A DNA stretch of 64,000 nucleotides from Candidatus Aphodovivens avistercoris. Its GTDB lineage: Bacteria; Actinomycetota; Coriobacteriia; Coriobacteriales; Eggerthellaceae. Below the pieces are notes generated by a model. It did no database searches and had not been told where the DNA came from. It saw only the letters and a program-made list of their open reading frames with translations. A program made the position numbers and the translations under genes. Positions 1 through 64,000 of the stretch are shown in pieces. Position 1 is the first letter of the stretch. Each line of letters starts with the position of its first letter. Location of the stretch: contig DVIW01000032.1 in assembly GCA_018710945.1 (NCBI GenBank), positions 1 to 64,000 of the forward strand, read 5' to 3'.

Positions 1-19
1 CCGCGAGAAAGCAGCGGTC

Positions 20-868
20 GTGAGCGAGCTTTCAGGGCCGTATCCCCTTTCCGACCTGCTTGAAGCGGCCCGACTGCCCAGATCCAGCTACCACTACGCC
101 TTGGCGCACCCCAAAGCGCCCACGCGGCCCGAGCTGTGGGAGGCCGTAGCCGAGATCTTCTCGCGAACCGCCAACGGATGCGGCCATCGCCAGACAGCCA
201 TGTGCTTGCGCGCCGAGCAAGGTGCGGTCATCGCCGACAAGACAGCGCTGAAGACCATGCACGAGATGGGCATAAGCTGCGGGATCCGTCGCGAGACCGA
301 CTACCACAGATACAGCTCGTACAAAGGAAAGGTCGGAAAGACCTTCGAGAACGTTATCGGGCGCGACTTCGGAGCCGCCGGCCCTTGGGAGAAGATGGGC
401 ACCGACGTCACCGAGTTCAAGCAGCCTTGGGGCAAGGCCTACTTCGCTCCGGTCTACGACTTCGCGAGCAAGGAGATCGCCGCATGGTCCACATCGCTGC
501 ATCCGAACATGGCCCAGCAGTACGAGCTGCCTGGCCAGCTTCTGGCGAAGATGCCCGAGGGATCGGCTCCCATCCTTCACTCCGATATGGGCTGGCAGTG
601 CCAGCAGCCCGGATGGTGCGCTCGTCTGGAGAAGGCCGGAGTGGTGCAGAGCATGTCGCGCAAGGGCAATTGCATCGACAACGGAGCGACGGAGCAGGTG
701 TTCGGCCACCTGAAAGACGAATTCTTCAAAGGTCGATCATGGCCGAGCTTCGAGGAGCTCAAACGCGATCTGGACGCCTACGTCGTCCATTGGAACACGA
801 GGAGGAGGCAAGTTAAGCTGAAGGGACTGGCCCCGGAGGAATTCCGGGGCCAGTCCCTTGCGGCTTAG
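20..868 (+). CDS. IS3-family transposase OrfB (DDE integrase domain)
   Basis: The 282-residue product has the orfB layout: an N-terminal HTH_21-type segment (residues about 45-95, containing GCGHRQ) followed by an rve integrase core. The DDE acids are visible as TDVTEF near 128, HSDMGWQ near 189 and the glutamate of NGATEQVFGHLKDEF near 229, with a conserved tail around HWNTRRRQVKLKGLAPEEF. In this family OrfB is normally made as an OrfAB fusion by -1 frameshifting from the upstream frame, which is outside the window, so the ATG at 20 may not be used on its own. The frame is intact, so the element could be active. Confidence 0.88.
   Translation: MSELSGPYPLSDLLEAARLPRSSYHYALAHPKAPTRPELWEAVAEIFSRTANGCGHRQTAMCLRAEQGAVIADKTALKTMHEMGISCGIRRETDYHRYSSYKGKVGKTFENVIGRDFGAAGPWEKMGTDVTEFKQPWGKAYFAPVYDFASKEIAAWSTSLHPNMAQQYELPGQLLAKMPEGSAPILHSDMGWQCQQPGWCARLEKAGVVQSMSRKGNCIDNGATEQVFGHLKDEFFKGRSWPSFEELKRDLDAYVVHWNTRRRQVKLKGLAPEEFRGQSLAA
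821..859 (+). terminator. Perfect 17-bp hairpin at the 3' end of the transposase frame
   Basis: AAGGGACTGGCCCCGGA (821-837) and its exact complement (843-859) are separated by 5 nt. The hairpin lies inside the last codons of the transposase gene, so both arms also encode protein. There is no long T-run after it; it may block transcription into or out of the element rather than act as a classical intrinsic terminator. Confidence 0.55.
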
Positions 869-880
869 TCCTTATTGGCC

Positions 881-905
881 TGTCCAAGAACTGGGATGCA
901 GTTCA
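881..905 (+). repeat. Right terminal inverted repeat of the IS3-family element
   Basis: The segment starts TGTCCAAGAACTGGG and ends GCAGTTCA at 905, the arrangement expected for the right end of an IS150-group IS. Its left partner is outside the window. Confidence 0.7.
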
Positions 906-961
906 CTCTGCGGGGCGCTTCTCATGCTAGCTGAAAGCCGTCAGGCTTTTCGAGCGGAAAG

Positions 962-2188
962 CTATTCGGCCTTCTCCTCGGCGGCGGGAGCCTCAGCCTC
1001 GGCCTTCTTCTCGTCGCGCTTCTTGTCCTTGCGCTTGGCCGGACGCTCCTCGGCCTGAATGGACTCGTCCACCTCGATCTCGAAGCCCAGCTCCTCGGCG
1101 GCGGCCTTCATCGACAGCGAGATGCGGCGACGCTCGGGGTTCACGTCCATGACCTTCACCTTCACGGCGTCGTTCACCTTGACCACCTGAGCCGGCGTGT
1201 CGATGTGGCGCGGAGCCATCTCGGAGATGTGCACCAGGCCCTCGATGCCCGCACCCAGCTCCACGAAGGCGCCGAACGGCACGACCTTGGTCACGCGGCC
1301 GTCCACGATGGTGCCCACCGGGTAGGACTCGACCAGCTTGATCCACGGATCGGGCGTGGTCTGCTTGAGGCCCAGGGAGATGCGCTCACGCTGCAGATCG
1401 ACGTCGAGCACCTCGACCTCCACCTCGTCGCCCACCTTGACGACTTCGGAGGGATGGTTGACATGGTTCCAGGACAGCTCAGAGATGTGCACCAGGCCGT
1501 CGATGCCGCCCAGGTCAACGAAGGCGCCGAAGTCCACAATGGAGGACACGGTGCCCTTCAGGCGCATGCCCTTGGACAGCTTGGCCAGGATCTCGGCGCG
1601 CTCGTTCTTGCGGCCTTCCTCAAGCAGCACGCGGCGGGACAGCACCACGTTGTTGCGGTTGCGGTCCATCTCGATGACGCGGGCCTCCAGCTCGGTGCCC
1701 AGGTACATGTCCAGATCCTTCACGCGGCGCAGGTCGACCAGCGAGGCAGGCAGGAAGCCACGCAGGCCGATGTCCAGGATCAGGCCGCCCTTGACGACCT
1801 CGATGACCTCGCCGGTGACGGTCTCGCCGGCCTTGAACTTCTCCTCGACGGAGATCCAAGCGCGCTCGTACTCGGCACGCTTCTTCGACAGGATCAGACG
1901 GCCGTCCTTGTCCTCCTTCTGCAGCACCAGGGCCTCGATCTTGTCGCCCAGGTTCACGATGTCGGACGGATCGGCGTCCTTGCGGATGGACAGCTCGCGC
2001 AGCGGGATGACGCCCTCGCTCTTGAAGCCGATGTCCACCAGCACCTCGTCGTGCTCGATCTTGACGACGGTGCCGTCGACGAGATCGCCCTCGTCGAAGT
2101 CGGTCAGCGTGCCGTCGATCAGCGCGTTCATCTGATCGTCATCGATGTCGCTGAAGTCGATGATGGACGGGTTCTTGATTTCGGTCAA
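962..2188 (-). CDS. rpsA: 30S ribosomal protein S1
   Basis: The 408-residue protein is bS1, which holds mRNA near the 30S platform and helps load leadered transcripts. Four S1 (OB-fold) repeats are visible: about 35-105, 120-188, 207-275 and 292-360; the last two carry the best FGAFV/LGLKQ signatures. Gram-negative S1 has six repeats; four is usual in actinobacteria. The C-terminus is a Lys/Glu/Ala tail. The start is TTG, preceded by AAAGGGG at suitable spacing; no ATG fits as well. The gene follows a Fur-type regulator on the same strand but has its own promoter-like extended -10 about 165 bp upstream. Confidence 0.96.
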   Translation of the reverse strand: MTEIKNPSIIDFSDIDDDQMNALIDGTLTDFDEGDLVDGTVVKIEHDEVLVDIGFKSEGVIPLRELSIRKDADPSDIVNLGDKIEALVLQKEDKDGRLILSKKRAEYERAWISVEEKFKAGETVTGEVIEVVKGGLILDIGLRGFLPASLVDLRRVKDLDMYLGTELEARVIEMDRNRNNVVLSRRVLLEEGRKNERAEILAKLSKGMRLKGTVSSIVDFGAFVDLGGIDGLVHISELSWNHVNHPSEVVKVGDEVEVEVLDVDLQRERISLGLKQTTPDPWIKLVESYPVGTIVDGRVTKVVPFGAFVELGAGIEGLVHISEMAPRHIDTPAQVVKVNDAVKVKVMDVNPERRRISLSMKAAAEELGFEIEVDESIQAEERPAKRKDKKRDEKKAEAEAPAAEEKAE

Positions 2189-2349
2189 AACGGACCCCTT
2201 TCAAGTGTTCCGGGGACCCTTCGCCATGATTGATCGCTGCATTCACCATGTTCGTTTATGCAGAAAGCTCGCCTTGTGGGGCCGTGCTACAAACATGTCT
2301 CGGGGGCCTACATTACTACTGCCTGCGGGCCTTTCCCACAAGCCGAATC

Positions 2350-2358
2350 AGTATAGCA
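2350..2358 (-). promoter_or_regulatory. Extended -10 promoter for rpsA
   Basis: On the minus strand TGCTATACT fits an extended -10 element; no good -35 is present at 17 bp. The predicted transcript would have a leader of about 155 nt before the TTG start of rpsA, long enough for autoregulation, which is known for S1 in other bacteria. Confidence 0.5.
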
Positions 2359-2542
2359 CGCACCCCCGCACCCAACCCCCGAATTCACTCCCCCCACACG
2401 AGAAATTGCGGGAGGCCCGACGCTGCAAGTCACCCCTCTTCACACGATGCCGAATCCATGCCGCTCTCGGCATCGCAGACAGACGGAAACCGCCGACGCT
2501 CGGCATTCCTGCCGCCCGCAACAGCGGCGCCGAACCTGCATG

Positions 2543-2992
2543 CTATGCCTGCGCGCTCTGGCAGTCGGGGCACAGGCCGGTGAAGGTGATCTGGTGGCCT
2601 TCGATGGCGAAGCCGTGGGCGTCGGCCACTTCGTTGGCGATGTCGGCGTGGTAGGGCATGTCCACGTCGAACACGCGGCCGCAGCTGCGGCATTTCGCGT
2701 GGTAGTGGGGCTGGCTGAAGAAGTCGTAGCGGTCGGCGCCGTTGGGCAGCTCGACGCGCAGCACCTCGCCGCGCTCGGCCAGAAGCGCCAGGTTGCGGTA
2801 CACCGTCGCTCGCGAGATGCGCGGATGCCGCTGGCGCACGGCCTCGTACACGTCGGCCGAGGTGGGATGGTTGCGCAGCGACCGCACCGCCTCCAGCACC
2901 AGCGCGCGCTGGATGGTGTTGCGCGAGGTGCGGCTGTCGAACGCACTCGCCTCTGCCTCCGGCTTCGCGGAAACGGGATTCGAAACGGCCAT
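2543..2992 (-). CDS. Fur-family transcriptional regulator, PerR-like
   Basis: The 149-residue protein has the Fur layout: a winged helix (about 22-95, with the recognition segment ISRATVYRNLALL) and a C-terminal dimerisation/metal domain. The structural zinc cysteines are CRSC and CPDC; regulatory-site residues include HYHAKC and the D/H residues around DVDMPYHAD. Fur-family proteins repress iron-uptake, zinc or peroxide-stress genes; size and the YHAKC pattern look more PerR than Fur, but the subclass is inferred. The 19 residues before the winged helix are a low-complexity lead. An ATG is preceded by AAGGAGG, fixing the start. Confidence 0.87.
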   Translation of the reverse strand: MAVSNPVSAKPEAEASAFDSRTSRNTIQRALVLEAVRSLRNHPTSADVYEAVRQRHPRISRATVYRNLALLAERGEVLRVELPNGADRYDFFSQPHYHAKCRSCGRVFDVDMPYHADIANEVADAHGFAIEGHQITFTGLCPDCQSAQA

Positions 2993-3376
2993 GGCTGCAC
3001 CTCCTTGGATCGCGCGGTTTCCCCAATGGGGAATGGGTATCTATTAGGATTATATCTCAATAGGCAACCCGCGCCCATCTTGCGGGAAACCGCCACAACC
3101 CGTTCGCTTGCCTGCCCGGGCTGCCAGCTCGCCTGCTGAGCCGCCGATTTGTCTGCCAGACCGCCTCACCCACCCGCATTGCGAGCTGCTCGCTCGTTCG
3201 AGCCACTTGTTTTGTCCGCACGACGAACCAGCCAGTCCGCCCTGCCTGTTTGCCCCAACCGTTCGCTTCGACCACTCTCGCCGACCGTTCGCCCCGCACA
3301 AACGGGCCGGGGCGCCCGTCGCTTTCGCGGCAGACGCCCCGGAACGAGCAAGAACCCGTTGGCCGCGCGCTCGATC
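2993..3376. other. Intergenic region upstream of the Fur-family gene
   Basis: No gene is supported here. Near 3035-3060 an AT-rich island reads on the minus strand as CTATT, a TATAAT core and AATAG, a loose inverted repeat that could be the promoter/operator of the regulator. The rest (3061-3370) is C-rich, low-complexity sequence with many short overlapping frames and no ribosome binding sites. Confidence 0.45.
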
Positions 3377-3584
3377 GCGCTAATCCGTTATAATGCGCGC
3401 TGACGCTGCGCAAACGTCCGGATTAGCGCGACGCACGTTTTGCCGGATTAGTGCACGAGCCTTTGAGCTGGGGATTTGCAAGCCGTTTCGCACGATTCCG
3501 GCATTGCGACAGCTTTCCGACGTCTTCAACCGCGCTAATCCGAAAGAACGTGCGCCAGGTGTGCGCAAAAACGTCGGATTAGGA
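3377..3584. repeat. Cluster of five CGGATTAG repeats in both orientations
   Basis: The octamer CGGATTAG or its complement occurs five times: near 3381, 3420, 3444, 3535 and 3576. The 11-mer GCGCTAATCCG is perfect at 3378-3388 and 3532-3542, and its complement is at 3419-3429, so hairpins can form. Three forward copies are near a CGT-rich block (AACGTCCGGATTAG, CGTTTTGCCGGATTAG, AACGTCGGATTAG). No reading frame explains the pattern. A TATAAT sits at 3389-3394 between the first two copies. Confidence 0.6.
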
Positions 3585-3650
3585 CACGTTTGGTTCCGTC
3601 CGCTCCGTCTGCGAAGCTCCGTTCGCGAGGATACGCCTGCAACACCCACG

Positions 3651-3899
3651 CTACTGCTGAGCCTGGGCCTCGCGCAGCGCGAGGGTCAGCTGGTCGGCGC
3701 AGGACGTGGAGCGCGGCCCGCACGTGTTGCCCTGCAGAAGGGCCACCACGTCGTCCACCTTCTGGCCGCTCACCAGCTTGGAGATGGCCTTCAAGTTGCC
3801 GTTGCAGCCACCCGTGAACTGCACCTCTTTGATGGTGTCGCCCTCAAGCTCCACGTCGATGCGGCGCGCGCACACGCCGCGGGGGATGTAGGTATGCAT
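3651..3899 (-). CDS. TSCPD domain protein (TIGR03905-like)
   Basis: The ATG at 3899 gives an 82-residue protein of the small TSCPD family, a stand-alone version of a domain also found at the end of some ribonucleotide reductases. Visible features are PRGVCAR near the start, FTGGCNGNL, and GNTCGPRSTSCADQL near the end; the conserved cysteines suggest metal binding. The biochemical role is unknown. I chose this start because the longer upstream frame is arginine-rich shadow sequence, an extended -10 (TGCTACCAT) lies about 40 bp upstream, and GGAAGGGCGGG precedes the ATG. Confidence 0.85.
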   Translation of the reverse strand: MHTYIPRGVCARRIDVELEGDTIKEVQFTGGCNGNLKAISKLVSGQKVDDVVALLQGNTCGPRSTSCADQLTLALREAQAQQ

Positions 3900-3938
3900 G
3901 ATGCCCGCCCTTCCACTCGCTCGTCTTTTGCGGCATCC

Positions 3939-3947
3939 ATGGTAGCA
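3939..3947 (-). promoter_or_regulatory. Extended -10 promoter for the TSCPD gene
   Basis: TGCTACCAT on the minus strand, giving a leader of about 33 nt before the ATG at 3899. No clear -35. Confidence 0.4.
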
Positions 3948-3949
3948 GA

Positions 3950-3995
3950 CGCCCGCATCCGCCGCGCCTCTCAACGCGCGCGGCGGATGCGGGCG
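3950..3995. terminator. 18-bp perfect inverted repeat downstream of glnK
   Basis: Arms 3950-3967 and 3978-3995 (CGCCCGCATCCGCCGCGC and complement) are separated by 10 nt. It lies about 190 bp past the stop of glnK and just upstream of the TSCPD promoter, so it could insulate the two units. There is no U-run, so any termination would be non-canonical. Confidence 0.5.
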
Positions 3996-4186
3996 GACGC
4001 GCCACCGGCGGCAACGCGAGACAGTCGCAGACAGCCAAGCATCGCATCGCGAATCAACCCCGACCGCGCAGACGCCGCACCGCCAAGCAAACACCGTACC
4101 GCGAACCGGCAACCAAGCAGCCGCCGCGTCAACCGCCAATCGCGCCCACCACCGCGTCATCGCCGCGCTCGCCGCCCCGCGCTCCG

Positions 4187-4525
4187 CTACAGCGCCGCTT
4201 CGCCGCGTTCGCCCGTGCGGATGCGCACCACCTCTTCCACCGGGAAGATGAAGATCTTGCCGTCGCCCACTTCACCTGTGGCGGCAGTGGCGCAGATCAG
4301 CTCGACCAGCTCCTCCACCCGCTCATCGGCCACCACCAGCTCGAACTTCACCTTCGGAATCATGTTCAGCAGCACCTCGGTGCCGCGATAGTACTCTTTC
4401 CATCCGTGCTGGCTGCCGCAGCCCTGCACCTGCGACACGGTCATGCCGGTGACCTTCGCTGCAAATAGCGCATCCTTCAACGGCTCCAGCTTCTCCGGCC
4501 GCACGATGGCCGTGACCTTCTTCAT
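4187..4525 (-). CDS. glnK: Nitrogen regulatory protein P-II (GlnK type)
   Basis: This 112-residue P-II protein senses ATP/ADP and 2-oxoglutarate and gates the ammonium channel encoded just upstream. The fold is recognisable: MKKVTAIVRPEKL at the N-terminus, the T-loop around residues 37-55 (GWKEYYRGTEV), the B-loop TGEVGDGKIF and the C-terminal RIRTGERGEAAL. The start is the ATG at 4525 because AGGAG lies 9 nt upstream; a TTG two codons earlier is too close to that site. The position aligned with the modifiable Tyr51 of GlnB/GlnK is valine, so classical uridylylation or adenylylation at that residue is not possible here. It follows amtB by 72 bp. Confidence 0.94.
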   Translation of the reverse strand: MKKVTAIVRPEKLEPLKDALFAAKVTGMTVSQVQGCGSQHGWKEYYRGTEVLLNMIPKVKFELVVADERVEELVELICATAATGEVGDGKIFIFPVEEVVRIRTGERGEAAL

Positions 4526-4597
4526 AAGCAACCGCTCCTCTCCTGTCAGCGCCAGCGGGAACGCGCAGCTCCCGCAACGGGCGCGTTGGCTTCAGCC

Positions 4598-5872
4598 CTA
4601 GTCCAACCCAAGATACGCCGGATACGCGCTCTCGCCGTGAGCCGCAACGTCCAGGCCCATGGCCTCGTCCTGCTCGCTCACGCGCAGCTTGCCCTTGAAG
4701 CACGCCTTCACCACCAGGCCGATTACCACGTCCAGCACGCCCACGAACACGATCGTCACCACTATGCCTGCCACCTGGGCGCCCAGCAACGTGAAGTCCC
4801 CGGTGTACAAAAGCCCGCCGAAGTCGGTCCACGAAAGCTCGGGCACGCAGAACACGCCGGTCAGGATGCCACCCGTGACGCCGCCCACCGCATGGCAGCC
4901 GAACGCGTCAAGCGCATCGTCGTAGCCGATCTTCTTCTTCAGGAACGAAATGGCGAAATAGCAGATCGGCGACACGACCAGACCCATGACCACCGCTGCC
5001 CACGGCTCCACGAAGCCCGCTGCCGGCGTGATGGCCACCAGACCCGCGACCAGGCCCGTCGCAGCGCCCACCAGCGTGGGCTTGCCCACCTTCACGCGCT
5101 CCACCACCATCCACGACACCAGCGCAGCGGCCGACGCGGCAACCGTGTTCAGCAGCGCCAGCGCAGCAACCCCGTCAGGAGTGAACTGGGAACCGGAGTT
5201 GAAGCCGAACCAGCCGAACCATAGAAGCGCCGCGCCCAGCGCCACGAACGGCACGTTGTGCGGACGGTAGCTCATCATGCCGAACTCGCGCCGCTTGCCC
5301 AAAAGCAGGCACAGGATCAGGCCCGTCAGGCCGGAGCTGATGTGCACCACATCGCCACCCGCAAAGTCCAGCGCGCCTATCATGTCGCCGATCAGGCTGC
5401 CCTCGCCGCCCCACACCATGTGCGCCAGCGGCGCGTACACCACCAGCACCCACACGGCGATGAACGCCGCCACCGCGCCGAACTTCATGCGCCCGGCCAC
5501 CGAGCCGGTGATGATAGCGCAGGTTATCATCGCAAACGCCGCCTGGAACGCCACGTCCACCAAACCGGGGTAAGAGCCGGCGCTTGCGGGATCAGCGTTG
5601 GCAGAGATCATGTCCTGAACCAAGCCCGCAAGCCCCAGCTGGTCGATGCCGCCGAAGAACGGAAGCGACCCATCGCCCCCGTAGGCGAACGACCACCCGG
5701 CCACCACCCAGGCAACGCCCACGATGCCCACCACCGCGAACGACATCAACATGGTGTTCACGACGTTTTTGCGCCGCGACAACCCCCCGTAGAAAAACGC
5801 CAGCCCTGGCGTCATCAGAAAGACGAGCATCGCGCAGATGATCATGAAGCCCGTCATGCCGGTATCGAACAT
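4598..5872 (-). CDS. amtB: Ammonium transporter
   Basis: The 424-residue protein is an Amt/MEP/Rh-family channel for ammonium. It has about 11 membrane helices beginning MFDTGMTGFMIICAMLVF, the GLAFFYGGL signature, DFAGGDVVHISSG with the first pore histidine, and AFGCHAVGG with the second. The longer upstream frame is not used: GGGAGG stands 8 nt before the ATG at 5872. Gene order amtB-glnK on one transcript is the conserved arrangement, in which P-II blocks the pore when ammonium is high. Four phased GAAAC motifs upstream suggest nitrogen control. Confidence 0.95.
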   Translation of the reverse strand: MFDTGMTGFMIICAMLVFLMTPGLAFFYGGLSRRKNVVNTMLMSFAVVGIVGVAWVVAGWSFAYGGDGSLPFFGGIDQLGLAGLVQDMISANADPASAGSYPGLVDVAFQAAFAMITCAIITGSVAGRMKFGAVAAFIAVWVLVVYAPLAHMVWGGEGSLIGDMIGALDFAGGDVVHISSGLTGLILCLLLGKRREFGMMSYRPHNVPFVALGAALLWFGWFGFNSGSQFTPDGVAALALLNTVAASAAALVSWMVVERVKVGKPTLVGAATGLVAGLVAITPAAGFVEPWAAVVMGLVVSPICYFAISFLKKKIGYDDALDAFGCHAVGGVTGGILTGVFCVPELSWTDFGGLLYTGDFTLLGAQVAGIVVTIVFVGVLDVVIGLVVKACFKGKLRVSEQDEAMGLDVAAHGESAYPAYLGLD

Positions 5873-6222
5873 TTCATCAACCTCCCTCTCGGATGCGCCC
5901 GCTTCCCAAGCGGGCAGTCGAGAGCCGCCAAGCCCTCTCCCTGCGCACCGGCCATTTGAAAGCCGGGCGCCTGCTCTGCTGTCGTTGCGCGCCGACAAGA
6001 CGATGATGTCGAGGGAATGTTTCCAAACGATGCCCGCAGCGCCGGTTAACGCAGCGGGAAACGAATCGAAACGGGCGGGAAACCGTTTGCGCATCTCCTC
6101 GAAACATAACGCCGCCGACGTCGTTCAACGTTTCCTCCAACCACGTCCGCGCGCTGAAGCGGACGCGTCGGAAGCGGCAACATCCAGCGCATCCTTAAAA
6201 CGCCATCAAAAGGGAGGGAACC
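5873..6222. other. Divergent promoter region between amtB and the DUF1508 gene
   Basis: This 350-bp stretch contains no gene. It holds the phased GAAAC cluster (6058-6105), a GTTTCCAAAC near-palindrome around 6019 and, next to the downstream gene, an AGGGAGGG ribosome binding site at 6211. Confidence 0.6.
6058..6105. promoter_or_regulatory. Phased GAAAC repeats, candidate nitrogen-regulator operator
   Basis: GAAAC begins at 6058, 6068, 6079 and 6101, spacings of 10, 11 and 22 bp that put all copies on one face of the helix; GTTAAC lies just before at 6045. Actinobacterial GlnR boxes are built from GTnAC/GAAAC units at about 11-bp period, and amtB-glnK is a standard GlnR target. The link to GlnR is inference: no regulator gene is in the window. 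Confidence 0.45.
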
Positions 6223-6399
6223 ATGGGAAAGTTCGTCATCAAAACGTCTGAAAAGGGCTGCCACTTCGTACTGAAGGCCGACAACGGCGAGATCATCGCC
6301 ACGTCGCAGCACCACAAGTCCAAGGACTCCTGCAAGAAGGGCATCGAGAGCGTGAAGCACAACGCTCCCGAGGCTGAGATCGTGGAGGAGGAGACCTAA
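6223..6399 (+). CDS. Small DUF1508 (YegP-like) protein
   Basis: A 58-residue protein, ATG at 6223 with AGGGAGGG just upstream, stop TAA at 6397-6399. It reads MGKFVIKTSEKGCHF and then a second beta unit with GEIIATSQ, CKKGIESVKHNAP and an acidic C-terminus. The FxxKAxNGEIIxTSqxYxsKxxCxxGIxSVkxnA pattern is the DUF1508 domain, usually present as tandem copies in YegP; this is a single copy. The function is unknown. A strong bidirectional terminator follows. Confidence 0.85.
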   Translation: MGKFVIKTSEKGCHFVLKADNGEIIATSQHHKSKDSCKKGIESVKHNAPEAEIVEEET

Positions 6400-6429
6400 G
6401 GCCAGCGCCACACACCCGGCATCTGAAAA

Positions 6430-6470
6430 GGGAGGGTTCCGTTCACCGTGGACGGAACCCTCCCCTTTTT
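6430..6470 (+). terminator. Intrinsic terminator after the DUF1508 gene
   Basis: GGGAGGGTTCCGT (6430-6442) pairs with ACGGAACCCTCCC (6452-6464), loop 9 nt, followed by TTTTT. The A-run before the stem makes it usable on the other strand too, for transcripts leaving dxs. Confidence 0.85.
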
Positions 6471-6605
6471 CGCATTCGCTTTTCGTTGGCGCCGCAGAAT
6501 CCGCCCGGAGACGGCAAGCGGAGCGCCCGTCGCCGCAGAAACCGTCCAGGCGCGGCAAGCGTTGCGCCCGTCGCCGCGCCGGCGCTTCCGCCGGAAGTGA
6601 CGCGC

Positions 6606-8483
6606 CTATCCTCGGTGCGCCCTCACCGCCGCGGCAATGCCCTCGGCGTCCAGTCCCAAATCGTGCATGAGCAGGTCGGGCTTGCCCTGGTGCACGTAGC
6701 GGTCGTCGATGCCCAGCGTCGCCGTGCGCGGCGTCAGGCCGTCGCGGGACAGCTGCGCCAGCACGCCCTCGCCCGCGCCGCCCTCGATGACGCCATCCTC
6801 CACCGTCACCACGCAGCCCGTGGCTGCCGCCGCGCGGATGGCCTCCGCGTCCAACGGCTTCGCCCAGCGCATGTCCACCACGCGCGCCTGCACGCCGTCG
6901 GCCGCCAGCAGCTCCGCGGCGTCCAGCGCGCGCTTCACCATGCTGCCGAACGCCAGAATGGCCGCATCGGCGCCCTCGCGGCGCACCACGGCGCGACCGA
7001 CCTCGAACACCTCCGGCTCGTCGGGAACCGGAACCCCCACCGCCGAGCCGCGCGGGTAGCGGATGGCGAACGGGCCGCCCAGCGCCAGCGCCGTGTGCAG
7101 CGCGCTGGCCAGCTCGGCCTCGTCGGAGGGCGCCAGCACGCGCATGTTCGGCACCATGCGCGTGTACACCAAATCGAACATGCCATGATGCGTGGGGCCG
7201 TCCTCGCCCACGATGCCCGCGCGGTCGATGGCGAACACCACATCGAGGTTCGGCAGCGCGCAGTCGATGATCATCTGGTCCACGGCGCGCTGCAGGAAGG
7301 TGGAGTAGATGGCGCACACCGGCTTGCGCCCGCCCACGGCCAAACCGCTCGCCATGCCCACCGCGTGCTCTTCGGCGATGCCCGCGTCGATGAACCGCTT
7401 CGGGAACTCTTTCGCGAACGCGCCCAGACCCGTGCCGCCCTTCATGGCGGCGGTGATGGCCACGATGCGCTCATCGGCGCGCGCCTCGCGCACAAGCGCT
7501 TGGCCGAACACGTCGGTGTAGGACGGCGCTCCACCGGCCTTCTTCTTCATCTCGCCCGTCAGCGGGTCGAACGCTGACACGCCATGGAACTTCTCGGAGT
7601 TGCGCTCGGCGGGAAGGTAGCCCGCGCCCTTGCGCGTGACCACGTGCACCAGCACCGGCACGTTCGCGCTTAACGCCGTGCCCAGGATCTCGCGCAACGC
7701 GCCGATATCGTGGCCGTCCACGGGCGCCGTGCACAGGATGCCCAGCTGCTCGAAGATCATCGTGCGCGGGATCACGAACTGCTTCATGGACTCTTTGACG
7801 TTGCGGCCCAGGTTCACCAGCGCCTTGCCGGCCGGGCCGGTGTGCTCAAGCCGCGCCTGCAGCGTGTCGCGCGTCTCGCGGTACTGCGACGAGGTGCGCA
7901 GCGCGCCCAGGTGCTTCATCAGCGCGCCCACGTTGCGCGAGATGGACATCTCGTTGTCGTTGAGGATGATCACCATCGGCGTCTGCGTCTGGCCGATGCT
8001 GTTCAGCGCTTCAAAAGCCATGCCGCCCGACAGCGCGGCGTCGCCGATGAGCGCCACCACCTTCTCGTCGCCGCCCGCCATGTCGCGGGCCATCGCCAAG
8101 CCGTAGGCGACGGAAAGCGAATCGGACGCGTGACCCGAAGGATGCACGTCGCAGGGGCTCTCGCTGGGCTTGGGAAAGCCCGACAGCCCGCCGTACTGGC
8201 GCAGCGTGGCGAACTCCTTCAGGCGGCCCGTCACCAGCTTGTGCGCGTAAGCCTGGTGCCCCACATCGAACACGAAGCGGTCATGCGGGCAGTCGATCAT
8301 GCTGTGAACCGCCAGGATGATCTCCACCGCGCCCAGCGACGAGGCCACGTGCCCGCCGGTACGCGAGGTCACATCGATGATCTCGCCGCGGATCTCGTCC
8401 GCAAGGATGCCCAGCTCCTCGTTCGTGAGCAGCTTCAGGTCAGCCGGTGACGTCACCGCGTCGAGAATTCGCTTGCCCTCCAT
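6606..8483 (-). CDS. dxs: 1-deoxy-D-xylulose-5-phosphate synthase
   Basis: This 625-residue thiamine-diphosphate enzyme condenses pyruvate and glyceraldehyde 3-phosphate, the first step of the MEP isoprenoid pathway. Seen are SRTGGHVASSLG with the catalytic histidine, the ThDP motif GDAALSGGMAFEALN...NDN, the transketolase central domain with GIAEEHAVG, DRAGIVGEDGPTHHG, and a C-terminal domain ending near 620. Length matches the family. I start at the ATG at 8483, 13 nt after the xseB stop; the longer frame is low-complexity shadow. It is the last gene of the pyc/acc-nusB-xseB-dxs run; the xseB-dxs pair is also common elsewhere. Confidence 0.96.
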   Translation of the reverse strand: MEGKRILDAVTSPADLKLLTNEELGILADEIRGEIIDVTSRTGGHVASSLGAVEIILAVHSMIDCPHDRFVFDVGHQAYAHKLVTGRLKEFATLRQYGGLSGFPKPSESPCDVHPSGHASDSLSVAYGLAMARDMAGGDEKVVALIGDAALSGGMAFEALNSIGQTQTPMVIILNDNEMSISRNVGALMKHLGALRTSSQYRETRDTLQARLEHTGPAGKALVNLGRNVKESMKQFVIPRTMIFEQLGILCTAPVDGHDIGALREILGTALSANVPVLVHVVTRKGAGYLPAERNSEKFHGVSAFDPLTGEMKKKAGGAPSYTDVFGQALVREARADERIVAITAAMKGGTGLGAFAKEFPKRFIDAGIAEEHAVGMASGLAVGGRKPVCAIYSTFLQRAVDQMIIDCALPNLDVVFAIDRAGIVGEDGPTHHGMFDLVYTRMVPNMRVLAPSDEAELASALHTALALGGPFAIRYPRGSAVGVPVPDEPEVFEVGRAVVRREGADAAILAFGSMVKRALDAAELLAADGVQARVVDMRWAKPLDAEAIRAAAATGCVVTVEDGVIEGGAGEGVLAQLSRDGLTPRTATLGIDDRYVHQGKPDLLMHDLGLDAEGIAAAVRAHRG

Positions 8484-8496
8484 GAACGCCCCCGTT

Positions 8497-8859
8497 TCAC
8501 TCTGCGGCGCCCGCTGCGTCGGCGGCGTCGGCGCCTGCTGCCGCGGCAGCCGCCCCGGTCGCATCGGCGGGCTCTGCGGCGCCACCAGCGCCTTCGCCCT
8601 GCGCGGGCGCGGCGCTCTCGGCCGCGGCTTCCCCCTGCGCCGCCGACGGCTCCGCATCAAACGCCGCTTCCGCCTGCTCGGCCTCGTGCGCCTCGATGTT
8701 CTCTTCCAGAAGGTCGCTGGCGCGCAAGCCCAGGCTCACAGCCTCCTCGTAGAGCGTGAGCGCATCGTCAAGCGGCAGCGACTCGTCGCTGACCGCATCC
8801 AAGATCTCATCCAGACGGCTCTTCACTTCCCCGAACGTGCCGTATTCGCTAGACGCCAC
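8497..8859 (-). CDS. xseB: Exodeoxyribonuclease VII small subunit, with Ala/Glu-rich tail
   Basis: The 120-residue product carries the XseB helical hairpin in its first half (YGTFGEVKSRLDEILDAV, LPLDDALTLYEEAVSLG). XseB binds the large nuclease subunit XseA, which is not in the window. Normal XseB is about 60-80 residues; the rest here is an Ala/Glu/Gly-rich tail. The start is a GTG at 8859, with GGAGGG 8 nt before it, overlapping the end of nusB by 11 nt; an ATG at 8880 lacks such a site. Confidence 0.88.
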   Translation of the reverse strand: MASSEYGTFGEVKSRLDEILDAVSDESLPLDDALTLYEEAVSLGLRASDLLEENIEAHEAEQAEAAFDAEPSAAQGEAAAESAAPAQGEGAGGAAEPADATGAAAAAAGADAADAAGAAE

Positions 8860-9409
8860 GGGCTTCGCCCTCCGCGGCATCCGCCGCCGTTCCAGCGTCG
8901 GCCGCATCCTCGGCCTCCGGCGCCTCCGCAGCCGCCTCGGCCTCGCCAGCCGGCGCTGCGTCCGCGTCCGCCGGCGCCGCGTCGCCCTGCTCGCCCTCCA
9001 GGCGGCGCGCGATGCGGCCCAGAACGCCGTTGATGAACCGCGGCGACTCGTCCTCACCGCCGAAGTCCTTCGCCAGCTCGATGGCCTCGTTGATGCACAC
9101 CGACGTGGGCACGTCGTCCACGAACATCATCTCGTACACCGCCAGCCGCAGGATGGAGCGGTCCACGATGGGCATGCGGCTCACCGACCAGTTCTCGGAC
9201 GTGGACGCCAGCTCGCGGTCGATGGCAGCGATGTGCGCCTCCACGCCGCGCACGAGCTGCTGCGCGTAGTCGGTCAGCGGGCCGGCCTCTTCCAGCGCGC
9301 GCCCTTCCTCCGCAATGCTGGTGGCGTATTCCTCGGTTATCTCGCTCGTGTACAGCAGCGCGAGCGCAGCACGCCGCGCCGCCGTACGCTGATGTCGTTT
9401 AGCAGCCAT
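8849..9409 (-). CDS. nusB: Transcription antitermination factor NusB, with Ala/Glu-rich tail
   Basis: NusB joins NusE (S10) on boxA RNA to allow rRNA antitermination. The all-helical domain spans about residues 1-140 (RRAALALLYTSEI, RMPIVDRSILRLAVYEM, CINEAIELAKDFG, FINGVLGRIAR). The remaining 45 residues are Ala/Glu/Asp repeats, like the tail of XseB encoded next. It follows the asp23 gene by 62 bp; AAGGA precedes the ATG. In other actinobacteria nusB follows efp directly, so its place behind accC is a rearranged version of the usual order. Confidence 0.93.
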   Translation of the reverse strand: MAAKRHQRTAARRAALALLYTSEITEEYATSIAEEGRALEEAGPLTDYAQQLVRGVEAHIAAIDRELASTSENWSVSRMPIVDRSILRLAVYEMMFVDDVPTSVCINEAIELAKDFGGEDESPRFINGVLGRIARRLEGEQGDAAPADADAAPAGEAEAAAEAPEAEDAADAGTAADAAEGEARGV

Positions 9410-9471
9410 GGTTCCTTACCTATCGGTTCGACCCGCCAGCCATCCAACCGGCGGGCCGACAGGCTCTTTCG

Positions 9472-9813
9472 CTACTGAATGCCGTCGATGTAGACGTCCA
9501 CCGCGGCCACGCCCACGCCAACCTGGCTTGCCACCGCGTCGGCGATGGCGGTGCGCACGCGCTCGGCGACCTCGGGCAGCGCCTGGCCGAAGCACACGTC
9601 GATGTGCGCCGACACCTTCAGCTTGCCGCCGTCGGCCACCTCGATCTCGATGCCCTGGACGGACTGCTTCGAGCCCAGCACCTGGCGCAGGCCGCGGCCA
9701 GCAGCGGTGGAGCCCACGGCCGCCACGCCCTCGACCTCGCCCACGGCGATGGACACGATGGTTTCCACCACGCCGGGCGCGATGGCCATGCCCTCAAGGT
9801 TCAATTCGCTCAT
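9472..9813 (-). CDS. Asp23/Gls24 family envelope stress protein
   Basis: The 113-residue protein has the Asp23 domain: [25 protein letters not shown], an Ile/Val-rich strand [17 protein letters not shown] and the repeated [13 protein letters not shown] helix. Family members form filaments at the membrane or act in alkaline/envelope stress. The ATG overlaps the accC stop by 4 nt (ATGA), so the two are translationally coupled. It is often found before nusB, as here. Confidence 0.9.
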
Positions 9814-11165
9814 AGCACGTCTCCCATCTGGGTCTCAATGAAGTCGGTGCATGCCTCGCCCGCGCAGAACACCTCGTTGTCCAGCACGCGGCGATGGAAC
9901 GGCAACGTAGTGGCGATTCCCTCGATGACGAACTCGTCCAAAGCGCGGCGCCCGCGCGCCAGCACCTCGTCGCGATCCTGCCCGTACACGATGAGCTTGG
10001 CCACCATCGAGTCGTAGTACGGCGAGATGCGCGAGCCGGTGCGCACGTAGCTTTCCACGCGCACGCCCGGGCCTGACGGCGGCTCGAACTTCGTGATGGT
10101 GCCGGGGCACGGGCGGAACCCATGCGCCGGATCCTCCGCGTTGATGCGGAACTCCATCGCGTGGCCGAACGGGGTGAACGGCGCGCGGTGGGCGCAGCTC
10201 ATCGGCTCGCCGGCGGCGATGCGCAGCTGCTCCTTGATGATGTCCACGCCGGTGATCTGCTCCGTCACGGGGTGCTCCACCTGCACGCGGGTGTTCATCT
10301 CCATGAAGTAGAAGTGTCCGCGCTCGTCCAGCAAGAACTCGATGGTGCCTGCGTTGCGGTAGTCCGTGGCGCGCACGGCCTTGATGGCCGCCACGCCCAT
10401 GGCGCGGCGCAGCTCGTCGGTCAGCGCCGGCGAGGGCGCCTCCTCGATGAGCTTCTGGTGGCGGCGCTGCACCGAGCAGTCGCGCTCGCACAGCGCGATG
10501 TGGTTGCCGTGGTCGTCGGCCAGCACCTGTACCTCCACGTGGCGGGGACGCAGCACCAGCTTCTCTAGGTACACGCCGTCGTTGCCGAACGCGGCGCCCG
10601 CTTCGGCGCGGGCGGCCAGGTACTGCGACTCCAGGTCGGCCGGGTCGTGCACTTCGCGCATGCCCTTGCCGCCGCCGCCCGCCGTCGCTTTGATCAGCAC
10701 GGGGTAGCCCACGCTGTCGGCGAAGGCGCGCGCCTCCTCCACGGTGTCCAGGCAACCGTCGGAGCCGGGCACAGTGGGAACGCCGCAGGCCTTCATCGTC
10801 TCGCGCGCGGACGACTTGTCGCCCATGCGCTCGATGCACTCCGGGCTAGGCCCGACGAACACCAGGTCGTTGTCGATGCACGCGCGGGCGAAATCGGCGT
10901 TCTCGGCCAAGAACCCGTAACCGGGATGGATGGCCTGGGCGCCGGTGTTTTTCGCCGCAGCGATGATGCTGGGGATGATCAGGTAGCTCTTGTTCGCCTG
11001 AGCGGGTCCGATGCACACCGCCTCGTCGGCGTAGTGCACCGGATAGGTGTCGGCATCCTCGGTGGAGTACACGGCGACGGTCTTCACGCCCAGCTCGCGG
11101 GCCGCGCGCATCACGCGCAGCGCCACCTCGCCGCGGTTCGCCACCAGGATCTTGTCGAACATCAT
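9810..11165 (-). CDS. accC: Biotin carboxylase subunit of acetyl-CoA/pyruvate carboxylase
   Basis: The 451-residue ATP-grasp enzyme carboxylates biotin on a carrier protein with ATP and bicarbonate. Present are the N-terminal [19 protein letters not shown], the glycine loop [24 protein letters not shown] with catalytic Glu and Arg, and the AGEPM/RINAEDP segment. Length is typical of AccC. The first of two ATGs overlaps the upstream carrier-fusion stop by 4 nt. Because the partner is a pyruvate-type carboxyltransferase fused to a BCCP, this gene probably serves that complex, perhaps also an acetyl-CoA carboxylase encoded elsewhere. Confidence 0.95.
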
Positions 11166-13063
11166 GCCGTCTCCGGGGCCGAAGCGGGCTCGCTATGCGG
11201 CTCGATGTAGAACAGCGGGGTGCCGAACTCCACCGGGGTGGCGTCCTCCAGGCAGATCTCGCGCACGGTGCCCATCTCCTCGGCGGAGATCTCGTTCATC
11301 AGCTTCATGGCCTCGACGATGCACAGCGTCTGGTTCGCCGTCACCTCGTCGCCCACCTGCACGAACGGGGGCTCGCCCGGCGCGGGCGAGGTGTAGAACG
11401 TGCCCACCATCGGCGCCGTCACGCAATGCCACGACGCAGGGCGCGCCTTCTCGGCCGCCGGGGCGGCAGGCTGCTCGGCCGGGGCGGGAGCCACGGCGGC
11501 CACCGGGGCGGCGGCGGGAACGGCCGGCTGCGCCGCCACGGGCGCGGGCGCGGGCATCGAGCCGGGCATGCGCACGGCGATGCGGGTTCCCTCTTCCTCC
11601 ACTACGATCTCGCCGACGCCGCTTTCCTCGGCGACGCGAACCAATTCGCGAATCTGGTTGATGTCCACGTAATCGTCCTCCTTGGTGTTGCTGGACTCCT
11701 GCTCCAACAGGAAGTCGACCTTCTCGGATGCACGATGCTTGCTCAGGTACGTGCGCGCCTCGTTGGGGAACAGGGCGTACATCAGCACGTCCTCTTCGCT
11801 CTTGGCCAGATCGCCGATCTCCTCGGCAACCTCGTCGTAGGTGGTGGTGACCAGCGAGCCCGGCGCCACGTCGGGCGGCAGGATGGGCGAGTTGCCCGCA
11901 ACCTTCGCCACCACGTCCTTGTCCATGCGGCCCGGCGCCTTGCCGTAGTAGCCGCAGATGTAGTCCTTCATCTCCTTGGACACGACGCTCCAGCGCTTGC
12001 CGGTGAGCACGTTGAACACCGCCTGGGTGCCCACGATCTGCGACATGGGGGTGACCAGCGGCGGATAGCCCACCTCGGCGCGGACCTTGGGGATCTCCGC
12101 CATCACTTCGGGCAGGCGGTCGGCGGCGTTCTGCACCTCAAGCTGGGCCACCAGGTTGCTCATCATGCCGCCCGGCACCTGGTGCGAGTACACCTTCATG
12201 TGGATGAGCGACGACACGCCGCGCTTGTAGTGGCCGCGCTTGCGCACTTCCTCCCAGTACTCGGCGATCTCGAACAGCAGGTCCAGGTCCAGCCCGGTGT
12301 CGTAGCTGCTCTCCTGCAGGGCGGCCACGATCATCTCCACAGCCGGGTGCGAGTTGCCGAAGGCCAGCGGAGCCGAGGCGGTGTCGGCGATAGCCGCGCC
12401 GGCTTCGGCGGCTTTCAGGATGTTGGCCGGAGCCATGCCACCCACGTAATGGCAGTGCACGTGCAGCGGCAGGCCGATTTCCGCGTTGAACGCCTTCACC
12501 ATGCGCTCGGTGCGGTAGGGGGTCAGCATGCCCGCCATGTCCTTGATGGCGATGGAGTCGGCGCCCAGATCCTTCAGCTTCTGGCCGTATTCCAGGAAGC
12601 TGTCCAACGTGTGCACCGGCGAGATGGTGTAGGAGATGGCGCCCTCGAAATGGCCGCCGCACTCCTTGATGGCCTCGGCGTTGTCCACGACGTTGCGGAT
12701 GTCGTTCAGCGCGTCGAAGACGCGGAACACGTGCACGCCGTTGCGCTTCGCCGCCTTGATGAAGCGGTTGCAGATCTCGCGTGAGTAATGCTTGTAGCCG
12801 ACGAGGTTCTGGCCGCGCGACAGCATGGCAAGCGGCGTGTTGGGCGTCTGGGCCTTGATGGAGCGCAGGCGCTCCCACGGGTTCTCGTCGAGAAAACGCA
12901 GGCAGGTGTCGAACGTGGCACCACCCCAGGCCTCGATTGCCCAATACCCCACGCGGTCCATCTTCGGCAGAATGGGAAGCATGTCGCCGATCTGCATGCG
13001 CGTGGCCCACAGGCTCTGTTGGCCGTCACGGATAGTGGTATCCATGATCTGAAGCCTTGGCAT
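11162..13063 (-). CDS. Pyruvate carboxylase/oxaloacetate decarboxylase-type carboxyltransferase fused to AccB-type biotin carrier
   Basis: The 633-residue protein begins with an HMGL-like TIM barrel (about 1-265): [10 protein letters not shown], the metal histidines HCHYVGG and the lysine of SIAIKDMAG that is carbamylated in this family. A conserved carboxylase domain follows (about 285-475). Then comes a segment resembling the start of AccB ([19 protein letters not shown], about 482-500), an Ala/Pro linker and a biotinyl domain with VEAMKLMNE, biotinylated Lys at about 587. With accC it would make a two-subunit biotin enzyme carboxylating pyruvate or decarboxylating oxaloacetate. A GGGGGTG site precedes the ATG. 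The AccB-like segment is the unusual part. Confidence 0.92.
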
Positions 13064-13111
13064 GAACTCACACCCCCTTCGGATTGAGACTAGTCAAAGA
13101 TCGAAGATCAG

Positions 13112-13117
13112 ATTATA
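13112..13117 (-). promoter_or_regulatory. -10 box upstream of the carboxylase-nusB-dxs operon
   Basis: Perfect TATAAT on the minus strand inside an AT-rich patch, about 50 bp before the ATG at 13063. No recognisable -35. Confidence 0.45.
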
Positions 13118-13417
13118 GAAGATGGGGCGCGCCGCACGCCGCTCATACGGCGAATCCACGGATAAGGGACAGAACAGCCGGATGAGGGGCCCTGTCGGTT
13201 CGGTTGGAGCGGGGTGGGAGCGACGGGCGCGGGGGCGCGGCAGAAGCCGCTTGCTAAAAGCCGCGCACCTCACGCGCCCCAGCCACGCGCGCCCCGTCCA
13301 AAACCGCGCGCAACGGGCGAAACAACCGATGATTTTCCTCCGCGCCCCCTATGCCTTCAAGTAGTAAACGCGCGCACGACCTGGGATGATTTCCGCCTGC
13401 CTGCACCGCAGCGTCAT

Positions 13418-13447
13418 TTGGCGGGAAAGCGCCGGATGCCCTACCAT
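13418..13447 (+). promoter_or_regulatory. Candidate promoter of the radical SAM gene
   Basis: TTGGCG, 18-bp spacer, TACCAT, ending 72 bp before the ATG at 13520. Confidence 0.35.
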
Positions 13448-13519
13448 AGAAGGCGAAGGGGCGATTGCGCCCACCAGCAACCAGAACGAACCGGCAACCC
13501 AAACGAAAGGGCGGCAGCC

Positions 13520-14791
13520 ATGAGCCTGCAGCAGCATCTGGAGCAGTTCGCGCAAGCCGAGCGCGCCTACGAGCGCGCGCTGGAGCGCCACGGCCTGCCG
13601 TTCGAGGCGGACGAGTCGTCGCCGCGGGAGCGGCGCGCAGCCTTCGCCGCCGTTCCTGGCTGCCGCTGCGAGAACGGCGGCGCGTCCATCTGGCGCAACT
13701 GGATCTCGCCCGCCTGCCTGGCGTGCCGCACCGGCCAGCAGACCGGCTCGCTGTTCGTGGACCTGCGTTGCACCAAGCACTGCTACTTCTGCTTCAACGC
13801 CAACCAGCCGCACTTCCAGCACTTCCTTGCTCACAAGCGCGACATCGTGCTGGAGCTGGAGCAGGCCCACGCCGCCGGCGCGCGCTACCGCTACCTGGCG
13901 GTGACGGGCGGCGAGCCGCTGCTGAACAAGGACGCCGTGACCGCGTTCTTCCGCCGCGCGGGGCAGCTGTACCCCCAAGCGCACACGCGCCTGTACACCA
14001 ACGGCGAGCTTCTGGACGACGCGACGCTGGCCGAACTGGCCGAAAGCGGGCTGCGCGAGATCCGCTTCAGCGTGAAGCCCGCCGACGTGGACGCATCGCG
14101 CGAGCGCGTGCTGGAAGCCATGGAGAAGGCCGTGGAGGCGCTGCCCGACGTGGTGATAGAGCTGCCGGTGATCCCCGATTCGCTCGACGAGATGAAGCGC
14201 CTCATGCGGCGCGCCGACCAGCTGGGCGTGCGCGGCATGAACCTGCTGGAGCTGCGCTTCCCACTGCACAACGCCGAGGAGTTCGCCAAACGCAGGCTGA
14301 AGCTGCGGAAACACCCGTTCCTCTACCCCTACGACTACTGGTACGGCGGCATCCCCGTGGCGGAAAGCGAGCGCGAAGCGCTTGACCTGGTGGCATTCGC
14401 CGCCGAAGAGGACCTGCGGCTGGGCGTGCACTACTGCAGCGCCGACAACCGCAACTCAGCGCAGGTGTGGCTGCAGAACCGGCCTTTCTCGCAGGAGGCC
14501 GCCATACGCGACCACTACCCCTGGCTCGCCCAGGACGAGGGCGACCACTTCCTGAAGTGCGCGAAGGCGTTCGGCAGCGACGTGCCGCGCGTGCGCGCCT
14601 GGACCGAGCACCGCGGTTTCCCCTGCTCGTTCAACGAGGCGGAGGGGACGGCAGCGTTCCCCCTGCGCTGCGTCGGCAACGTGAGGGAGGACTTCCCGCG
14701 CGCCGAACTGGCCGAAAGCGCCTATATCCTGGAAACGAACGACGACACGGTGGCCCTGCGGGAGGTGGGCCTGCGCGCCCTCAACGGCTGA
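13520..14791 (+). CDS. Radical SAM protein with N-terminal cysteine cluster
   Basis: The 423-residue protein has the radical SAM cluster motif CTKHCYFC (about residue 88), the glycine-rich SAM-binding TGGEPLL and ENGELL/SVKP strands of the barrel. Before it lies an extra cysteine set, CRC...CLAC (about residues 46-70), and after the barrel several more cysteines (HYCSAD, FLKCAK, FPCSF, LRCVG), enough for an additional cluster. Such auxiliary clusters occur in SPASM and anaerobic-activase-like proteins, but I do not recognise the subfamily and cannot name a substrate. It stands alone; AAGGGCGGCAG precedes the ATG. The next gene is on the opposite strand. Confidence 0.85.
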   Translation: MSLQQHLEQFAQAERAYERALERHGLPFEADESSPRERRAAFAAVPGCRCENGGASIWRNWISPACLACRTGQQTGSLFVDLRCTKHCYFCFNANQPHFQHFLAHKRDIVLELEQAHAAGARYRYLAVTGGEPLLNKDAVTAFFRRAGQLYPQAHTRLYTNGELLDDATLAELAESGLREIRFSVKPADVDASRERVLEAMEKAVEALPDVVIELPVIPDSLDEMKRLMRRADQLGVRGMNLLELRFPLHNAEEFAKRRLKLRKHPFLYPYDYWYGGIPVAESEREALDLVAFAAEEDLRLGVHYCSADNRNSAQVWLQNRPFSQEAAIRDHYPWLAQDEGDHFLKCAKAFGSDVPRVRAWTEHRGFPCSFNEAEGTAAFPLRCVGNVREDFPRAELAESAYILETNDDTVALREVGLRALNG

Positions 14792-14920
14792 CGGCCTGCG
14801 GGCCCCCATACCGCAAACGCCGTACGGCACCCGGACCGCGCCGCCGCAGCCCGGCCGCCGCAGAGCCGCCCCGCCGCCGCAGCCCGCCCGCCGCGCTCTG
14901 CCCCGTCGCCAAGCCCGCCG

Positions 14921-15151
14921 TCAGGCCGAGCGCGCGACGGCACCGTTTGCCGCGTTGCGCACCTGGGGCGCCGCGGAGTTCGCCAGCGGAGCGCCGCACT
15001 TCTTGCACGCCACCGCGGTGGGCCGGTTCAGCTCGCCGCATTCCACGCAGTAGCCGGGGATCTCGCTTTGGGCCATCTGGAACTGGGGCTCTTCGCCGCG
15101 GCACCTGCCGCAGTTCACGCACGCGTACCCGCACATACCGCATCCCTCCAT
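14921..15151 (-). CDS. Small zinc-ribbon protein
   Basis: A 76-residue protein starting MEGCGMCGYACVNCGRC, followed by a classical zinc ribbon, CVEC...CKKC with 11 residues between the pairs. The first 17 residues add five cysteines, so a second metal site is possible. The tail is Ala/Asn-rich. No function can be assigned; it is a likely structural metal protein. The start codon is chosen because the cysteine pattern begins at it; the ribosome binding site is weak, so a different start is possible. Confidence 0.65.
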   Translation of the reverse strand: MEGCGMCGYACVNCGRCRGEEPQFQMAQSEIPGYCVECGELNRPTAVACKKCGAPLANSAAPQVRNAANGAVARSA

Positions 15152-15243
15152 GCAGAGAAGCCCACGCCTTTCGCGCGGGCTTTCATCGTAGCATCTTCTC
15201 ATCGCCCGAAGGCGCAAAGCGCGCCAGAAACAGGCTTCGATGG

Positions 15244-15606
15244 CTAATCGTCCTTGCGGCCCTTGGTGCACGCCAGATGCCCAGCACCGGCGATGACGCC
15301 CATCAGGCAGAACACCAAAAGCACCACGAAGTTGGTGAGAACGCCGGTCCAATCGCCGCCGAGCAGCTGCTGGATGGCCATGTACACGGCCTCGCCGAAG
15401 CCGATCACCAGGATGCCGGTGCCGGCGCCCGCGAAGCCGCCCAGCGCGCCCATGATGCCCAGCGCCGCCGCCAGCGCGCCCGCGCCGATGCCCACCAGCA
15501 GGATCTTCGGCGGAATGGAATGCGTGTGGTCCTGGATCATCTGGAAGAACGCGCAGAACGCGCCGCCGATGAAGAACGCAGCCACGAACGGAATGACAGC
15601 CTCCAT
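15244..15606 (-). CDS. spoVAE: SpoVAEb-like membrane protein (SpoVA family)
   Basis: The 120-residue protein resembles Bacillus SpoVAEb: FFIGGAFCAFFQ, FAGAGTGILVIGFGEAV (the family hallmark) and VVLLVFCLMGVIAG, four membrane segments in all. In spore formers the SpoVA channel moves dipicolinic acid into and out of the spore. Coriobacteriia are not known to sporulate, so the role here is unknown; transport or envelope functions are possible. It lies 14 nt after the SpoVAC-like gene and forms an operon with it. A run of eight G precedes the ATG. Confidence 0.78.
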   Translation of the reverse strand: MEAVIPFVAAFFIGGAFCAFFQMIQDHTHSIPPKILLVGIGAGALAAALGIMGALGGFAGAGTGILVIGFGEAVYMAIQQLLGGDWTGVLTNFVVLLVFCLMGVIAGAGHLACTKGRKDD

Positions 15607-15620
15607 CTTCAACCCCCCCC

Positions 15621-16001
15621 TTACGCCATGAAGAACGCCGCCACGGCCACGATGATGGCCAGCAGCGCGCCGGTTCCCACTACCCAGAAGAACAGATCCA
15701 GCAGGCGCAGCGCGCCCTTGCCGGCGCCGCCCTCCTTCGCGCCTTCCTCGTACTCGGTTGCCAGCGCGCAGGCAAAGCCGTTGAACACCAGGATGGAGCC
15801 CCAGCCGGTGTGCGGGGCAAGCTTCTGGTGGATGCCCGTGATGTAGAGGATCACGCCCACGACGCCCATGGAAAGAAGCGTGGCGGGCATGCCGAACGCG
15901 GGACCCAAGATCGGCGACCAGATGGTCAGGAAGATCTGGCCGATGAAGCAGTAGAAGCCGCCCATGAGGAACGACAGCACGTACGGTTTGCAAGCGCTCA
16001 T
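15621..16001 (-). CDS. spoVAC: SpoVAC-like membrane protein (SpoVA family)
   Basis: The 126-residue protein has the SpoVAC opening YVLSFLMGGFYCFIGQ, then TLLSMGVVGVILYITGIHQKL and a GWGSILVFNGF segment aligned with the FAGAGTAVPVTGFG region of SpoVAC, though less conserved; the last helix is FFWVVGTGALLAIIVAVAAFF. Bacillus SpoVAC also acts as a mechanosensitive channel. It pairs with the SpoVAE-like gene. The ATG at 16001 follows AAGGGGGAAG. The divergent LuxR gene begins about 90 bp away and is a candidate regulator. Confidence 0.72.
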   Translation of the reverse strand: MSACKPYVLSFLMGGFYCFIGQIFLTIWSPILGPAFGMPATLLSMGVVGVILYITGIHQKLAPHTGWGSILVFNGFACALATEYEEGAKEGGAGKGALRLLDLFFWVVGTGALLAIIVAVAAFFMA

Positions 16002-16028
16002 CGCGCTTCCCCCTTTCCCCTCTGAAGC

Positions 16029-16088
16029 CCTCCAAGCCAACGGGCGGCGCCGATGCGCAGGGCTCGGCGCCGCCCGTTGGCTTGGAGG
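16029..16088. repeat. 24-bp perfect inverted repeat covering the luxR ribosome binding site
   Basis: Arms 16029-16052 and 16065-16088 are exact complements, loop 12 nt. The right arm ends in GGAGG (16084-16088), the ribosome binding site for the GTG start at 16094, so a transcript starting upstream would hide that site. The left arm presents the same GGAGG on the minus strand, 28 nt before the SpoVAC-like gene. It could be a translational switch or the scar of an inverted duplication. Confidence 0.8.
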
Positions 16089-16093
16089 CGCTC

Positions 16094-17077
16094 GTGCCGC
16101 CCTTGGCCGCGCCGCTGAGCCTGTATTTGCTGCATCTGCTTGAGAACGAGGTCAGCGCGACGGGGTACGTCTCGCGCGCGGAGTCGCTGGAGCGCCACAA
16201 GCTCACCAAGCCCATCGACGCGCTGAACACCCTCTACGGATGCGTGTTCGGCCTGGCCATCTGCACGCTGTCGCTGGAGCCGCCGTCGTTTTGGCTGTTC
16301 GCGGGCATCGCCGCCGCCATCATGTGCGGCGCGGCGCTCATGCTGCCCTATCTGGAGAAGAACGCCGACAAGATGATGCACGGCAAGGTGCAGCGGCTCA
16401 TCTTCCCCTTCTTGGTGGTGGGGCTTCTGCCCGTGCCGTTCGTGGACGGCCCCGCGAAGCTGGCCTGCATGCTGTTGATCCTGGCGGCCTACCTGGGGCT
16501 GACGCTGGTGAATCTGGACTCGCTGCTGTGCCTGGTGAAGCGCTACCGCGTGGCGCCGTTCTACCTGGTGGGACGCGGGCACGCGCCGGTGGTGGTGGGC
16601 GTGGCCCTGGGCTTTCTGATCGGGTACGCCGCCGCGTTCGCCGGCGTGCTGGAAAACCAGCTGTTCGCGTTCATCTCGTTGGGGCTGGTGGTGCTGCTGA
16701 CGGCGTTCGTCACCGTCATCAACTTCGACAAGGACGAGCTGGAATCCGAGCGCCACCCCGCGCCGGGGCCGGCCGCCGCGCCCGGCACGCCCCAGCCCAC
16801 GCGCGCTTCCTGGCGCGAGCGCTGCGAGGCGCTGGCCCGCGAGAACGGCCTGTCGGCGCGCGAGATAGAGGTGTTCAACCTGCTGGCGAAGGGCCGCGGC
16901 AGCGTGTACATCCAAGAGAAGCTCTACATCTCGCAGCACACCGTCAAGACGCACACCTACCACATCTACAAGAAGCTGGGCGTGAGCTCGCGCGAGGAGC
17001 TGCTGACGCTGATCGAACAGACGAAGCTGGCGGACGAGAGCGCGGAAGCAGGCGCGGAAAGGGCTGCTAAGGAGTAG
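16094..17077 (+). CDS. Membrane-anchored LuxR-family transcriptional regulator
   Basis: The product is about 327 residues: six hydrophobic segments (about residues 48-220, beginning LYGCVFGLAICTLSL and ending LFAFISLGLVVLLTAFVTVI), a Pro/Ala linker and a C-terminal GerE HTH (ENGLSAREIEVFNLLAKG, ISQHTVKTHTYHIYKKLGV). Regulators of this architecture are abundant in Eggerthellaceae and usually longer, so the sensor half may be shortened. I start at GTG 16094 (GGAGG five nt upstream) rather than the TTG at 16082, which falls in the hairpin. Its divergent neighbours are the SpoVA-like genes. Confidence 0.85.
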   Translation: MPPLAAPLSLYLLHLLENEVSATGYVSRAESLERHKLTKPIDALNTLYGCVFGLAICTLSLEPPSFWLFAGIAAAIMCGAALMLPYLEKNADKMMHGKVQRLIFPFLVVGLLPVPFVDGPAKLACMLLILAAYLGLTLVNLDSLLCLVKRYRVAPFYLVGRGHAPVVVGVALGFLIGYAAAFAGVLENQLFAFISLGLVVLLTAFVTVINFDKDELESERHPAPGPAAAPGTPQPTRASWRERCEALARENGLSAREIEVFNLLAKGRGSVYIQEKLYISQHTVKTHTYHIYKKLGVSSREELLTLIEQTKLADESAEAGAERAAKE

Positions 17078-17090
17078 GGAATTCCGCCCG

Positions 17091-17126
17091 AAAAAGCGAT
17101 GCGCCCGCTCGGCGGCGGGCGCATCG
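17091..17126 (-). terminator. Intrinsic terminator of efp
   Basis: On the minus strand CGATGCGCCCGC pairs with its complement (17097-17108 / 17115-17126), followed by TTTTT (17091-17095). It lies 48 bp past the efp stop and between convergent genes. Confidence 0.8.
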
Positions 17127-17173
17127 GCAAAGCTTGACGGTTGCAGCCGGCCGGACGGCCGGTGAAGCGCTTG

Positions 17174-17734
17174 CTACACGCGCTTGACGAAGTGGCCGTC
17201 GCGCGTGTCGATCTGCAGGATGTCGCCGATGTTGACAAAGGTGGGCACCTGGATGGTGGCACCGGTCTCCAGCGTGGCGGGCTTGGTGGTGTTGGTAGCG
17301 GTGTCGCCCTTGAAACCGGGCTCGGTCTCGGTCACCTCAAGCTCCACGAACATCTGAGGCTCGATGCTGATCAGCTCCTCGCCGGCGTACAGCAGCGACA
17401 CCTCGTCGTTCTCCTTCAGCCACTTGGCGGCCTCGCCCACCGTCTCGGCGGGGACGGACATCTGCTCGTAGGTGTCGTTGTCCATCAGCCAGAAGTCGGC
17501 GCCGTCGTTGTAGAGGTACTGCAGCTTCTTCGTCTCCAGGCGCACGGAGTCGAACTTGGTGCCGGAGTTGAAGGTGTAGTCCACCACGCGGCCGGAGCGG
17601 ATGTCGCGCAGCTTGGTGCGCACGAACGCGCCGCCCTTGCCGGGCTTCACATGCTGGAACTCCACGATGGTCCACAGCTTGTTGTTGTAGTCGATGCACA
17701 TGCCGTTTTTGAAGTCGGCGGTGGAGATTGCCAT
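17174..17734 (-). CDS. efp: Translation elongation factor P
   Basis: EF-P (186 residues) relieves ribosome stalling at polyproline runs. The N-terminal KOW-like domain has the modification loop HVKPGKGGAFVR with lysine at about residue 33, where other bacteria carry beta-lysine, rhamnose or 5-aminopentanol; the two OB domains follow, ending in the conserved QVPTFVNIGDILQIDTRDG. It follows pepP by 72 bp and ends at an intrinsic terminator. The pepP-efp pair is conserved in actinobacteria. Confidence 0.97.
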   Translation of the reverse strand: MAISTADFKNGMCIDYNNKLWTIVEFQHVKPGKGGAFVRTKLRDIRSGRVVDYTFNSGTKFDSVRLETKKLQYLYNDGADFWLMDNDTYEQMSVPAETVGEAAKWLKENDEVSLLYAGEELISIEPQMFVELEVTETEPGFKGDTATNTTKPATLETGATIQVPTFVNIGDILQIDTRDGHFVKRV

Positions 17735-17806
17735 GCTGTCGGTTCCTTTCGATTCCCAAAGCTTTGCCGCGCGGCAGGCGCAGCCGCGCGGATTCGTGCC
17801 AAACCG

Positions 17807-19033
17807 CTACAGTATAACCATTTCGTGCGACGATTTCGTGAAGACCATAAAGCCGTCCTCGGTGATCACGCCGAAATCCTCCAAGCGCATGCCGAATTCT
17901 CCCGGCAGGTAGACGCCCGGCTCCACCGTCACCACGTTGCCTGGCTCAAGCGGCAGCGGGTTGCGCGGCGCCAGCAGCGGTTCCTCGTGGATGTCCAAGC
18001 CCACGCCGTGCCCCAGCGCATGGCCCATCTTCCCCGCGAACCCCGCCTCGGCCAGCACCCGCTCGGCCAGCTCGTGCGCCTGCTTGCCGGTGACGCCGGG
18101 AGCCAGCAGCTTCTCCACCTGCTCGTTCGCCTGGCGGATGGTCTCGTATGCCGCGCGCGTGCGCGGCGAGGGCTCGCCGAGGAACACCGTGCGCGTCATG
18201 TCGGAGCAGTAGCCCTGCACCTTCGCGCCGAAGTCCATCACCACGCACTGGCCCGCTTCCAAGCGCGTCTCGCCCGGCACCGCGTGGGGGCTGGCGCCGT
18301 TCGCGCCCGTCGCCACGATGGAGGGGAAGGCCACGTCCTCGGCGCCGTGGCGGCGCATGAAATCCTCCAGCTCCACCTGCACCTCGCGCTCGGTCATGCC
18401 GGGACGCATGAACGCCGCGATGTGGGCGAACGCGGCGTCCGCAACGGCTTGGGCCGCCTGCAGGCGCGCGATCTCGGCCGCATCCTTCACCGCGCGCAGC
18501 TTCTGGACGAACCCGTCGGTCTCGCGCAGCGACACGCGCGGCACCCTTTTCGCCAGCTCTTTGGAGAGCGCGCGGTACTCGCGCAGCGCGATGGCGTCCT
18601 CGATGCCCAGCGTCGCGGCTTCGGCGACGGGGACGAGCTCGTCGGCGCTGCCGGCTCCGGCAGCGTCCGCAGGCGCCGGCGCGACCGGCGCGGCCTCCGC
18701 TTCCGCAGCTGCGGTTCCCGAATCGGTTGCAGCCTCTTTCAAGAACGCCGCCATGCCTTCCGCTGCGAACCGCGCATGCGCCACGCGCGCGTCGTCCACC
18801 TCCACCGCGCCACCCGCCGCCTGCGCCGCGCGGCGCGCAGCCTCGGCGTAGCGTGAGTCGGTGTGCAGCCGCGCGGCGGCGGGAAGCGCCAACAGCGCAT
18901 GGGCGTCCTCGTCGTCGAACACCCCGTCGAACCCCGTCAGCCAGCGGATGTTGGACGTGTCGCGCACGAGGAACGCGTCGAACCCCGCCTGCGCGCACGC
19001 CTTTCGCAGCCGTGCGATCCTGCTCTCTTCCAC
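17807..19033 (-). CDS. pepP: Xaa-Pro aminopeptidase (M24 family)
   Basis: This 408-residue metallopeptidase removes residues ahead of proline. The creatinase-like N-domain (about 1-170) contains an Ala/Pro/Glu insertion near 110-140; the pita-bread C-domain has the five metal ligands: VVMDFGA and SDMTRT (two Asp), HALGHGVG (His), TVEPGVY (Glu) and RLEDFG (Glu). The start is GTG at 19033 with GGAAGGAG upstream; earlier frames are shadow. It lies between aroQ and efp as in other actinobacteria. Confidence 0.92.
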
Positions 19034-19194
19034 CGCTTCGCCGCTCCTTCCCGTTGCTGCTGCAGCCCGCGCCATCTGGCGTGCCGCGCACCGTCGGGCG
19101 CTGCGCCGGCTTCCGCCTCCCACCGCTGCAGCGCGCCTGCCTGGCACGCCGGCGCACGCCCGCAGCAGGCGCGCCCGTCCGCTTCCCCGCTCCG

Positions 19195-19626
19195 CTAGAA
19201 ACGCTCGACCAGAAGGTCGATGGCCTCCTTGTAGCCGTCCTTGCCCTTGCCCTTGATCTGGGCGATGCACACCGGCTCGATGACGGACACCGCGCGGAAC
19301 GGCTCGCGCGCGTTGATGTCAGACAGGTGCACCTCCACCGTCGGCGTGCCGATGGAGCCCACCGCGTCGCGCAGCGCGTAGGAGTAATGCGTATGCGCCC
19401 CGGGGTTGTACACGATGCCGTCGTAGCGCCAGTGCGCCTCGTGGATCTTGTCGATGAGCACGCCCTCGTGGTTGCTCTGGAAGCAGTCCACCTGCACGCC
19501 GCGCTCGGCGCCGTAGGCCACCACCTCGGCCTCGATGGAGTCCAGCGTGTCGCGCCCGTACACCTCCGGCTCGCGCACGCCCAGCATGTTCAGGTTCGGC
19601 CCGTTCAGCAGAAGGATCTTCTTCAT
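19195..19626 (-). CDS. aroQ: 3-dehydroquinate dehydratase, type II
   Basis: The 143-residue dodecameric enzyme converts 3-dehydroquinate to 3-dehydroshikimate. Motifs seen are LLLNGPNLNMLGVREPEVYG with the catalytic Tyr, NHEGVLIDKIHEA, NPGAHTHYSYALRDA with the catalytic His, and VEVHLSDINAREPFR. The ATG at 19626 has AAGAGGCGGG before it. It follows aroB and precedes pepP (161 bp). Confidence 0.96.
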   Translation of the reverse strand: MKKILLLNGPNLNMLGVREPEVYGRDTLDSIEAEVVAYGAERGVQVDCFQSNHEGVLIDKIHEAHWRYDGIVYNPGAHTHYSYALRDAVGSIGTPTVEVHLSDINAREPFRAVSVIEPVCIAQIKGKGKDGYKEAIDLLVERF

Positions 19627-19696
19627 TCCCGCCTCTTTCGCTTGAATGCCCTTATCCGGCGCAATCCCCCGCACAGCGCACCCGCGCGCCGCCGGC

Positions 19697-20809
19697 TCAG
19701 CCCTGCTTCGCCTCCGCCCAGGCGCGCAGATGCGCCAGGATGCCCTCGTCGGGCACCTCGGCCAGCTGCCAGTCACCCACGTCGCGCGGCAGCACGAACC
19801 GCACGTGCCCGCCGCGCGCCTTCTTGTCGCGCTTCATCGCGTCCAGCAGGTCGGCCGGATCCGCCGTCCAATCGAGCGCGGGAAGCCCCAACGCGTCCAA
19901 CAGCTCGTCCTGCGCCTGCACGAACTCGGCCGACGCGCCCGCCGCATCCTGCGCCAGCCGCGCGGCGAAGCGCATGCCCTCGGCCACCGCCTCGCCGTGG
20001 GTGAACGTGCCGTAGCCGGCCAGCTTCTCGATGGCGTGCCCCAGCGTGTGGCCGTAGTTCAGACACTCGCGCACGCCGCGGCTCTCGGTCTTGTCGGCCG
20101 CCACCACGTCGGCCTTGAACACCACGCAGCGCGCGATGGCCTCGGCCACCGCGTCGGCGTCGTGCGCTGCCAGCGCCTCGGCATGGTCGGCCATCCAGAA
20201 GAAGAAGTCGTCTGAGTCGATGGCCGCCGACTTCACCACTTCGGCGAACCCGCAGCGCCACTCGCGCTCGGGCAAGGTGTCCAGCGTGGACGTGTCGGCG
20301 CACACGTGGGCGGGCTGCTTGAACGCGCCCACCAGGTTCTTCCCCGCCTCCAGGTTGACGGCCGTCTTGCCGCCCACCGACGAGTCCACCATGGCCAGCA
20401 GCGTGGTGGGCACCTGCACCACGTCGACGCCGCGCATGTAGGCGGCCGCGGCGAACCCCGCGAGGTCGCCCACCACGCCGCCGCCCAGCGCCACCACCAC
20501 GCAGTCGCGCGAAAGGCCCAGACCGGCCATGGCCTCCCACACCTCGCCCAAAACCTCCAGCGACTTCGATTCCTCGCCCGCGGGCACCACGATGTCGCTC
20601 GCACGCAGGCCCGCCTCGGCCAACGACGCCTTGGCCGCCGCGCGGTAGAGCGGCGCCACGTTCGAGTCGGTGATGACCAGCGCCCGGCCCACGCCCTGAA
20701 TGCCGCAGGCGTCGCGCACGTGCGCGCCCAGCCCCGCAAGCAGCCCCGCACCGATGCGCACGCTGTACGTGTTCTCGCCGGGGATGTTCACCATCACTTT
20801 AGTCGCCAC
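19697..20809 (-). CDS. aroB: 3-dehydroquinate synthase
   Basis: The 370-residue NAD-dependent, metal-binding enzyme closes DAHP to 3-dehydroquinate, the second shikimate step. The Rossmann half has GGGVVGDLAGFAAAAYMRG and TTLLAMVDSSVGGKTAVN; the metal half has GFAEVVKS, LNYGHTLGHAIE and FTHGEAVAEGM. The start is GTG at 20809, overlapping aroK by 16 nt, with GGGAGGG 6-7 nt upstream. A phenylalanine-rich spot (DFFFWM) is conserved in relatives. Confidence 0.96.
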   Translation of the reverse strand: MATKVMVNIPGENTYSVRIGAGLLAGLGAHVRDACGIQGVGRALVITDSNVAPLYRAAAKASLAEAGLRASDIVVPAGEESKSLEVLGEVWEAMAGLGLSRDCVVVALGGGVVGDLAGFAAAAYMRGVDVVQVPTTLLAMVDSSVGGKTAVNLEAGKNLVGAFKQPAHVCADTSTLDTLPEREWRCGFAEVVKSAAIDSDDFFFWMADHAEALAAHDADAVAEAIARCVVFKADVVAADKTESRGVRECLNYGHTLGHAIEKLAGYGTFTHGEAVAEGMRFAARLAQDAAGASAEFVQAQDELLDALGLPALDWTADPADLLDAMKRDKKARGGHVRFVLPRDVGDWQLAEVPDEGILAHLRAWAEAKQG

Positions 20810-21528
20810 AGGACGCCCTCCCTCTCAAGAATGGAGCGGACCGCGAACGCCAGGGCGGTCACGCCCCTGCCGGACGTGTCCACCGTCGCGTCGGCCACCT
20901 CTTCGTAGAGCGGCAGCCGTTCGGCGTTCGTCTTGCGCGCCGCCTCCGCGTCTCCCAGAAGCGGGCGCGTGCTCGGGTCGCTGATGCGTGATTTCGCCTC
21001 GTCGGCCTCCACTTTCAAAAACACGGTGAAGCCGCCTTCGCGCAGAAGCTCCCGGTTCTCCGGACGCAGCACCACGCCGCCGCCGCACGACACCAGCGCC
21101 GGCTCGGCCTGCGTCAGCTCGCGCAGCACCTGGGTTTCCAGGTCGCGGAAGAACCCCTCGCCGTCCTCGGCGAAGATATCGCGGATGCGGCGGCCGTCGC
21201 GGCGCTCGATGTAGGAGTCCATGTCGATGGACGAGATGCCGCACAGCCGCGCCAAGCGACGTGACACCGAGGTCTTCCCCGCGCCCATGAAGCCCACGAA
21301 GAACACGGGGCGCTCCAGCCGGCAGGGGACGCGCTCGGGCTTGCGGCGGTGGGCGCCTTGCCGACCGCGGCCGTGGCTGTTGCTGTGGCCAGCGCCTTGG
21401 CCGCCCGAGGCCCCGCCGCGCTTGCCGCTGGGCACCGCATTCGCCGGCCGGCCGCTGCCTTGCGCGCCACCGTCGCGCGCTGCGCCTCCCTGGCCGCCCG
21501 CGGATGCGGCGTTTTTCTTCCCCGCCAT
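20794..21528 (-). CDS. aroK: Shikimate kinase with long basic N-terminal extension
   Basis: The kinase domain starts near residue 70: PVFFVGFMGAGKTS (Walker A), IDMDSYIERR with the shikimate-binding Asp, FRDLETQVL, SCGGGVVLRPENR, and the lid arginine in STRPLLGD. It phosphorylates shikimate with ATP. Ahead of it are about 70 residues of Gly/Ala/Ser/Arg/His without fold; most AroK lack this. The start ATG is 4 nt after the aroC stop, which fits coupled translation, so the extension is likely real. A shorter internal start without the extension cannot be excluded. Confidence 0.92.
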   Translation of the reverse strand: MAGKKNAASAGGQGGAARDGGAQGSGRPANAVPSGKRGGASGGQGAGHSNSHGRGRQGAHRRKPERVPCRLERPVFFVGFMGAGKTSVSRRLARLCGISSIDMDSYIERRDGRRIRDIFAEDGEGFFRDLETQVLRELTQAEPALVSCGGGVVLRPENRELLREGGFTVFLKVEADEAKSRISDPSTRPLLGDAEAARKTNAERLPLYEEVADATVDTSGRGVTALAFAVRSILEREGVLWRLK

Positions 21529-21532
21529 CGCG

Positions 21533-22705
21533 CTACCTCGACGCGGTGCGCAGGCGCTGGCGGTACGCGCGCAGGGCCGCCTTGATGTCGGTCATGTTGT
21601 CGCAGCCGAACTTGCGCAGGTAGGCGTCGGCCAGCACGAAGGCCACCTCGGCCTCGGCCACCACGGCGGCAGCGGGCACGGCGCACACGTCGCTGCGCTC
21701 CTTCGACGCCGCATCGGGCTCCAGCGTGTCCAGGTTCACCGTCTCAAGCGGCTGCATGAGCGTGGCGATGGGCTTCATGGCCGCGGTGATGATCAGCGGC
21801 ATGCCGGTGGTCATGCCGCCTTCCAGCCCGCCGGCGTTGTTGCCGCCGCGCGTGAAGCCGCGCTTGGGATCCAGCTGGATGGCGTCGTGCACCTGCGAGC
21901 CAGGCCGGCGCGCCGCCTGGAAGCCCAGGCCGAACTCGACGCCCTTGATGGCGGGAACGGACAGGATGGCCGCGCCCAGCTGCGAGGTGAGCCGGTCGCG
22001 TCCCAGCGCGTAGCCGCCCACGCCGGGCACCAGCCCGCGCACCACCACGCGGAACGTGCCGCCCAGCGTGTCGCGGTTCTCCTTCGCTGCGTCGATGGCG
22101 CGCTTCATGGCCTCGGTGGCCTGCGCGTCGGGGCAGCGCACTTCCGACAGCTCGATGTCCAGCGGCTTGCACTGCGCGGCGGCCGTGAGGGGGTCGTCCT
22201 CTTCCAGCGCGGCGTCGCCGATGGACACCACGTAGGACAGCACCTCCACGCCCAGCTCGGCCAGGAACTCGCGCGGGATGCCCGAGGCGGCCACGCGGGC
22301 GGCCGTCTCGCGGGCGCTGGCGCGCTCCAGAATGTTGCGGCAGTCGTCAGTGTCGGTCTTCAACGCGCCCACCAGATCGGCGTGGCCGGGACGCGGCGTC
22401 ACCTCGCGCACCAGGTCGGACGGCGCCTCGCCGAACGGCGCCATGCGCGCTTCCCAGTTGGCCCAGTCACGGTTGCGCACCGTCAGCGCCACGGGCGAGC
22501 CGATGGTGCGGCCGAAGCGGATGCCCGCGGTCACGCGCACCTGATCGCGCTCGATCTTCTGGCGCCCGCCGCGGCCATAGCCCGCCTGCCGGCGCGCCAG
22601 GTCGGCGTTGATCTGCTCCTCGGAGACGCGCAGGCCCGCCGGCACGCCCTCGACGATGGCCGTGAGCTCCTGGCCGTGGCTTTCGCCCGCTGTGTAGTAA
22701 CGCAT
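21533..22705 (-). CDS. aroC: Chorismate synthase
   Basis: The FMN-dependent enzyme makes chorismate from EPSP. Family signatures: YYTAGESHGQEL, GRGGRQKIERD, RPGHADLVGALK, SARETAARVAASG, and GRDRLTSQLGAAILSVPAIKG. I give the start at the ATG of MRYYTAGESHG (22705), where the family begins (390 residues). An ATG ten codons earlier (22735) lies only about 5 nt after the predicted transcription start and could be used as a leaderless start. Neither has a good ribosome binding site. First gene of aroC-aroK-aroB-aroQ. Confidence 0.94.
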   Translation of the reverse strand: MRYYTAGESHGQELTAIVEGVPAGLRVSEEQINADLARRQAGYGRGGRQKIERDQVRVTAGIRFGRTIGSPVALTVRNRDWANWEARMAPFGEAPSDLVREVTPRPGHADLVGALKTDTDDCRNILERASARETAARVAASGIPREFLAELGVEVLSYVVSIGDAALEEDDPLTAAAQCKPLDIELSEVRCPDAQATEAMKRAIDAAKENRDTLGGTFRVVVRGLVPGVGGYALGRDRLTSQLGAAILSVPAIKGVEFGLGFQAARRPGSQVHDAIQLDPKRGFTRGGNNAGGLEGGMTTGMPLIITAAMKPIATLMQPLETVNLDTLEPDAASKERSDVCAVPAAAVVAEAEVAFVLADAYLRKFGCDNMTDIKAALRAYRQRLRTASR

Positions 22706-22746
22706 AGGGAGGTCGCTTTCACTCGCTGCCGTCATAGTCGAGGGCT

Positions 22747-22752
22747 ATTGTA
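22747..22752 (-). promoter_or_regulatory. -10 box for the aroC operon
   Basis: TACAAT on the minus strand; the expected start of transcription at about 22740 leaves almost no leader before the ATG at 22735. No convincing -35. Confidence 0.4.
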
Positions 22753-22854
22753 CCCCAGCCCCCGTTGCCGCGATGTTTCACGCCACGGGAAGCAGGCCGG
22801 CGGAGCCGGAGCGCCTTACTCGCGCCACCCGCTGGCTGCCCAGGATCAAACAAC

Positions 22855-22946
22855 GCGAATTCTGGGGTTGCTAGAGCAAAAAGCACGAATGTTGGGGTTT
22901 TCGGGAGCGAAAAAGACGAAAGTTGGGGAATCGTCCGGAGAGAAAG
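22855..22946. repeat. Three degenerate tandem units of about 31 bp with a TTGGGG core
   Basis: Units at about 22855-22883, 22884-22915 and 22916-22946 share CGAA, a TGGGG core and an A-rich end (GCAAAAAG, GCGAAAAAG, GAGAAAG). Read on the minus strand the shared motif is CCCCARNWTTCG; a fourth copy on the plus strand is at about 23089. No coding gene explains it. Confidence 0.55.
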
Positions 22947-23135
22947 CGGGACGGATCCGGTGCCCGATTTGCCGCAAATAAGAAGAAAGCTCGCAAAAAC
23001 CCCAGCTCACAGTGGAGAAAACGGAATCGGAAGCGCAAACGACCCGCAAGCGCGCACTCCGCTTGCAGCGCGCCCGAGACGCATTGAACCCCAAAATTCG
23101 AAAAAACTGAGACGAAATAGCAAAAAAGCTGTTTG

Positions 23136-23183
23136 TTGGGGTTGGAGTTGGGGTTGGAGTTGGGGTTGGAGTTGGGGTTGGAG
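23136..23183 (+). repeat. Four perfect 12-bp tandem repeats TTGGGGTTGGAG
   Basis: Four identical copies end 8 bp before the stop codon of queD (minus strand). The plus strand carries four GGGG runs 8 nt apart, so a G-quadruplex is possible; in queD mRNA the same stretch is C-rich 3' UTR. Confidence 0.9.
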
Positions 23184-23191
23184 TTGGCAGC

Positions 23192-23614
23192 CTATTCCGG
23201 GCGGTAGATGGCGCAGTTGTTCGGCGTCTCGTACATATCCACCTGGCAGACGGGCAAGCCCTCGGCACGCAGGCGGTCGCAGAAGTAGCGCGCTAGGTTC
23301 TCCGCCGTGGTGCGGAACGGCAGGACGGTCAGGCTGAACCCCTCACCCTCCAATGCGGCCGCAGTCGAGGGCTTCAAGGTGCCCGCTTCCACAAGGAAGG
23401 TGTGGTCCAGCTCTTCGGCCAAACCGCGCACCGCGCGCTTGAACACGCCGAAATCCAGCACCATGTCGCGCATGGTTCCCTCGTCCTGCAGGCCGTCCTG
23501 TGCCAGGTACACCACCGCGCGCCAGCGGTGGCCGTGCAGGTTCTCGCACTTGCCGTAGTAGTCGGCCAGGAAATGGGCAGAATCGAAGCAAGCTTCCGTT
23601 TTCAACCCGTACAT
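23192..23614 (-). CDS. queD: 6-carboxytetrahydropterin synthase / QueD family
   Basis: The 140-residue T-fold protein has zinc ligands His14, His27 and His29 (SAHF, LHGHRW), the catalytic Cys23 (GKCENLHGH) and LDHTFL. QueD acts on dihydroneopterin triphosphate in queuosine biosynthesis; PTPS-III relatives act in folate synthesis instead. Other queuosine genes are absent from the window, so either role is possible. AAGGAAAGGA precedes the ATG. It interrupts the usual aroE-aroC adjacency. Confidence 0.85.
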   Translation of the reverse strand: MYGLKTEACFDSAHFLADYYGKCENLHGHRWRAVVYLAQDGLQDEGTMRDMVLDFGVFKRAVRGLAEELDHTFLVEAGTLKPSTAAALEGEGFSLTVLPFRTTAENLARYFCDRLRAEGLPVCQVDMYETPNNCAIYRPE

Positions 23615-23707
23615 GAAGGTCCTTTCCTTGAAATCGTTCGAGACGCTTGCCGCGGCGGGCGGAAACGAAGGCGCCCCGCCCCTGCAGCGCCACACGCAGC
23701 CGAACGC

Positions 23708-24616
23708 CTAGTCGTCCAGCGCGAAACCTGCTGCGTCCGCCATCAGGGCGAACAGGCGCGCATCGTCCAGCGCATCCAGCGCGCGGGCCGCGTCGCCGCC
23801 CACCGCGCGCGCGACGATGCGCACCGTTTCGACAGCCTGGCCCACCAGCATACCCGCGCCGTCGTGCGCCCGGCAGCCGGCCTGCCGCGCGCCGGCGACG
23901 AACGCCGTCAGCCCGTGGCCGTACACGCAGTCGAACGCCCGCTGCCCCGCATGCAGCAGAGCCGTGTCGAAGGGGGCAGAATCGCCCGGGTTCATGCCAA
24001 GCGGCGTGGCGTTCACCACCAGATCGGCGGCGGCGATGCCCTCCGCCGCCTCGGCGTAGGAGGCGGCGCACACCTGCGCCGCCAGCGCGTCCCAGCCCGT
24101 CACGCGCTCCAGCCAGCCGCGGCAAGCGCGCCACTCGTCCAGCACCGCGCGGGCGCGCGCGCCGTCGCGGCCCAGAAGCAGCACGTCCGCCGCGCCCGCC
24201 TGCACGCAGGCGCCCAAGATCGAGCGCGCCGTGGGGCCCGTGCCGCACACGGCCACGCGGCTCCCCGCTAACGCAAAGCCGCGCTGCGCCAGAAAGCCCG
24301 TGCAGCCCGCGCCGTCGGTGTTGTGCGCCACCAGCCGCCCGCCCTGGTTCACCAGCACGTTCGCGCCGTCGGCCAGCCGCGCCTCGCCCGAGCGGTCATC
24401 GGCCATCCGAAACGCCAGCGGCTTGTACGGCGTGGTGATGTTCACGGAAAGGAAGTCGCGCACCTCCAGCACCGCGCGCGCATCATCCTCGGCCGGGCAG
24501 TCCAAAAGCTCGTAGCGCCACGGCAGCCCCGCCGCCCCATACGCCGCGTTGTACATCACGGCGGATTTCGAATGCCCTACCGGATGACCCAGCAGATACA
24601 GCCGCTGCTCTTCCAT
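23708..24616 (-). CDS. aroE: Shikimate dehydrogenase
   Basis: The 302-residue NADPH enzyme reduces 3-dehydroshikimate. Substrate residues are visible: GHPVGHSKSAVMYN, the catalytic Lys65 (NITTPYKP) and Asp101 (HNTDGAG); the Rossmann domain has VAVCGTGPTARSIL and LVVNATPLGM, then the GAGMLVGQA loop. The glycine motif is GTGPTA instead of GAGGAA, a mild deviation. Start ATG 24616; the ORF upstream is arginine-rich shadow. Confidence 0.93.
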   Translation of the reverse strand: MEEQRLYLLGHPVGHSKSAVMYNAAYGAAGLPWRYELLDCPAEDDARAVLEVRDFLSVNITTPYKPLAFRMADDRSGEARLADGANVLVNQGGRLVAHNTDGAGCTGFLAQRGFALAGSRVAVCGTGPTARSILGACVQAGAADVLLLGRDGARARAVLDEWRACRGWLERVTGWDALAAQVCAASYAEAAEGIAAADLVVNATPLGMNPGDSAPFDTALLHAGQRAFDCVYGHGLTAFVAGARQAGCRAHDGAGMLVGQAVETVRIVARAVGGDAARALDALDDARLFALMADAAGFALDD

Positions 24617-24880
24617 GCCCGACCTTTTCTCCTTCTTCCAAACGCCCTCGAGCGTCCGATGCCATCGCCTTCCCGACTCGCGTCGCAAAGCACCCGGACA
24701 GCTCGCCTTTCCGCCTTCGGCGTGCTCGCATCCTCCTGCAGAAGCGGAGATGCCGCAAGCATCCGTACCATGCCGCACGCATCCGCACCGCGCCTCACCG
24801 CGAGCAACGCGCCCTCAGGCGCCCGAACCCGCCGCATGCCGCGCAGCCCGTCGCGCCGCGCCCAAGCGCCGCCGACCAGG

Positions 24881-25441
24881 CTATGCGCCGCGCTCTCCTT
24901 CCGCCGCAGCAGCGGAACGCTCCGCCGTCTGGAACGCCGCCGGAGCGCCTTCTGGCTGCCGATCCCCCATCACCAGGCGCTCGAAGTTGCGCAGCAGCAG
25001 CGTGTGGGGCAGGTCCTGCTCCACCAGCGGCTGCAGCAGGTAGGCCGTCATCCCCAGGAAATGCGCGCCCAGAACGTCGGTGACCAGTTGGTCGCCTATC
25101 ACCACGGTCTCCGCCCGCTTCGCGCCGATCTTGCGCAGCGCTGCCAGAAACGCCGGCGGCAGGGGCTTCACCGCCTTCGCCACGATGGGCAGCTCCAGCC
25201 GTTCGGCCAGATGGTAGACGCCCTCGTGCCAGTTGTTCGACACCAGGCAGAACGCCAGCCCCGCCTCGCGCGCGCGGGCCAGCCACGCCGCCACGTCGGC
25301 AGGCACCTCGTGGGTGTCGCGCGTGAGGATGGTGTTGTCCACGTCCATCAGCACCGACGTAAACCCGCATCCCGCCAGGTCACGCTCGATGTCGATGCGC
25401 GTGATGCGCGAGAAGTATCTGTCCGGTTTCAGAAACGGCAT
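24881..25441 (-). CDS. YqeG-family HAD phosphatase
   Basis: A 186-residue HAD IIIA-type phosphatase: VLMDVDNTILTRDT (nucleophile and acid Asp), FCLVSNNW (motif II), KPLPPAFLAAL (motif III lysine) and VVIGDQLVTDVLGAHFLG (motif IV). Homologues in Firmicutes (YqeG) precede yqeH and aroE; one in yeast dephosphorylates phosphatidylglycerophosphate, and that lipid role is possible here. Of two adjacent ATGs the second (25441) has better spacing from GGAGG. Confidence 0.88.
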   Translation of the reverse strand: MPFLKPDRYFSRITRIDIERDLAGCGFTSVLMDVDNTILTRDTHEVPADVAAWLARAREAGLAFCLVSNNWHEGVYHLAERLELPIVAKAVKPLPPAFLAALRKIGAKRAETVVIGDQLVTDVLGAHFLGMTAYLLQPLVEQDLPHTLLLRNFERLVMGDRQPEGAPAAFQTAERSAAAAEGERGA

Positions 25442-25510
25442 CATGCCCCTCCCATGAAGCGGCGCGCGTCCCGGATGGCAGCACGCCCCGCGCAGCGGGC
25501 TGCGCACGCC

Positions 25511-26686
25511 TTACTGCAGGTGTTCGGCAATGGCGGCCTGATGCTCGTCGTAGGTCTTGCTGAACGCATACTCGGTCTCGCCGGCATCGTTGGTCCAGAA
25601 GATGAAGTAGTAATAACCCTCGTAGTCGCTCGCGGGAGCACACACCGCCTGCAAGCAGTCAAGGCTCGGCGAGCAGATGGGCGTAGGCGGCAGGCCGGCG
25701 TTGTTGTAGGTGCTGTAGGGAGTGTCGGAATGGACCTCCTCGGCAGAAGGATCATGCCCCACCTCGTACGCCGTCGTCGCGTCCGACTGCAAGAACCCGA
25801 ACGTCTCCTGGTTGTCGGGGCTCAAGCGATTGTAGAACACCGCGGCCACCTGGGAGCGGATCTGCTCGCTGCCGCTGGATTCCTTCTCCACGACGGAGGC
25901 CAGCTTCAGCGCGTCGTAGGGGGTCAGCCCCAGGCTCTGCGGGTACGAGAAGTCCAGCGTCGCGATCTCGTCCTGGTACTGCTGCAGCATCAGGCGGACG
26001 AGCGACTCGGCCGTGGCGTCATCGGCCACCTCGTAGGTCTTGGGGAACAGGTAGCCCTCCAGGCTGTTGGTGCCGGCATCGGCCAGGAAGGGGAAGTCGG
26101 CCGCATAGACGCTCGCGTCGGACGCGGCGGCGGTGAACTGCTCGGCGGTGATGCGCCCCTCAGTGTTCTCCTGCACCGCCTGGGCGATCTGCGCCAAAGT
26201 GTAGCCTTCGGGGATGGTCAGGCCGCCGGCGATGACGTTGGGGCCGGACACCATCAGATCCACGATCTCCTCGACGGTCATCCCGCCGGTCAGCTCGTAG
26301 GTGCCGGGCTTCAGCTGCATGGCGGCGTTCTGCGCGTTCACGGCGTTGGTGAAGTCGCCCGCGTTGCCGATGACGCCCGCCTCCGCCAGCTGGTCGCCGA
26401 TGGCGCCGGCGCCGGAACCTTCCGCCACCTCGATCTGGACCGTCTGCCCCTCGGCGAGCGTGGCCTGGCCGGAACAGCCGCGCAGAAGCGTCACGGCGCC
26501 GAAGATGAGGGCGGCCACCACGATCAGCGCCACCACCACGGCGATGATGGCGGGCGCCTTGCTGCGCTTCGGGCGGATGTAGCTGGTGTCGTAGGTGCGG
26601 AACATCTTGTCGCCGCGCGCATGGGCCGAGCGGGCGGCGTGGTTGGGTCGCTGCGAGTAGGTGATCTGCCGTTTGCGCAGAGCCAT
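25511..26686 (-). CDS. mltG: Endolytic murein transglycosylase
   Basis: MltG cuts nascent glycan strands at the membrane and sets glycan length. The 391-residue protein has an N-terminal basic cytoplasmic part, one membrane helix (about 43-68, IIAVVVALIVVAALIFGAV), a LysM-like subdomain with PGTYELTGGMT and TIPEGYTLAQIAQ, and the catalytic YceG domain: LEGYLFPKTYEV, LASVVEKESS with the catalytic Glu, VFYNRL, LQSDATTAYEVG and YNNAGLPPTPI. It follows ruvX by 9 bp. Confidence 0.95.
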   Translation of the reverse strand: MALRKRQITYSQRPNHAARSAHARGDKMFRTYDTSYIRPKRSKAPAIIAVVVALIVVAALIFGAVTLLRGCSGQATLAEGQTVQIEVAEGSGAGAIGDQLAEAGVIGNAGDFTNAVNAQNAAMQLKPGTYELTGGMTVEEIVDLMVSGPNVIAGGLTIPEGYTLAQIAQAVQENTEGRITAEQFTAAASDASVYAADFPFLADAGTNSLEGYLFPKTYEVADDATAESLVRLMLQQYQDEIATLDFSYPQSLGLTPYDALKLASVVEKESSGSEQIRSQVAAVFYNRLSPDNQETFGFLQSDATTAYEVGHDPSAEEVHSDTPYSTYNNAGLPPTPICSPSLDCLQAVCAPASDYEGYYYFIFWTNDAGETEYAFSKTYDEHQAAIAEHLQ

Positions 26687-26695
26687 GGACGCTCC

Positions 26696-27118
26696 TTATG
26701 GTTCGGGATTTCGGCGCGCGTCAAGCCACGCCTGCAGGAACATACTCGCCGCTATCATATCCACTTTGCCGCGCATCTGCTTTTCGCTGAGTCCCTTTTC
26801 ACGCAAACTACGTTTGGCCGCAGCGGAACTCAGCCGCTCATCGGCGAACGCATGGGGAATGCCGCACGTCGCGCTGATCTGGGCCGCTGCGGCGCGAATG
26901 CGCTCAGCCTGCGGCCCTTCCTCGCCCGCCAGCGTCAGCGGCAGCCCGCACAGCAGAAGCTCGGGCTCCCAGTCCTCCAGCACGCGGCGGAACGTCTTGG
27001 CGCAGGCCAGCACCTCGGCCGCCGGCAGCACGCACACCGGACTGGCCACGCGCTCGCCAGGGTCGCACACCGCCACCCCCACGCGCACTTCCCCGATGTC
27101 AAGCGCAAGTATTCTCAT
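26696..27118 (-). CDS. ruvX: Putative pre-16S rRNA nuclease / Holliday junction resolvase RuvX (YqgF)
   Basis: The 140-residue RNase H-fold protein has the acidic residues [22 protein letters not shown] and KVDMIAASMFLQ. In E. coli YqgF trims the 5' end of 16S rRNA; in mycobacteria RuvX resolves Holliday junctions. It lies between alaS and mltG, the conserved order. Confidence 0.93.
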   Translation of the reverse strand: MRILALDIGEVRVGVAVCDPGERVASPVCVLPAAEVLACAKTFRRVLEDWEPELLLCGLPLTLAGEEGPQAERIRAAAAQISATCGIPHAFADERLSSAAAKRSLREKGLSEKQMRGKVDMIAASMFLQAWLDARRNPEP

Positions 27119-27202
27119 CCGGTCCTTTTTTCACGCAGGTCGTTCACAACGTCAGCGAGGGGCGCTGATGCGCCCCGCAGCGTCGGCCCGTTGCGACAGC
27201 TG

Positions 27203-29851
27203 TTAAGCCGTCGCAACCAACAGTTCGCGCGCCGCTTCCAGCGCCGCGTCCATGCCGGAGGCGTCCTTGCCGCCTGCCTGGGCCATCGTCGGCTTGCCGC
27301 CGCCGCCGCCCTTGATGTTGCCCGCGATGGCCTTGATGACCGCGCCGGCGTTGAAGCCCGCGGCCACCGCCTCGTCGGTGCCGGCCGCCATGATGACGGG
27401 CTTGCCGTCGTTCACCGTGCCGATGACGCACGCGCCCGGCTTCGGCAGACGCGCGCGCAGGATGTCCCACGCGTTGCGCAGCCCGCCGGTGTCCATGCCG
27501 TCGATGCGCGTGACCACCACCGGGTAGCCCGCCGCCGCATCCACGACGTCCTTCAGGTGCGCGGCCATGTCGCCCTCGGCCGCGGCCTGCTTCACCTTCT
27601 TCTGCTCGGCCTCGAAGTCCTTGATGGCGGCCAGGTTCGCCGCCGTGCGCTCGGCCACCTGCAGCGGCTTCACCTTCAGCGCGGCCGCGGCAGCCTTCAG
27701 CTCGGCCTCGAAGCGGTTCACGTATGCCAGGGCGTCGTAGCTGGTCACCGCCTCGATGCGGCGCAGATTCGCGCCCACGCTGCTCTCGGAGACGATCTTC
27801 ACGAAGCCGATCTCGGCCGTGTTGGCCACATGGCAGCCGCCGCACAGCTCGCGCGAGAACGCGCCGGCCTCCACCACGCGCACGGTGTCGCCGTATTTCT
27901 CGCCAAACAGCGCCGTCACGCCGGAGGCGCGGGCCTCATCAAGCGAGGTCCCGTAGATGCTCATCGGCGTGGCCTTCATGATCTCGTCGTTCGCCACGCG
28001 CTCGATCTCCGCCAGCTGCTCGGGCGCAACGGCCTCGAAGTGCGTGAAGTCGAAGCGCAGGCGGTCGGGACCCACGTAGGAACCCGCCTGCTTCACGTGG
28101 TCGCCGAGCACCTGGCGCAGCGTCGCGTGCAGGATGTGCGTGGCAGTGTGGTTGCGCGTGACGCGGGCGCGGCGCTTGGCCTCCACCGCGGCCGTGACGG
28201 CATCGCCCACCGAAACGGCGCCATCCAGCACCTTCACCACGTGGCACACCAGGCCCTTCTCGGGCGCCTTGGTGTCAACCACGTCGGCCACCAGCCCGGC
28301 TTCGGACGCGATGGCGCCGGTGTCGCCCACCTCGCCGCCCATCTCGGCGTAGAACGGGGTGGCGTCCAGCACGATCTCGCCCTCGTCGCCCGCCGCAAGC
28401 GCTTCAACGCGCGCGCCGTCCTTGACGAGCGCGACGACCGTCGCCTCGGCCTCAAGCTGGCCGTAGCCGACGAACCGGGTGGCGCCCACCTCTTTCAGGA
28501 TGTCAGCGTGCACGCCGCCGTAGGTGCTCCAGGCCGCCTCGGCGTCGTCCTTGGTGGCGGCGCGGGCGCGCTCGCGCTGCTGCTCCATGCACGCCGCGAA
28601 CCCGTCATGGTCCACCGCGATGCCGCGCTCGGCGCAGATCTCCTCGGTGATCTCGATGGGGAAGCCGTAGGTGTCATGCAGCGTGAAGGCGGCCTCGCCG
28701 GAAAGCACCGTGCCGTCCAGCTTGGACAGCGCGTCGTCCAGGTAGGCCTGGCCCTGGCGCAGCGTTGCGCCAAAGCGCTCTTCCTCCGACAGCACCACGC
28801 GCTCCACCAGCTCGCGGTTGTCCACGATCTCGGGGTACACGTCGCCCATCTCGGCGATGATGGCCTCGATGTAGCTCTTCAGGAACGGCCCCTCGATGCC
28901 CAGCTTGTGGCCGTGCATGACGGCGCGGCGCAGCAGGCGGCGCAGCACGTAGCCGCGACCCTCGTTGGACGGCAGGATGCCGTCGGCGATCATGAACGTG
29001 ACGCTGCGGCTGTGGTCGGCCACGATGCGCAGCGACAGGTCGGCGGCGTCATCGGTCTTGTAGGTCTTGCCCGACAGCTTCTCGCCCACGGCCACCAGCC
29101 CGCGCAGCACGTCGGTGTCGTAGTTGTTCGTGACGCCCTGCATGATGGCCGCAATGCGCTCCAGGCCCATGCCGGTGTCGATGTTCTTGGTCAGAAGCGG
29201 CGCCAGCGTGCCGTCCTCCTGGCCGTCGAACTGGGTGAACACGCAGTTCCAGTACTCCAGGAAGCGGTCGCAGTCGCAGCCCGGCGCGCAGTCGGGCTTG
29301 CCGCAGCCCACCTCGGGGCCCTGATCGAAGTAGATCTCCGAGCAGGGGCCGCACGGGCCGGTGGGGCCGGCACGCCAGAAGTTGTCGCCCTCACCCAGAC
29401 GCGAGATGTGGTCCTCGGGCACGCCAAGGCCCTCCCAGATCTCGATGGTCTCGTCGTCGTCCTCGAACACGGTGAAGTACAGGCGCTCGGCGGGAAGCTT
29501 CAGCACCTCGGTGGAGAACTCCAGCGCCCAGGCGCACATCTCCTTCTTGAAGTACTTGCCGAAGCTGAAGTTGCCCAGCATCTCGAAGAAGCTCAGGTGG
29601 CGGCCCGTGGTGCCGATGATGTCGATGTCGTTGGTGCGCACGCACTTCTGCACGGTGGTGGTGCCCACGTAGGCGGGGTCGAGCTCCTTAGTGTGCAGGA
29701 AGTAAGGCTTGAACTGCACCATACCGGCGCTGGTGAGCAGCAGACTGGGGTCGTCGGGGATCAGCGACGAGGACGGCATGCGCTTGCAGCCCTTTTCCTC
29801 GAAGAACTTCAGGTACTTCTCGCGGATTTCCGCGGTGGTCATGTACTCCAT
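27203..29851 (-). CDS. alaS: Alanyl-tRNA synthetase
   Basis: The 882-residue enzyme charges tRNA-Ala, which it recognises by the G3:U70 pair; the tRNA-Ala at 54771 carries exactly that pair. Class II catalytic domain: SSSLIPDDPSLLLTSAGMVQF and RPCGPCSEIY-type loop, TGMGLERI; editing domain: HTATHILHATLR and CGGCHVANTAEIG zinc ligands; C-terminal DHHA1 domain with GGGGGKPTMAQAGGKD. The ATG at 29851 is used because the upstream 47 codons are not conserved in the family. First gene of the alaS-ruvX-mltG-yqeG-aroE group. Confidence 0.97.
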   Translation of the reverse strand: MEYMTTAEIREKYLKFFEEKGCKRMPSSSLIPDDPSLLLTSAGMVQFKPYFLHTKELDPAYVGTTTVQKCVRTNDIDIIGTTGRHLSFFEMLGNFSFGKYFKKEMCAWALEFSTEVLKLPAERLYFTVFEDDDETIEIWEGLGVPEDHISRLGEGDNFWRAGPTGPCGPCSEIYFDQGPEVGCGKPDCAPGCDCDRFLEYWNCVFTQFDGQEDGTLAPLLTKNIDTGMGLERIAAIMQGVTNNYDTDVLRGLVAVGEKLSGKTYKTDDAADLSLRIVADHSRSVTFMIADGILPSNEGRGYVLRRLLRRAVMHGHKLGIEGPFLKSYIEAIIAEMGDVYPEIVDNRELVERVVLSEEERFGATLRQGQAYLDDALSKLDGTVLSGEAAFTLHDTYGFPIEITEEICAERGIAVDHDGFAACMEQQRERARAATKDDAEAAWSTYGGVHADILKEVGATRFVGYGQLEAEATVVALVKDGARVEALAAGDEGEIVLDATPFYAEMGGEVGDTGAIASEAGLVADVVDTKAPEKGLVCHVVKVLDGAVSVGDAVTAAVEAKRRARVTRNHTATHILHATLRQVLGDHVKQAGSYVGPDRLRFDFTHFEAVAPEQLAEIERVANDEIMKATPMSIYGTSLDEARASGVTALFGEKYGDTVRVVEAGAFSRELCGGCHVANTAEIGFVKIVSESSVGANLRRIEAVTSYDALAYVNRFEAELKAAAAALKVKPLQVAERTAANLAAIKDFEAEQKKVKQAAAEGDMAAHLKDVVDAAAGYPVVVTRIDGMDTGGLRNAWDILRARLPKPGACVIGTVNDGKPVIMAAGTDEAVAAGFNAGAVIKAIAGNIKGGGGGKPTMAQAGGKDASGMDAALEAARELLVATA

Positions 29852-30001
29852 GCGTGCGTGCCCTTCTCTAATGCGTCCAAGCGCCCCTTGGCGCCACATT
29901 CCACCGTCAAACGCGCAAAGCCCGCTGTCCCCAGGCAGAGAAGCGCCCGGCGATGAGGCCGGGCGATGCGAAGATGCGGTTTCGTCCGCCACCGTGCCGC
30001 C

Positions 30002-31315
30002 TCACCGTCGCGGCTTGCGGATGCGGTGCCGGGCGTGCGCTTTGCGCTCTTCGATGCGCGCCATGGCGGCGGAGGCGTCGGGGTGGGGCGCGGTCACGTC
30101 CGCAAGGGGATCCACCGCGTCGCCCTCGGACGGCGTTCCCTTGAAGAACACGCCGTCCTCCGACACCAGCTGCCGACCGGTGCGCTTCTCGAAATAATAC
30201 ACGAAAACCGACTTCATCACGGCCACGGCGGGAATCGACACCAACATGCCGAATATCGAGCCCACCAGCCCGCTCATGGCGCCGCCGACGGCCGATCCGG
30301 CCAGCAACGCGATGAGCGTAAGCGCCGGGTGCACGTCCACCGAGTTCGCCATGATCTTCGGCGAGACGAAGGTGTAGACGATCTGCTGGATGGCCACGGT
30401 GCCCACCAAGGCGATGACGGCGGCCAGCGGGCTGACGAACACGCCCACCACGGCGGCCAACGCGCCGCCCAGCCACGGGCCCACCACGGGAATGATGTTC
30501 ATCAGGCCGGTGATGACGCCCAGAGCGGCGTAGTTGGGGATGCCCAAAACGGCGAAGCACACGCCGCAGCCCACGGCGATGATGGCGCACTGGATGAGGG
30601 TAGCCTTGATGTAGCCGCCCATCACGCGCGTGAACGTGACGTGCAGCATCTCCAGGTCCTCCTGGCGGCGCGGCCCGGCGAGGCGCTTGCACTCGCGGCC
30701 GAGCGCCGGCAGCTCCATGAGGATCCAGAATGCCACCACCAGCCCGAAGCCGATGGCCAGCAGGCTGTTCGCGATGCCCGTGCCCAGCGCGATGGCGCCC
30801 GAGGCCCCCTCGCTGGCGAACTGCGTCACCCACGCGCCCACCGACGACAAGGCGTCGTTGAACCACTGGCGCACCGTCTCGTTCTGCATGAGGTCGGAAT
30901 AGCGCTCGTAGAGCGCGTTGCCCCAGTCCATGATGCTTTGGATGTAGCCGGGGACGCTCTCGATGAGGTTGGCGAACTGTCCGCCGAAGCCGAATGCCGG
31001 CGAGAACATCAAAAAGCTCAGCGCGCCCAGCACCAAGAACATGGCCACGTAGGCGATGGCGGTGCCCGCTCCGCGGTTGACGCCCCACTTCTCCAGGCCG
31101 TTCACGATGCCGCGCAGGCAGAACACGATGATGACGGTCCAGATGACCACGCCCATGGGGGTGGAGAGGACCTTCAGCAGGTAGACGACCACAGCGGCCA
31201 GCAGGATGGCGCCCACCGCCGTCCACACGCCCAGGAAGCGGCGGCGCGCCTTCAGCGCGCGGGCCTGCACGTCAGGGGGAAGAAGCTCCAGCTCGGGAAG
31301 GTTCAGCTCGCGCAT
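30002..31315 (-). CDS. AI-2E family transporter (PerM/TqsA type)
   Basis: A 437-residue polytopic membrane protein with about eight helices in the DUF20 arrangement: two near the N-terminus (about 30-75), a large amphipathic segment, then the conserved GYIKATLIQCAIIAVGC, NIIPVVGPWLGG and PALTLIALLAGSAVGGAMSG motifs. Family members export AI-2 or act as sodium/proton antiporters, so no substrate is assigned. The charged C-terminus is likely cytoplasmic. It starts 18 bp after the DUF948 gene. Confidence 0.87.
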   Translation of the reverse strand: MRELNLPELELLPPDVQARALKARRRFLGVWTAVGAILLAAVVVYLLKVLSTPMGVVIWTVIIVFCLRGIVNGLEKWGVNRGAGTAIAYVAMFLVLGALSFLMFSPAFGFGGQFANLIESVPGYIQSIMDWGNALYERYSDLMQNETVRQWFNDALSSVGAWVTQFASEGASGAIALGTGIANSLLAIGFGLVVAFWILMELPALGRECKRLAGPRRQEDLEMLHVTFTRVMGGYIKATLIQCAIIAVGCGVCFAVLGIPNYAALGVITGLMNIIPVVGPWLGGALAAVVGVFVSPLAAVIALVGTVAIQQIVYTFVSPKIMANSVDVHPALTLIALLAGSAVGGAMSGLVGSIFGMLVSIPAVAVMKSVFVYYFEKRTGRQLVSEDGVFFKGTPSEGDAVDPLADVTAPHPDASAAMARIEERKAHARHRIRKPRR

Positions 31316-31333
31316 CGTCGTCGCTTTCCGCGC

Positions 31334-32053
31334 CTAGGGGCGCGCGGGCTCGGGCGCCGCGGCGTCATCGGCTGCGGCGGGCGCAGGGTCAGCGGCGACG
31401 TCGGCAGCGTCGGCTGCGGGCTTGGCGCCGTAGGTGAAGTAGCCGTCTTGGGCAGCGGCCGAGGCGGCGGACTGTTCGGGCGCAGGCTCAGCCGCGGGCT
31501 CGGATTCAGCAGCCGGCTCTTCCTGGCGCGCCCGCTCGATGCGTTCCACGGCGCCACGGCGCTTCTCGGCGCGCTGGCGCTCTTCGGCGGCGGCGCGCTC
31601 CTGCTCGGCGCGCTGGTCGCCGAGGGCCATCGACTCGGTGCTAGCGGCGCGGCCCTTGAAGGCCCCGCGCACCTTGCCCGCCACGTTGCTCACCAGATCC
31701 ATCGGCGCGCTGGCGATGGCGTCCACCGTCGAGACCGTGGACGACACCGTTTCGGTCATCTCGCCCACGTCCTCCAGGATCTGGTCGAGACGCATGATCT
31801 CCAGGTTGGCGGCGTCCACCGTCAGCGACACGCGGTCGACCAGCGGGTCGAGCTTCTTCGCTGCGGGCTCAAGCGAGGCGGTGATGCTCTCCACGTGGGC
31901 AAGCGTGGGCTCCACCTGCTTCTTCACTTCCTCGACCGTCTGGCGCGCGCGGCGCGCGGTCATGACCATCTCGATGATGAGCCAGATGAGGGCGATGCCC
32001 ACCAGCACGAACACGACGGGCAATGCGATGCCGATGATTTCGCTGAATTCCAT
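31334..32053 (-). CDS. DUF948-domain membrane protein
   Basis: The 239-residue protein has one N-terminal membrane helix (IIGIALPVVFVLVGIALIWL), then a coiled region of DUF948 type (VKKQVEPTLAHVESITASLEP, LEDVGEMTETVSSTVS), an Ala/Glu-rich charged part and a disordered Pro/Ala tail. The role is unknown; in actinobacteria the family sits between rarA and alaS, as here. Confidence 0.82.
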   Translation of the reverse strand: MEFSEIIGIALPVVFVLVGIALIWLIIEMVMTARRARQTVEEVKKQVEPTLAHVESITASLEPAAKKLDPLVDRVSLTVDAANLEIMRLDQILEDVGEMTETVSSTVSTVDAIASAPMDLVSNVAGKVRGAFKGRAASTESMALGDQRAEQERAAAEERQRAEKRRGAVERIERARQEEPAAESEPAAEPAPEQSAASAAAQDGYFTYGAKPAADAADVAADPAPAAADDAAAPEPARP

Positions 32054-32157
32054 GATGAGCCTCCTGATCGCTCGGAGCCTTCACTATAGCACGTCCGGCG
32101 GCTACCGGCCGCCTGCGCGCGCCATCCTCCGGCAACCATCCGGCAACGGATTCCGCG

Positions 32158-33552
32158 CTAGGAGACGCCGCCTTCGCCCGCCGTCGCGTCCGGGGCGGCA
32201 GCGGGCCCGCCCGCTGCGCCGGGCCGGGCCGCACCGCCGCGCCGGGCAACACGATCGCGTGCCGTCGCGTCGGCGCGGTAGGCCGCCCAGCCGCGGTCGC
32301 TGGAGCGGTAGAAGCAGCCGCGCTCCAGCCCATCGGGCAGGTAGGGCTGCTCCACCCAGCCGCCGGGGTAGTCGTGCGGGTACAGATAGGCGCCGTAGTC
32401 CTTCGAGCCGGGACGGTGCCGATCGCGCAGGTGGTCGGGCACGGCGCGGGCCGGGCCGTTGCGCACTTCGGACAGGGCGGCGTCGATGCCGGCCTCTGCG
32501 GCGTTGCTCTTCGGGGCCAGCGCCAGGTAGATGGCCGCCTGCGCCAGGTTGATGCGGCACTCGGGGTAGCCGATCACCTCCGCCGAGCGGAACGCCGCCT
32601 CGGCCACCAGAAGCGCCTGCGGGTCGGCGTTGCCGATGTCTTCCGACGCGGCGATGAACATGCGCCGCGCGATGAACTTCGGGTCCTCGCCGCCGTCGAT
32701 CATGCGCGCCAGCCAGTACAGCGCGGCGTCGGGGTCGCTGCCGCGCATCGACTTGATGAACGCCGAGATGACGTCGTAGTGCATGTCCTTGTTCTTGTCG
32801 TAGGGCAGGTTGCGGTGCGGCACGGCGGCGCGCACGGCGTCCTCGCCGATGACGGCGGGCGCCTCGGGCGTTCCCTCCGCCACCATGCCGGCGGCCAGCT
32901 CCAACGTGGTAAGGGCGCCGCGCCCGTCGCCGCCCGCCAGAAGCACGATGGCCGCGCGGGCCGCGTCGTCCAGGCGGTAGCGCCCCGCCAGGCCGCGCTC
33001 ATCGGCCAGCGCATGGTCCAAAAGCAGCGACACGTCGTCGTCGGAGAGGCTGCGCAGCTCCACCACGCGCGAGCGCGACAGCAGCGCCGAGTTCACCTCG
33101 AAGTAGGGGTTCTCCGTGGTCGCGCCCACCAGCACCACCACACGGTCCTCCACCGCGTGCAGAAGCGCGTCTTGCTGGCTGCGGTTGAAGCGGTGGATCT
33201 CGTCTACGAACAGGATGGTACGCCCGCCCGACAAAGCCAGGCGCTTCTCGGCGGCGCTTATCTCGCGCCGCAGGTCGGACACCGTGCCGCCAATGGCCGA
33301 CACCTCCACGAACGCGGCCTTGGTGGCCTGCGCTATGACGTGCGCGATGGAGGTCTTGCCCGTGCCGGCCGGCCCGTACAGGATCACCGAGCTCAGGCGG
33401 TCCTGCTCGATGGCGGTGCGCAGCCAGCTGCCCGGCCCCACGGCCTCGCCCTGGCCCACCAGCTCGTCCAAGGTGCGCGGGCGCATGCGCACGGCAAGCG
33501 GCGCCACGTCCTGGCGCGCCTGTTTCTCTATTTCAGTGAAGAGCGTTTCCAT
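32158..33552 (-). CDS. rarA: Replication-associated recombination protein A (AAA+ ATPase)
   Basis: RarA/MgsA acts at stalled forks with SSB. The 464-residue protein begins METLFTEIEK, has MRPRTLDELVGQ, Walker A GPAGTGKTS, Walker B FVDEIHRFN, sensor 1 GATTENPYFE, and the C-terminal tetramerisation domain SMRGSDPDAALYWLARM, ASEDIGNADPQ, YPHDYPGGWVEQ. A low-complexity Gly/Ala/Arg end follows. An ATG three codons earlier (33561) is an alternative; neither has a strong ribosome binding site. A structured RNA candidate lies directly upstream. Confidence 0.93.
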   Translation of the reverse strand: METLFTEIEKQARQDVAPLAVRMRPRTLDELVGQGEAVGPGSWLRTAIEQDRLSSVILYGPAGTGKTSIAHVIAQATKAAFVEVSAIGGTVSDLRREISAAEKRLALSGGRTILFVDEIHRFNRSQQDALLHAVEDRVVVLVGATTENPYFEVNSALLSRSRVVELRSLSDDDVSLLLDHALADERGLAGRYRLDDAARAAIVLLAGGDGRGALTTLELAAGMVAEGTPEAPAVIGEDAVRAAVPHRNLPYDKNKDMHYDVISAFIKSMRGSDPDAALYWLARMIDGGEDPKFIARRMFIAASEDIGNADPQALLVAEAAFRSAEVIGYPECRINLAQAAIYLALAPKSNAAEAGIDAALSEVRNGPARAVPDHLRDRHRPGSKDYGAYLYPHDYPGGWVEQPYLPDGLERGCFYRSSDRGWAAYRADATARDRVARRGGAARPGAAGGPAAAPDATAGEGGVS

Positions 33553-33572
33553 GAATGGCATGGTACCACACG

Positions 33573-33752
33573 AAGCAGAAGCCCCACCCCCGGCCAGAAG
33601 GATGAACCCACCTCGAAAGGTGGGTGCTCGCAGCTCGCTTCCCGGCTTTCGCATCAACGGATGCGAATCTCCGTTCCCCGCGCTATCTTGAGCTCCCTTG
33701 TGCTGAAACGTCGGTCCATCGCAAAAATGTGGCTGCGAGGGTGGAACCTGCT
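33573..33752 (-). ncRNA. Candidate structured RNA upstream of rarA, 6S RNA-like
   Basis: On the minus strand the ends pair over about 15 bp (33739-33753 with 33573-33589, with a 2-nt bulge). Next come CTCGCAGC with its complement (33732-33739 / 33627-33634), a UUCG-capped 8-bp hairpin at 33606-33625 on the 3' side, and an 8-bp hairpin at 33648-33667. A TATACT (33757-33762) would start transcription at the first paired base. Size (about 180 nt), a long closing stem and the rarA-type neighbour, which I recall for 6S RNA in some Gram-positives, suggest 6S RNA. No U-run follows. The family assignment is uncertain. Confidence 0.42.
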
Positions 33753-33910
33753 TTTGAGTATAGGGCCTGCCAAGGCAAAGAAAAGTCTTGACATGCGCCA
33801 GCGCGCTGGGGAAGATGAAGGAACATGCGGACTGCGCCCAACCGGCACCGCATCCGGTTCCGGTGCCGCTCCGTCCAGTGCGCCCGCGCCGCCGGCGCGT
33901 CCAGCGCGCC

Positions 33911-35338
33911 CTATTCCGGTTTCACGGCGGCCAGCCGTACGATGAAGGTCGTTCCCTTCCCCACTTCGCTTTCCACCTCGATGGTGCCGTGATGGTACAG
34001 CACCGTGTGCTTCACGATGGCAAGGCCCAGCCCGGTGCCGCCTGTCTCCTTCGACCGGCTCTTGTCCACGCGGAAGAACCGCTCGAAGATCTTTTCGCGG
34101 TACTCCTCGGGGATGCCCGGACCCGTGTCGGACACCCGCACGACCACCGACTCGCCCGCCGCAGAACCCGCACCCGCAGCCTCGACGCTTATCGCCATGG
34201 ACACCTCGCCGCCGGGGTGGTTGTAGCGGATGCCGTTCTCCATGAGGTTGTACAGCATCTCTTCCACCATGGTCTCGTTGCCCATGACGAACGCCGGGCC
34301 GCCCGACACGCGCATTTTCACGCCCTGGTCGGCGGCGAAGCTTTCCAGGCGCGTCAGCACGCGGCGAGCCTGCGCGCCCACGTCCACCGGCTTGGAGTCG
34401 GCTTCGGTAAGCGAGGTCTCGTCCAGGCGCGAGAGCGCCAGCACGTCGTTGATGAGGCTGCGCATCGCCTGCGCTTCCTCGTAGATGAGCCCGGCGAACT
34501 TGCGGCGGTCGGCCGGATCCACCATGTCGTTCTTCATCAGCTCCGCGTAGCCCGAGATCACCTGCAGCGGCGTCTTCATCTCGTGGCTCACGTTGCTGGA
34601 GAAGTCGCGCCGCATGCTCTCGGCCTGGGCCAGCTCCACGTTCTGCTGCTTCAGCAGGCGCTGCTGCTCGTCGATGCGGAACAGCAGGGGATCCATCTCG
34701 GCGTAGATCTCGTTCTCCAGCGGACGCGAGAAGTCCAGCGCGTCGATGGGCTTCATGATGCGGCGCGTGAGCAGGCGCGACAGCGCAAACACCAGAACGC
34801 CCGCCACCAGCACGATGATGGCGGCCGGTCCTATCATGTTGCCGAGGAAGGCCATCAGCGACGAGCGCGATTCGGACAGACGCACCACCGCGCCGTCGGA
34901 AAGCGACACGGCGGCGTACACGGTGTCGGTGCGCAGCGTGTCGGAGTAGCGGATGGACAGCGCCTCGCCGTCTGCGCGCGCCTCGGCCACCTCCGGACGG
35001 TCCGCATGGTTTTCCATCGCAGCCTCGTCGGCGTCGGTGTCGTAGAGCACCTCGCCCTGCGGGTCGATGAGCGTGCAGCGGAAGTCGCCGCCCACCTGGT
35101 CGTCCAGCAAAGCGATGCCGTCCTCTGGCGTGGGCTGGGCCTCAAGCGCCAAGGCCAGCTCGCGCGTGTCGTCCAGCAGGTCGGCTTCCATGTCGTTGGC
35201 GTAGGTGAGGTAGAACAGGGCGGTCAGCACCACCGTTACCGCCACCAGGACGGCCAAAACGAACGCCAGCACGCTGGCGAATATGCGTCCCGACAGGCTT
35301 TTCGCCTGCCACAAAGGCCCCGAGAAGCGCGCGTTCAT
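33911..35338 (-). CDS. Two-component sensor histidine kinase (PhoR-like)
   Basis: The 475-residue kinase has two membrane helices (about 17-45 and 165-190) flanking an extracytoplasmic sensor, a HAMP-like segment, the H-box FSSNVSHEMKTPLQVISGY, N-box NLMENGIRYNHPGG, G1 DTGPGIPEE, F-box FERFFRVDKSRS and G2 GGTGLGLAIVKH. The signal is not deducible. It follows the response regulator by 21 bp, so the pair is one operon; TGG-type phosphate-operon relatives have the same look. Confidence 0.92.
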   Translation of the reverse strand: MNARFSGPLWQAKSLSGRIFASVLAFVLAVLVAVTVVLTALFYLTYANDMEADLLDDTRELALALEAQPTPEDGIALLDDQVGGDFRCTLIDPQGEVLYDTDADEAAMENHADRPEVAEARADGEALSIRYSDTLRTDTVYAAVSLSDGAVVRLSESRSSLMAFLGNMIGPAAIIVLVAGVLVFALSRLLTRRIMKPIDALDFSRPLENEIYAEMDPLLFRIDEQQRLLKQQNVELAQAESMRRDFSSNVSHEMKTPLQVISGYAELMKNDMVDPADRRKFAGLIYEEAQAMRSLINDVLALSRLDETSLTEADSKPVDVGAQARRVLTRLESFAADQGVKMRVSGGPAFVMGNETMVEEMLYNLMENGIRYNHPGGEVSMAISVEAAGAGSAAGESVVVRVSDTGPGIPEEYREKIFERFFRVDKSRSKETGGTGLGLAIVKHTVLYHHGTIEVESEVGKGTTFIVRLAAVKPE

Positions 35339-35359
35339 GCGACAGCCCGCCCCGCTTGG

Positions 35360-36052
35360 CTACGAGGGGCGCTTCAGGCAGTACCCCACGCCGCGCACGG
35401 TGCCGATGCAGCCATCGGCGCCCGGGCAGGCGGCGGCGAGCTTCTGCCGCAGGGTCTGGATGTGCACGTCCACGGTGCGCGTCTCGCCCACGTAGGTGAT
35501 GCCCCACACGTCTTCCAGCAGCTGGCTGCGGGTGAGCACGCGGCCGTTGTTGCGCATGAGGGTGCGCAGCAGGTCGAATTCCTTCAGCGTGAGCGACACC
35601 GGGTTGCCACCCGCCTCCACGGTGTGCGCGCCCGTCTTCAGCACGATGGGCCCGCAGGTCAGCTCGTCGTCGGCCAGCACGGCGGGCGCGGCGGCACGGC
35701 GCAGAAGCGCGTTCACGCGCGAGACCAGCTCCATCATGCCGAAGGGCTTCGCCAGGTAGTCATCGGCGCCGGCGTCCAGGCCGCTCACCTTGTCGAACTC
35801 GGTTCCCTTGGCGGTGAGCATCATCACCGGCAGGTGCTTGGTGGACGCGTCCTCGCGCAGGATGTGCAGCACCTCCATGCCGTCCATCTCCGGCAGCATG
35901 ATGTCCAGCAGGATGAGCTCGGGCAGGCGGTGCTTGCACGCCTCGAAGAACTCCCCGGGGGCGGCGAACCCCTCGGCCTCGAACCCTGCCTGACGCAGCG
36001 CGTAGATGGTCAGGTCGCGAATGTTCGTTTCGTCTTCAACGTAGTAGATCAT
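35360..36052 (-). CDS. Response regulator, OmpR/PhoB family
   Basis: The 230-residue protein has a receiver (MIYYVEDETNIRDL, phospho-acceptor in ILLDIMLPEMDG, MLTAKG, DYLAKPFGMMELVSRV) and a winged-helix output domain (LTLKEFDLLRTLMRNNGRVLTR, TVDVHIQTLRQKL, GVGYCL). The ATG at 36052 is the family start; no Shine-Dalgarno is visible. Upstream are two TTTGAC units 22 bp apart, a possible binding site for itself. Confidence 0.92.
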   Translation of the reverse strand: MIYYVEDETNIRDLTIYALRQAGFEAEGFAAPGEFFEACKHRLPELILLDIMLPEMDGMEVLHILREDASTKHLPVMMLTAKGTEFDKVSGLDAGADDYLAKPFGMMELVSRVNALLRRAAAPAVLADDELTCGPIVLKTGAHTVEAGGNPVSLTLKEFDLLRTLMRNNGRVLTRSQLLEDVWGITYVGETRTVDVHIQTLRQKLAAACPGADGCIGTVRGVGYCLKRPS

Positions 36053-36138
36053 GGCGTCAGTCGCAATCCAATCCGTGGCGCGGAGCGTGCCGCGCGTTCC
36101 TTCCCCACGCATCTTCGCACCGCGCGCAGGGCACCAAC

Positions 36139-36185
36139 TTTATAGTGCGGCTTCTCCGTCAAAACCGCATCAGGTTTCGGTCAAA
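36139..36185 (-). promoter_or_regulatory. Direct TTTGAC repeats plus -10 before the two-component operon
   Basis: On the minus strand TTTGAC occurs at 36180-36185 and 36158-36163, exactly 22 bp (two turns) apart, followed 12-18 bp later by TATAAA (36139-36144). PhoB/PhoP boxes are direct repeats of this kind just upstream of a -10; autoregulation is inferred. Confidence 0.35.
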
Positions 36186-36246
36186 TGCGGGTAAAGCCGC
36201 GCAGCGCGGATGATGAGCAGGCGGCCTGCCTGCCCTCGGCCGCCGC

Positions 36247-37074
36247 TCACGCGCTGCGGCCGTCGCGCGTGAGCGGGGCGATGGCGCGTACCACAGCGTC
36301 CTTGGCCGCCGTCGGATCGACGCCCTCCGCCATCCACACCACCACGCTGCCGGTGAACCCGAACGCCGTCACGTCGGAGAACGTCACCGACGGCTCCACG
36401 TCCACCGCGCCCACGCCGTGCGCGGCAGCCGAGGCCGCCTGAGCGATGCGCTCGGACGCCTGGGTCAGCTCGTCGCCTTCCGCCACCACCGAGATGGGCA
36501 CCACCACCTTGCGCGGCGGGGGAAGCTGGATGAGCGACGAGGTGTTCAGCACCGAGTTCGGCACGACGATCTTCTCGCCCGTGGAGGTGACCAGGGTGGT
36601 ATGGCGCCACGTCACGTCGCGCACGATGCCGCGCTGCCCGCCCACGTCCACGTTGTCGCCCGGCTCGATGATGCCCATGATGCTCAGTTGCAGCCCGCTG
36701 ATGAGGTTCGCCAGCGTGTCCTGGAAGCCCAGCGAGATGGCGATGCCGCCGATGCCCAGCGCCGCCACCGCCGCAGTGACGTCCACGCCGAAGCAGCTCG
36801 ACAGGACCACGCTCACGCCGATGGCCCACACCACCACGCGCACGATGTTCACGAAGATGGACGAGGACGGCAGCGGCACCGAATCGTGGCTGAGCACGCG
36901 GCGGATGAGCTTCGCCGCCACGCGCGAAACGACCGCCGTCACCGCCAGCGCGACGACGGCCACGATGGCGGTGCTGAGCCAATCCACCTGCACGAAGCCG
37001 CTCACGAAGGCCAGCAGGTTCTCCGCCGGTTCCTCCAGTATGGTCGCCTCGGCGGTTTCCGTTGCGCCGTCCAT
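36247..37074 (-). CDS. Small-conductance mechanosensitive channel, MscS family
   Basis: The 275-residue protein has the MscS order: helices at about 30-50 and 68-90, the pore helix VDVTAAVAALGIGGIAISLGFQDTLANLISG, a beta domain with GDNVDVGGQRGIVRDV and VVPNSVL, and a C-terminal alpha-beta domain (VEPSVTFSDVT). It opens under membrane tension to release osmolytes. GGGAGGG precedes the ATG at 37074. Confidence 0.92.
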   Translation of the reverse strand: MDGATETAEATILEEPAENLLAFVSGFVQVDWLSTAIVAVVALAVTAVVSRVAAKLIRRVLSHDSVPLPSSSIFVNIVRVVVWAIGVSVVLSSCFGVDVTAAVAALGIGGIAISLGFQDTLANLISGLQLSIMGIIEPGDNVDVGGQRGIVRDVTWRHTTLVTSTGEKIVVPNSVLNTSSLIQLPPPRKVVVPISVVAEGDELTQASERIAQAASAAAHGVGAVDVEPSVTFSDVTAFGFTGSVVVWMAEGVDPTAAKDAVVRAIAPLTRDGRSA

Positions 37075-37126
37075 GGGGCGCCCTCCCTTCCCCGCGCCGC
37101 CTTGCTGAAGCGGCAAGCGGACGAGC

Positions 37127-37405
37127 CTATTCCACCGTGCCGTACACCTGGCCCCACGCGTGCCCGCCGATGGCGGAGTTCAGCTGGTCGCACAGGCGCT
37201 GGCGCGTGTAGGAGCCCGGCGGCAGCAGCCGCACCACCTCCATCAGCTCCTCGCCAGGGTCGGCCGCCTCCGCGGCCAGGATGACGTCGAGGCGCCGCAC
37301 CGCGTAGTCTTTCGAGTCGGCGCTGGCGTACAGCGCGTCCACGATGTTCTGCAGCGTGCCGTAGCGCGGGCTGCGCCGGGTGTTCGCGCCCTCTTGCGTC
37401 GCCAC
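37127..37405 (-). CDS. Small conserved-looking protein following the methyltransferase-like gene
   Basis: A 92-residue soluble protein (MATQEGANTRRSPRYGTLQN..., ending AWGQVYGTVE) that I do not recognise. Its GTG start at 37405 is 3 nt after the stop of the upstream gene, with GAGGAG 9 nt before it, so it is probably co-translated. It is mostly helical by composition, with no signal peptide or metal motif. Confidence 0.6.
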   Translation of the reverse strand: MATQEGANTRRSPRYGTLQNIVDALYASADSKDYAVRRLDVILAAEAADPGEELMEVVRLLPPGSYTRQRLCDQLNSAIGGHAWGQVYGTVE

Positions 37406-37408
37406 GGC

Positions 37409-38314
37409 CTAGCGCTCCTCGGCCGCAGGCGCCACCACGTCGAAGCCCGCAGTGGCCGCCGCCAGCGCGCCGGTGTAGGCCGGGGTGGCGTCGCCGGTGG
37501 CGCGCAGGAACTGGACGCCCGCCGCGCGCAGGCGCGTGGCGGCCTCCACCATCGTGTCGGCGCAGTAGTAGGGGTTCTCGTCGGTGGCCACGCCCTGCTT
37601 CGGGTCGCGATGGCCCACATGCAGTTGCGCCAGCAGGGGCGCGTCGGTTGCCGCGGCGGCGCGACGGGCCAGGCGCTCGGCCGCCGCAAGCGGGGCGGCG
37701 GTTTCGAAGCCGGCCACCGAGGCGCCGAACTCCGCCATCACAGCCAGGGCGTCCTCCAGCTGCGCGCGGCCGCCGGACAGCAGCCCTTCGGCGTCCACCG
37801 TCACCGAGGCGAACACGGGCGCGTCGGTGACCTGGCGCACGCCCATCAGCGCGCACTTCAGGTCGTCGGCACGGACGAAGCCGTTCAGGAACAGGGCGTC
37901 GAGCTCTTGGCCGTCGAACGCGTGCGCGGCGCGGGCGTACTGCGCGCGGTTCTCGTTGAGCGAGGCCTTGCTCGACCCGTCCAGCGGAAGCCCGCAGGGC
38001 CCCACTTCCGCCAGCAGATGCTGGGGACGCAGCGGGCGGATGGCCCGCAATGCCGCGATGGCCAGCTCGGACCCACGGTCCATAAGGCCCTGGTGCGCCA
38101 GGCGCGCCGGGGCGACGCCTTCCGTCGCGGCGACGAGGCACTGCGCGCCCGCCACCTTCTCCATGCGCAGGGCGTCGCGCACCGCCTCGGGCTCCACCAG
38201 GATAAGGTAGCCCAGGTCGTTTTCGACGTTCATTCCCTGCCGCGTCAGCTGGGCGCCCAGCGGCGCCGAGAGCACGAGCATATCTCTGTGGAACCGCATC
38301 GCTATGTCGGGCAT
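37409..38314 (-). CDS. Homocysteine S-methyltransferase-like protein lacking the zinc cysteines
   Basis: The 301-residue protein follows the Pfam S-methyl_trans barrel (LSAPLGAQLTRQG at the start, LLAEVGPCGLPL, AQLEDALAVMAEFG, a final VVAPAAEER). The three zinc ligands that define active enzymes are replaced: the NCS position reads GFETAAP and the GGCCGT position reads RATGDATP. It may bind homocysteine-like or other small molecules without methyl transfer, or be a corrinoid-linked variant. AAGGAGG with good spacing precedes the ATG, so the gene is expressed. Confidence 0.7.
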   Translation of the reverse strand: MPDIAMRFHRDMLVLSAPLGAQLTRQGMNVENDLGYLILVEPEAVRDALRMEKVAGAQCLVAATEGVAPARLAHQGLMDRGSELAIAALRAIRPLRPQHLLAEVGPCGLPLDGSSKASLNENRAQYARAAHAFDGQELDALFLNGFVRADDLKCALMGVRQVTDAPVFASVTVDAEGLLSGGRAQLEDALAVMAEFGASVAGFETAAPLAAAERLARRAAAATDAPLLAQLHVGHRDPKQGVATDENPYYCADTMVEAATRLRAAGVQFLRATGDATPAYTGALAAATAGFDVVAPAAEER

Positions 38315-38451
38315 GCGGAGCCTCCTTACGTTTTCGCTTCGCCAGCCGCGCAGGCGCGCGGCCGCTTCTTGCTTCACGGGGCCAGGTCCGACGCGTGCCG
38401 GATGCACGGGCGCGCGGGCGTGTGAGCCCGCGAGCGCGGCCCCTCCCGGCT

Positions 38452-38457
38452 ATCATA
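38452..38457 (-). promoter_or_regulatory. Possible -10 for the methyltransferase-like gene
   Basis: TATGAT on the minus strand, about 138 bp before the ATG at 38314, in an otherwise gene-free region. No -35. Confidence 0.3.
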
Positions 38458-38689
38458 CGGGAAGCGCGGCCCGCCCGCCACCCGCGAGGCACCACCAGCT
38501 GCGCAGGAGAACGGGGGTGCGGAGGGAGCACACCGATCTGCCCGGCGCGGACGCCTCAGTCCGAACAGCCCCTCAGGGGCAACCGGGCGCAACGGACGGG
38601 CGAACGGCAAGCGCAACGGAAGCGCATGCGCTTCGCCGACCTCCTTGCGCCGATGGCGGGGCAAGGAGGTCGAGGCGGAAAGGGCGGCC

Positions 38690-38695
38690 TATAAT
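38690..38695 (+). promoter_or_regulatory. -10 box of tandem sRNA candidate 1
   Basis: Perfect TATAAT; a start at about 38702 places the first hairpin at the 5' end of the RNA. Confidence 0.5.
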
Positions 38696-38701
38696 CGGAA
38701 T

Positions 38702-38828
38702 CGGCAAACGGAAGGCTCCCCTCCTTTCGAATGCCCTGCCATCACGCAGGAAGCGGTGCTTCAGCATCGCCTCACCCCTCCTTGTTGCCCGGCGCGAGCT
38801 CCCCTCTCCCGCCGGGCGTTCCTTTTCC
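38702..38828 (+). ncRNA. C-rich small RNA candidate 1 (tandem pair)
   Basis: About 127 nt with four hairpins: CGGAAGG/CCTTTCG (38709-38729) with loop CTCCCCT; CCTGC/GCAGG; GCGGTGC/GCATCGC with loop TTCA; a linker with CACCCCTCC; and a terminator GCCCGGCG/CGCCGGGC (38787-38817) whose loop again contains CTCCCCTC, followed by TTCCTTTTCC. Three CCCCTC(C) blocks sit in loops or linker, complementary to GGAGG ribosome binding sites. No protein frame is conserved with the second copy. Confidence 0.6.
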
Positions 38829-39024
38829 TAGCGCCGGCGCGCACACCTCCACCCGCCGCACGCACGAGAACAGACGCGTCGGCTGCCGCCTGCGCTCCGC
38901 TTTCGGCCCCGCCAACCCCTTCCGTCACGCGCCCGACAGCTTCCCTTTACCTATTTGTTACTTTCGAAGGGCCAGATTCACAAAACGTGCACGGCCAGCA
39001 CATACGGTCTTCAATGGCGTTCGT

Positions 39025-39030
39025 TATACT
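39025..39030 (+). promoter_or_regulatory. -10 box of tandem sRNA candidate 2
   Basis: TATACT; start predicted at about 39037, the first base of the 5' hairpin. Confidence 0.5.
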
Positions 39031-39036
39031 GTGAGC

Positions 39037-39167
39037 CAGCAAGCGAGAGGTTCCCCTCCTCCCCTTGCTTCTGCTTATCCCTTAAAGCAGAGCGATGCAG
39101 AGCATCGCATTATCCCCTCCTTAGGGCCCGGCGGGAGTTCCCCTCTCCCCCGGGCCGCTTCTTTTTC
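39037..39167 (+). ncRNA. C-rich small RNA candidate 2 (tandem pair)
   Basis: About 131 nt, same architecture as the copy 335 bp upstream: AGCAAG/CTTGCT hairpin (39038 on) with loop TTCCCCTCC; CTGCTT/AAGCAG with loop TCCC; GCGATGC/GCATCGC; a linker with ATCCCCTCC; and a terminator GGCCCGG/CCGGGCC (39125-39156) with TTCCCCTC in its loop and a run of T. The stems differ in sequence between copies while pairing is kept, as expected for a functional RNA. Confidence 0.62.
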
Positions 39168-39397
39168 CGGACGCGCGAACGTTCGAAGCCCAAGCCGCCA
39201 CGCATCGCTTGCCCCGACACCACGACCAGCGCCGCAGCCGGCCCTGGCCCGGGCAACGCCGCAACCGGCCAGCCCCCAACCCAAGCAACGCCACGGCCGA
39301 AAACCCCCGCCGGGCCGACAGCCCAGCCGAAGCGCTTCCGCGGCCGCGCGCTTGCCCGTATGGTAGGAGGCGAAACAGCAGCAAAGGAGGAAGCCCC

Positions 39398-40066
39398 ATG
39401 AACATCGCGGTGCTGGAAGGCCACGTGTGCAACCCCGGCGACCTGACATGGAGCGCGCTCGACCGCTTCGGGAACGTGACGGTGCACGAGCGCACGCCGC
39501 GCGCGGAGCTGCGCGAGCGCCTGGCCGATGCCGACATCGCCATCGCCAACAAGGTGGTGTGGGACGAAGAGGCTCTCTCGTGGGCGCCGCGCCTGAAGCT
39601 GATCGCGCTGGCCTCCACCGGCTACAACGTGGTGGACCTGAACGCCGCCCGCGCGCACGGCGTGACGGTGTGCAACGTGCCGGCCTATTCCACGCCCGAT
39701 GTGGCCCAAATGACGTTCGCCCTGATGCTGGGGCTGTGCCTGCACGTGGAGGACCACACGCGCATGGTGATGGACGGCGACTGGGTGCGCGCAAACGACT
39801 TCTGCTTCTGGAACGGGTCGCTGGTGGACGAAGCCGCCGTGGCGGACGCCCTGCGCACGGGGAAGCTCGCGGGCTTCGACGCCGACGTGGTGTCGCGCGA
39901 GCCCATGCGCGCCGACAACCCGCTGCTTTCCGTGCGCGACCGCAACGTGCTGATAACGCCCCACATCGCCTGGGCCACCCGCGAGGCGCGCGCCCGCCTG
40001 CTGGACGAGATCGCGAAGAACATCGGGGCGTTCCTTGCCGGAACGCCCCGCAACGTGGCGAGCTGA
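39398..40066 (+). pseudogene. D-2-hydroxyacid dehydrogenase with internal in-frame deletion of the NAD domain
   Basis: The 222-residue frame has the N-terminal catalytic half (NIAVLEGHVCNPGDLTW, ALASTGYNVVDLNAA, VCNVPAYSTPDVAQMT) up to FCFWNGS, then jumps to LVDEAAVADALRTGKLAG and the C-terminal part with SREP (catalytic Glu) and TPHIAW (catalytic His). The Rossmann domain of about 95-100 residues, with GxGxxG and the catalytic Arg, is missing. Intact relatives are about 315-320 residues. AAAGGAGG precedes the ATG, so expression is possible but NAD-dependent activity is not. Confidence 0.85.
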
Positions 40067-40085
40067 GGCGCTCCGGCGGAAGCGC

Positions 40086-40898
40086 TTACGCCTGCTTGCG
40101 GCGGAACAGGATGTTGTTCGTCTCCAGCCAGCTTTCCACCGTGCCGGTGTCGAAGCCGTCGGCGGGGTCGATGACCAGCGCGTACATTTCCTCTTCCTTC
40201 AGCACGGCGTCCAGCGCGTCGGTCAGCTGGATCTCGCCGCCCACGCCGGGCTGCACGTCGGCCAGAAGCTCCATGACGCGCGACGAGAGCAGGTAGCGAC
40301 CGAACACGGCCAGGTTGCTGGGCGCGTCCTCGAGCGCCGGCTTCTCCACCAGCGAATCAACCTTCCACACGTCGTCGGAGACGGCCGCGCCGGCGATGAT
40401 GCCGAAACGGCTCACCTGGTCGTCGGGCACCGGCATGACGGCGATGACGCTGGCGCCGCCGTGCGCGTCGGAGACCTCCTGCATGCGCGGCAGCATCTTG
40501 TTGTCGGGCACCAGCACGTCGCCCAGCAGCACGTAGAACGGCTCGGAGCCCGTCTTCTCGTGCGCGCAGCGGATGGCGTGCCCCAGGCCCAGCGGCTCGT
40601 CTTGGTACACGTAGCTCACGTTGTAGTTGCCCACCTGCTCCACCACGTCGGCGTACTTGTCTTTGCCGCGGGCGCGCAGCGTGGCCACCAGCTCGGGGTT
40701 GGGGCTGAAGTGCTCTTCGATGGATTTCTTCTCGCGGCTGTTGATGATGACCACCTCGTCGGCGGCGGAGGCAAGGCCCTCCTCCACGACGTACTGGATG
40801 GCCGGGCGGTCCACGACGAGCAGCATCTCCTTGGGCTGCGCCTTCGTCGCCGGCAGGAACCGCGTGCCCAGGCCCGCGGCGGGAATGAGTGCCTTCAT
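40086..40898 (-). CDS. galU: UTP--glucose-1-phosphate uridylyltransferase
   Basis: The 270-residue nucleotidyltransferase makes UDP-glucose for envelope glycans. Seen are KALIPAAGLGTRFLPATKAQPKEM, EPLGLGHAIRCA, VLLGDVLVP, FGIIAG, VEKP and GEIQLTDAL. It matches typical length. The ATG has AGGAGG 9 nt upstream. Convergent with the dehydrogenase remnant; an extended -10 lies 76 bp upstream. Confidence 0.95.
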   Translation of the reverse strand: MKALIPAAGLGTRFLPATKAQPKEMLLVVDRPAIQYVVEEGLASAADEVVIINSREKKSIEEHFSPNPELVATLRARGKDKYADVVEQVGNYNVSYVYQDEPLGLGHAIRCAHEKTGSEPFYVLLGDVLVPDNKMLPRMQEVSDAHGGASVIAVMPVPDDQVSRFGIIAGAAVSDDVWKVDSLVEKPALEDAPSNLAVFGRYLLSSRVMELLADVQPGVGGEIQLTDALDAVLKEEEMYALVIDPADGFDTGTVESWLETNNILFRRKQA

Positions 40899-40974
40899 AG
40901 GGAATGACCTCCTGTTTCGATGTCTGACGCGCAACGGGCGCGGGCAGCGGGCCCCTCCGGCAGCGCGCCTCCGC

Positions 40975-40983
40975 ATTGTAGCA
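40975..40983 (-). promoter_or_regulatory. Extended -10 promoter for galU
   Basis: TGCTACAAT on the minus strand, leader about 70 nt, no -35 match. Confidence 0.45.
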
Positions 40984-41124
40984 TGCGCCGCGAAGAGCCC
41001 CGGACGCCCCGGGCATTCTCCAACGGAACAGCGCCTCGCGCCCCTGCCCGGCGGCGAAGGAGTATGATGAAGCCGATCACCCGGCGCCGAAGCGCGACGC
41101 CCCGAAACGAAAGGCGGCCTGCCC

Positions 41125-42255
41125 ATGACCGACGGCAAAACCGTGAAGATAACCCTGCTCACCGGCTACCTGGGCGCCGGCAAGACCACGCTTTTGAACC
41201 ACATCCTCGCAAACGGCGACGGCGTGCGCGCCGCCGTCATCGTCAACGACATCGGCGAGGTGAACGTGGACGCCGCGCTGGTGCGCGACGGCGGCCTGAC
41301 GCAGGCCGACGACATCATCCCGCTGACCAACGGCTGCATCTGCTGCACGCTGTCCGACGACCTGGCGAACCAGCTGCAGGCCATCGCGGCGTCGGGCGAC
41401 TTCGACTGCATCCTCATCGAGGCATCGGGCATCTGCGAGCCCATCCCCATCGCCTACACCATCAGCGGATTCTGCGATCAGACCGGCAACGGCCCTGCGC
41501 CGCTGGCGCTGGACAACATCATCGCGGTGGTGGACTGCGCGCGCCTGCTGGACGAATTCGATGCCGGCCGCGCCCTGGCGGCGGGCGACGTGGACGAAGA
41601 CGACGTGGAAAGCCTGCTGATCCAGCAGATCGAGTTCTGCACCACGCTCGTGCTGAACAAGACGGACCAGGTGACGCCCGAGCAGCTGGCCGAGATCAAG
41701 GCCATCGTGCGCAGCCTGCAGAAGGACGCGCGCATCATCGAGGCGGTGCGCGGCGAGGTGCCGCTGGGCGAGCTGCTGGACACCGGCCGATTCGACTTCA
41801 ACGACGCGTACAACTCCGCCGCTTGGATAGCGGCGATGGAGCATCCTGAAGAGCACGAGGAGCCCGAGGTGCTGGAGTACGGCTTCTCCACCTTCGTCTA
41901 CGAACGGCGCCAGCCCTTCGACCTGGAGAAGCTCGGCGCGTTCGCCGAGAGCTGGCCGCGGGAGATCGTGCGGGCGAAGGGCATCGTCTGGGCGGTGCAG
42001 GACCTCGACGAGCGCCTGCTGTTCGAACAGGCCGGGCGCCAGATTTCCGTGACGGGCACCGGCCCGTTCGCGGCCGCGATGCCCGAAGAAGAGCGCGCCG
42101 CCGAGCTGGCCGCCGATCCGTCGCTTGAGGCGTTCTGGGATCCCGAGCTGGGCGACCGCGGGACGCGCCTGTGCGTCATCGGGAGACACCTGGATCGCGC
42201 CGCGATGGAAGCCGCCCTCGACGCCTGCCTGGCGCAAGACGAGCCGCGAAGCTGA
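41125..42255 (+). CDS. CobW/COG0523-family GTPase (metallochaperone)
   Basis: A 376-residue G3E GTPase: Walker A GYLGAGKTT, NDIGEVNVD, the metal-binding GCICC (CxCC), SGICEP, NKTD specificity motif, and a CobW C-terminal domain from about residue 250. Family members deliver zinc, cobalt or other metals under GTP control. An acidic EHPEEHEEPE stretch could help bind metal. The partner enzyme is unknown. TATGAT at 41063 may be its -10. Confidence 0.92.
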   Translation: MTDGKTVKITLLTGYLGAGKTTLLNHILANGDGVRAAVIVNDIGEVNVDAALVRDGGLTQADDIIPLTNGCICCTLSDDLANQLQAIAASGDFDCILIEASGICEPIPIAYTISGFCDQTGNGPAPLALDNIIAVVDCARLLDEFDAGRALAAGDVDEDDVESLLIQQIEFCTTLVLNKTDQVTPEQLAEIKAIVRSLQKDARIIEAVRGEVPLGELLDTGRFDFNDAYNSAAWIAAMEHPEEHEEPEVLEYGFSTFVYERRQPFDLEKLGAFAESWPREIVRAKGIVWAVQDLDERLLFEQAGRQISVTGTGPFAAAMPEEERAAELAADPSLEAFWDPELGDRGTRLCVIGRHLDRAAMEAALDACLAQDEPRS

Positions 42256-42335
42256 AACCGCGCGCCCTTGGGCGGCGCGCATGCCACCACGCCACCATCG
42301 ACGCGCTTGCGGCCGATGCACGGAAAGGAAACGCC

Positions 42336-43229
42336 ATGAAACGCCGCGGCACGCTGATGGGCATCGCCGCCATCCTGTGCTGGAGCCTGATGATCGGGCT
42401 TCTGCGCGCGACCATGGACGCGTTCGGCTCGCAGCTGGGCGGAGCTTTGACCTACACCTTGGGAGCCGCGATGCTGTTCCTGGTTAACCGGCCCACCCCG
42501 CTGCGACGCCTGTCGAAGAGGTTCCTGCTCGCCAGCGGCGCGCTGTTCGTCTCCTACGAGGTGCTGCTGGCGCTTGCCGTGGGTCTCGCAGCCAGCCCCG
42601 CCCAGACGCTCGAGGTGAGCATGCTGAACTACCTGTGGCCCACCTTCACCGTGCTGCTCTGGGCGCTGCTTAACGGCCGGCGGCGAGGCAGGGCGCTGCT
42701 GCGCGTGCTGCCCGGAGCCCTTGTCGCCACCGCAGGCGTGGGCCTTTCGGTGGGCGGGCAGCAGCTGCTGGAGCAGGGCGCGCCGTTCGCGGAGCTTTTC
42801 ATGAACCCGCTGCCCTATGCGCTCGCCGCTGCGGGGGCTCTTCTGTGGGGGCTTTACAACACGGTGACGCCGAAGGTGTCCGACGGAGGCAACGCCATCG
42901 CGTACTTTTTCGTGGCGGTGGCCGCATCGCTTTGGGCTGCGTTTTTCGCGCAAGGCGCCCCGATGCCCCGCTCGATCGCGCCGTCCGACCTAATCCCGCT
43001 CGTCGCCACCGCCGCCGCGATCGCGGCGGGCTACGCGCTATGGGGCCGCGCCATCGTGGAGGGCGACCTTCGCGTGCTCTCCATCGCCTCGTACGCCACG
43101 CCGGTGCTTTCCACCGTCGCCACCACCGTTATCCTGGCAGCGGCTCCCGGGCCGGTGTTCTGGGCGGGTGCCGCGCTGGTGGCCGTAGGCTCGCTTGCCA
43201 GCTGGATGGGATCCCGAAAGGAGCGATGA
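42336..43229 (+). CDS. DMT-superfamily exporter (EamA, YddG-like)
   Basis: A 297-residue membrane protein with ten helices in two EamA repeats (GIAAILCWSLMIGLLR at the start; LLWGLYNTVTPKVSDGGNAIAYF starting the second). The pattern is closest to YddG, an aromatic amino acid exporter, but substrate is inferred. GAAAGGAAA precedes the ATG; it follows the GTPase by 80 bp on the same strand. Confidence 0.85.
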   Translation: MKRRGTLMGIAAILCWSLMIGLLRATMDAFGSQLGGALTYTLGAAMLFLVNRPTPLRRLSKRFLLASGALFVSYEVLLALAVGLAASPAQTLEVSMLNYLWPTFTVLLWALLNGRRRGRALLRVLPGALVATAGVGLSVGGQQLLEQGAPFAELFMNPLPYALAAAGALLWGLYNTVTPKVSDGGNAIAYFFVAVAASLWAAFFAQGAPMPRSIAPSDLIPLVATAAAIAAGYALWGRAIVEGDLRVLSIASYATPVLSTVATTVILAAAPGPVFWAGAALVAVGSLASWMGSRKER

Positions 43230-43448
43230 ACGCGTCGGGCGGCTGCATCGGACGGGGCGATGCAGCGGGCTCGGGCGGCATCCGGGGAAGAACGGTCGGC
43301 TGAAGGCGGGCCGCGGAAGCCCCCCCCCCGAAGCGCTGGATCCGCATTATAACCCGAGGGTGCGCGACGCCTCACGCAACGGCGGTTCCCAACCGCGCCG
43401 CGAAACGCTACCCTTGGGGAAACGCCCATGCGGACAAGGGAGGGGATC

Positions 43449-44588
43449 ATGCGATATCGCGAACTGGGGAGCACGGGCCTGAAGATAAGCGAAATCGGCT
43501 TCGGCGGCGAGTGGATGGACAAGTCGCTTGAAGAGACGCGCGCGGTGGTGGACGCATGCGAGGCGGCGGGCATCAACATCCTGGACTGCTGGATGGCAGA
43601 CCCCACGCGCCGCTCCAATCTGGGGGATGCGCTTGAAGGCCGTCGCGACAAGTGGATCATCCAAGGGCATATCGGATCCACCTGGCAGGACGGCCAGTAC
43701 GTGCGCACGCGCGACATGGACTGGGTGAAGCCGGCCTTCGAGGACCTGCTCGCGCGCTTCCATACCGACTATATGGATATCGGCATGATTCACTTCGTCG
43801 ATAAGACGGATGAATACCACCAGATCATGGACGGGCCGTTTATGGAATACGTGCGTGCGCTGCTGGCAATCGGCGCCATTCGCCACATCGGCCTCTCGAC
43901 GCATAATCCCGACGTTGCCAAGCTGGCGGCTGCCGAGCCTGCCATCGAGGTGGTCATGTTCAGCCTGAACCCCGCCTTCGACATGCTGCCGGCAAGCGAC
44001 GACATCAACGACCTGTTCGGCGACTACAGCGCGACGACCGGCGGCATCAACGCCGATCGGGCCGAGCTCTACGCGCTGTGCGAGCAGACGGGCACCGGGC
44101 TCACCGTGATGAAGCCGTACGCGGGCGGGCGCCTGCTGGCAGCGGACACGTCGCCGTTCGGGGTGGCGCTGACCGCGGCGCAGTGCATCCACTACGCGCT
44201 CACGCGTCCCGCCGTCGCCAGCGTGATGGCGGGTTTCTCGTCGGTGGAGCACGTGGCGGACGCCGCCTCCTACGAGGACGCAACCCCCGACGAGCGCGAC
44301 TACGCCAGCGTGCTGGCGGGCGCGCCGAGCCACGCGTATTTCGGGCAATGCACCTACTGCGGCCACTGCGCGCCCTGCACCGTGGGCATCGACATCGCCA
44401 CGGCGAACAAGTACTACGACTTGGCCGTCATGCAGGACGAGGTGCCCGACTCGCTGCGCGAGCACTATCGCGCGCTCGACGCGACGGCGGCGGACTGCAC
44501 CGCCTGCCGCGCCTGCGAGGAGCGCTGCCCCTTCGGCGTGAAGATCGCCGACAAGATGGGGAAGGCGGCCGAGCTGTTCGGCTGCTAA
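43449..44588 (+). CDS. Aldo/keto reductase with C-terminal 4Fe-4S ferredoxin domain
   Basis: A 379-residue fusion: an AKR barrel (YRELGSTGLKISEIGFGGEW, ILDCWMADP, IGLSTHNPDVAKL) and a ferredoxin-like C-terminus with CTYCGHCAPC and CTACRACEERCPFGV. In the barrel the catalytic tyrosine region is divergent (the usual DTA.xY is LDCWMADP), as in other Fe-S AKRs, so electrons may pass through the cluster. The ATG at 43449 follows GGGAGGGG; the ATG at 43428 is poorer. Confidence 0.88.
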   Translation: MRYRELGSTGLKISEIGFGGEWMDKSLEETRAVVDACEAAGINILDCWMADPTRRSNLGDALEGRRDKWIIQGHIGSTWQDGQYVRTRDMDWVKPAFEDLLARFHTDYMDIGMIHFVDKTDEYHQIMDGPFMEYVRALLAIGAIRHIGLSTHNPDVAKLAAAEPAIEVVMFSLNPAFDMLPASDDINDLFGDYSATTGGINADRAELYALCEQTGTGLTVMKPYAGGRLLAADTSPFGVALTAAQCIHYALTRPAVASVMAGFSSVEHVADAASYEDATPDERDYASVLAGAPSHAYFGQCTYCGHCAPCTVGIDIATANKYYDLAVMQDEVPDSLREHYRALDATAADCTACRACEERCPFGVKIADKMGKAAELFGC

Positions 44589-44700
44589 GGGTACCGGCTC
44601 TCCGCTTGCCACCGCAATCCGGAATGGCAGGACGGCTGCCTTTGCGCTATGCTTAGATGAAGCGCCCGAACTTGCGGCGCGCGTCCGAGAGGAGCAGACG

Positions 44701-45885
44701 ATGGCCTCGTTCCTGGAAGATTTCAGACTCATCAAGCACGCCAATCGGGAGATGTGGGAAGACGTCCGTTCGGGCGCTACCAAACCCTTCCTGCCTTTCG
44801 GGAAGGCGCAGAAGCGCTACGAAGAGGCGCAGCGCCTCGCCGCCGTATGCGAGCGCTACGGCATCCCCTACTTCGAAGCGCCCTACCGGGAATGGGCGCT
44901 CGAGGCGGTGCTCGCGTTCGACCGGGCGAACCCCTACCCCCAAACGCCCTGCACCTTGCCCGAGGACGCCGCCGCGAAGGTGCTCGAAAACTTCGCCGAG
45001 CTCAAGACGGACACCGACTGGACGCACCGGCTGTTCCAGAAACTCGAGAACAGCTGGGGGCTGGACACCTCGTGGAACGAGGCGGGCGAGCTGTACGGCG
45101 CGCTCGTGGACGGTGCGCCGCCGGCGCTCGATCGTCGCGAAACGGCATGCTACTTCGCCCTCGAGGCGGAGGTGTTCGAAAGGATCGCCCCTCCCCCCTT
45201 CAACGTGCGACGCGTGACCTCGTTGCACGCCAACCTGCGCCGCCGCCTTGCCGGAGAGGGGCCCCAAGGGCCGGCGATCGTCGCCGGCAGCGCGCTGCCC
45301 CCGCTGCCCAACCTTACCGCGGCATTCGACCGCGCGCTGCCCTCCGAGCGCATCCTCGCCTGCGAGCGCGCGTTCTGGAAAGCGTTCGGCACGTTCTCGC
45401 GCAACATGAGATTCGCCTACGGGCGGCAGAAAGGGTGGGTGCGCCCTTACCATGGACGCGGGCCCGCCGACGGGCACGCCCTGCGCACCGACTGGGGTCG
45501 CCGCCTCATCCTGCTCTACGGCGAGCTGAACATGCTCACCCACGCCTGCTACGACGACGTATGGAGCCTCGTGCAGGTGGCGGCTGATTTCAGCGCGATG
45601 CTGGACGCGCCCACGACGCGGCGGCTGTTCTTCAAGCCGCAACGGGCCAAACTGTGCCGCTTCACGCCGGAGGAGCGCGGCAGGCGCGACCGAGCCGAGA
45701 AGAAGCGCCACGCCGACGCCATCGCCCGCATCAAGCGCGACGAGGAGCGCGAGGCGCAGCGGCGCGGCGGGATGGGCGGCGCCGCCGACGAGTTCGACGA
45801 GGCGTTCGGTTCCTGCGAATTCGGCAACTCCTACTCCTACGCTTGGTACACCGACCGCGACACCTACAACGACCCCGCTCGCTAG
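44701..45885 (+). CDS. Unknown protein, 394 residues
   Basis: I do not recognise this family. It is soluble, rich in charged and aromatic residues, with conserved-looking blocks around residues 1-45 (FRLIKHANREMWEDVRSG), a central CERAFWKAFGTFSRNMRFAYGRQKGW, and a Lys/Arg/Glu coil (about 325-360) before an acidic, tyrosine-rich end (EFGNSYSYAWY). Cysteines are scattered and there is no membrane segment. GAGAGGAG stands before the ATG. It stands alone between a reductase and a convergent ferredoxin gene. Confidence 0.65.
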   Translation: MASFLEDFRLIKHANREMWEDVRSGATKPFLPFGKAQKRYEEAQRLAAVCERYGIPYFEAPYREWALEAVLAFDRANPYPQTPCTLPEDAAAKVLENFAELKTDTDWTHRLFQKLENSWGLDTSWNEAGELYGALVDGAPPALDRRETACYFALEAEVFERIAPPPFNVRRVTSLHANLRRRLAGEGPQGPAIVAGSALPPLPNLTAAFDRALPSERILACERAFWKAFGTFSRNMRFAYGRQKGWVRPYHGRGPADGHALRTDWGRRLILLYGELNMLTHACYDDVWSLVQVAADFSAMLDAPTTRRLFFKPQRAKLCRFTPEERGRRDRAEKKRHADAIARIKRDEEREAQRRGGMGGAADEFDEAFGSCEFGNSYSYAWYTDRDTYNDPAR

Positions 45886-45914
45886 GCGCGCCGGGCCGCA
45901 GGCCGCGGCCCGGG

Positions 45915-46718
45915 CTACTCGCCGCTGTTCGCCTTCGCGATGTCGGCAAGCCGCACGTGCTCGTTGCAGAAACGTGCGGAGGGGTTCTTCTCGCCCATGG
46001 GCAGGCTGATGGCGTGCGCGGGGCAGGCGTGGATGCAGGCAAGGCATGCGTTGCAGCCCAAGCCTGCCAAGGCGTCGCGGCGGGCGATGCCGCCCTCCAG
46101 GGAGATGCAGCCCGCAGGGCACACGCGCGCGCAAGCGCCGCAGCCGGTGCAGCGGTCCCCGTCGATGCTTAGGAACCCGCCGAGGTCGGGCGCTTCGAAG
46201 CGCATGCCGAAGCGCAGGAACTCCTCGTGCGCGGCGCGGTCGGCATCGGTGACGGGCTCGATCCAGCGCTTGCGCGCGGAGACGTCCGCCTTGATGCGCG
46301 CGAGGTTCTCGTCGATGCGCTTCTCGGGGATGAGCGCGCGCTCCTCGTCCATGTCGAAGCTGGGCAGCCAGTTGTCCACCATCAGCAGCGTGGAGATGTA
46401 GGCGGGCTCGACGCCTGCCGCGCGGGCCTCCTCCTGGGCAAGCTCGACGCCGTTGGCATGGCGGCGCCCGTAGGTCTCGATCAGGTAGAAGTAGGGCGTG
46501 TCGAAGGAGGCGCGGTGGATGAACTCGCGGACCATCGCGGGCATGAGGTGCCCGTACAGGGGGAACACGATGCCGATCGCGTCGTCGGCGTACGCCAACT
46601 CGCCTTCGCGGCGCATCTGCCGCGGGATGCTCACCGGCTGCGCGCCTCCGCCCTCGCCCCCCGCGAGCTCCCGCGCGACGTGCAGGCAGTTGCCCGTCCC
46701 CGTGAAGTAGAAGATCAT
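45915..46718 (-). CDS. EFR1-family flavodoxin/ferredoxin protein
   Basis: The 267-residue protein joins an N-terminal flavodoxin-like domain (IFYFTGTGNCLHVAREL) to two 4Fe-4S clusters near the C-terminus (CTGCGACARVCPAGC and CNACLACIHACPAHA). Such proteins carry low-potential electrons in anaerobes. An AAGGGGGCGGG site is just before the ATG at 46718; the longer frame is shadow. It has no operon partner. Confidence 0.92.
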   Translation of the reverse strand: MIFYFTGTGNCLHVARELAGGEGGGAQPVSIPRQMRREGELAYADDAIGIVFPLYGHLMPAMVREFIHRASFDTPYFYLIETYGRRHANGVELAQEEARAAGVEPAYISTLLMVDNWLPSFDMDEERALIPEKRIDENLARIKADVSARKRWIEPVTDADRAAHEEFLRFGMRFEAPDLGGFLSIDGDRCTGCGACARVCPAGCISLEGGIARRDALAGLGCNACLACIHACPAHAISLPMGEKNPSARFCNEHVRLADIAKANSGE

Positions 46719-47179
46719 ACCCGCCCCCTTTTCCGCCGCCGCGCATGCGGCGCGGGATCGCGACATCGGCTCGATCCGGCTCGAAGCGAGGCGGGAACCC
46801 CGCTCCTTGCGCGAACCGCTTTCGCCGACCATGATAGCGGTTCCGCCCCCGCCGGGGCAGTGCCGGTTGGTTGGCGGGGATGCCACCTTAGGGTTTCCAC
46901 GTGCGGCGCGGCGAGGGCGAAGGGCGGGCGGAACCGCCTTACCTTGGAGTCTGCGTCCCTCGCTCGCGTCCCTTTCGCCATGCGGGGACGGCGCGGCGGG
47001 CTATCCACCACGCCGCTGCAGGGCAAGGGTCGAGCATGCTCCAAGCGCATACTGGGATAGGCATCCGGCATTGTACTTCGCCGCGCCGCGCCCGCACAAT
47101 GAAGGCCGTCGGATGGCGAAAAGCCATCGCTTGAGACTGGCGATGCGCGGGACGATCCGCGCAGGAGGAGAGGTGAGAC
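46719..47179. other. Divergent region, EFR1 ferredoxin / aldo-keto reductase
   Basis: No gene is supported. The right end has the promoter of the AKR gene (ATACTGGGA at 47049, TTGTAC and CACAAT at 47071-47100). The left two thirds are GC-rich and contain ACCTTAGGGT and ACCTTGGAGT, about 70 bp apart, which resemble MerR-type half promoters, but no MerR gene is nearby. Confidence 0.45.
47049..47100 (+). promoter_or_regulatory. Promoter and operator half-site of aldo/keto reductase 1
   Basis: ATACTGGGA (47049-47057), then TTGTAC (47071-47076), 18-bp spacer and CACAAT (47095-47100). The same arrangement, including the first seven spacer bases, recurs before the second AKR gene at 49061-49112. 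Confidence 0.6.
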
Positions 47180-48034
47180 ATGGAGTACGTGGAGCTTGCA
47201 AACGGCATCCAGATGCCGCAGCTGGGATACGGCGTGTTCCAGATCGACGACACCGAGGCGCAGCGCTGCGTGGGCAATGCCCTCAAAGCGGGGTACCGCC
47301 TGATCGACACGGCGCAAGCGTACGGCAACGAGCGCGGCGTGGGAGCCGCCGTCGCGGAAAGCGGCATCGCGCGCGACGAGCTTTTCGTCGTGAGCAAGGT
47401 GTGGGTGTCCGAGTACGGCGAGGGCCGCACCTACGACTCCATCAGGCGATCACTGGACCTTCTGGGCCTCGAGCAGATCGACCTCATGCTGCTGCATCAG
47501 GCCTACAACGACTACCACGCGGCGTGGCGCGACATGGAGCGCGCCTATGACGACGGGCTGGTGCGCGCTATCGGCGTGTCGAACTTCGACCCGATGCGCC
47601 TGATCGACCTGTGCACGTTCTCCCGTGTGGCTCCCATGGTCAACCAGATCGAGACGCACGCGTTCTGGCAGCAGCGCGCCGCGCACGCCAACATGGAGCA
47701 GCTCGGCGTGGCCCACATGGGCTGGGGCCCGTTCGCCGAGGGAGCCAACGGATTCTTCGAGAACCCGCTTTTGGCGGAGATCGCTGCAAAGCATGGCAAG
47801 AGCGTGGGGCAGGTGGCGCTGCGCTATCAGTTGGACCAAGGCGTCATCGTCATCCCCAAGACCGTGCGCGCCGAGCGCATGGCCGAGAACTTCGACGTGT
47901 TCGACTTTGCGCTGGACGATGACGACCGTGAGAAGATCGCCGAGCTCGATTGCGGGCGGTCGCTGTGCTTTGACCATACCGACGCCCAGCTCATCGGAGG
48001 ACTGCTGAAGATGGTGAAAGGGCAGATCGGCTAG
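47180..48034 (+). CDS. Aldo/keto reductase (AKR1), 2,5-diketogluconate-reductase type
   Basis: A 284-residue AKR: NGIQMPQLGYGVFQI, GYRLIDTAQAYGNE with catalytic Asp and Tyr, SKVWVSEYG with the Lys, LHQAYNDYHA, IGVSNF, VNQIETHAFWQ, NADPH part VIPKTVRAERM. Substrate unknown; short-chain ketones or sugars are typical. GGAGGAGAGG is before the ATG. The convergent LysR gene ends 11 bp after it. Confidence 0.93.
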   Translation: MEYVELANGIQMPQLGYGVFQIDDTEAQRCVGNALKAGYRLIDTAQAYGNERGVGAAVAESGIARDELFVVSKVWVSEYGEGRTYDSIRRSLDLLGLEQIDLMLLHQAYNDYHAAWRDMERAYDDGLVRAIGVSNFDPMRLIDLCTFSRVAPMVNQIETHAFWQQRAAHANMEQLGVAHMGWGPFAEGANGFFENPLLAEIAAKHGKSVGQVALRYQLDQGVIVIPKTVRAERMAENFDVFDFALDDDDREKIAELDCGRSLCFDHTDAQLIGGLLKMVKGQIG

Positions 48035-48044
48035 CTCCCCGACC

Positions 48045-48971
48045 CTAGCTCCCAGCCCTCTCGCAGCCTCCCGCGCCGAAATCCGCGACGGCCGAGCGGG
48101 CAGCAGACGTGTCGGCACCGCACCGCCGCAGCGCCGACACGATGGCGGCCACCGCCTGCGGCGCGTCGAGCAGCGCCACCGCATAGAACGTCGCGTGCGC
48201 GTCCGCATCCTGGATGGGGATGCGCACGCGATCCGGCTCCCCGCCAAAGGAACGCTCGAACTCCGACACGTCGGTGACGAAGCCCGGGAGGTCGGATGTG
48301 CGGATGAGCTGCGCGAGCACCGTCGGGTCGTTCTGCTCGATGAAGCGCGCGTTGGGCATGGCGCGACGCACCATATCGCCCCAGAAGCCCACTTCCGCGC
48401 TCATGAGGAAGGTGCGCCCGTCGAGGTCGGCGGCGCGCACGCTCGTACGGGAGGCAAGCTCGTCGTCGGCGCGCACATACGCGAACAGGTTCTCAACCAT
48501 GAACGGCGTGCACGCCACGTTCGGAAGGCCGAGGGGGCGGCGCGTGATGACGATGTCGGCCGAGCGGTCGAACAGGCGCCGTTCCGCCTCGCGCCCATCG
48601 TCCACCAGCTCGGAGGTGAGTATGGTTCCGGGGAAGCGCCCCACCACCTGAGCGGTGAGCCGCCACACCGGCGCCGGCGCCACCGACACCACGTGGATGG
48701 TGCGCTTCTTGCGCGCGATCTCGTCAAACGCATCGCGCATGCGCCGTTCTTCTGCCAGGATGGCCCGCGCGTGGGAGAGCGCGCGACGCCCCTCGTCGTT
48801 GAGCTCCACGCGGTTGCGCGTGCGCGAGAACAGCTCGCAGCCCAGTTCGCGCTCGAGCGCGCGCATCGAGCGACTGACGGAGGGCTGCGAGGTGTGCAGC
48901 GCCTCCGCTGCTGCCGAGAACGTGCCCTCGCGCGCGATGGCCTCAAGCTGGCGCAGCTGCTCGAACTCCAT
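48045..48971 (-). CDS. LysR-family transcriptional regulator
   Basis: The 308-residue protein has the N-terminal winged helix (FEQLRQLEAIAREGTFSAAAEALHTSQPSVSRSM) and a periplasmic-binding-like effector domain. It is between two aldo/keto reductase genes with matching promoter elements and is divergent from the second, so it probably controls both and itself. The effector may be a carbonyl compound (inference). Confidence 0.92.
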   Translation of the reverse strand: MEFEQLRQLEAIAREGTFSAAAEALHTSQPSVSRSMRALERELGCELFSRTRNRVELNDEGRRALSHARAILAEERRMRDAFDEIARKKRTIHVVSVAPAPVWRLTAQVVGRFPGTILTSELVDDGREAERRLFDRSADIVITRRPLGLPNVACTPFMVENLFAYVRADDELASRTSVRAADLDGRTFLMSAEVGFWGDMVRRAMPNARFIEQNDPTVLAQLIRTSDLPGFVTDVSEFERSFGGEPDRVRIPIQDADAHATFYAVALLDAPQAVAAIVSALRRCGADTSAARSAVADFGAGGCERAGS

Positions 48972-49040
48972 GGACGCCTCCTTCTGTCAGCTGTCGCGCG
49001 CCTTTCGACGCGTCGCGCGCCCCGCATCGCGACTGCCTGT

Positions 49041-49069
49041 TCCCAGTATACGTTGCACGCATACTGGGA
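49041..49069. promoter_or_regulatory. Palindromic operator between lysR and aldo/keto reductase 2
   Basis: TCCCAGTAT (49041-49049) and its complement ATACTGGGA (49061-49069), 11 bp apart, in the divergent promoter. The right half recurs before aldo/keto reductase 1. T-N11-A-type palindromes are typical of LysR binding sites. Confidence 0.6.
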
Positions 49070-49082
49070 TGGTCTCTCGGCA

Positions 49083-49112
49083 TTGCACTTCGCCGTCGGG
49101 CGGTCGCACAAT
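49083..49112 (+). promoter_or_regulatory. Promoter of aldo/keto reductase 2
   Basis: TTGCAC, 18-bp spacer and CACAAT; the first seven spacer bases (TTCGCCG) and both boxes match the promoter of the first AKR gene. Confidence 0.6.
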
Positions 49113-49187
49113 GGAACCGTCGAACGAACGGTCGCGTGCCCCTTCTCGAGCGCGCGACCGCATTCAACCGGAAAGGAGTTCCGCTTC

Positions 49188-50051
49188 ATGAACATCGAAA
49201 CAGCAAGGCTCAACGACGGTGTGGACATCCCCGTCTACGGATTCGGCACGTACCAGATCCCTGCCGACGGCAGCGCGTATCGGGCGGTCAGGGAAGCGCT
49301 CGACCTCGGCATCCGGCACATCGACACCGCCGTCGCCTACTTCAACGAGCAGGAAGTCGGGCGAGCCGTCCGCGAAAGCGGCATCCCACGCGAGGAGATC
49401 TTCGTGACCAGCAAGCTCTGGCTTCAGGACTACGGCCGTGAGGCTGCGCGAAAGGGTATCGAGACCTCCCTGCGCAAGCTGGGGCTCGACTATGTGGATC
49501 TCTACCTGATCCATCAGCCCTACGGTGATGTGCCTGGCGCATGGCAGGCGATGGAGGAGGCCAAGGCGGACGGCAAGATCCGCTCCATCGGCGTGAGCAA
49601 CATGACTCCGGCCATCTGGAGCGCCTTCGTGCCGCAGTTCGACACCATGCCGTCCGTCAACCAGGTGGAGTTCAACCCCTACTTCCAGCAAAGGGAGCTT
49701 CGCGCCATCATGGCGAAGGAGAACGTCAGGCTTGAGAGCTGGGGGCCGCTGGCCCAGGGCAACAAGGACCTGTTCTCCGAGCCTGCGATCCAGCGCATCG
49801 CCGAAGCCCACGGAAAGAACGCCGCGCAGGTCATCCTGCGCTTCGAGTGCCAGGAAGGCGCCATCATCTTCCCGAAGTCCACGAACCCCGAGCGCATCAA
49901 GAGCAACATGGACATCTTCGACTTCGCCTTGACCGACGAGGAGATGGACGCGATGCGCGCGCTTGACAAGGGCAAGGGAAGCCACGATCCGGATGCGCCG
50001 GGCGTCGCGGAGTTCCTCATCAGCGCCTTCGACGTCCACGCAAACGATTAA
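49188..50051 (+). CDS. Aldo/keto reductase (AKR2), 2,5-diketogluconate-reductase type
   Basis: A 287-residue AKR: DGVDIPVYGFGTYQI, GIRHIDTAVAYFNE (the tyrosine is followed by phenylalanine), TSKLWLQDYG, LIHQPYGDVPG, IGVSNM, VNQVEFNPYFQ and FPKSTNPERIKSN for NADPH. It is related to but clearly distinct from AKR1 2 kb away. AAAGGAG is 9 nt before the ATG at 49188. Very likely regulated by the divergent LysR. Confidence 0.93.
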   Translation: MNIETARLNDGVDIPVYGFGTYQIPADGSAYRAVREALDLGIRHIDTAVAYFNEQEVGRAVRESGIPREEIFVTSKLWLQDYGREAARKGIETSLRKLGLDYVDLYLIHQPYGDVPGAWQAMEEAKADGKIRSIGVSNMTPAIWSAFVPQFDTMPSVNQVEFNPYFQQRELRAIMAKENVRLESWGPLAQGNKDLFSEPAIQRIAEAHGKNAAQVILRFECQEGAIIFPKSTNPERIKSNMDIFDFALTDEEMDAMRALDKGKGSHDPDAPGVAEFLISAFDVHAND

Positions 50052-50140
50052 CGCTGCGCTGGCGGCAGCACGCAGGCCGTCCGGTCGCTTGCGGCGGTCG
50101 CCCCGTTAACGCAGGTGCGCCTCTTGACCGCCGAACAAGC

Positions 50141-50178
50141 GAAAGGCCGCCCCTCGCAGCATCGAGGGGCGGCCTTTC
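50141..50178. terminator. Bidirectional terminator hairpin between AKR2 and nitroreductase
   Basis: GAAAGGCCGCCCCTCG pairs with its exact complement (50141-50156 / 50163-50178), loop 6 nt; the stem base provides A and T on each side. It separates convergent genes. Confidence 0.7.
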
Positions 50179-50238
50179 AGCAGAAACGGTGCTGCACAGC
50201 GCACGGCGCCGCAGACTGTTTGCCGGGCGAAACCCTTA

Positions 50239-50772
50239 TCAGAACGTCTCGCGCACGACGAACTGGTCGAGGTCCTTGCGCTTGGCGTGCTGCGGGCCGG
50301 GCTCGGCGGCGCAGTGACCCACCATGAACAGCTCGACCAGACGGTAGCTTTCCGGCACGTTGAAGCGCTCGCGCACCGCGCGCGGATCGAACGCGCCCAC
50401 CCAGCAGCTGCCCAGCCCCAAGCTGGCGGCGGCGTTCTCCATGTTCGTCAGCGCGATGGTGGTGTCGATGTCGCCGAAGTCGCAGGTCTCGGGGCCGTGG
50501 TCAGGTGTGGGGTGGCTCGACTCGTCGTGGTCGTAGGCGGCGATGATCACCGTCGGGGCGCCGTAGCGGCACTTCGTGCACTCGTCGATCTTCGCCAGGC
50601 CCTCGGCGCTCTGCACCACGCACAGGCGCAGCGGCTGCAGATTGCGCGCTGGCGGCGACTTCCGCGCCGCCTCCAAGATGACGCCCAGCTGCTCGTCGGT
50701 CAGCTGGGTCTCCCCGAACTGGCGGCACGAGTAGCGGTGCCCCAGCAGGGTAAGGTAGCTGTTCTTTTCCAT
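50239..50772 (-). CDS. Nitroreductase-family flavoprotein
   Basis: The 177-residue FMN protein has HRYSCRQF, ARKSPPARNLQP, and GSCWVGAFDP, typical of nitroreductases. Two cysteines in the middle (CTKC) and HDESSHPTPDHG are less usual. Substrates could include quinones or nitro compounds. A probable divergent promoter region of 207 bp separates it from the PNPOx gene. Confidence 0.9.
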   Translation of the reverse strand: MEKNSYLTLLGHRYSCRQFGETQLTDEQLGVILEAARKSPPARNLQPLRLCVVQSAEGLAKIDECTKCRYGAPTVIIAAYDHDESSHPTPDHGPETCDFGDIDTTIALTNMENAAASLGLGSCWVGAFDPRAVRERFNVPESYRLVELFMVGHCAAEPGPQHAKRKDLDQFVVRETF

Positions 50773-50909
50773 ACGGGCCTCCCGTCATCGGGTTTGCGCT
50801 TGCGAACCCATTATCCTCCAAAAACGGCAGGGTGCGCGCTACTGCATGGAGCAAAGCGTACGGAAACGCAGCGCATCCGCCCTCCTGGCCGCATACCGAG
50901 CACGGAAAC

Positions 50910-50938
50910 TTGCCTGCTGCGCAGAAGGGCCGTACAAT
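50910..50938 (+). promoter_or_regulatory. Promoter of the PNPOx-like gene
   Basis: TTGCCT, 17-bp spacer, TACAAT, ending 41 bp before the GTG at 50980. Confidence 0.55.
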
Positions 50939-50979
50939 GGGAATCCGACGTTCGATCGCGGCGAAAAGAGGAGGGCTCG

Positions 50980-51492
50980 GTGGAATTTCGACCGATGAGA
51001 AGGAAGAAGCAGGAGCTGCCGCAGGAGGAAGCCGTTGCGATTCTGCGGCGCGGCACGTCGGGCGTGCTGGCGCTGGCAGGTGACGGCGGCTACCCCTACG
51101 CAGTGCCGCTGAGCTACGCCTATGACGGGGAAGGTGGCGAGCTCGGGCGCCTTATCTTCCACAGCGCTGCGGCGGGCCACAAAGTTGATGCGATTGCGCG
51201 CGACGATCGCGCCTCGTTCTGCGTCATCGACCAGGACGACGTGGCGCCCGAAAAGTTCACCACGCGCTTCCGCAGTGTCATCACGTTCGGACGCATCCGC
51301 GTGCTGAGCGACCCCGCCGAGAAGCGCGCTGCCATCGAGCTGCTGAGCCGCCGCTACGCGCCCGACATGCCGCGCGAAGCCGAAGCCGCCGAGATCGAGC
51401 GCTTCTGGAACGCGCTGCTCATGTTCGAACTGCGCATCGAGCATCTTTCCGGCAAGGAGGCCATCGAGCTCACGCACGAGCGGAAGAGGTAG
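50980..51492 (+). CDS. Pyridoxamine 5'-phosphate oxidase-family flavoprotein (NimA-like)
   Basis: A 170-residue split-barrel protein: RRGTSGVLALAGDGGYPYAVPLSY, YDGEGGELGRLIFHSAAAGHKVD, ASFCVID, FRSVITFGRIR. Nim-type members reduce 5-nitroimidazoles or act in redox protection; true PNPOx is longer. The start is GTG at 50980 because AGAGGAGG is 5 nt before it. Confidence 0.85.
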   Translation: MEFRPMRRKKQELPQEEAVAILRRGTSGVLALAGDGGYPYAVPLSYAYDGEGGELGRLIFHSAAAGHKVDAIARDDRASFCVIDQDDVAPEKFTTRFRSVITFGRIRVLSDPAEKRAAIELLSRRYAPDMPREAEAAEIERFWNALLMFELRIEHLSGKEAIELTHERKR

Positions 51493-51556
51493 CGGCCCCA
51501 CCTGCGAGGCGCCCGTGCTCCCCGCGGCACCCCGCCCCCTCCCTGAACTGCAGCCG

Positions 51557-52795
51557 CTACGCCGCGCCGCCTTCGAGTTGGGCGGGAGTGCTTGCCGCTG
51601 GGGTCGCTGCGGTTGCGGCCTCTGCATCTGCTGTGTTCGCGTGTCGCGTGCACCTTACGCGCCACAGCACGAACAGCACGCCGGCGGCCAGGAAGATCAG
51701 CGCGCCGAACACGGCGAAGCGCGTGCCCGCCGCTGTGATGAACGCGCCGCAGATCGAGGTGGCCAGCGTGGTGCCCAGGTTCGCCGCCGTGAGGTAGAGG
51801 CCGTTGCTGAAGTCGGCCGCCTCGGGCGCGGCGCGCGACACCATGAACTGGTTCGCGTTGTTCGCGATGCCCGCGGCCACGCCCAGCATGAGCGTGATCG
51901 CCGCCGTCGCCCACGACAGCTGCCCCACGGCGAACAGCACGGCGTACAGCCCGATGAGCACAAGCGGCATGATGACGAGCGTCGCGTTCGCCCGCCTGCC
52001 GAGCAGATGCCCCGACACCACGTTGCCCACGATGTTCGCGCCGCCGTACACGAGCAGCGAAATGCTCACCCAGGCGGCGTCCATTCCCGACACGGCACCG
52101 AAGAAGTCGGACAGGTAGCTGTAGAAGCCGAACATGGCGCCGTTGATGGCAACCGTTGCCAGAACCGACGCCCACACGACGGGCTTCTTCAAAATGCGCA
52201 GCTGGCTGCCGTAGGTCATGCGCACGCTTACGGGCATCGACGGCACGAACAACACCGTGGCCGCCAGCACCGCGACGGTCACCACGGCGAAGAACGCAAG
52301 CGCCGCCTGCAGCATGAGCGTGCTGGCGAGGTAGCTGGCGACGGGCACGCCGAGCACCATGCCCGCCGACACGCCCACGAACACGCGCGACGAGTTCTTG
52401 GCGCGCTCGGCCTCGGTGGCGCCCGTCTGGCCGCCGATCGCCATTGCCATCGACACGTACAGCGGGTGGAACGCCGCCGGCAGCACGCGCGCGACCAGCA
52501 GCACCTCGAAACTCGGCGCGAACACGGCCGCCACGTTGCACGCCGAGAACACGCCGAGCGCCAACAGCATGACGTGCTTGCGGTTCATGCCCGAGAACAA
52601 CAGCGGCATGGTGGGGCCGGCCAGCGCCACGATGAGCGCGAACCCGCTTACGAGCAGTCCCGCATCGGGCACGCTCACGCCGAAGCGCTCGGCCACCTGC
52701 GGGATGATGCCCACGGCGCCCATCTCGGTGTTGAGGATACCGAACACGCCCACGGCCAGGATGAAGATGAGAAGCTTTTCGCTGCCCTTCGCCAT
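51557..52795 (-). CDS. MFS transporter (DHA1-like)
   Basis: A 412-residue carrier with 12 helices, opening LLIFILAVGVFGILNTEMGAVGIIPQVAERFGVS, as in arabinose- and drug-efflux MFS members, ending in an Ala/Thr-rich tail. Substrate not assigned. Divergent from a LysR gene across 187 bp with an AT-rich palindrome; probably controlled by it. Confidence 0.88.
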   Translation of the reverse strand: MAKGSEKLLIFILAVGVFGILNTEMGAVGIIPQVAERFGVSVPDAGLLVSGFALIVALAGPTMPLLFSGMNRKHVMLLALGVFSACNVAAVFAPSFEVLLVARVLPAAFHPLYVSMAMAIGGQTGATEAERAKNSSRVFVGVSAGMVLGVPVASYLASTLMLQAALAFFAVVTVAVLAATVLFVPSMPVSVRMTYGSQLRILKKPVVWASVLATVAINGAMFGFYSYLSDFFGAVSGMDAAWVSISLLVYGGANIVGNVVSGHLLGRRANATLVIMPLVLIGLYAVLFAVGQLSWATAAITLMLGVAAGIANNANQFMVSRAAPEAADFSNGLYLTAANLGTTLATSICGAFITAAGTRFAVFGALIFLAAGVLFVLWRVRCTRHANTADAEAATAATPAASTPAQLEGGAA

Positions 52796-52936
52796 GATGA
52801 TGCCTCCACCTCCTTTAACGTGTCCGACGCATCCGCCGCGTCGTGCTTTGCTCGGTCAACCCGACAAAACGCCGCAGTCGATCGCCTTATCGGCTCTCCC
52901 TATTCTCTTTCGTCTCCTCCTCTAATACAATTACTT

Positions 52937-52955
52937 ATAGTTTATAAATAACTAT
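52937..52955. promoter_or_regulatory. AT-rich palindrome, candidate LysR operator
   Basis: ATAGTT-N7-AACTAT (52937-52942 / 52950-52955) within a strongly AT-rich patch of the MFS/LysR divergent region. Confidence 0.5.
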
Positions 52956-52982
52956 GCAGTTTAAGCATGAAAGAGAGACGTC

Positions 52983-53858
52983 ATGGACATCCGCGTGCTG
53001 CGCTACTACCTGGCCATCTGCCGCGAGGGGAACTTGTCGCGCGCCGCCCAGACGCTGCACGTGACGCAGCCCACGCTCTCGCGTCAGATCGCCGACCTCG
53101 AGCGCGAGCTGGGCTGCACGCTGCTCGAACGCGGCAGCCGCAGCGTCACCCTCACGGAGAAGGGGCTCTACCTGCGCCGCCGCGCCGAAGAGATCGTCGC
53201 GCTCGCCGACCAGACCGCCGCCGAGCTGACGCACGGCGACGACGTGATCGAAGGCGACGTGTTCATCGGCGCGGGTGAGAGCGAGGGCATGCGGCAGGTG
53301 GCGGCGCGCATCCGCGCGTTTCGCGAACGTTGCCCGCACGTGCGGTTCCACCTGCGCAGCGGCAACAGCACCGACGTGCTGGAATGGCTCGAACGCGGGC
53401 TCGTGGACTTCGCCGTGCTCATCGCATTTCCCGAGATCAACCGCTTCGAGCACATCCGCCTGCGCCCCACCGACGCCTGGGGCGCGCTCATGCCCGCCGA
53501 CCACCCCCTCGCGCAGAAGGAGACCGTGGCGCCGCGCGATCTGACAGGCGTGCCGCTCATCGCATCGGGACAGGCGCTCGAGACAGGCGAGCTCTCCCAG
53601 TGGTTCGGCGAGCAGAGGGATCAGCTGGACGTAGCCGCCACCTACAACCTGGCGTTCAACGCGGCACAGCTCGTGCGCGAGGGCGTCGGCTGCGCGCTCA
53701 CGCTCGAGAAGCTCGTGGCGACGGGCGCCGGCACGGGGCTTGAATTCCGGCCGCTGTACCCGCCCGTGGTGTCGCCCATCGACTTCGCCTGGAAGGACCG
53801 CCAGACGCTCACGGGAGCTGCGCAAGCGTTCCTTGACGAGATGCGGCAGAACATCTAA
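52983..53858 (+). CDS. LysR-family transcriptional regulator
   Basis: The 291-residue protein has a classic N-terminal winged helix (MDIRVLRYYLAICREGNLSRAAQTLHVTQPTLSRQI) and an effector domain (VFIGAGESEGMRQV, LDFAVLI, LPLIASGQ-like). It is divergent from the MFS transporter, which is its likely target. AAGAGAG is before the ATG. Confidence 0.92.
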   Translation: MDIRVLRYYLAICREGNLSRAAQTLHVTQPTLSRQIADLERELGCTLLERGSRSVTLTEKGLYLRRRAEEIVALADQTAAELTHGDDVIEGDVFIGAGESEGMRQVAARIRAFRERCPHVRFHLRSGNSTDVLEWLERGLVDFAVLIAFPEINRFEHIRLRPTDAWGALMPADHPLAQKETVAPRDLTGVPLIASGQALETGELSQWFGEQRDQLDVAATYNLAFNAAQLVREGVGCALTLEKLVATGAGTGLEFRPLYPPVVSPIDFAWKDRQTLTGAAQAFLDEMRQNI

Positions 53859-53920
53859 GCACCTGTAAGCCAGCAACGACGACGCCCCCGCTGCGGCAAA
53901 GCGTTCACGCCTGGACTTCG

Positions 53921-53929
53921 TGCTATGCT
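53921..53929 (+). promoter_or_regulatory. Extended -10 promoter for the acyl-ACP thioesterase
   Basis: TGCTATGCT, about 39 bp before the ATG at 53968; no -35 match. Confidence 0.4.
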
Positions 53930-53967
53930 TTCCTTTCGAAAACAGGCGCCGTTTGAGAAGGGGCATC

Positions 53968-54690
53968 ATGGAGAAGATCGATCCAGCAGCATTCGAATTC
54001 GCCACGCGCATCCGTTACAGCGAGATCGCACACGATGGGTTGATGACGCTGCCGGCGCTCATCGACCTGTTCCAGGATTGCAGCATCTTCCATTCCGAAG
54101 AAATAGGCTTCGGCCCCGAGCGCCTGAAGCGCGAACGCAAAGCTTGGGTGCTGACGCACTGGCACCTCGTGATCGATCGCTACCCGCGCCTCGGCGAGCA
54201 GGTGACGGCGGGCACGTTCGCCAGCGGATTCAAAACGGTTTCCGCCACAAGGAACTTCTACTTGCGCGACGCAGCGGGTTCCCTCGTTGCGCGCGCCCAT
54301 TCAACCTGGGGCTTCATCGACCTTGCCGCGGGAAAGCCCGCGCGCCCCTCGGCTGAGCACGTGGCGGCCTACCAAATCGGCACGCCGCTTGAAATGCCTG
54401 AAGAAAGCCGCAAGATCGCCCTGCCAAACGAGTTCGAAGCCTGCAAGCCCTTCGCAGTGAGGCGCGACCTCATCGACACCAACGAGCACGTCAACAACAG
54501 CCAGTACGTGCGCATCGCGCTGGGGGCCCTGCCCTGCGAGCTGCGGCCACGCCAGGCGCGCGTGGACTACCGCCGCTCTGCGGTGATGGGAGACATCATC
54601 CAGCCGCGCATCGCCCAGGAAGCCGACCGCACCGTCGTCGTTCTGGCCGAAGCCGACGGCGCCCCCTACGGCGTGGTCGAGGTGCGGTAG
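53968..54690 (+). CDS. Acyl-ACP thioesterase (hotdog fold, FatA-like)
   Basis: The 240-residue protein has two hotdog halves. The first starts FATRIRYSEIAHDGLMTLPALIDLFQDCS; the second has RRDLIDTNEHVNNSQYVR, whose Asn/His are the active-site signature of plant FatA/FatB-type enzymes. It releases fatty acids from acyl carrier protein. AGAAGGGG precedes the ATG at 53968; an earlier ATG (53920) lies before the predicted promoter and is rejected. The gene ends shortly before the tRNA on the other strand. Confidence 0.88.
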   Translation: MEKIDPAAFEFATRIRYSEIAHDGLMTLPALIDLFQDCSIFHSEEIGFGPERLKRERKAWVLTHWHLVIDRYPRLGEQVTAGTFASGFKTVSATRNFYLRDAAGSLVARAHSTWGFIDLAAGKPARPSAEHVAAYQIGTPLEMPEESRKIALPNEFEACKPFAVRRDLIDTNEHVNNSQYVRIALGALPCELRPRQARVDYRRSAVMGDIIQPRIAQEADRTVVVLAEADGAPYGVVEVR

Positions 54691-54770
54691 GCGTCTGACC
54701 TCACGGTTCGAATCCCTTCAAGCCGAAAGCAAAGCAGGCTTGGCGCAGTGCCAAGCCTGTCTGATTTCCA
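54691..54770. repeat. Inverted tRNA 3'-end copy and terminator
   Basis: GGTTCGAATCCCTTCA at 54705-54720 is an exact inverted copy of the T-arm to acceptor region of the adjacent tRNA (54780-54795). Between them CAGGCTTGGC/GCCAAGCCTG (54735-54744 / 54750-54759) forms a 10-bp terminator-like stem serving the tRNA or the thioesterase gene. Confidence 0.65.
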
Positions 54771-54846
54771 TGGTGGAGATGAAGGGATTCGAACCCTCGG
54801 CCCCCACGTTGCGAACGTGATGCTCTCCCAGCTGAGCTACATCCCC
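54771..54846 (-). tRNA. tRNA-Ala (anticodon CGC)
   Basis: A complete cloverleaf is present: acceptor GGGGATG/CATCTCC, D-arm GCTC/GAGC, anticodon stem TCACG/CGTGG with loop TTCGCAA (anticodon CGC, reading GCG), T-arm GAGGG/CCCTT around TTCGAAT, and an encoded CCA. The G3:U70 pair required by alanyl-tRNA synthetase is present. Confidence 0.97.
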
Positions 54847-55040
54847 ACGGGTTATGCGCGCCGAAGCGCAGAGCAGTATTTTGCACTTCTTCGCCCCGCT
54901 TGTCAACAGCAGCACATCCTTCGCACACAAAGCCGCCAAGGACGCCGCCCGCCGCACGTTCGGCAAAGAAAAGACCCCCATGCGAGACACCATCCATCCG
55001 CCAAAGCGCCTGCCAAGCCTTTCCCTTCCCGACAAAACGC

Positions 55041-55069
55041 GAGGCGGGCGCCTTTCGGCACCCGCCTCG
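55041..55069 (-). terminator. Terminator of veg
   Basis: On the minus strand GAGGCGGGTGCC and GGCGCCCGCCTC pair with one mismatch, loop GAAA, then CGTTTTG. It lies 39 bp past the veg stop. Confidence 0.7.
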
Positions 55070-55107
55070 ATCTCGCTTCACGCCAGAATGCTTCGCAAAC
55101 AGCGTCG

Positions 55108-55449
55108 CTACGACAGCACCTTCTCTTCCTCGCGCTCGTCGGCCGGGGCGGAAGCCTCGGCGTCGTCCGCGTCGGGGATGAAGGGCTCGAACAACGGCTC
55201 GCCGTTCTGGGACAGCTCCACCATGCCCGTCAGCACGTCGACGTACTGGTAAGACTGGCGCGCCGTGCGGCCGCGCTTGCGATCCACTTCCATGATGAAC
55301 AGCTGGGGGTGCACCTGCGCCAGCACGCCCTCGCTCTCCACGATCTTGGAACGGCCCATGTTCGCACGGACCTTCAGGCGTTGACCCACAAGATCATGTA
55401 ACGTATCATGGATGGAGCCGACGATGCCGGCCTGCTTCGCTAAATCCAT
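55108..55449 (-). CDS. veg: Veg family protein (DUF1021)
   Basis: The 113-residue protein has the Veg core: LVGQRLKVRANMGRSKIVESEGVLAQVHPQLFIMEVD and SYQYVDVLTGMVEL. Bacillus Veg stimulates biofilm matrix genes; it is a small RNA-binding-like beta barrel. An acidic tail is added. It is downstream of ksgA, as in Firmicutes. Confidence 0.9.
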   Translation of the reverse strand: MDLAKQAGIVGSIHDTLHDLVGQRLKVRANMGRSKIVESEGVLAQVHPQLFIMEVDRKRGRTARQSYQYVDVLTGMVELSQNGEPLFEPFIPDADDAEASAPADEREEEKVLS

Positions 55450-55496
55450 TAGTGCTCAACCTCGCTCAAACCTGCATAGTAAAGTGACGAACTGAG

Positions 55497-55505
55497 ATTA
55501 TACCA
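55497..55505 (-). promoter_or_regulatory. Extended -10 promoter for veg
   Basis: TGGTATAAT on the minus strand, 48 bp before the ATG at 55449; no -35 at the proper spacing. Confidence 0.5.
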
Positions 55506-55556
55506 CGCTCGTCAATCCTTCATCGAATCTGCATGGTCAGAGGTAGCATTTCTCCA

Positions 55557-56630
55557 TTAACACCCTTCCGCGCAGGTCAAGCGCAGATACGTCGCCCCTA
55601 GCGAGACGAATTCGCCCAAGGAAAGCGACTCGCCGCGGCGCTTCGGATCGACGCCCGCCCCCTCGAACAAACAGGGAAGCTGCTCGGCGCAGCGCTTTCC
55701 CGCCGCCCCTCTGCCTGCGAAGAAGGTCTTGCAGGAGTTCGCCAGCGTTTTGCGGCGCGTGGCGAACGCCGCGTCCGCCATCAAGCAGGTGGCGCGCACC
55801 AGAGCGCGCTCGGCCGCCCCTGCGGCTTCGCCAGCGGCGGGGTCGTCCGCATCGGGCCCGCCGACGCATCCCAGCAGCACACCTTCGGCCGCAAGCGCGC
55901 GGGCCGCGGCCGTCACCTCGTCGGGCGTGCGCCTATCAAGCCTGATGACCGCGCTGTCCACGTGCGGCGGTGGGAAGAAGTTGCCCGGACCCACCGCGAA
56001 ACGCCCCGTCGGCTGGGCATGAAGGCGCAGCTTCACCGTGTAGGCGCCGTAGTTCTTCGTGCCGGGTTCGGCCGCCATGCGGTCGGCCACTTCCTTCTGC
56101 ACCATCACCGTAGCGCTCTGAAGCGACGGGAAGCGCTCGAAGAAATCAAGGACGATGGTGGCGGCCACGGCATAGGGCAGGTTCGCCACGAACTTGTTCG
56201 GCATCGGGGCGTCCGCACAGTCGGCGGGGGCACCCGCCGCTCGCTGCGCCTCCGCTTCCAGCCCAGCCAGCCCCGCGAAAGCGGCCCGCAGCTCGTCAGC
56301 CGACAGCTCCAGCGCGTCCTTCCCGATGAGGGCGAAGCGGTCCGCCCACGGCGCGCACGTTTCCGCCAGCACGGCAGGCAGATCGGCATCGCGCTCCACC
56401 GACACCACGCGCCCCGCGTGCTTCAGCAGCGCGATGGTCAGCGTGCCGATGCCCGGACCCACCTCCAGCACGCGGTCCGAGCCCTGCACCTGCGCCAAGT
56501 CGATGATCTTCGCCAGCACGTCGTCGTTGATGAGGAAGTTCTGACCGAACGCCTTCTTCGTGGCAAGGCCGTGCGCCTGCAGCACCTCGCGCGTGGCAGC
56601 TACGCTCGCCAGCGGGGACAGCTTACCCAC
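55557..56630 (-). CDS. ksgA: 16S rRNA (adenine1518/1519-N6) dimethyltransferase
   Basis: The 357-residue enzyme dimethylates A1518 and A1519 of 16S rRNA. Seen: KKAFGQNFLINDDVLAKI, the SAM loop LEVGPGIGTLT, VEADADL-like strand, NLPY catalytic motif, and PPPHVDSAVIRL. Two Ala/Gly/Asp-rich insertions (about 105-125 and 265-285) make it longer than the usual 265-290. Start GTG 56630 with GGGAGG 5 nt upstream; it overlaps the preceding gene by 8 nt. Confidence 0.94.
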   Translation of the reverse strand: MGKLSPLASVAATREVLQAHGLATKKAFGQNFLINDDVLAKIIDLAQVQGSDRVLEVGPGIGTLTIALLKHAGRVVSVERDADLPAVLAETCAPWADRFALIGKDALELSADELRAAFAGLAGLEAEAQRAAGAPADCADAPMPNKFVANLPYAVAATIVLDFFERFPSLQSATVMVQKEVADRMAAEPGTKNYGAYTVKLRLHAQPTGRFAVGPGNFFPPPHVDSAVIRLDRRTPDEVTAAARALAAEGVLLGCVGGPDADDPAAGEAAGAAERALVRATCLMADAAFATRRKTLANSCKTFFAGRGAAGKRCAEQLPCLFEGAGVDPKRRGESLSLGEFVSLGATYLRLTCAEGC

Positions 56631-57654
56631 GACGGCCTCCCTTCCGCGCGCCGCCTTTGCCGCCGCGCTCGTCGCGCCGTCCGCCAGCGGAGCCCGGCCG
56701 GCCCGCCTTGGCGTCGCCCTTGCTTCCGCGCTGGCCGCCGCGGCCGTCGCTCGAGCCCCGGCGCTTCCCCTCCGACGCGCTGCCGCGGCCCGAATCGCTC
56801 GGTCCCTTCGCCTTCGCACGCTTCCCCTTCGCACCCTTGGCCGGCTGCGCCAGGGAAAGCCGCGGCTTCTCCTTGCCCGAAGCGGGCCTTGGCGCCGCAA
56901 CCGTCGCAGCCGTCGCAGCGTCAGAGCCGCCCATCTGCCGCACCGCCGCGCCCTCGTCCTCGCCGCAAGCACCCGGTTCGTCCGCAACGCTCTCGGCGCC
57001 CGATGCCGCCGCATCCGCGCCGGCCGCGAACCACGGCCCCGCCGGCGGCACCGGGTACTCGCGTGGGTCGCCGACGAACGCGCCGTCGGCGTCGATGGCC
57101 CCCACCCAATCGAAGACCGCCTCCAGCTGGAAGCCGGCCACCGAGAACGCCGAGCGAACCGTGCCGACAAGCGGGTCGAAGCCGTGCGGATCGCCGCCCT
57201 CGCCCACCACGTGCAGGATCAGGGGGCGCTTGGCGCGCGTGCGCACGTCGGAGCGGAAATAGGGCTGCAGCCGGTCAAGCAGGCACTTGAACTGGGCCGG
57301 AACGCTGGCGAAGTACACCGGGCTCACCACGATCAGCTCGTCGGCCGCGTCCAGGTGCTTGCGCACCTCGGCCATGTCGTCGTCGATGACGCAGCGGTGC
57401 AGCGCCGCGTCGCTTTTCTCGACGGACGGATGCGGCCACAGCGGGTCGCCTTCCTCCAGCGCGTCCGGCGCGGCGCCCAGGGCGCGCGCGCACGCGTCGC
57501 AGCCCGTGCAGGGACGCACGTCGGTGCTGGCCACCGACACGATGGACACGCCGTCGTCGGGACATTCCTCGATGCAGGCGTACAGCAGCTCGTCGGCCAG
57601 GGAGGCGCTGCGGCCGTCCACGCGCGGCGAGCCCACCACTATCACACGGTTCAC
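56623..57654 (-). CDS. NADPH-dependent FMN reductase-family protein with basic low-complexity tail
   Basis: The first 215 residues are an FMN-dependent reductase/multimeric flavodoxin (MNRVIVVGSPRVDGRSASLADEL, RPCTGCDACARAL, IVVSPVYFASVPAQFKCLLDRLQPYF). The final 125 are an unusual tail rich in Arg, Gly, Lys and Ser, without fold. It occupies the place between tatD and ksgA where other Gram-positives have rnmV, and overlaps ksgA by 8 nt. RNA binding by the tail is a speculation. GTG start at 57654. Confidence 0.85.
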   Translation of the reverse strand: MNRVIVVGSPRVDGRSASLADELLYACIEECPDDGVSIVSVASTDVRPCTGCDACARALGAAPDALEEGDPLWPHPSVEKSDAALHRCVIDDDMAEVRKHLDAADELIVVSPVYFASVPAQFKCLLDRLQPYFRSDVRTRAKRPLILHVVGEGGDPHGFDPLVGTVRSAFSVAGFQLEAVFDWVGAIDADGAFVGDPREYPVPPAGPWFAAGADAAASGAESVADEPGACGEDEGAAVRQMGGSDAATAATVAAPRPASGKEKPRLSLAQPAKGAKGKRAKAKGPSDSGRGSASEGKRRGSSDGRGGQRGSKGDAKAGRPGSAGGRRDERGGKGGARKGGRRG

Positions 57655-57663
57655 AGCCCATCA

Positions 57664-57711
57664 CCCTTTCTCATTGCGGAATGAGAAAAAGGACGGGCAC
57701 CTTTTCTCATT
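57664..57711. repeat. Triple AATGAGAAA motif forming a hairpin
   Basis: Three copies: CCCTTTCTCATT (57664-57675), AATGAGAAAAAGG (57680-57692) and CCTTTTCTCATT (57700-57711). Neighbouring copies are inverted, so two alternative hairpins exclude each other; the copy nearest the reductase gene overlaps its ribosome binding site. Confidence 0.7.
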
Positions 57712-57785
57712 TTGCACCGGCGCCTCGGCGACGCAGCGCCCGTCGTGCAGCCCAGCCACTCAACCAAGGCCAGCCGCCAATCCGC

Positions 57786-58850
57786 CTAGCGGCCCGCCCT
57801 CCACTGCGCCACGGCAGCCCGGGCGCGCTCGGCAGGCGAAAGCTCCTCCACGCCCAGCTGGCGCGCCTGCTCGCGCTGCCACGGCGTCGGCTCGCGGTCC
57901 AGCAGCCCGCGCGCGTTCGCCATCAGCGCATTCAGGAACGCCTCGCGCTCCTCGCCACGCGAGAGGCCGCGCACCTCGCACAGCTTCTCCACCGTGAACA
58001 CCACGTGCTCCGGCCCGCAGACGGCGCCGCGCAGCGGCTCGGGCGTCATGTAGGGTGCGTCCGTCTCGGTGAGCAGCCTATCTTGCGGCACGCGCGCGGC
58101 GGCGTCGCGCACCTCGTCGGCCTTCTTGAACGTCAGCGGCCCGCCGAACGCCACGTAGCAGCCGACGTCCACCCAGCGCTCAAGCTCCGCCCAATCCAGA
58201 TTGAAGCAGTGCAGCAGCGTCCCCGCCTCGGGGAAGCCTTCGTCCTGCAGGATGGCGAACGCATCGTCATGCGCCTCGCGCACATGAAGGACCAACGGCA
58301 GCCCCGCCTCCTTCGCCACGCGGATCTGGCGGCGGAACGCCGTGCGCTGGTCCTCCCGCGGCGAGAAGTCATAATGGTAGTCCAGCCCGATCTCGCCCAC
58401 CGCGGAAACGCGCGGGTCGACCAAAAGCTCGCGCAGCTTCAGCTCAAGGGCGTCGTCGTAGTGCTTCGCGTTGTGGGGATGGCACCCCACGGCAAACCGA
58501 ACCCGCGGCACGCGCGGGGAGGGCGAGCCTCAACAGCCGCCCCGGGCGATCTGCCGTATCTGGAACGACCCCTGCAGGCGCCACGCCTCCATGCCGTCGA
58601 GCGGAGCGCGCCCGTCCTCGAACACGTCCACGATGTCGCACAGGAAGCCCACGTCGTTAGCCCCGGCGCGCGCCAGCGACAGCGCCGGGTCCTTCAGCAG
58701 GTGCACATGGGCGTGGGTGTCGGCCACCGCCGCCTCCAAAAACGGCGCGTCGATGATGCGCCACTGCCCTTTCTTGCGCTTCTGGTGGAAGAACGCGTCG
58801 TAGAACAGCGGCTCTTCCTCGCGGCCCTCGCCGCGCGTCTCGTCAGCCAT
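57786..58850 (-). pseudogene. tatD: TatD-family DNase interrupted by in-frame TGA
   Basis: The gene reads through from ATG 58850 (AAGGAGG upstream) to the stop at 57786 in one frame, 355 codons, but a TGA at 58530-58532 splits it after ARGGC. The first part has DTHAHVHL (metal His), the second GEIGLDYHYDF, PLVLHVREAHDDA, LLHCFN and ETDAPYM. All metal residues are present. A GTG start at 58511 might produce the second part alone, without the first His pair. The TGA lies in a variable linker. It looks like a nonsense mutation; a recoded UGA is possible but unsupported. Confidence 0.85.
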
Positions 58851-58989
58851 GCTGGTCCTCCTTCAACGGGCGAGCAGCCCCGCCGCCCCAGACGGGCAAC
58901 GGGCGGCGGAACGGCCGGTCGACGGGTCGGCGGGCAGCCAGCCAGCAGCCGGCTGCTGGCCCTTCCCCGCCTTCCCGCCTTTCAGCCCC

Positions 58990-60576
58990 TTACATCTCGA
59001 TGGAAACCGCGTCCACGTCCAGGCGCGGGAACAGCGGATCGCCCACTTCCACGGCGTTGCCGGCGGGAAGCTGGCCCCACGCGGTAGCGGCCTGGATGTC
59101 GGTCACGTCGGCCACCGAGCCCAACGACAGTCGGCGCAGCACCTCGTCGGACACGTGCGGCGTGAACGGCGCCATGTACAGCGCGATGATGCGGATGCAC
59201 TCCAGCAGGTTGTACATCACGAACGCCAGCTCGCCAGCCCTGGCCTCGTCCTTCGCCAGCGCCCACGGCGCGCTTTCCTCCACGTAGAGGTTGGCCGCCT
59301 CGGCCACCGCGCGCACCGCCGCGGCCGCGCCCGTGAAGTCCACGTCCACCATGCACGCGTCGTACGCCTCGTACAGCCCCTCGGTCGCCGTGCGCAGCGG
59401 GTTAGCCGCATCGCGCAGCTCGGCGGGAACCTCGGGCACCTTGGCGTCGAAGTACTTCTTCGTCATGTTGAACACGCGGCTGCACAGGTTTCCCCACGTG
59501 TTCGCCAGATCGGCGTTGTACACCTGCACCATGCGCTCCATCGAGATGTTGCCGTCATGGCCGAACTGCACGTCGCTCATGAAGTAGTAGCGGTAGGCGT
59601 CCACGCCGAAGATCCTCACGAGGTCGGCGGGCATGATGCCGTTCCCCTTCGACTTCGACATCTTCTCTCCCTTGGTCAGCAGGAAGCCGTGACCGAACAC
59701 CGTGTGCGTGACGGGCAGCCCCGCCGCCATGAGCATGGCCGGCCAGATGACGCAGTGGAAGCGCGTGATGTCCTTGCCCACGAAGTGGTACTGCATGGGC
59801 CAGCGCTGCTCGAACTCACCGGCGCGCTCGCCCTCGTCGCCGTAGCCGATGCCCGTCAGATACGCCAGCAGCGCGTCGGCCCACACGTAGGCCACGTGCC
59901 CCTCGTCGAAGGGCAGCGGAATGCCCCAGTCGAAGGTGGAGCGGCTGATGGAGAGGTCCTTCAGGCCGCCCTCGACGAACGCCACGATCTCGTTGCGGCG
60001 CGTCTCCGGACGGATGAAGTCGGGGTGCTCCTCGTAGAACTTCAGCAGCGGCTGCTGGAACTCGGACAGCTTGAAGAACCAGTTCTCCTCGCCGCCCGAC
60101 TTCTGCACGGGGCGCTTGCAGTCGGGGCACACGTACACGCCGTCCTCGTTCTTCTCCAGGTCGCTTTCGGCGTAGTAGGTTTCCTCGTGCACGCAGTACC
60201 AGCCCTCGTAGCTGCCCTTGTAGCAGTAGCCCTTGTCGTAGATGGCCTGCCAGAACTTCTGCACGCTGCGCGCCTGGCGCGGCTCGGTGGTGCGCACGAA
60301 GTCGGTGTAGGTGATGTCGAGCATCTTCCACGCGTCGCGGAAGGCGGGCTCCATCGAGTCGCACCACTCCTGGGGCTGCATGCCCTTGGCAGCGGCGGTG
60401 TCGGCCACCTTCTGGCCGTGCTCGTCCATGCCGGTGACGAAGGCCACGTCGTAGCCGTTCATGCGCTGGTAGCGCGCCACCGTGTCGGCGGCCACCGTGG
60501 TGTAGGCGGTGCCGAGGTGCGGCGCCGCGTTCACGTAGTAGATGGGGGTGGTGATGGAATAGGTTCCCTTGGACAT
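58990..60576 (-). CDS. metG: Methionyl-tRNA synthetase
   Basis: The 528-residue class I enzyme has the HIGH-like PHLGTAYT, a zinc knuckle with CPDC, the WIPLPF-type linker, KMSKSKG loop, and an anticodon-binding domain ending near 528. The C-terminal EMAP/tRNA-binding domain seen in many bacteria is absent. GGAAGGAG precedes the ATG. It starts the metG-tatD-ksgA group. Confidence 0.96.
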   Translation of the reverse strand: MSKGTYSITTPIYYVNAAPHLGTAYTTVAADTVARYQRMNGYDVAFVTGMDEHGQKVADTAAAKGMQPQEWCDSMEPAFRDAWKMLDITYTDFVRTTEPRQARSVQKFWQAIYDKGYCYKGSYEGWYCVHEETYYAESDLEKNEDGVYVCPDCKRPVQKSGGEENWFFKLSEFQQPLLKFYEEHPDFIRPETRRNEIVAFVEGGLKDLSISRSTFDWGIPLPFDEGHVAYVWADALLAYLTGIGYGDEGERAGEFEQRWPMQYHFVGKDITRFHCVIWPAMLMAAGLPVTHTVFGHGFLLTKGEKMSKSKGNGIMPADLVRIFGVDAYRYYFMSDVQFGHDGNISMERMVQVYNADLANTWGNLCSRVFNMTKKYFDAKVPEVPAELRDAANPLRTATEGLYEAYDACMVDVDFTGAAAAVRAVAEAANLYVEESAPWALAKDEARAGELAFVMYNLLECIRIIALYMAPFTPHVSDEVLRRLSLGSVADVTDIQAATAWGQLPAGNAVEVGDPLFPRLDVDAVSIEM

Positions 60577-60742
60577 GGGACGTGTGCTCCTTCCTACCGC
60601 GGGCGAATGGAACCCTTGGCAGAGACGGCGCGCGCAGCGGCGGTCGCTTCGTCGGGAAATGCGGCGAAGCGCGGCCTAACGACACGCAGGCGGTTCGCGA
60701 ACAGCCTCTCATTCTAGCACGGGATGCGCGGCGAGCGGGGTT

Positions 60743-61150
60743 TTACAGCGCGACCTCCTCAATGCAGTTCACGCGCGCCTCGCGGCAAACCGCTGCCAGC
60801 TTCTTTTCGAGCGTGAACAGCGTCGCCCCCGTGCGGCGAGCCAGCACGAGGTACAGCATGTCGCAGACCGCATGCCCGAACTTGATCGCCTCGTCCAGCG
60901 CCTCGGCCATCATCTCCTCGTCAGGGAAGAACTCGTCGACAAGCTCCACGGCGATCTTCATCTTCTCGACGGCGAAAGCGCGGTCTGCTCCCCCGAAGCG
61001 GGCAAGCTTCCACGCCGCATTTGCGGCCTCGGAGAAGAACAGCGTGGGCGCGACCACTTTCTCGTCCTCGACCATGAGCGCCTGCATCCTCCGGCCCCTG
61101 TCCGTCCCGTTCGCTGTCGCGTAGGCGGCGCTGACGTCGAGCGCGATCAT
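60743..61150 (-). CDS. PIN-domain toxin-like protein
   Basis: The 135-residue protein has the four PIN acids: ALDVSAAY (Asp), [10 protein letters not shown] (Glu), [12 protein letters not shown] (Asp) and a final Glu region; PIN toxins are Mg-dependent RNases. The ATG at 61150 overlaps the stop of an upstream short frame by 4 nt (ATGA), the usual antitoxin-toxin coupling, with GGGAGGG upstream. Confidence 0.8.
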
Positions 61151-61281
61151 CTCGGCCCTCCCGCCTCGCATGCGGGGGCAAGCCGCGCGCCGTCCCTCCC
61201 GTGGTCGGAGTCGCGGTCTTCGCGGATCCATCTCGCAATCTGCTCATCGGACGGCAGCGGATCGGTTCTGTCGGCGTTCAT
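61147..61281 (-). pseudogene. Antitoxin-like remnant upstream of the PIN gene
   Basis: The frame ends [22 protein letters not shown] and then a charged tail, overlapping the PIN start by 4 nt. The hydrophilic, helix-forming C-terminus suits an antitoxin, but no DNA-binding N-terminus or ribosome binding site precedes it; upstream the frame runs antisense through the VapC fragment. I judge it truncated. Confidence 0.45.
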
Positions 61282-61382
61282 GCGCTCGATGCGCGCGAAA
61301 AGATCCTTGCGCTTCGCAGAACGCGCAGCGCGCTCGGAGGCGGTCGAAAAGTACCAACTTGCGTCGAAACTGTTTACAAGTG

Positions 61383-61534
61383 AGAGGCAGGGCGGCGTCA
61401 TCGGCGGAAACGACCTGCTCATCGCCTCGACAGCCCTATCGCACGGAGCGACGCTCGTCACCCACAACGTCCGCGAGTTCCAGCGCGTCCCCGGCCTCAC
61501 CCTGGAGAATTGGGCGGAGGTGGCGCTGGGCTAA
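61383..61534 (+). pseudogene. C-terminal fragment of a VapC-type PIN toxin
   Basis: This plus-strand frame has [34 protein letters not shown] and ENWAEV, the last third of a VapC protein, and ends at a TAA. The N-terminal two thirds are absent. It lies antisense to the lead of the antitoxin remnant, so a second TA module recombined or was inserted here. Confidence 0.75.
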
Positions 61535-61620
61535 ATGCAGAAACCATACCGATAGAGCAATCCCGTCAACAAGAGCTGCATCGCTTTGAACCGCAGTTAG
61601 CACCAATGAACTGGGGTTTC

Positions 61621-61678
61621 CGAAAATATCGGATTGACTCATACGAAAACATCGGCTCTTGGATTCCGAAAATATCGA
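61621..61678 (+). repeat. CCGAAAATATCG repeats
   Basis: CCGAAAATATCG occurs exactly at 61621-61632 and 61667-61678, with a degenerate copy ACGAAAACATCG between at about 61644. Just before the first is ACTGGGGTTTCC, resembling the TTGGGG elements at 22855-22946. Confidence 0.6.
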
Positions 61679-61797
61679 AAACAACGTAGAGGGGCTTGCC
61701 GAATCGGGCATCGAAGGGGCGAGCGGCATCCGTCGCCGCGAAAGCCGAGCGCAAGAACCCGGCGAACGCTTCAGCGGAGCATCCTTTCAGCGACAGC

Positions 61798-62421
61798 CTA
61801 TTCCGCCAGCTCTTCCCGCTCGAACTCGAGGAACTGGCGGGTCATCCGGGCCAAGCCGCGGTACAGGCCCGTTTTCGCACGTTTTTCCACGTCATCGCAC
61901 AACCGGGGCATCCAGGAAAGCAGATGCTCTTGCAGAAACGTCGCCTGGACATCAGCAAGTCGCCTCGCTTTGGCTTCATCACCGGCATCCAACGTCGCGA
62001 GCTCCGCTCGGCACAAGCGCGCCATGAACTGCAGCTCCACGCCGGCGTGATCCTCAGGAAGGTTGAAATCCGCAGCCGCCGTGAACCCATGCGCGCGGTA
62101 CGTCTCCACCGCCCTGTCGCGTGCCTCCTGCATGAGCAGCTGCAGTTCGCTGGTGTAGACCGATTCGTAAGGAGGCACCGGCTGCGCCGACATCCCCAAG
62201 AACAGCGCAGCGTAATCCGCCGCCGCCTCGATGCGCGCCTGCTCCGCATCCACGCCGCTCAAAGACGCGGCGTAGTCTCCCAGCGGTCCGTCGGCGAAAG
62301 CGGCGTCATCGCGCAAGCGCTCCAGGAACCCCGCCGTTGCTTCCTGCAGAAACAAGCCGGCCAGCAGCTCGTACGTCGCCGCACGCTCGGCCAGAACGTT
62401 TTTCCGCTCCTGCGCCTCCAT
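61798..62421 (-). CDS. TorD/DmsD-family molybdoenzyme chaperone
   Basis: The 207-residue all-helical protein has ERAATYELLAGLFLQEA near the start, PVPPYESVYTSE and EDHAGVELQFMARLCRAE in the middle, the hallmark of the family. It guards the Tat signal and cofactor loading of the catalytic subunit encoded, presumably, upstream beyond the window. Confidence 0.92.
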   Translation of the reverse strand: MEAQERKNVLAERAATYELLAGLFLQEATAGFLERLRDDAAFADGPLGDYAASLSGVDAEQARIEAAADYAALFLGMSAQPVPPYESVYTSELQLLMQEARDRAVETYRAHGFTAAADFNLPEDHAGVELQFMARLCRAELATLDAGDEAKARRLADVQATFLQEHLLSWMPRLCDDVEKRAKTGLYRGLARMTRQFLEFEREELAE

Positions 62422-62475
62422 GGTCCCTCCTTTTTTGCGCCCGCACGGCGCCCTGCACCGTGCGGGCCGCTCGGT

Positions 62476-63447
62476 TTACGAAATCAGAAACGTCGCACCC
62501 TGGATGGCTTGCAGCGCCGCCGGACTGGCCAGCGCCGCATGCACGCCCGCCAGCAGTATAAGGAAGCGAAGCGTCAGGCCGCCCACCAAGGCGCACGCCG
62601 AACCACCCACGGGAACGGCCACCCGCATCAGCTCGTTGTCGATGCGCTTCGCCGCCACCACCTGAACGACCGCCGCGACAAGCGGCACCGCCAGGCCCAC
62701 GGCTACGAACAGCCCCCAGAACGGAGCCTGCAACGCGCCGCCGGTAAGGATGCCCACCGACGTTGCCGCAGCACCGCCCGCCGACTGAAGCGAGACGACG
62801 AACGCGGTCAGCACGATGGCCTCCAGCACCACCAGCCCTATCACCGCCAGCTCGAACGCGCGCCTCACTGCCCCGATGCCCTCATCGCGCTCCGCCAGCA
62901 CCGCGAACAGCATCACCGCAGCCACGCCCGTGTCCAACGCCGAAACCGTGAACAGCGCCGGCAGAAGCCAGGTGTCCCACAGCGGCACGGCAGGCGCCAT
63001 GGAAAGCAGGATGCCCGTGTAGCCCGCCACCGCCAGCGAGCAGGGGATGCCGATGATGGCCAGCACCTTGTTCGCAGCAGCACGCGCCTCTTCCTTCACC
63101 CTCAGCGCCTCGGCCACCTTGTCGGTGGTGAGCAGGGCGCTCAGCGCGAACACGATGAACGACGCCAGCAGCAACCACGCGCCGATGGCCATCCACGACG
63201 AGCCGTTCACGAAGCTCTGCCACAGCAGCAGCGCCTGGAACGGCTTCTCCACTTCCGAGATGAGCGCCAGAAGCCCCAGCGCCAACGCCCCCGTGGCCAC
63301 CCACACGCCGCCGCGGATGGTCTTGTAGAACTTGCCCGGCCTCGCAAGGCGCAGGATCGAAACCGCAAGGAACGCGCCTGCGCTCAATCCGCCGAGGAAG
63401 AGGTACAAGGCTGGCTGCCAACCCCATACCTGTTGCAGCTCGCCCAT
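62476..63447 (-). CDS. NrfD/DmsC-type membrane anchor subunit
   Basis: The 323-residue protein has about nine membrane helices and opens GWQPALYLFLGGLSAGAFLAVSI, as in NrfD/PsrC. It anchors the molybdoenzyme and exchanges electrons with menaquinol. Gene order after the ferredoxin subunit and before the chaperone is the standard Dms-like operon. The ATG at 63447 follows an AGGAGG-like site. Confidence 0.93.
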   Translation of the reverse strand: MGELQQVWGWQPALYLFLGGLSAGAFLAVSILRLARPGKFYKTIRGGVWVATGALALGLLALISEVEKPFQALLLWQSFVNGSSWMAIGAWLLLASFIVFALSALLTTDKVAEALRVKEEARAAANKVLAIIGIPCSLAVAGYTGILLSMAPAVPLWDTWLLPALFTVSALDTGVAAVMLFAVLAERDEGIGAVRRAFELAVIGLVVLEAIVLTAFVVSLQSAGGAAATSVGILTGGALQAPFWGLFVAVGLAVPLVAAVVQVVAAKRIDNELMRVAVPVGGSACALVGGLTLRFLILLAGVHAALASPAALQAIQGATFLIS

Positions 63448-63525
63448 AGCGAACCTCCTATCTTCAGGAACGCCGCCACGCCAGGCGCGAAGCGTTTCCG
63501 CCCCGCGCCCGCGCGCGGCACCGCG

Positions 63526-64000
63526 CTACGAAACGACGATCGAAGGGACCGTGTCCGCCGTGACCATCTGCAGAACCGTCTGCTCCGACACTTCGGCGGC
63601 CAGCTCGTCCAGCGGCCCGAACTTGAGCGCCTGCGTCGGGCACGCCGCCACGCAATGGGGAGTGTCGCCCGGCGTCACGCCATTGCCGATGCAGCAGTCG
63701 CACTTGTCCATGCCGTTCTCGTCGTATTGGGGGATGCCGAAGGGGCAGGCGAAGAAGCAGTAGTGGCAGCCAATGCACTTGTCCTTGTCCACTACCACGA
63801 TGCCGTCCTCGGAACGCTTCGAGATGGCGCCCGCCGGGCACACCGCCGCGCATGCCGGCTCTGCGCAGTGCAGGCACGACAGCGACACGAACGTGCGCGA
63901 CACGTTCGGGAACGTCCCCTCGTCGATCTCGTGGACGGTGCGGCGCTTGATGCCGCCCGCCGGAATGCCGTTCCACTGCTTGCAGGCTATCTCGCACGCC
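63526..64000 (-). CDS. 4Fe-4S ferredoxin subunit (DmsB-like), incomplete at the window edge
   Basis: The frame continues past 64000; the first visible residues are ACEIACKQWNGIPAGG, the typical end of the first cysteine motif of DmsB. Further clusters: CLHCAEPACAAVCP, CIGCHYCFFACPFG and CDCCIGNGVTPGDTPHCVAACP. It wires the missing catalytic subunit to the NrfD anchor. An internal ATG at 63903 is not the start. The product ends VPSIVVS. Confidence 0.92.
   Translation of the reverse strand, partial: ACEIACKQWNGIPAGGIKRRTVHEIDEGTFPNVSRTFVSLSCLHCAEPACAAVCPAGAISKRSEDGIVVVDKDKCIGCHYCFFACPFGIPQYDENGMDKCDCCIGNGVTPGDTPHCVAACPTQALKFGPLDELAAEVSEQTVLQMVTADTVPSIVVS

Follow-up and report, generated by a model that had tools for sequence, protein, structure and literature searches.

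Paired C-rich RNAs at an inherited locus of Eggerthellaceae are probable trans-acting sRNAs with redundant anti-Shine-Dalgarno motifs

The window, a stretch of 64,000 nucleotides of contig DVIW01000032.1 from Candidatus Aphodovivens avistercoris, contains two tandem small RNA (sRNA) copies on the plus strand. They are flanked by c0, a divergently oriented gene for an S-methyltransferase-domain protein (PF02574; 37409..38407, minus strand), and by c1, a convergent gene for a galU-like UTP-glucose-1-phosphate uridylyltransferase (40086..41162, minus strand), whose best NCBIfam match, TIGR01099, lies below the cut-off. Copy 1 occupies positions 38702..38829 and copy 2 positions 39037..39167. A -10 box, TATAAT, precedes copy 1 at 38690..38695 (plus strand) and is seen both in the sequence and in the promoter comparison; the corresponding box of copy 2 is TATACT at 39025..39030 (plus strand). 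The next plus-strand gene begins at 39398, 231 nt after copy 2. This gene (39398-40066) encodes a 2-hydroxyacid dehydrogenase of only 222 residues, apparently without most of the NAD-binding domain: its match to the 320-residue families breaks off near residue 141 and resumes near residue 240. It appears to have arisen by internal deletion, to be a decayed gene or to reflect an assembly fault.

Both copies are predicted to fold into four hairpins followed by a T-tail. The minimum free energy is -52.3 kcal/mol for copy 1 (z -4.9) and -59.5 kcal/mol for copy 2 (z -7.3), and in either case 0 of 200 shuffled sequences was equally stable. Hairpin 4 and the adjoining T-run form an intrinsic terminator in each copy (38787..38828 and 39125..39167, plus strand), with a CCCCUC loop at 38801-38806 and 39140-39145, respectively. 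A first C-rich block, CCCCUCC, occupies loop 1 of the predicted fold (38718..38724 in copy 1, 39053..39059 in copy 2; plus strand). A second, CCCCUCCUU, lies in the single-stranded linker before the terminator (38775..38783 and 39114..39122, plus strand), where the unpaired probability is 0.99 in both copies. Loop 2 of copy 2 holds an additional C block, CCCUU (39079..39083, plus strand), at a place where many relatives have CCCC or UCCC. Hairpin 2 of copy 1 is weaker, with 4 bp, and its loop has no C-run. In an alignment of each copy with its promoter, the mean column identity between the two is 80%. An earlier note on this DNA had described two plus-strand copies with the same four-hairpin design, ending in terminators with CCCCUC loops and exposing their C blocks in loops. 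The coordinates, the folds and the terminator loops agree with that description. The common design holds for the number of hairpins, hairpin 2 of copy 1 being the weaker one, and the placement of the C blocks is correct for loops 1 and 4, whereas the third block sits in the linker.

Comparison of 83 aligned copies demonstrates that this RNA structure is under selection, since all 37 of its 37 base pairs carry compensatory changes. Changes on both sides of a pair occur in 398 cells. Standard pairs make up 95.9% of pair cells, a value that is somewhat inflated by the fitting of the alignment to the tested structure; sliding the partners by 1-3 columns as a control leaves 35-48% paired. The terminator helices 5 and 6 are paired in 97-99% of cases. 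The earlier note had read the kept pairing of the two copies, despite their base changes, as a sign of structural selection, a view that relatives with stems free of compensatory change would have undermined; instead, every pair covaries. Paired columns average 82% identity with pairing retained, and identity in the C blocks is 94-100% at the core C/T columns. All three blocks are kept in 77 of the 81 complete copies (block 1 in 79, block 2 in all 81). The C blocks are thus the most conserved part of the RNA, as expected for anti-Shine-Dalgarno seeds.

Long open frames span the region in this GC-rich DNA and could be taken to indicate a small protein or an mRNA in which the repeats are protein repeats. 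Any such frame would be broken by the loops and linkers, whose length differs by 1-2 nt from copy to copy, conservation follows the base pairs, and both copies end in terminators, so that we give a coding region next to no credence.

The RNA is widespread in the family. Of 100 relatives searched at the DNA level, 27 have homologues; all 27 are Eggerthellaceae, and a covariance model, R1, was built from 14 of them. R1 detects copy 1 with 61.4 bits (E 4.6e-14 in its own genome) and copy 2 with 123.9 bits, the copy 2 sequence having itself been used in building the model. These are the only two copies found in the genome by covariance model search; a third match (G000:C34) is a bare terminator without C blocks and was rejected. 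Of 138 Eggerthellaceae genomes, 103 contain R1 matches, and these cover 37 of 48 genera; one to three copies per genome are usual and four the maximum, and the weak matches in a few of the 103 genomes may be due to chance. In a sample of 396 genomes from the phylum, 12 gave a match and all of these are Eggerthellaceae, with no R1 match outside the family. When 84,980 species were scanned with an exact pattern, 30 stretches were returned, of which those with a taxon label all belong to Eggerthellaceae or Coriobacteriia, including Gordonibacter, Eggerthella sinensis, Paraeggerthella, Rubneribacter, Raoultibacter, Adlercreutzia, Enteroscipio and Candidatus Aphodovivens. With an order-wide search and a second model, R2, three sister families within the order also yielded matches, which were weak; eleven of these loci hold C blocks where they are expected, in most cases the full set of three. 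R2 also detected divergent copies in genomes G017 and G033. A covariance-model search, as the earlier note had proposed, places the RNA in most of the Eggerthellaceae genomes searched and, in divergent form, in sister families.

Most of 41 compared loci have the RNA flanked by the divergent c0 and the convergent c1/galU. Outside these two genes are nrdD/nrdG or rarA and, in some loci, a two-component system. The site is split in genome G007, where one RNA copy is found beside each of c0 and galU, and tandem copies in relatives are often kilobases apart with genes between them. The simplest history suggested by this arrangement is a single inherited locus with local duplications. Synteny also bears on the possibility that the RNAs act in cis, as leaders or attenuators of a gene further downstream such as galU or the 2-hydroxyacid dehydrogenase at 39398, a role that would agree with the terminators and with the plus-strand gene past copy 2. 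However, galU is convergent, and the dehydrogenase cluster (c17) is absent downstream in many genomes. The lack of conservation of the plus-strand gene argues against a leader RNA, as do the distances and intervening genes between tandem copies and the location of the RNA away from either neighbour in G007. The leader reading is largely refuted by this synteny, and we consider it very improbable.

About 70 of 81 copies are preceded by a promoter module of the form TTCACAARACG..CAY-N8-CATA..TTCAA-N10-TATAMT, each letter of which is found in 69-76 of the 81. CA steps recur every 11 bp, at -46, -35, -24 and -13 from the -10 box, and there is no -35 hexamer. Class-II activators of the PhoB/OmpR type typically act at promoters that lack a -35 box and have repeats of 11-bp period ending 10 nt before the -10 box. 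From this geometry we infer a regulator of the OmpR/PhoB type, a response regulator that probably induces most copies. In the window, the module precedes copy 2 as TTCACAAAACGTGCAC-N8-CATACGGTCTTCAA-N10-TATACT (38977..39030, plus strand; CA steps at 38979, 38990, 39001 and 39012), and the 54-nt pattern is found once in the genome. Window copy 1 is an exception to the direct-repeat architecture: it has no upstream 11-bp CA-repeat module, and the same is true of copy 1 in the sister species G002. Given this difference, the conditions that lead to expression are probably not the same for the two copies. Upstream of the module of copy 2 is a further element with 11-bp spacing, TTTAC-N6-GTTAC (38946..38961, plus strand), which is common to many galU-side copies in relatives. 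Copies on the c0 side often carry upstream GTTCACCGA-like elements, and those on the galU side TTTAC-N6-GTTAC (L105, L107, L108, L109, L110 and other multi-copy loci), a hint of two old, differently regulated paralogue groups.

In those genomes that were tested, the full pattern is confined to sRNA copies and one additional site with three mismatches in G012 (L163; G012:C14:11455-11508). The sRNA copy of G012 scores weakly, and L163 could be its promoter or could belong to another gene of the same regulator. The module was not found at pstS promoters, which leaves a plain phosphate regulon unsupported. A sensor kinase and a response regulator are encoded three genes away from the sRNAs (33911-36112, minus strand), with PnpS and PhoB as best NCBIfam matches, both below cut-off. 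The pair does not adjoin the sRNA in most relatives; it could regulate copy 2.

At this locus, neither the window nor the homologues reach the gathering score of any Rfam family, in keeping with the earlier note, whose author did not recognise the family. Subthreshold matches to atoC and ar14 in a relaxed scan were not repeated in homologues. The earlier note had also compared the RNAs with the 6C RNA of Actinobacteria (RF01066) and doubted the identity. RF01066 gave no match at gathering score or at relaxed E-values in the window and the homologous loci. The 6C RNA has two stem-loops, each with six Cs in its loop. The present RNAs resemble it as actinobacterial sRNAs with C-rich loops, but differ in that they have four hairpins and present CCCC(U)CC at three or four sites; loops 1 and 4 and the linker hold the CCCCUCC blocks. 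In Mycobacterium abscessus, the loops of B11 are redundant in the repression of an mRNA that carries a G tract (PMC10470900).

Three other systems are comparable. In ar14/NfeR1 of Sinorhizobium, ultraconserved C-rich anti-Shine-Dalgarno motifs, CCUCCUCCC, are unpaired and the stems vary; NfeR1 has three redundant motifs of this kind and mRNA silencing has been demonstrated (PMC10746234). Conserved unpaired C motifs on variable stems, three of them redundant, are common to both RNAs; however, ar14/NfeR1 is Alphaproteobacterial, has three hairpins and carries CCUCCUCCC in each of them, whereas the motif here is CCCCUCC(U) and one of its sites is a linker. The ar14 model (cuckoo RNA, RF02344) scores only 19.3 bits on copy 2, against a gathering score of 58.8, and finds no match in copy 1 or, at E up to 5, in seven homologous loci. 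LhrC1-5 of Listeria monocytogenes are multicopy sRNAs of 111-114 nt that depend on the two-component system LisRK and for which blocking of the Shine-Dalgarno site has been demonstrated (PMC4132741). They are similar to the present RNAs in copy number, in length and in the placement of redundant seeds in loop, linker and terminator loop, but have two stem-loops and CUCCC(...)UUUU motifs and come from a low-GC Firmicute; since no Rfam family matched, no homology to LhrC is detected. In RoxS/RsaE, C-rich regions pair with Shine-Dalgarno sites, the response regulator ResD/SrrA acts as activator, and the RNA serves redox homeostasis (PMC4409812). The C-rich anti-Shine-Dalgarno principle with a response-regulator activator, the latter putative in our case, is shared, whereas structure and clade differ, Rfam gives no match, and the link to redox metabolism is here a candidate target, cydA. 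The best explanation from these comparisons is a separate family that would work like LhrC, ar14/NfeR1 or RoxS/RsaE.

The C blocks, CCCCUCC(UU), are complementary to (AA)GGAGGGG, a Shine-Dalgarno site with extra Gs, which substantiates the anti-Shine-Dalgarno complementarity proposed earlier for the exposed blocks. The RNAs have the sequence and structural features of the C-rich anti-Shine-Dalgarno class: their seeds are conserved and accessible, the structure is selected, and each copy has its own terminator and a promoter marked by the module or by a -10 box.

The best candidate target found is cydA, which encodes subunit I of cytochrome bd oxidase. The cydA gene of the genome is among those with a perfect AGGAGGGGA site. 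Redox and respiratory genes are not significantly enriched at such sites (15 of 30, one of which, for an NrfD-like protein, was classed by eye, vs 9 of 27 at a control site; p 0.28). Of the 38 genomes that have the RNA, 32 show a run of at least four Gs in the ribosome site of cydA, compared with 2 of the 8 that lack it (Fisher p 0.002) and 11 of 131 control genes (p 3e-19), statistics to be read in the light of the relatedness of the genomes and of the choice of cydA after one match had been seen; for these reasons we treat it as a candidate and not as a demonstrated target. The predicted duplex with cydA is within the best 2.3% of controls in the own genome and only moderately better than controls over 27 genomes, where a median of 14.5% of controls are as strong. 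Most cydA genes of Eggerthellaceae have an unusual ribosome site, for example AAGGGGGTGTG instead of AGGAGGTG (L237-L266, L297-L316).

Identical motifs repeated in loops on variable stems, in several copies per genome, are also a hallmark of RNAs that titrate a protein, and the C-rich loops could sequester an RNA-binding protein rather than pair with mRNAs. CsrB and RsmZ sequester CsrA in this manner via GGA motifs. Here, however, CCCCUCC(U) complements the Shine-Dalgarno site and is not a GGA motif, the motifs also lie in a linker and a terminator loop as in LhrC, where pairing with the Shine-Dalgarno site has been demonstrated, and the G-runs of cydA accompany the presence of the RNA. We regard titration as unlikely. 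A variant that is compatible with our best explanation keeps the anti-Shine-Dalgarno sRNA and assigns it a regulator of another type or a regulon not centred on respiration. The near-absence of the module elsewhere in the genomes searched, including at pstS, and the non-significant target enrichment agree with this variant, and the 11-bp spacing that ends 10 nt before TATAMT, typical of class-II activation by OmpR/PhoB-type proteins, speaks against a different regulator. We consider it possible, with the balance tilted against it.

Our preferred reading, which we hold to be likely, is a pair of trans-acting sRNAs with redundant anti-Shine-Dalgarno seeds, mostly induced by a response regulator and with cydA as a candidate target. 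The locus would give rise to two paralogous sRNAs of about 128 and 131 nt from independent transcription units that end at intrinsic terminators. Rigid, covarying hairpins would display three redundant C-rich seeds, in loop 1, the linker and the terminator loop, often with a fourth in loop 2. The seeds would base-pair with Shine-Dalgarno regions rich in G and keep ribosomes from binding, with mRNA decay as a probable sequel. A response regulator of the OmpR/PhoB type, bound to half-sites phased at 11 bp in place of a -35 box, would probably induce most copies; window copy 1 has lost this module and would presumably be controlled differently. A more far-reaching and tentative scenario, which we think could hold but rather doubt, is that the family forms the main response-regulator-driven post-transcriptional switch of Eggerthellaceae, a family of anaerobes from the gut, that it was duplicated early into paralogues at a fixed locus, and that its seeds and the G-rich ribosome sites of cydA and other respiratory genes evolved together. 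If true, Eggerthellaceae would possess an energy-metabolism sRNA comparable to RoxS or RyhB.

Our literature searches, which covered open-licence papers, returned nothing relevant on sRNAs in Coriobacteriia or Eggerthella and no trans-acting sRNA for Eggerthellaceae. Together with the Rfam results, this suggests that the family, apparently undescribed, belongs to a functional kind that is already known. It would add another apparently independent instance of a layout with redundant C motifs in loops, linker and terminator, as in LhrC, ar14 and RoxS, and so bears on the recurrence of this design. In the gut, Eggerthellaceae, among them Eggerthella, Gordonibacter and Adlercreutzia, use large sets of redox enzymes to convert drugs, bile acids and compounds from plants. 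A conserved sRNA that is present in several copies and has a clear promoter signature would offer a concrete handle on regulation in this family.
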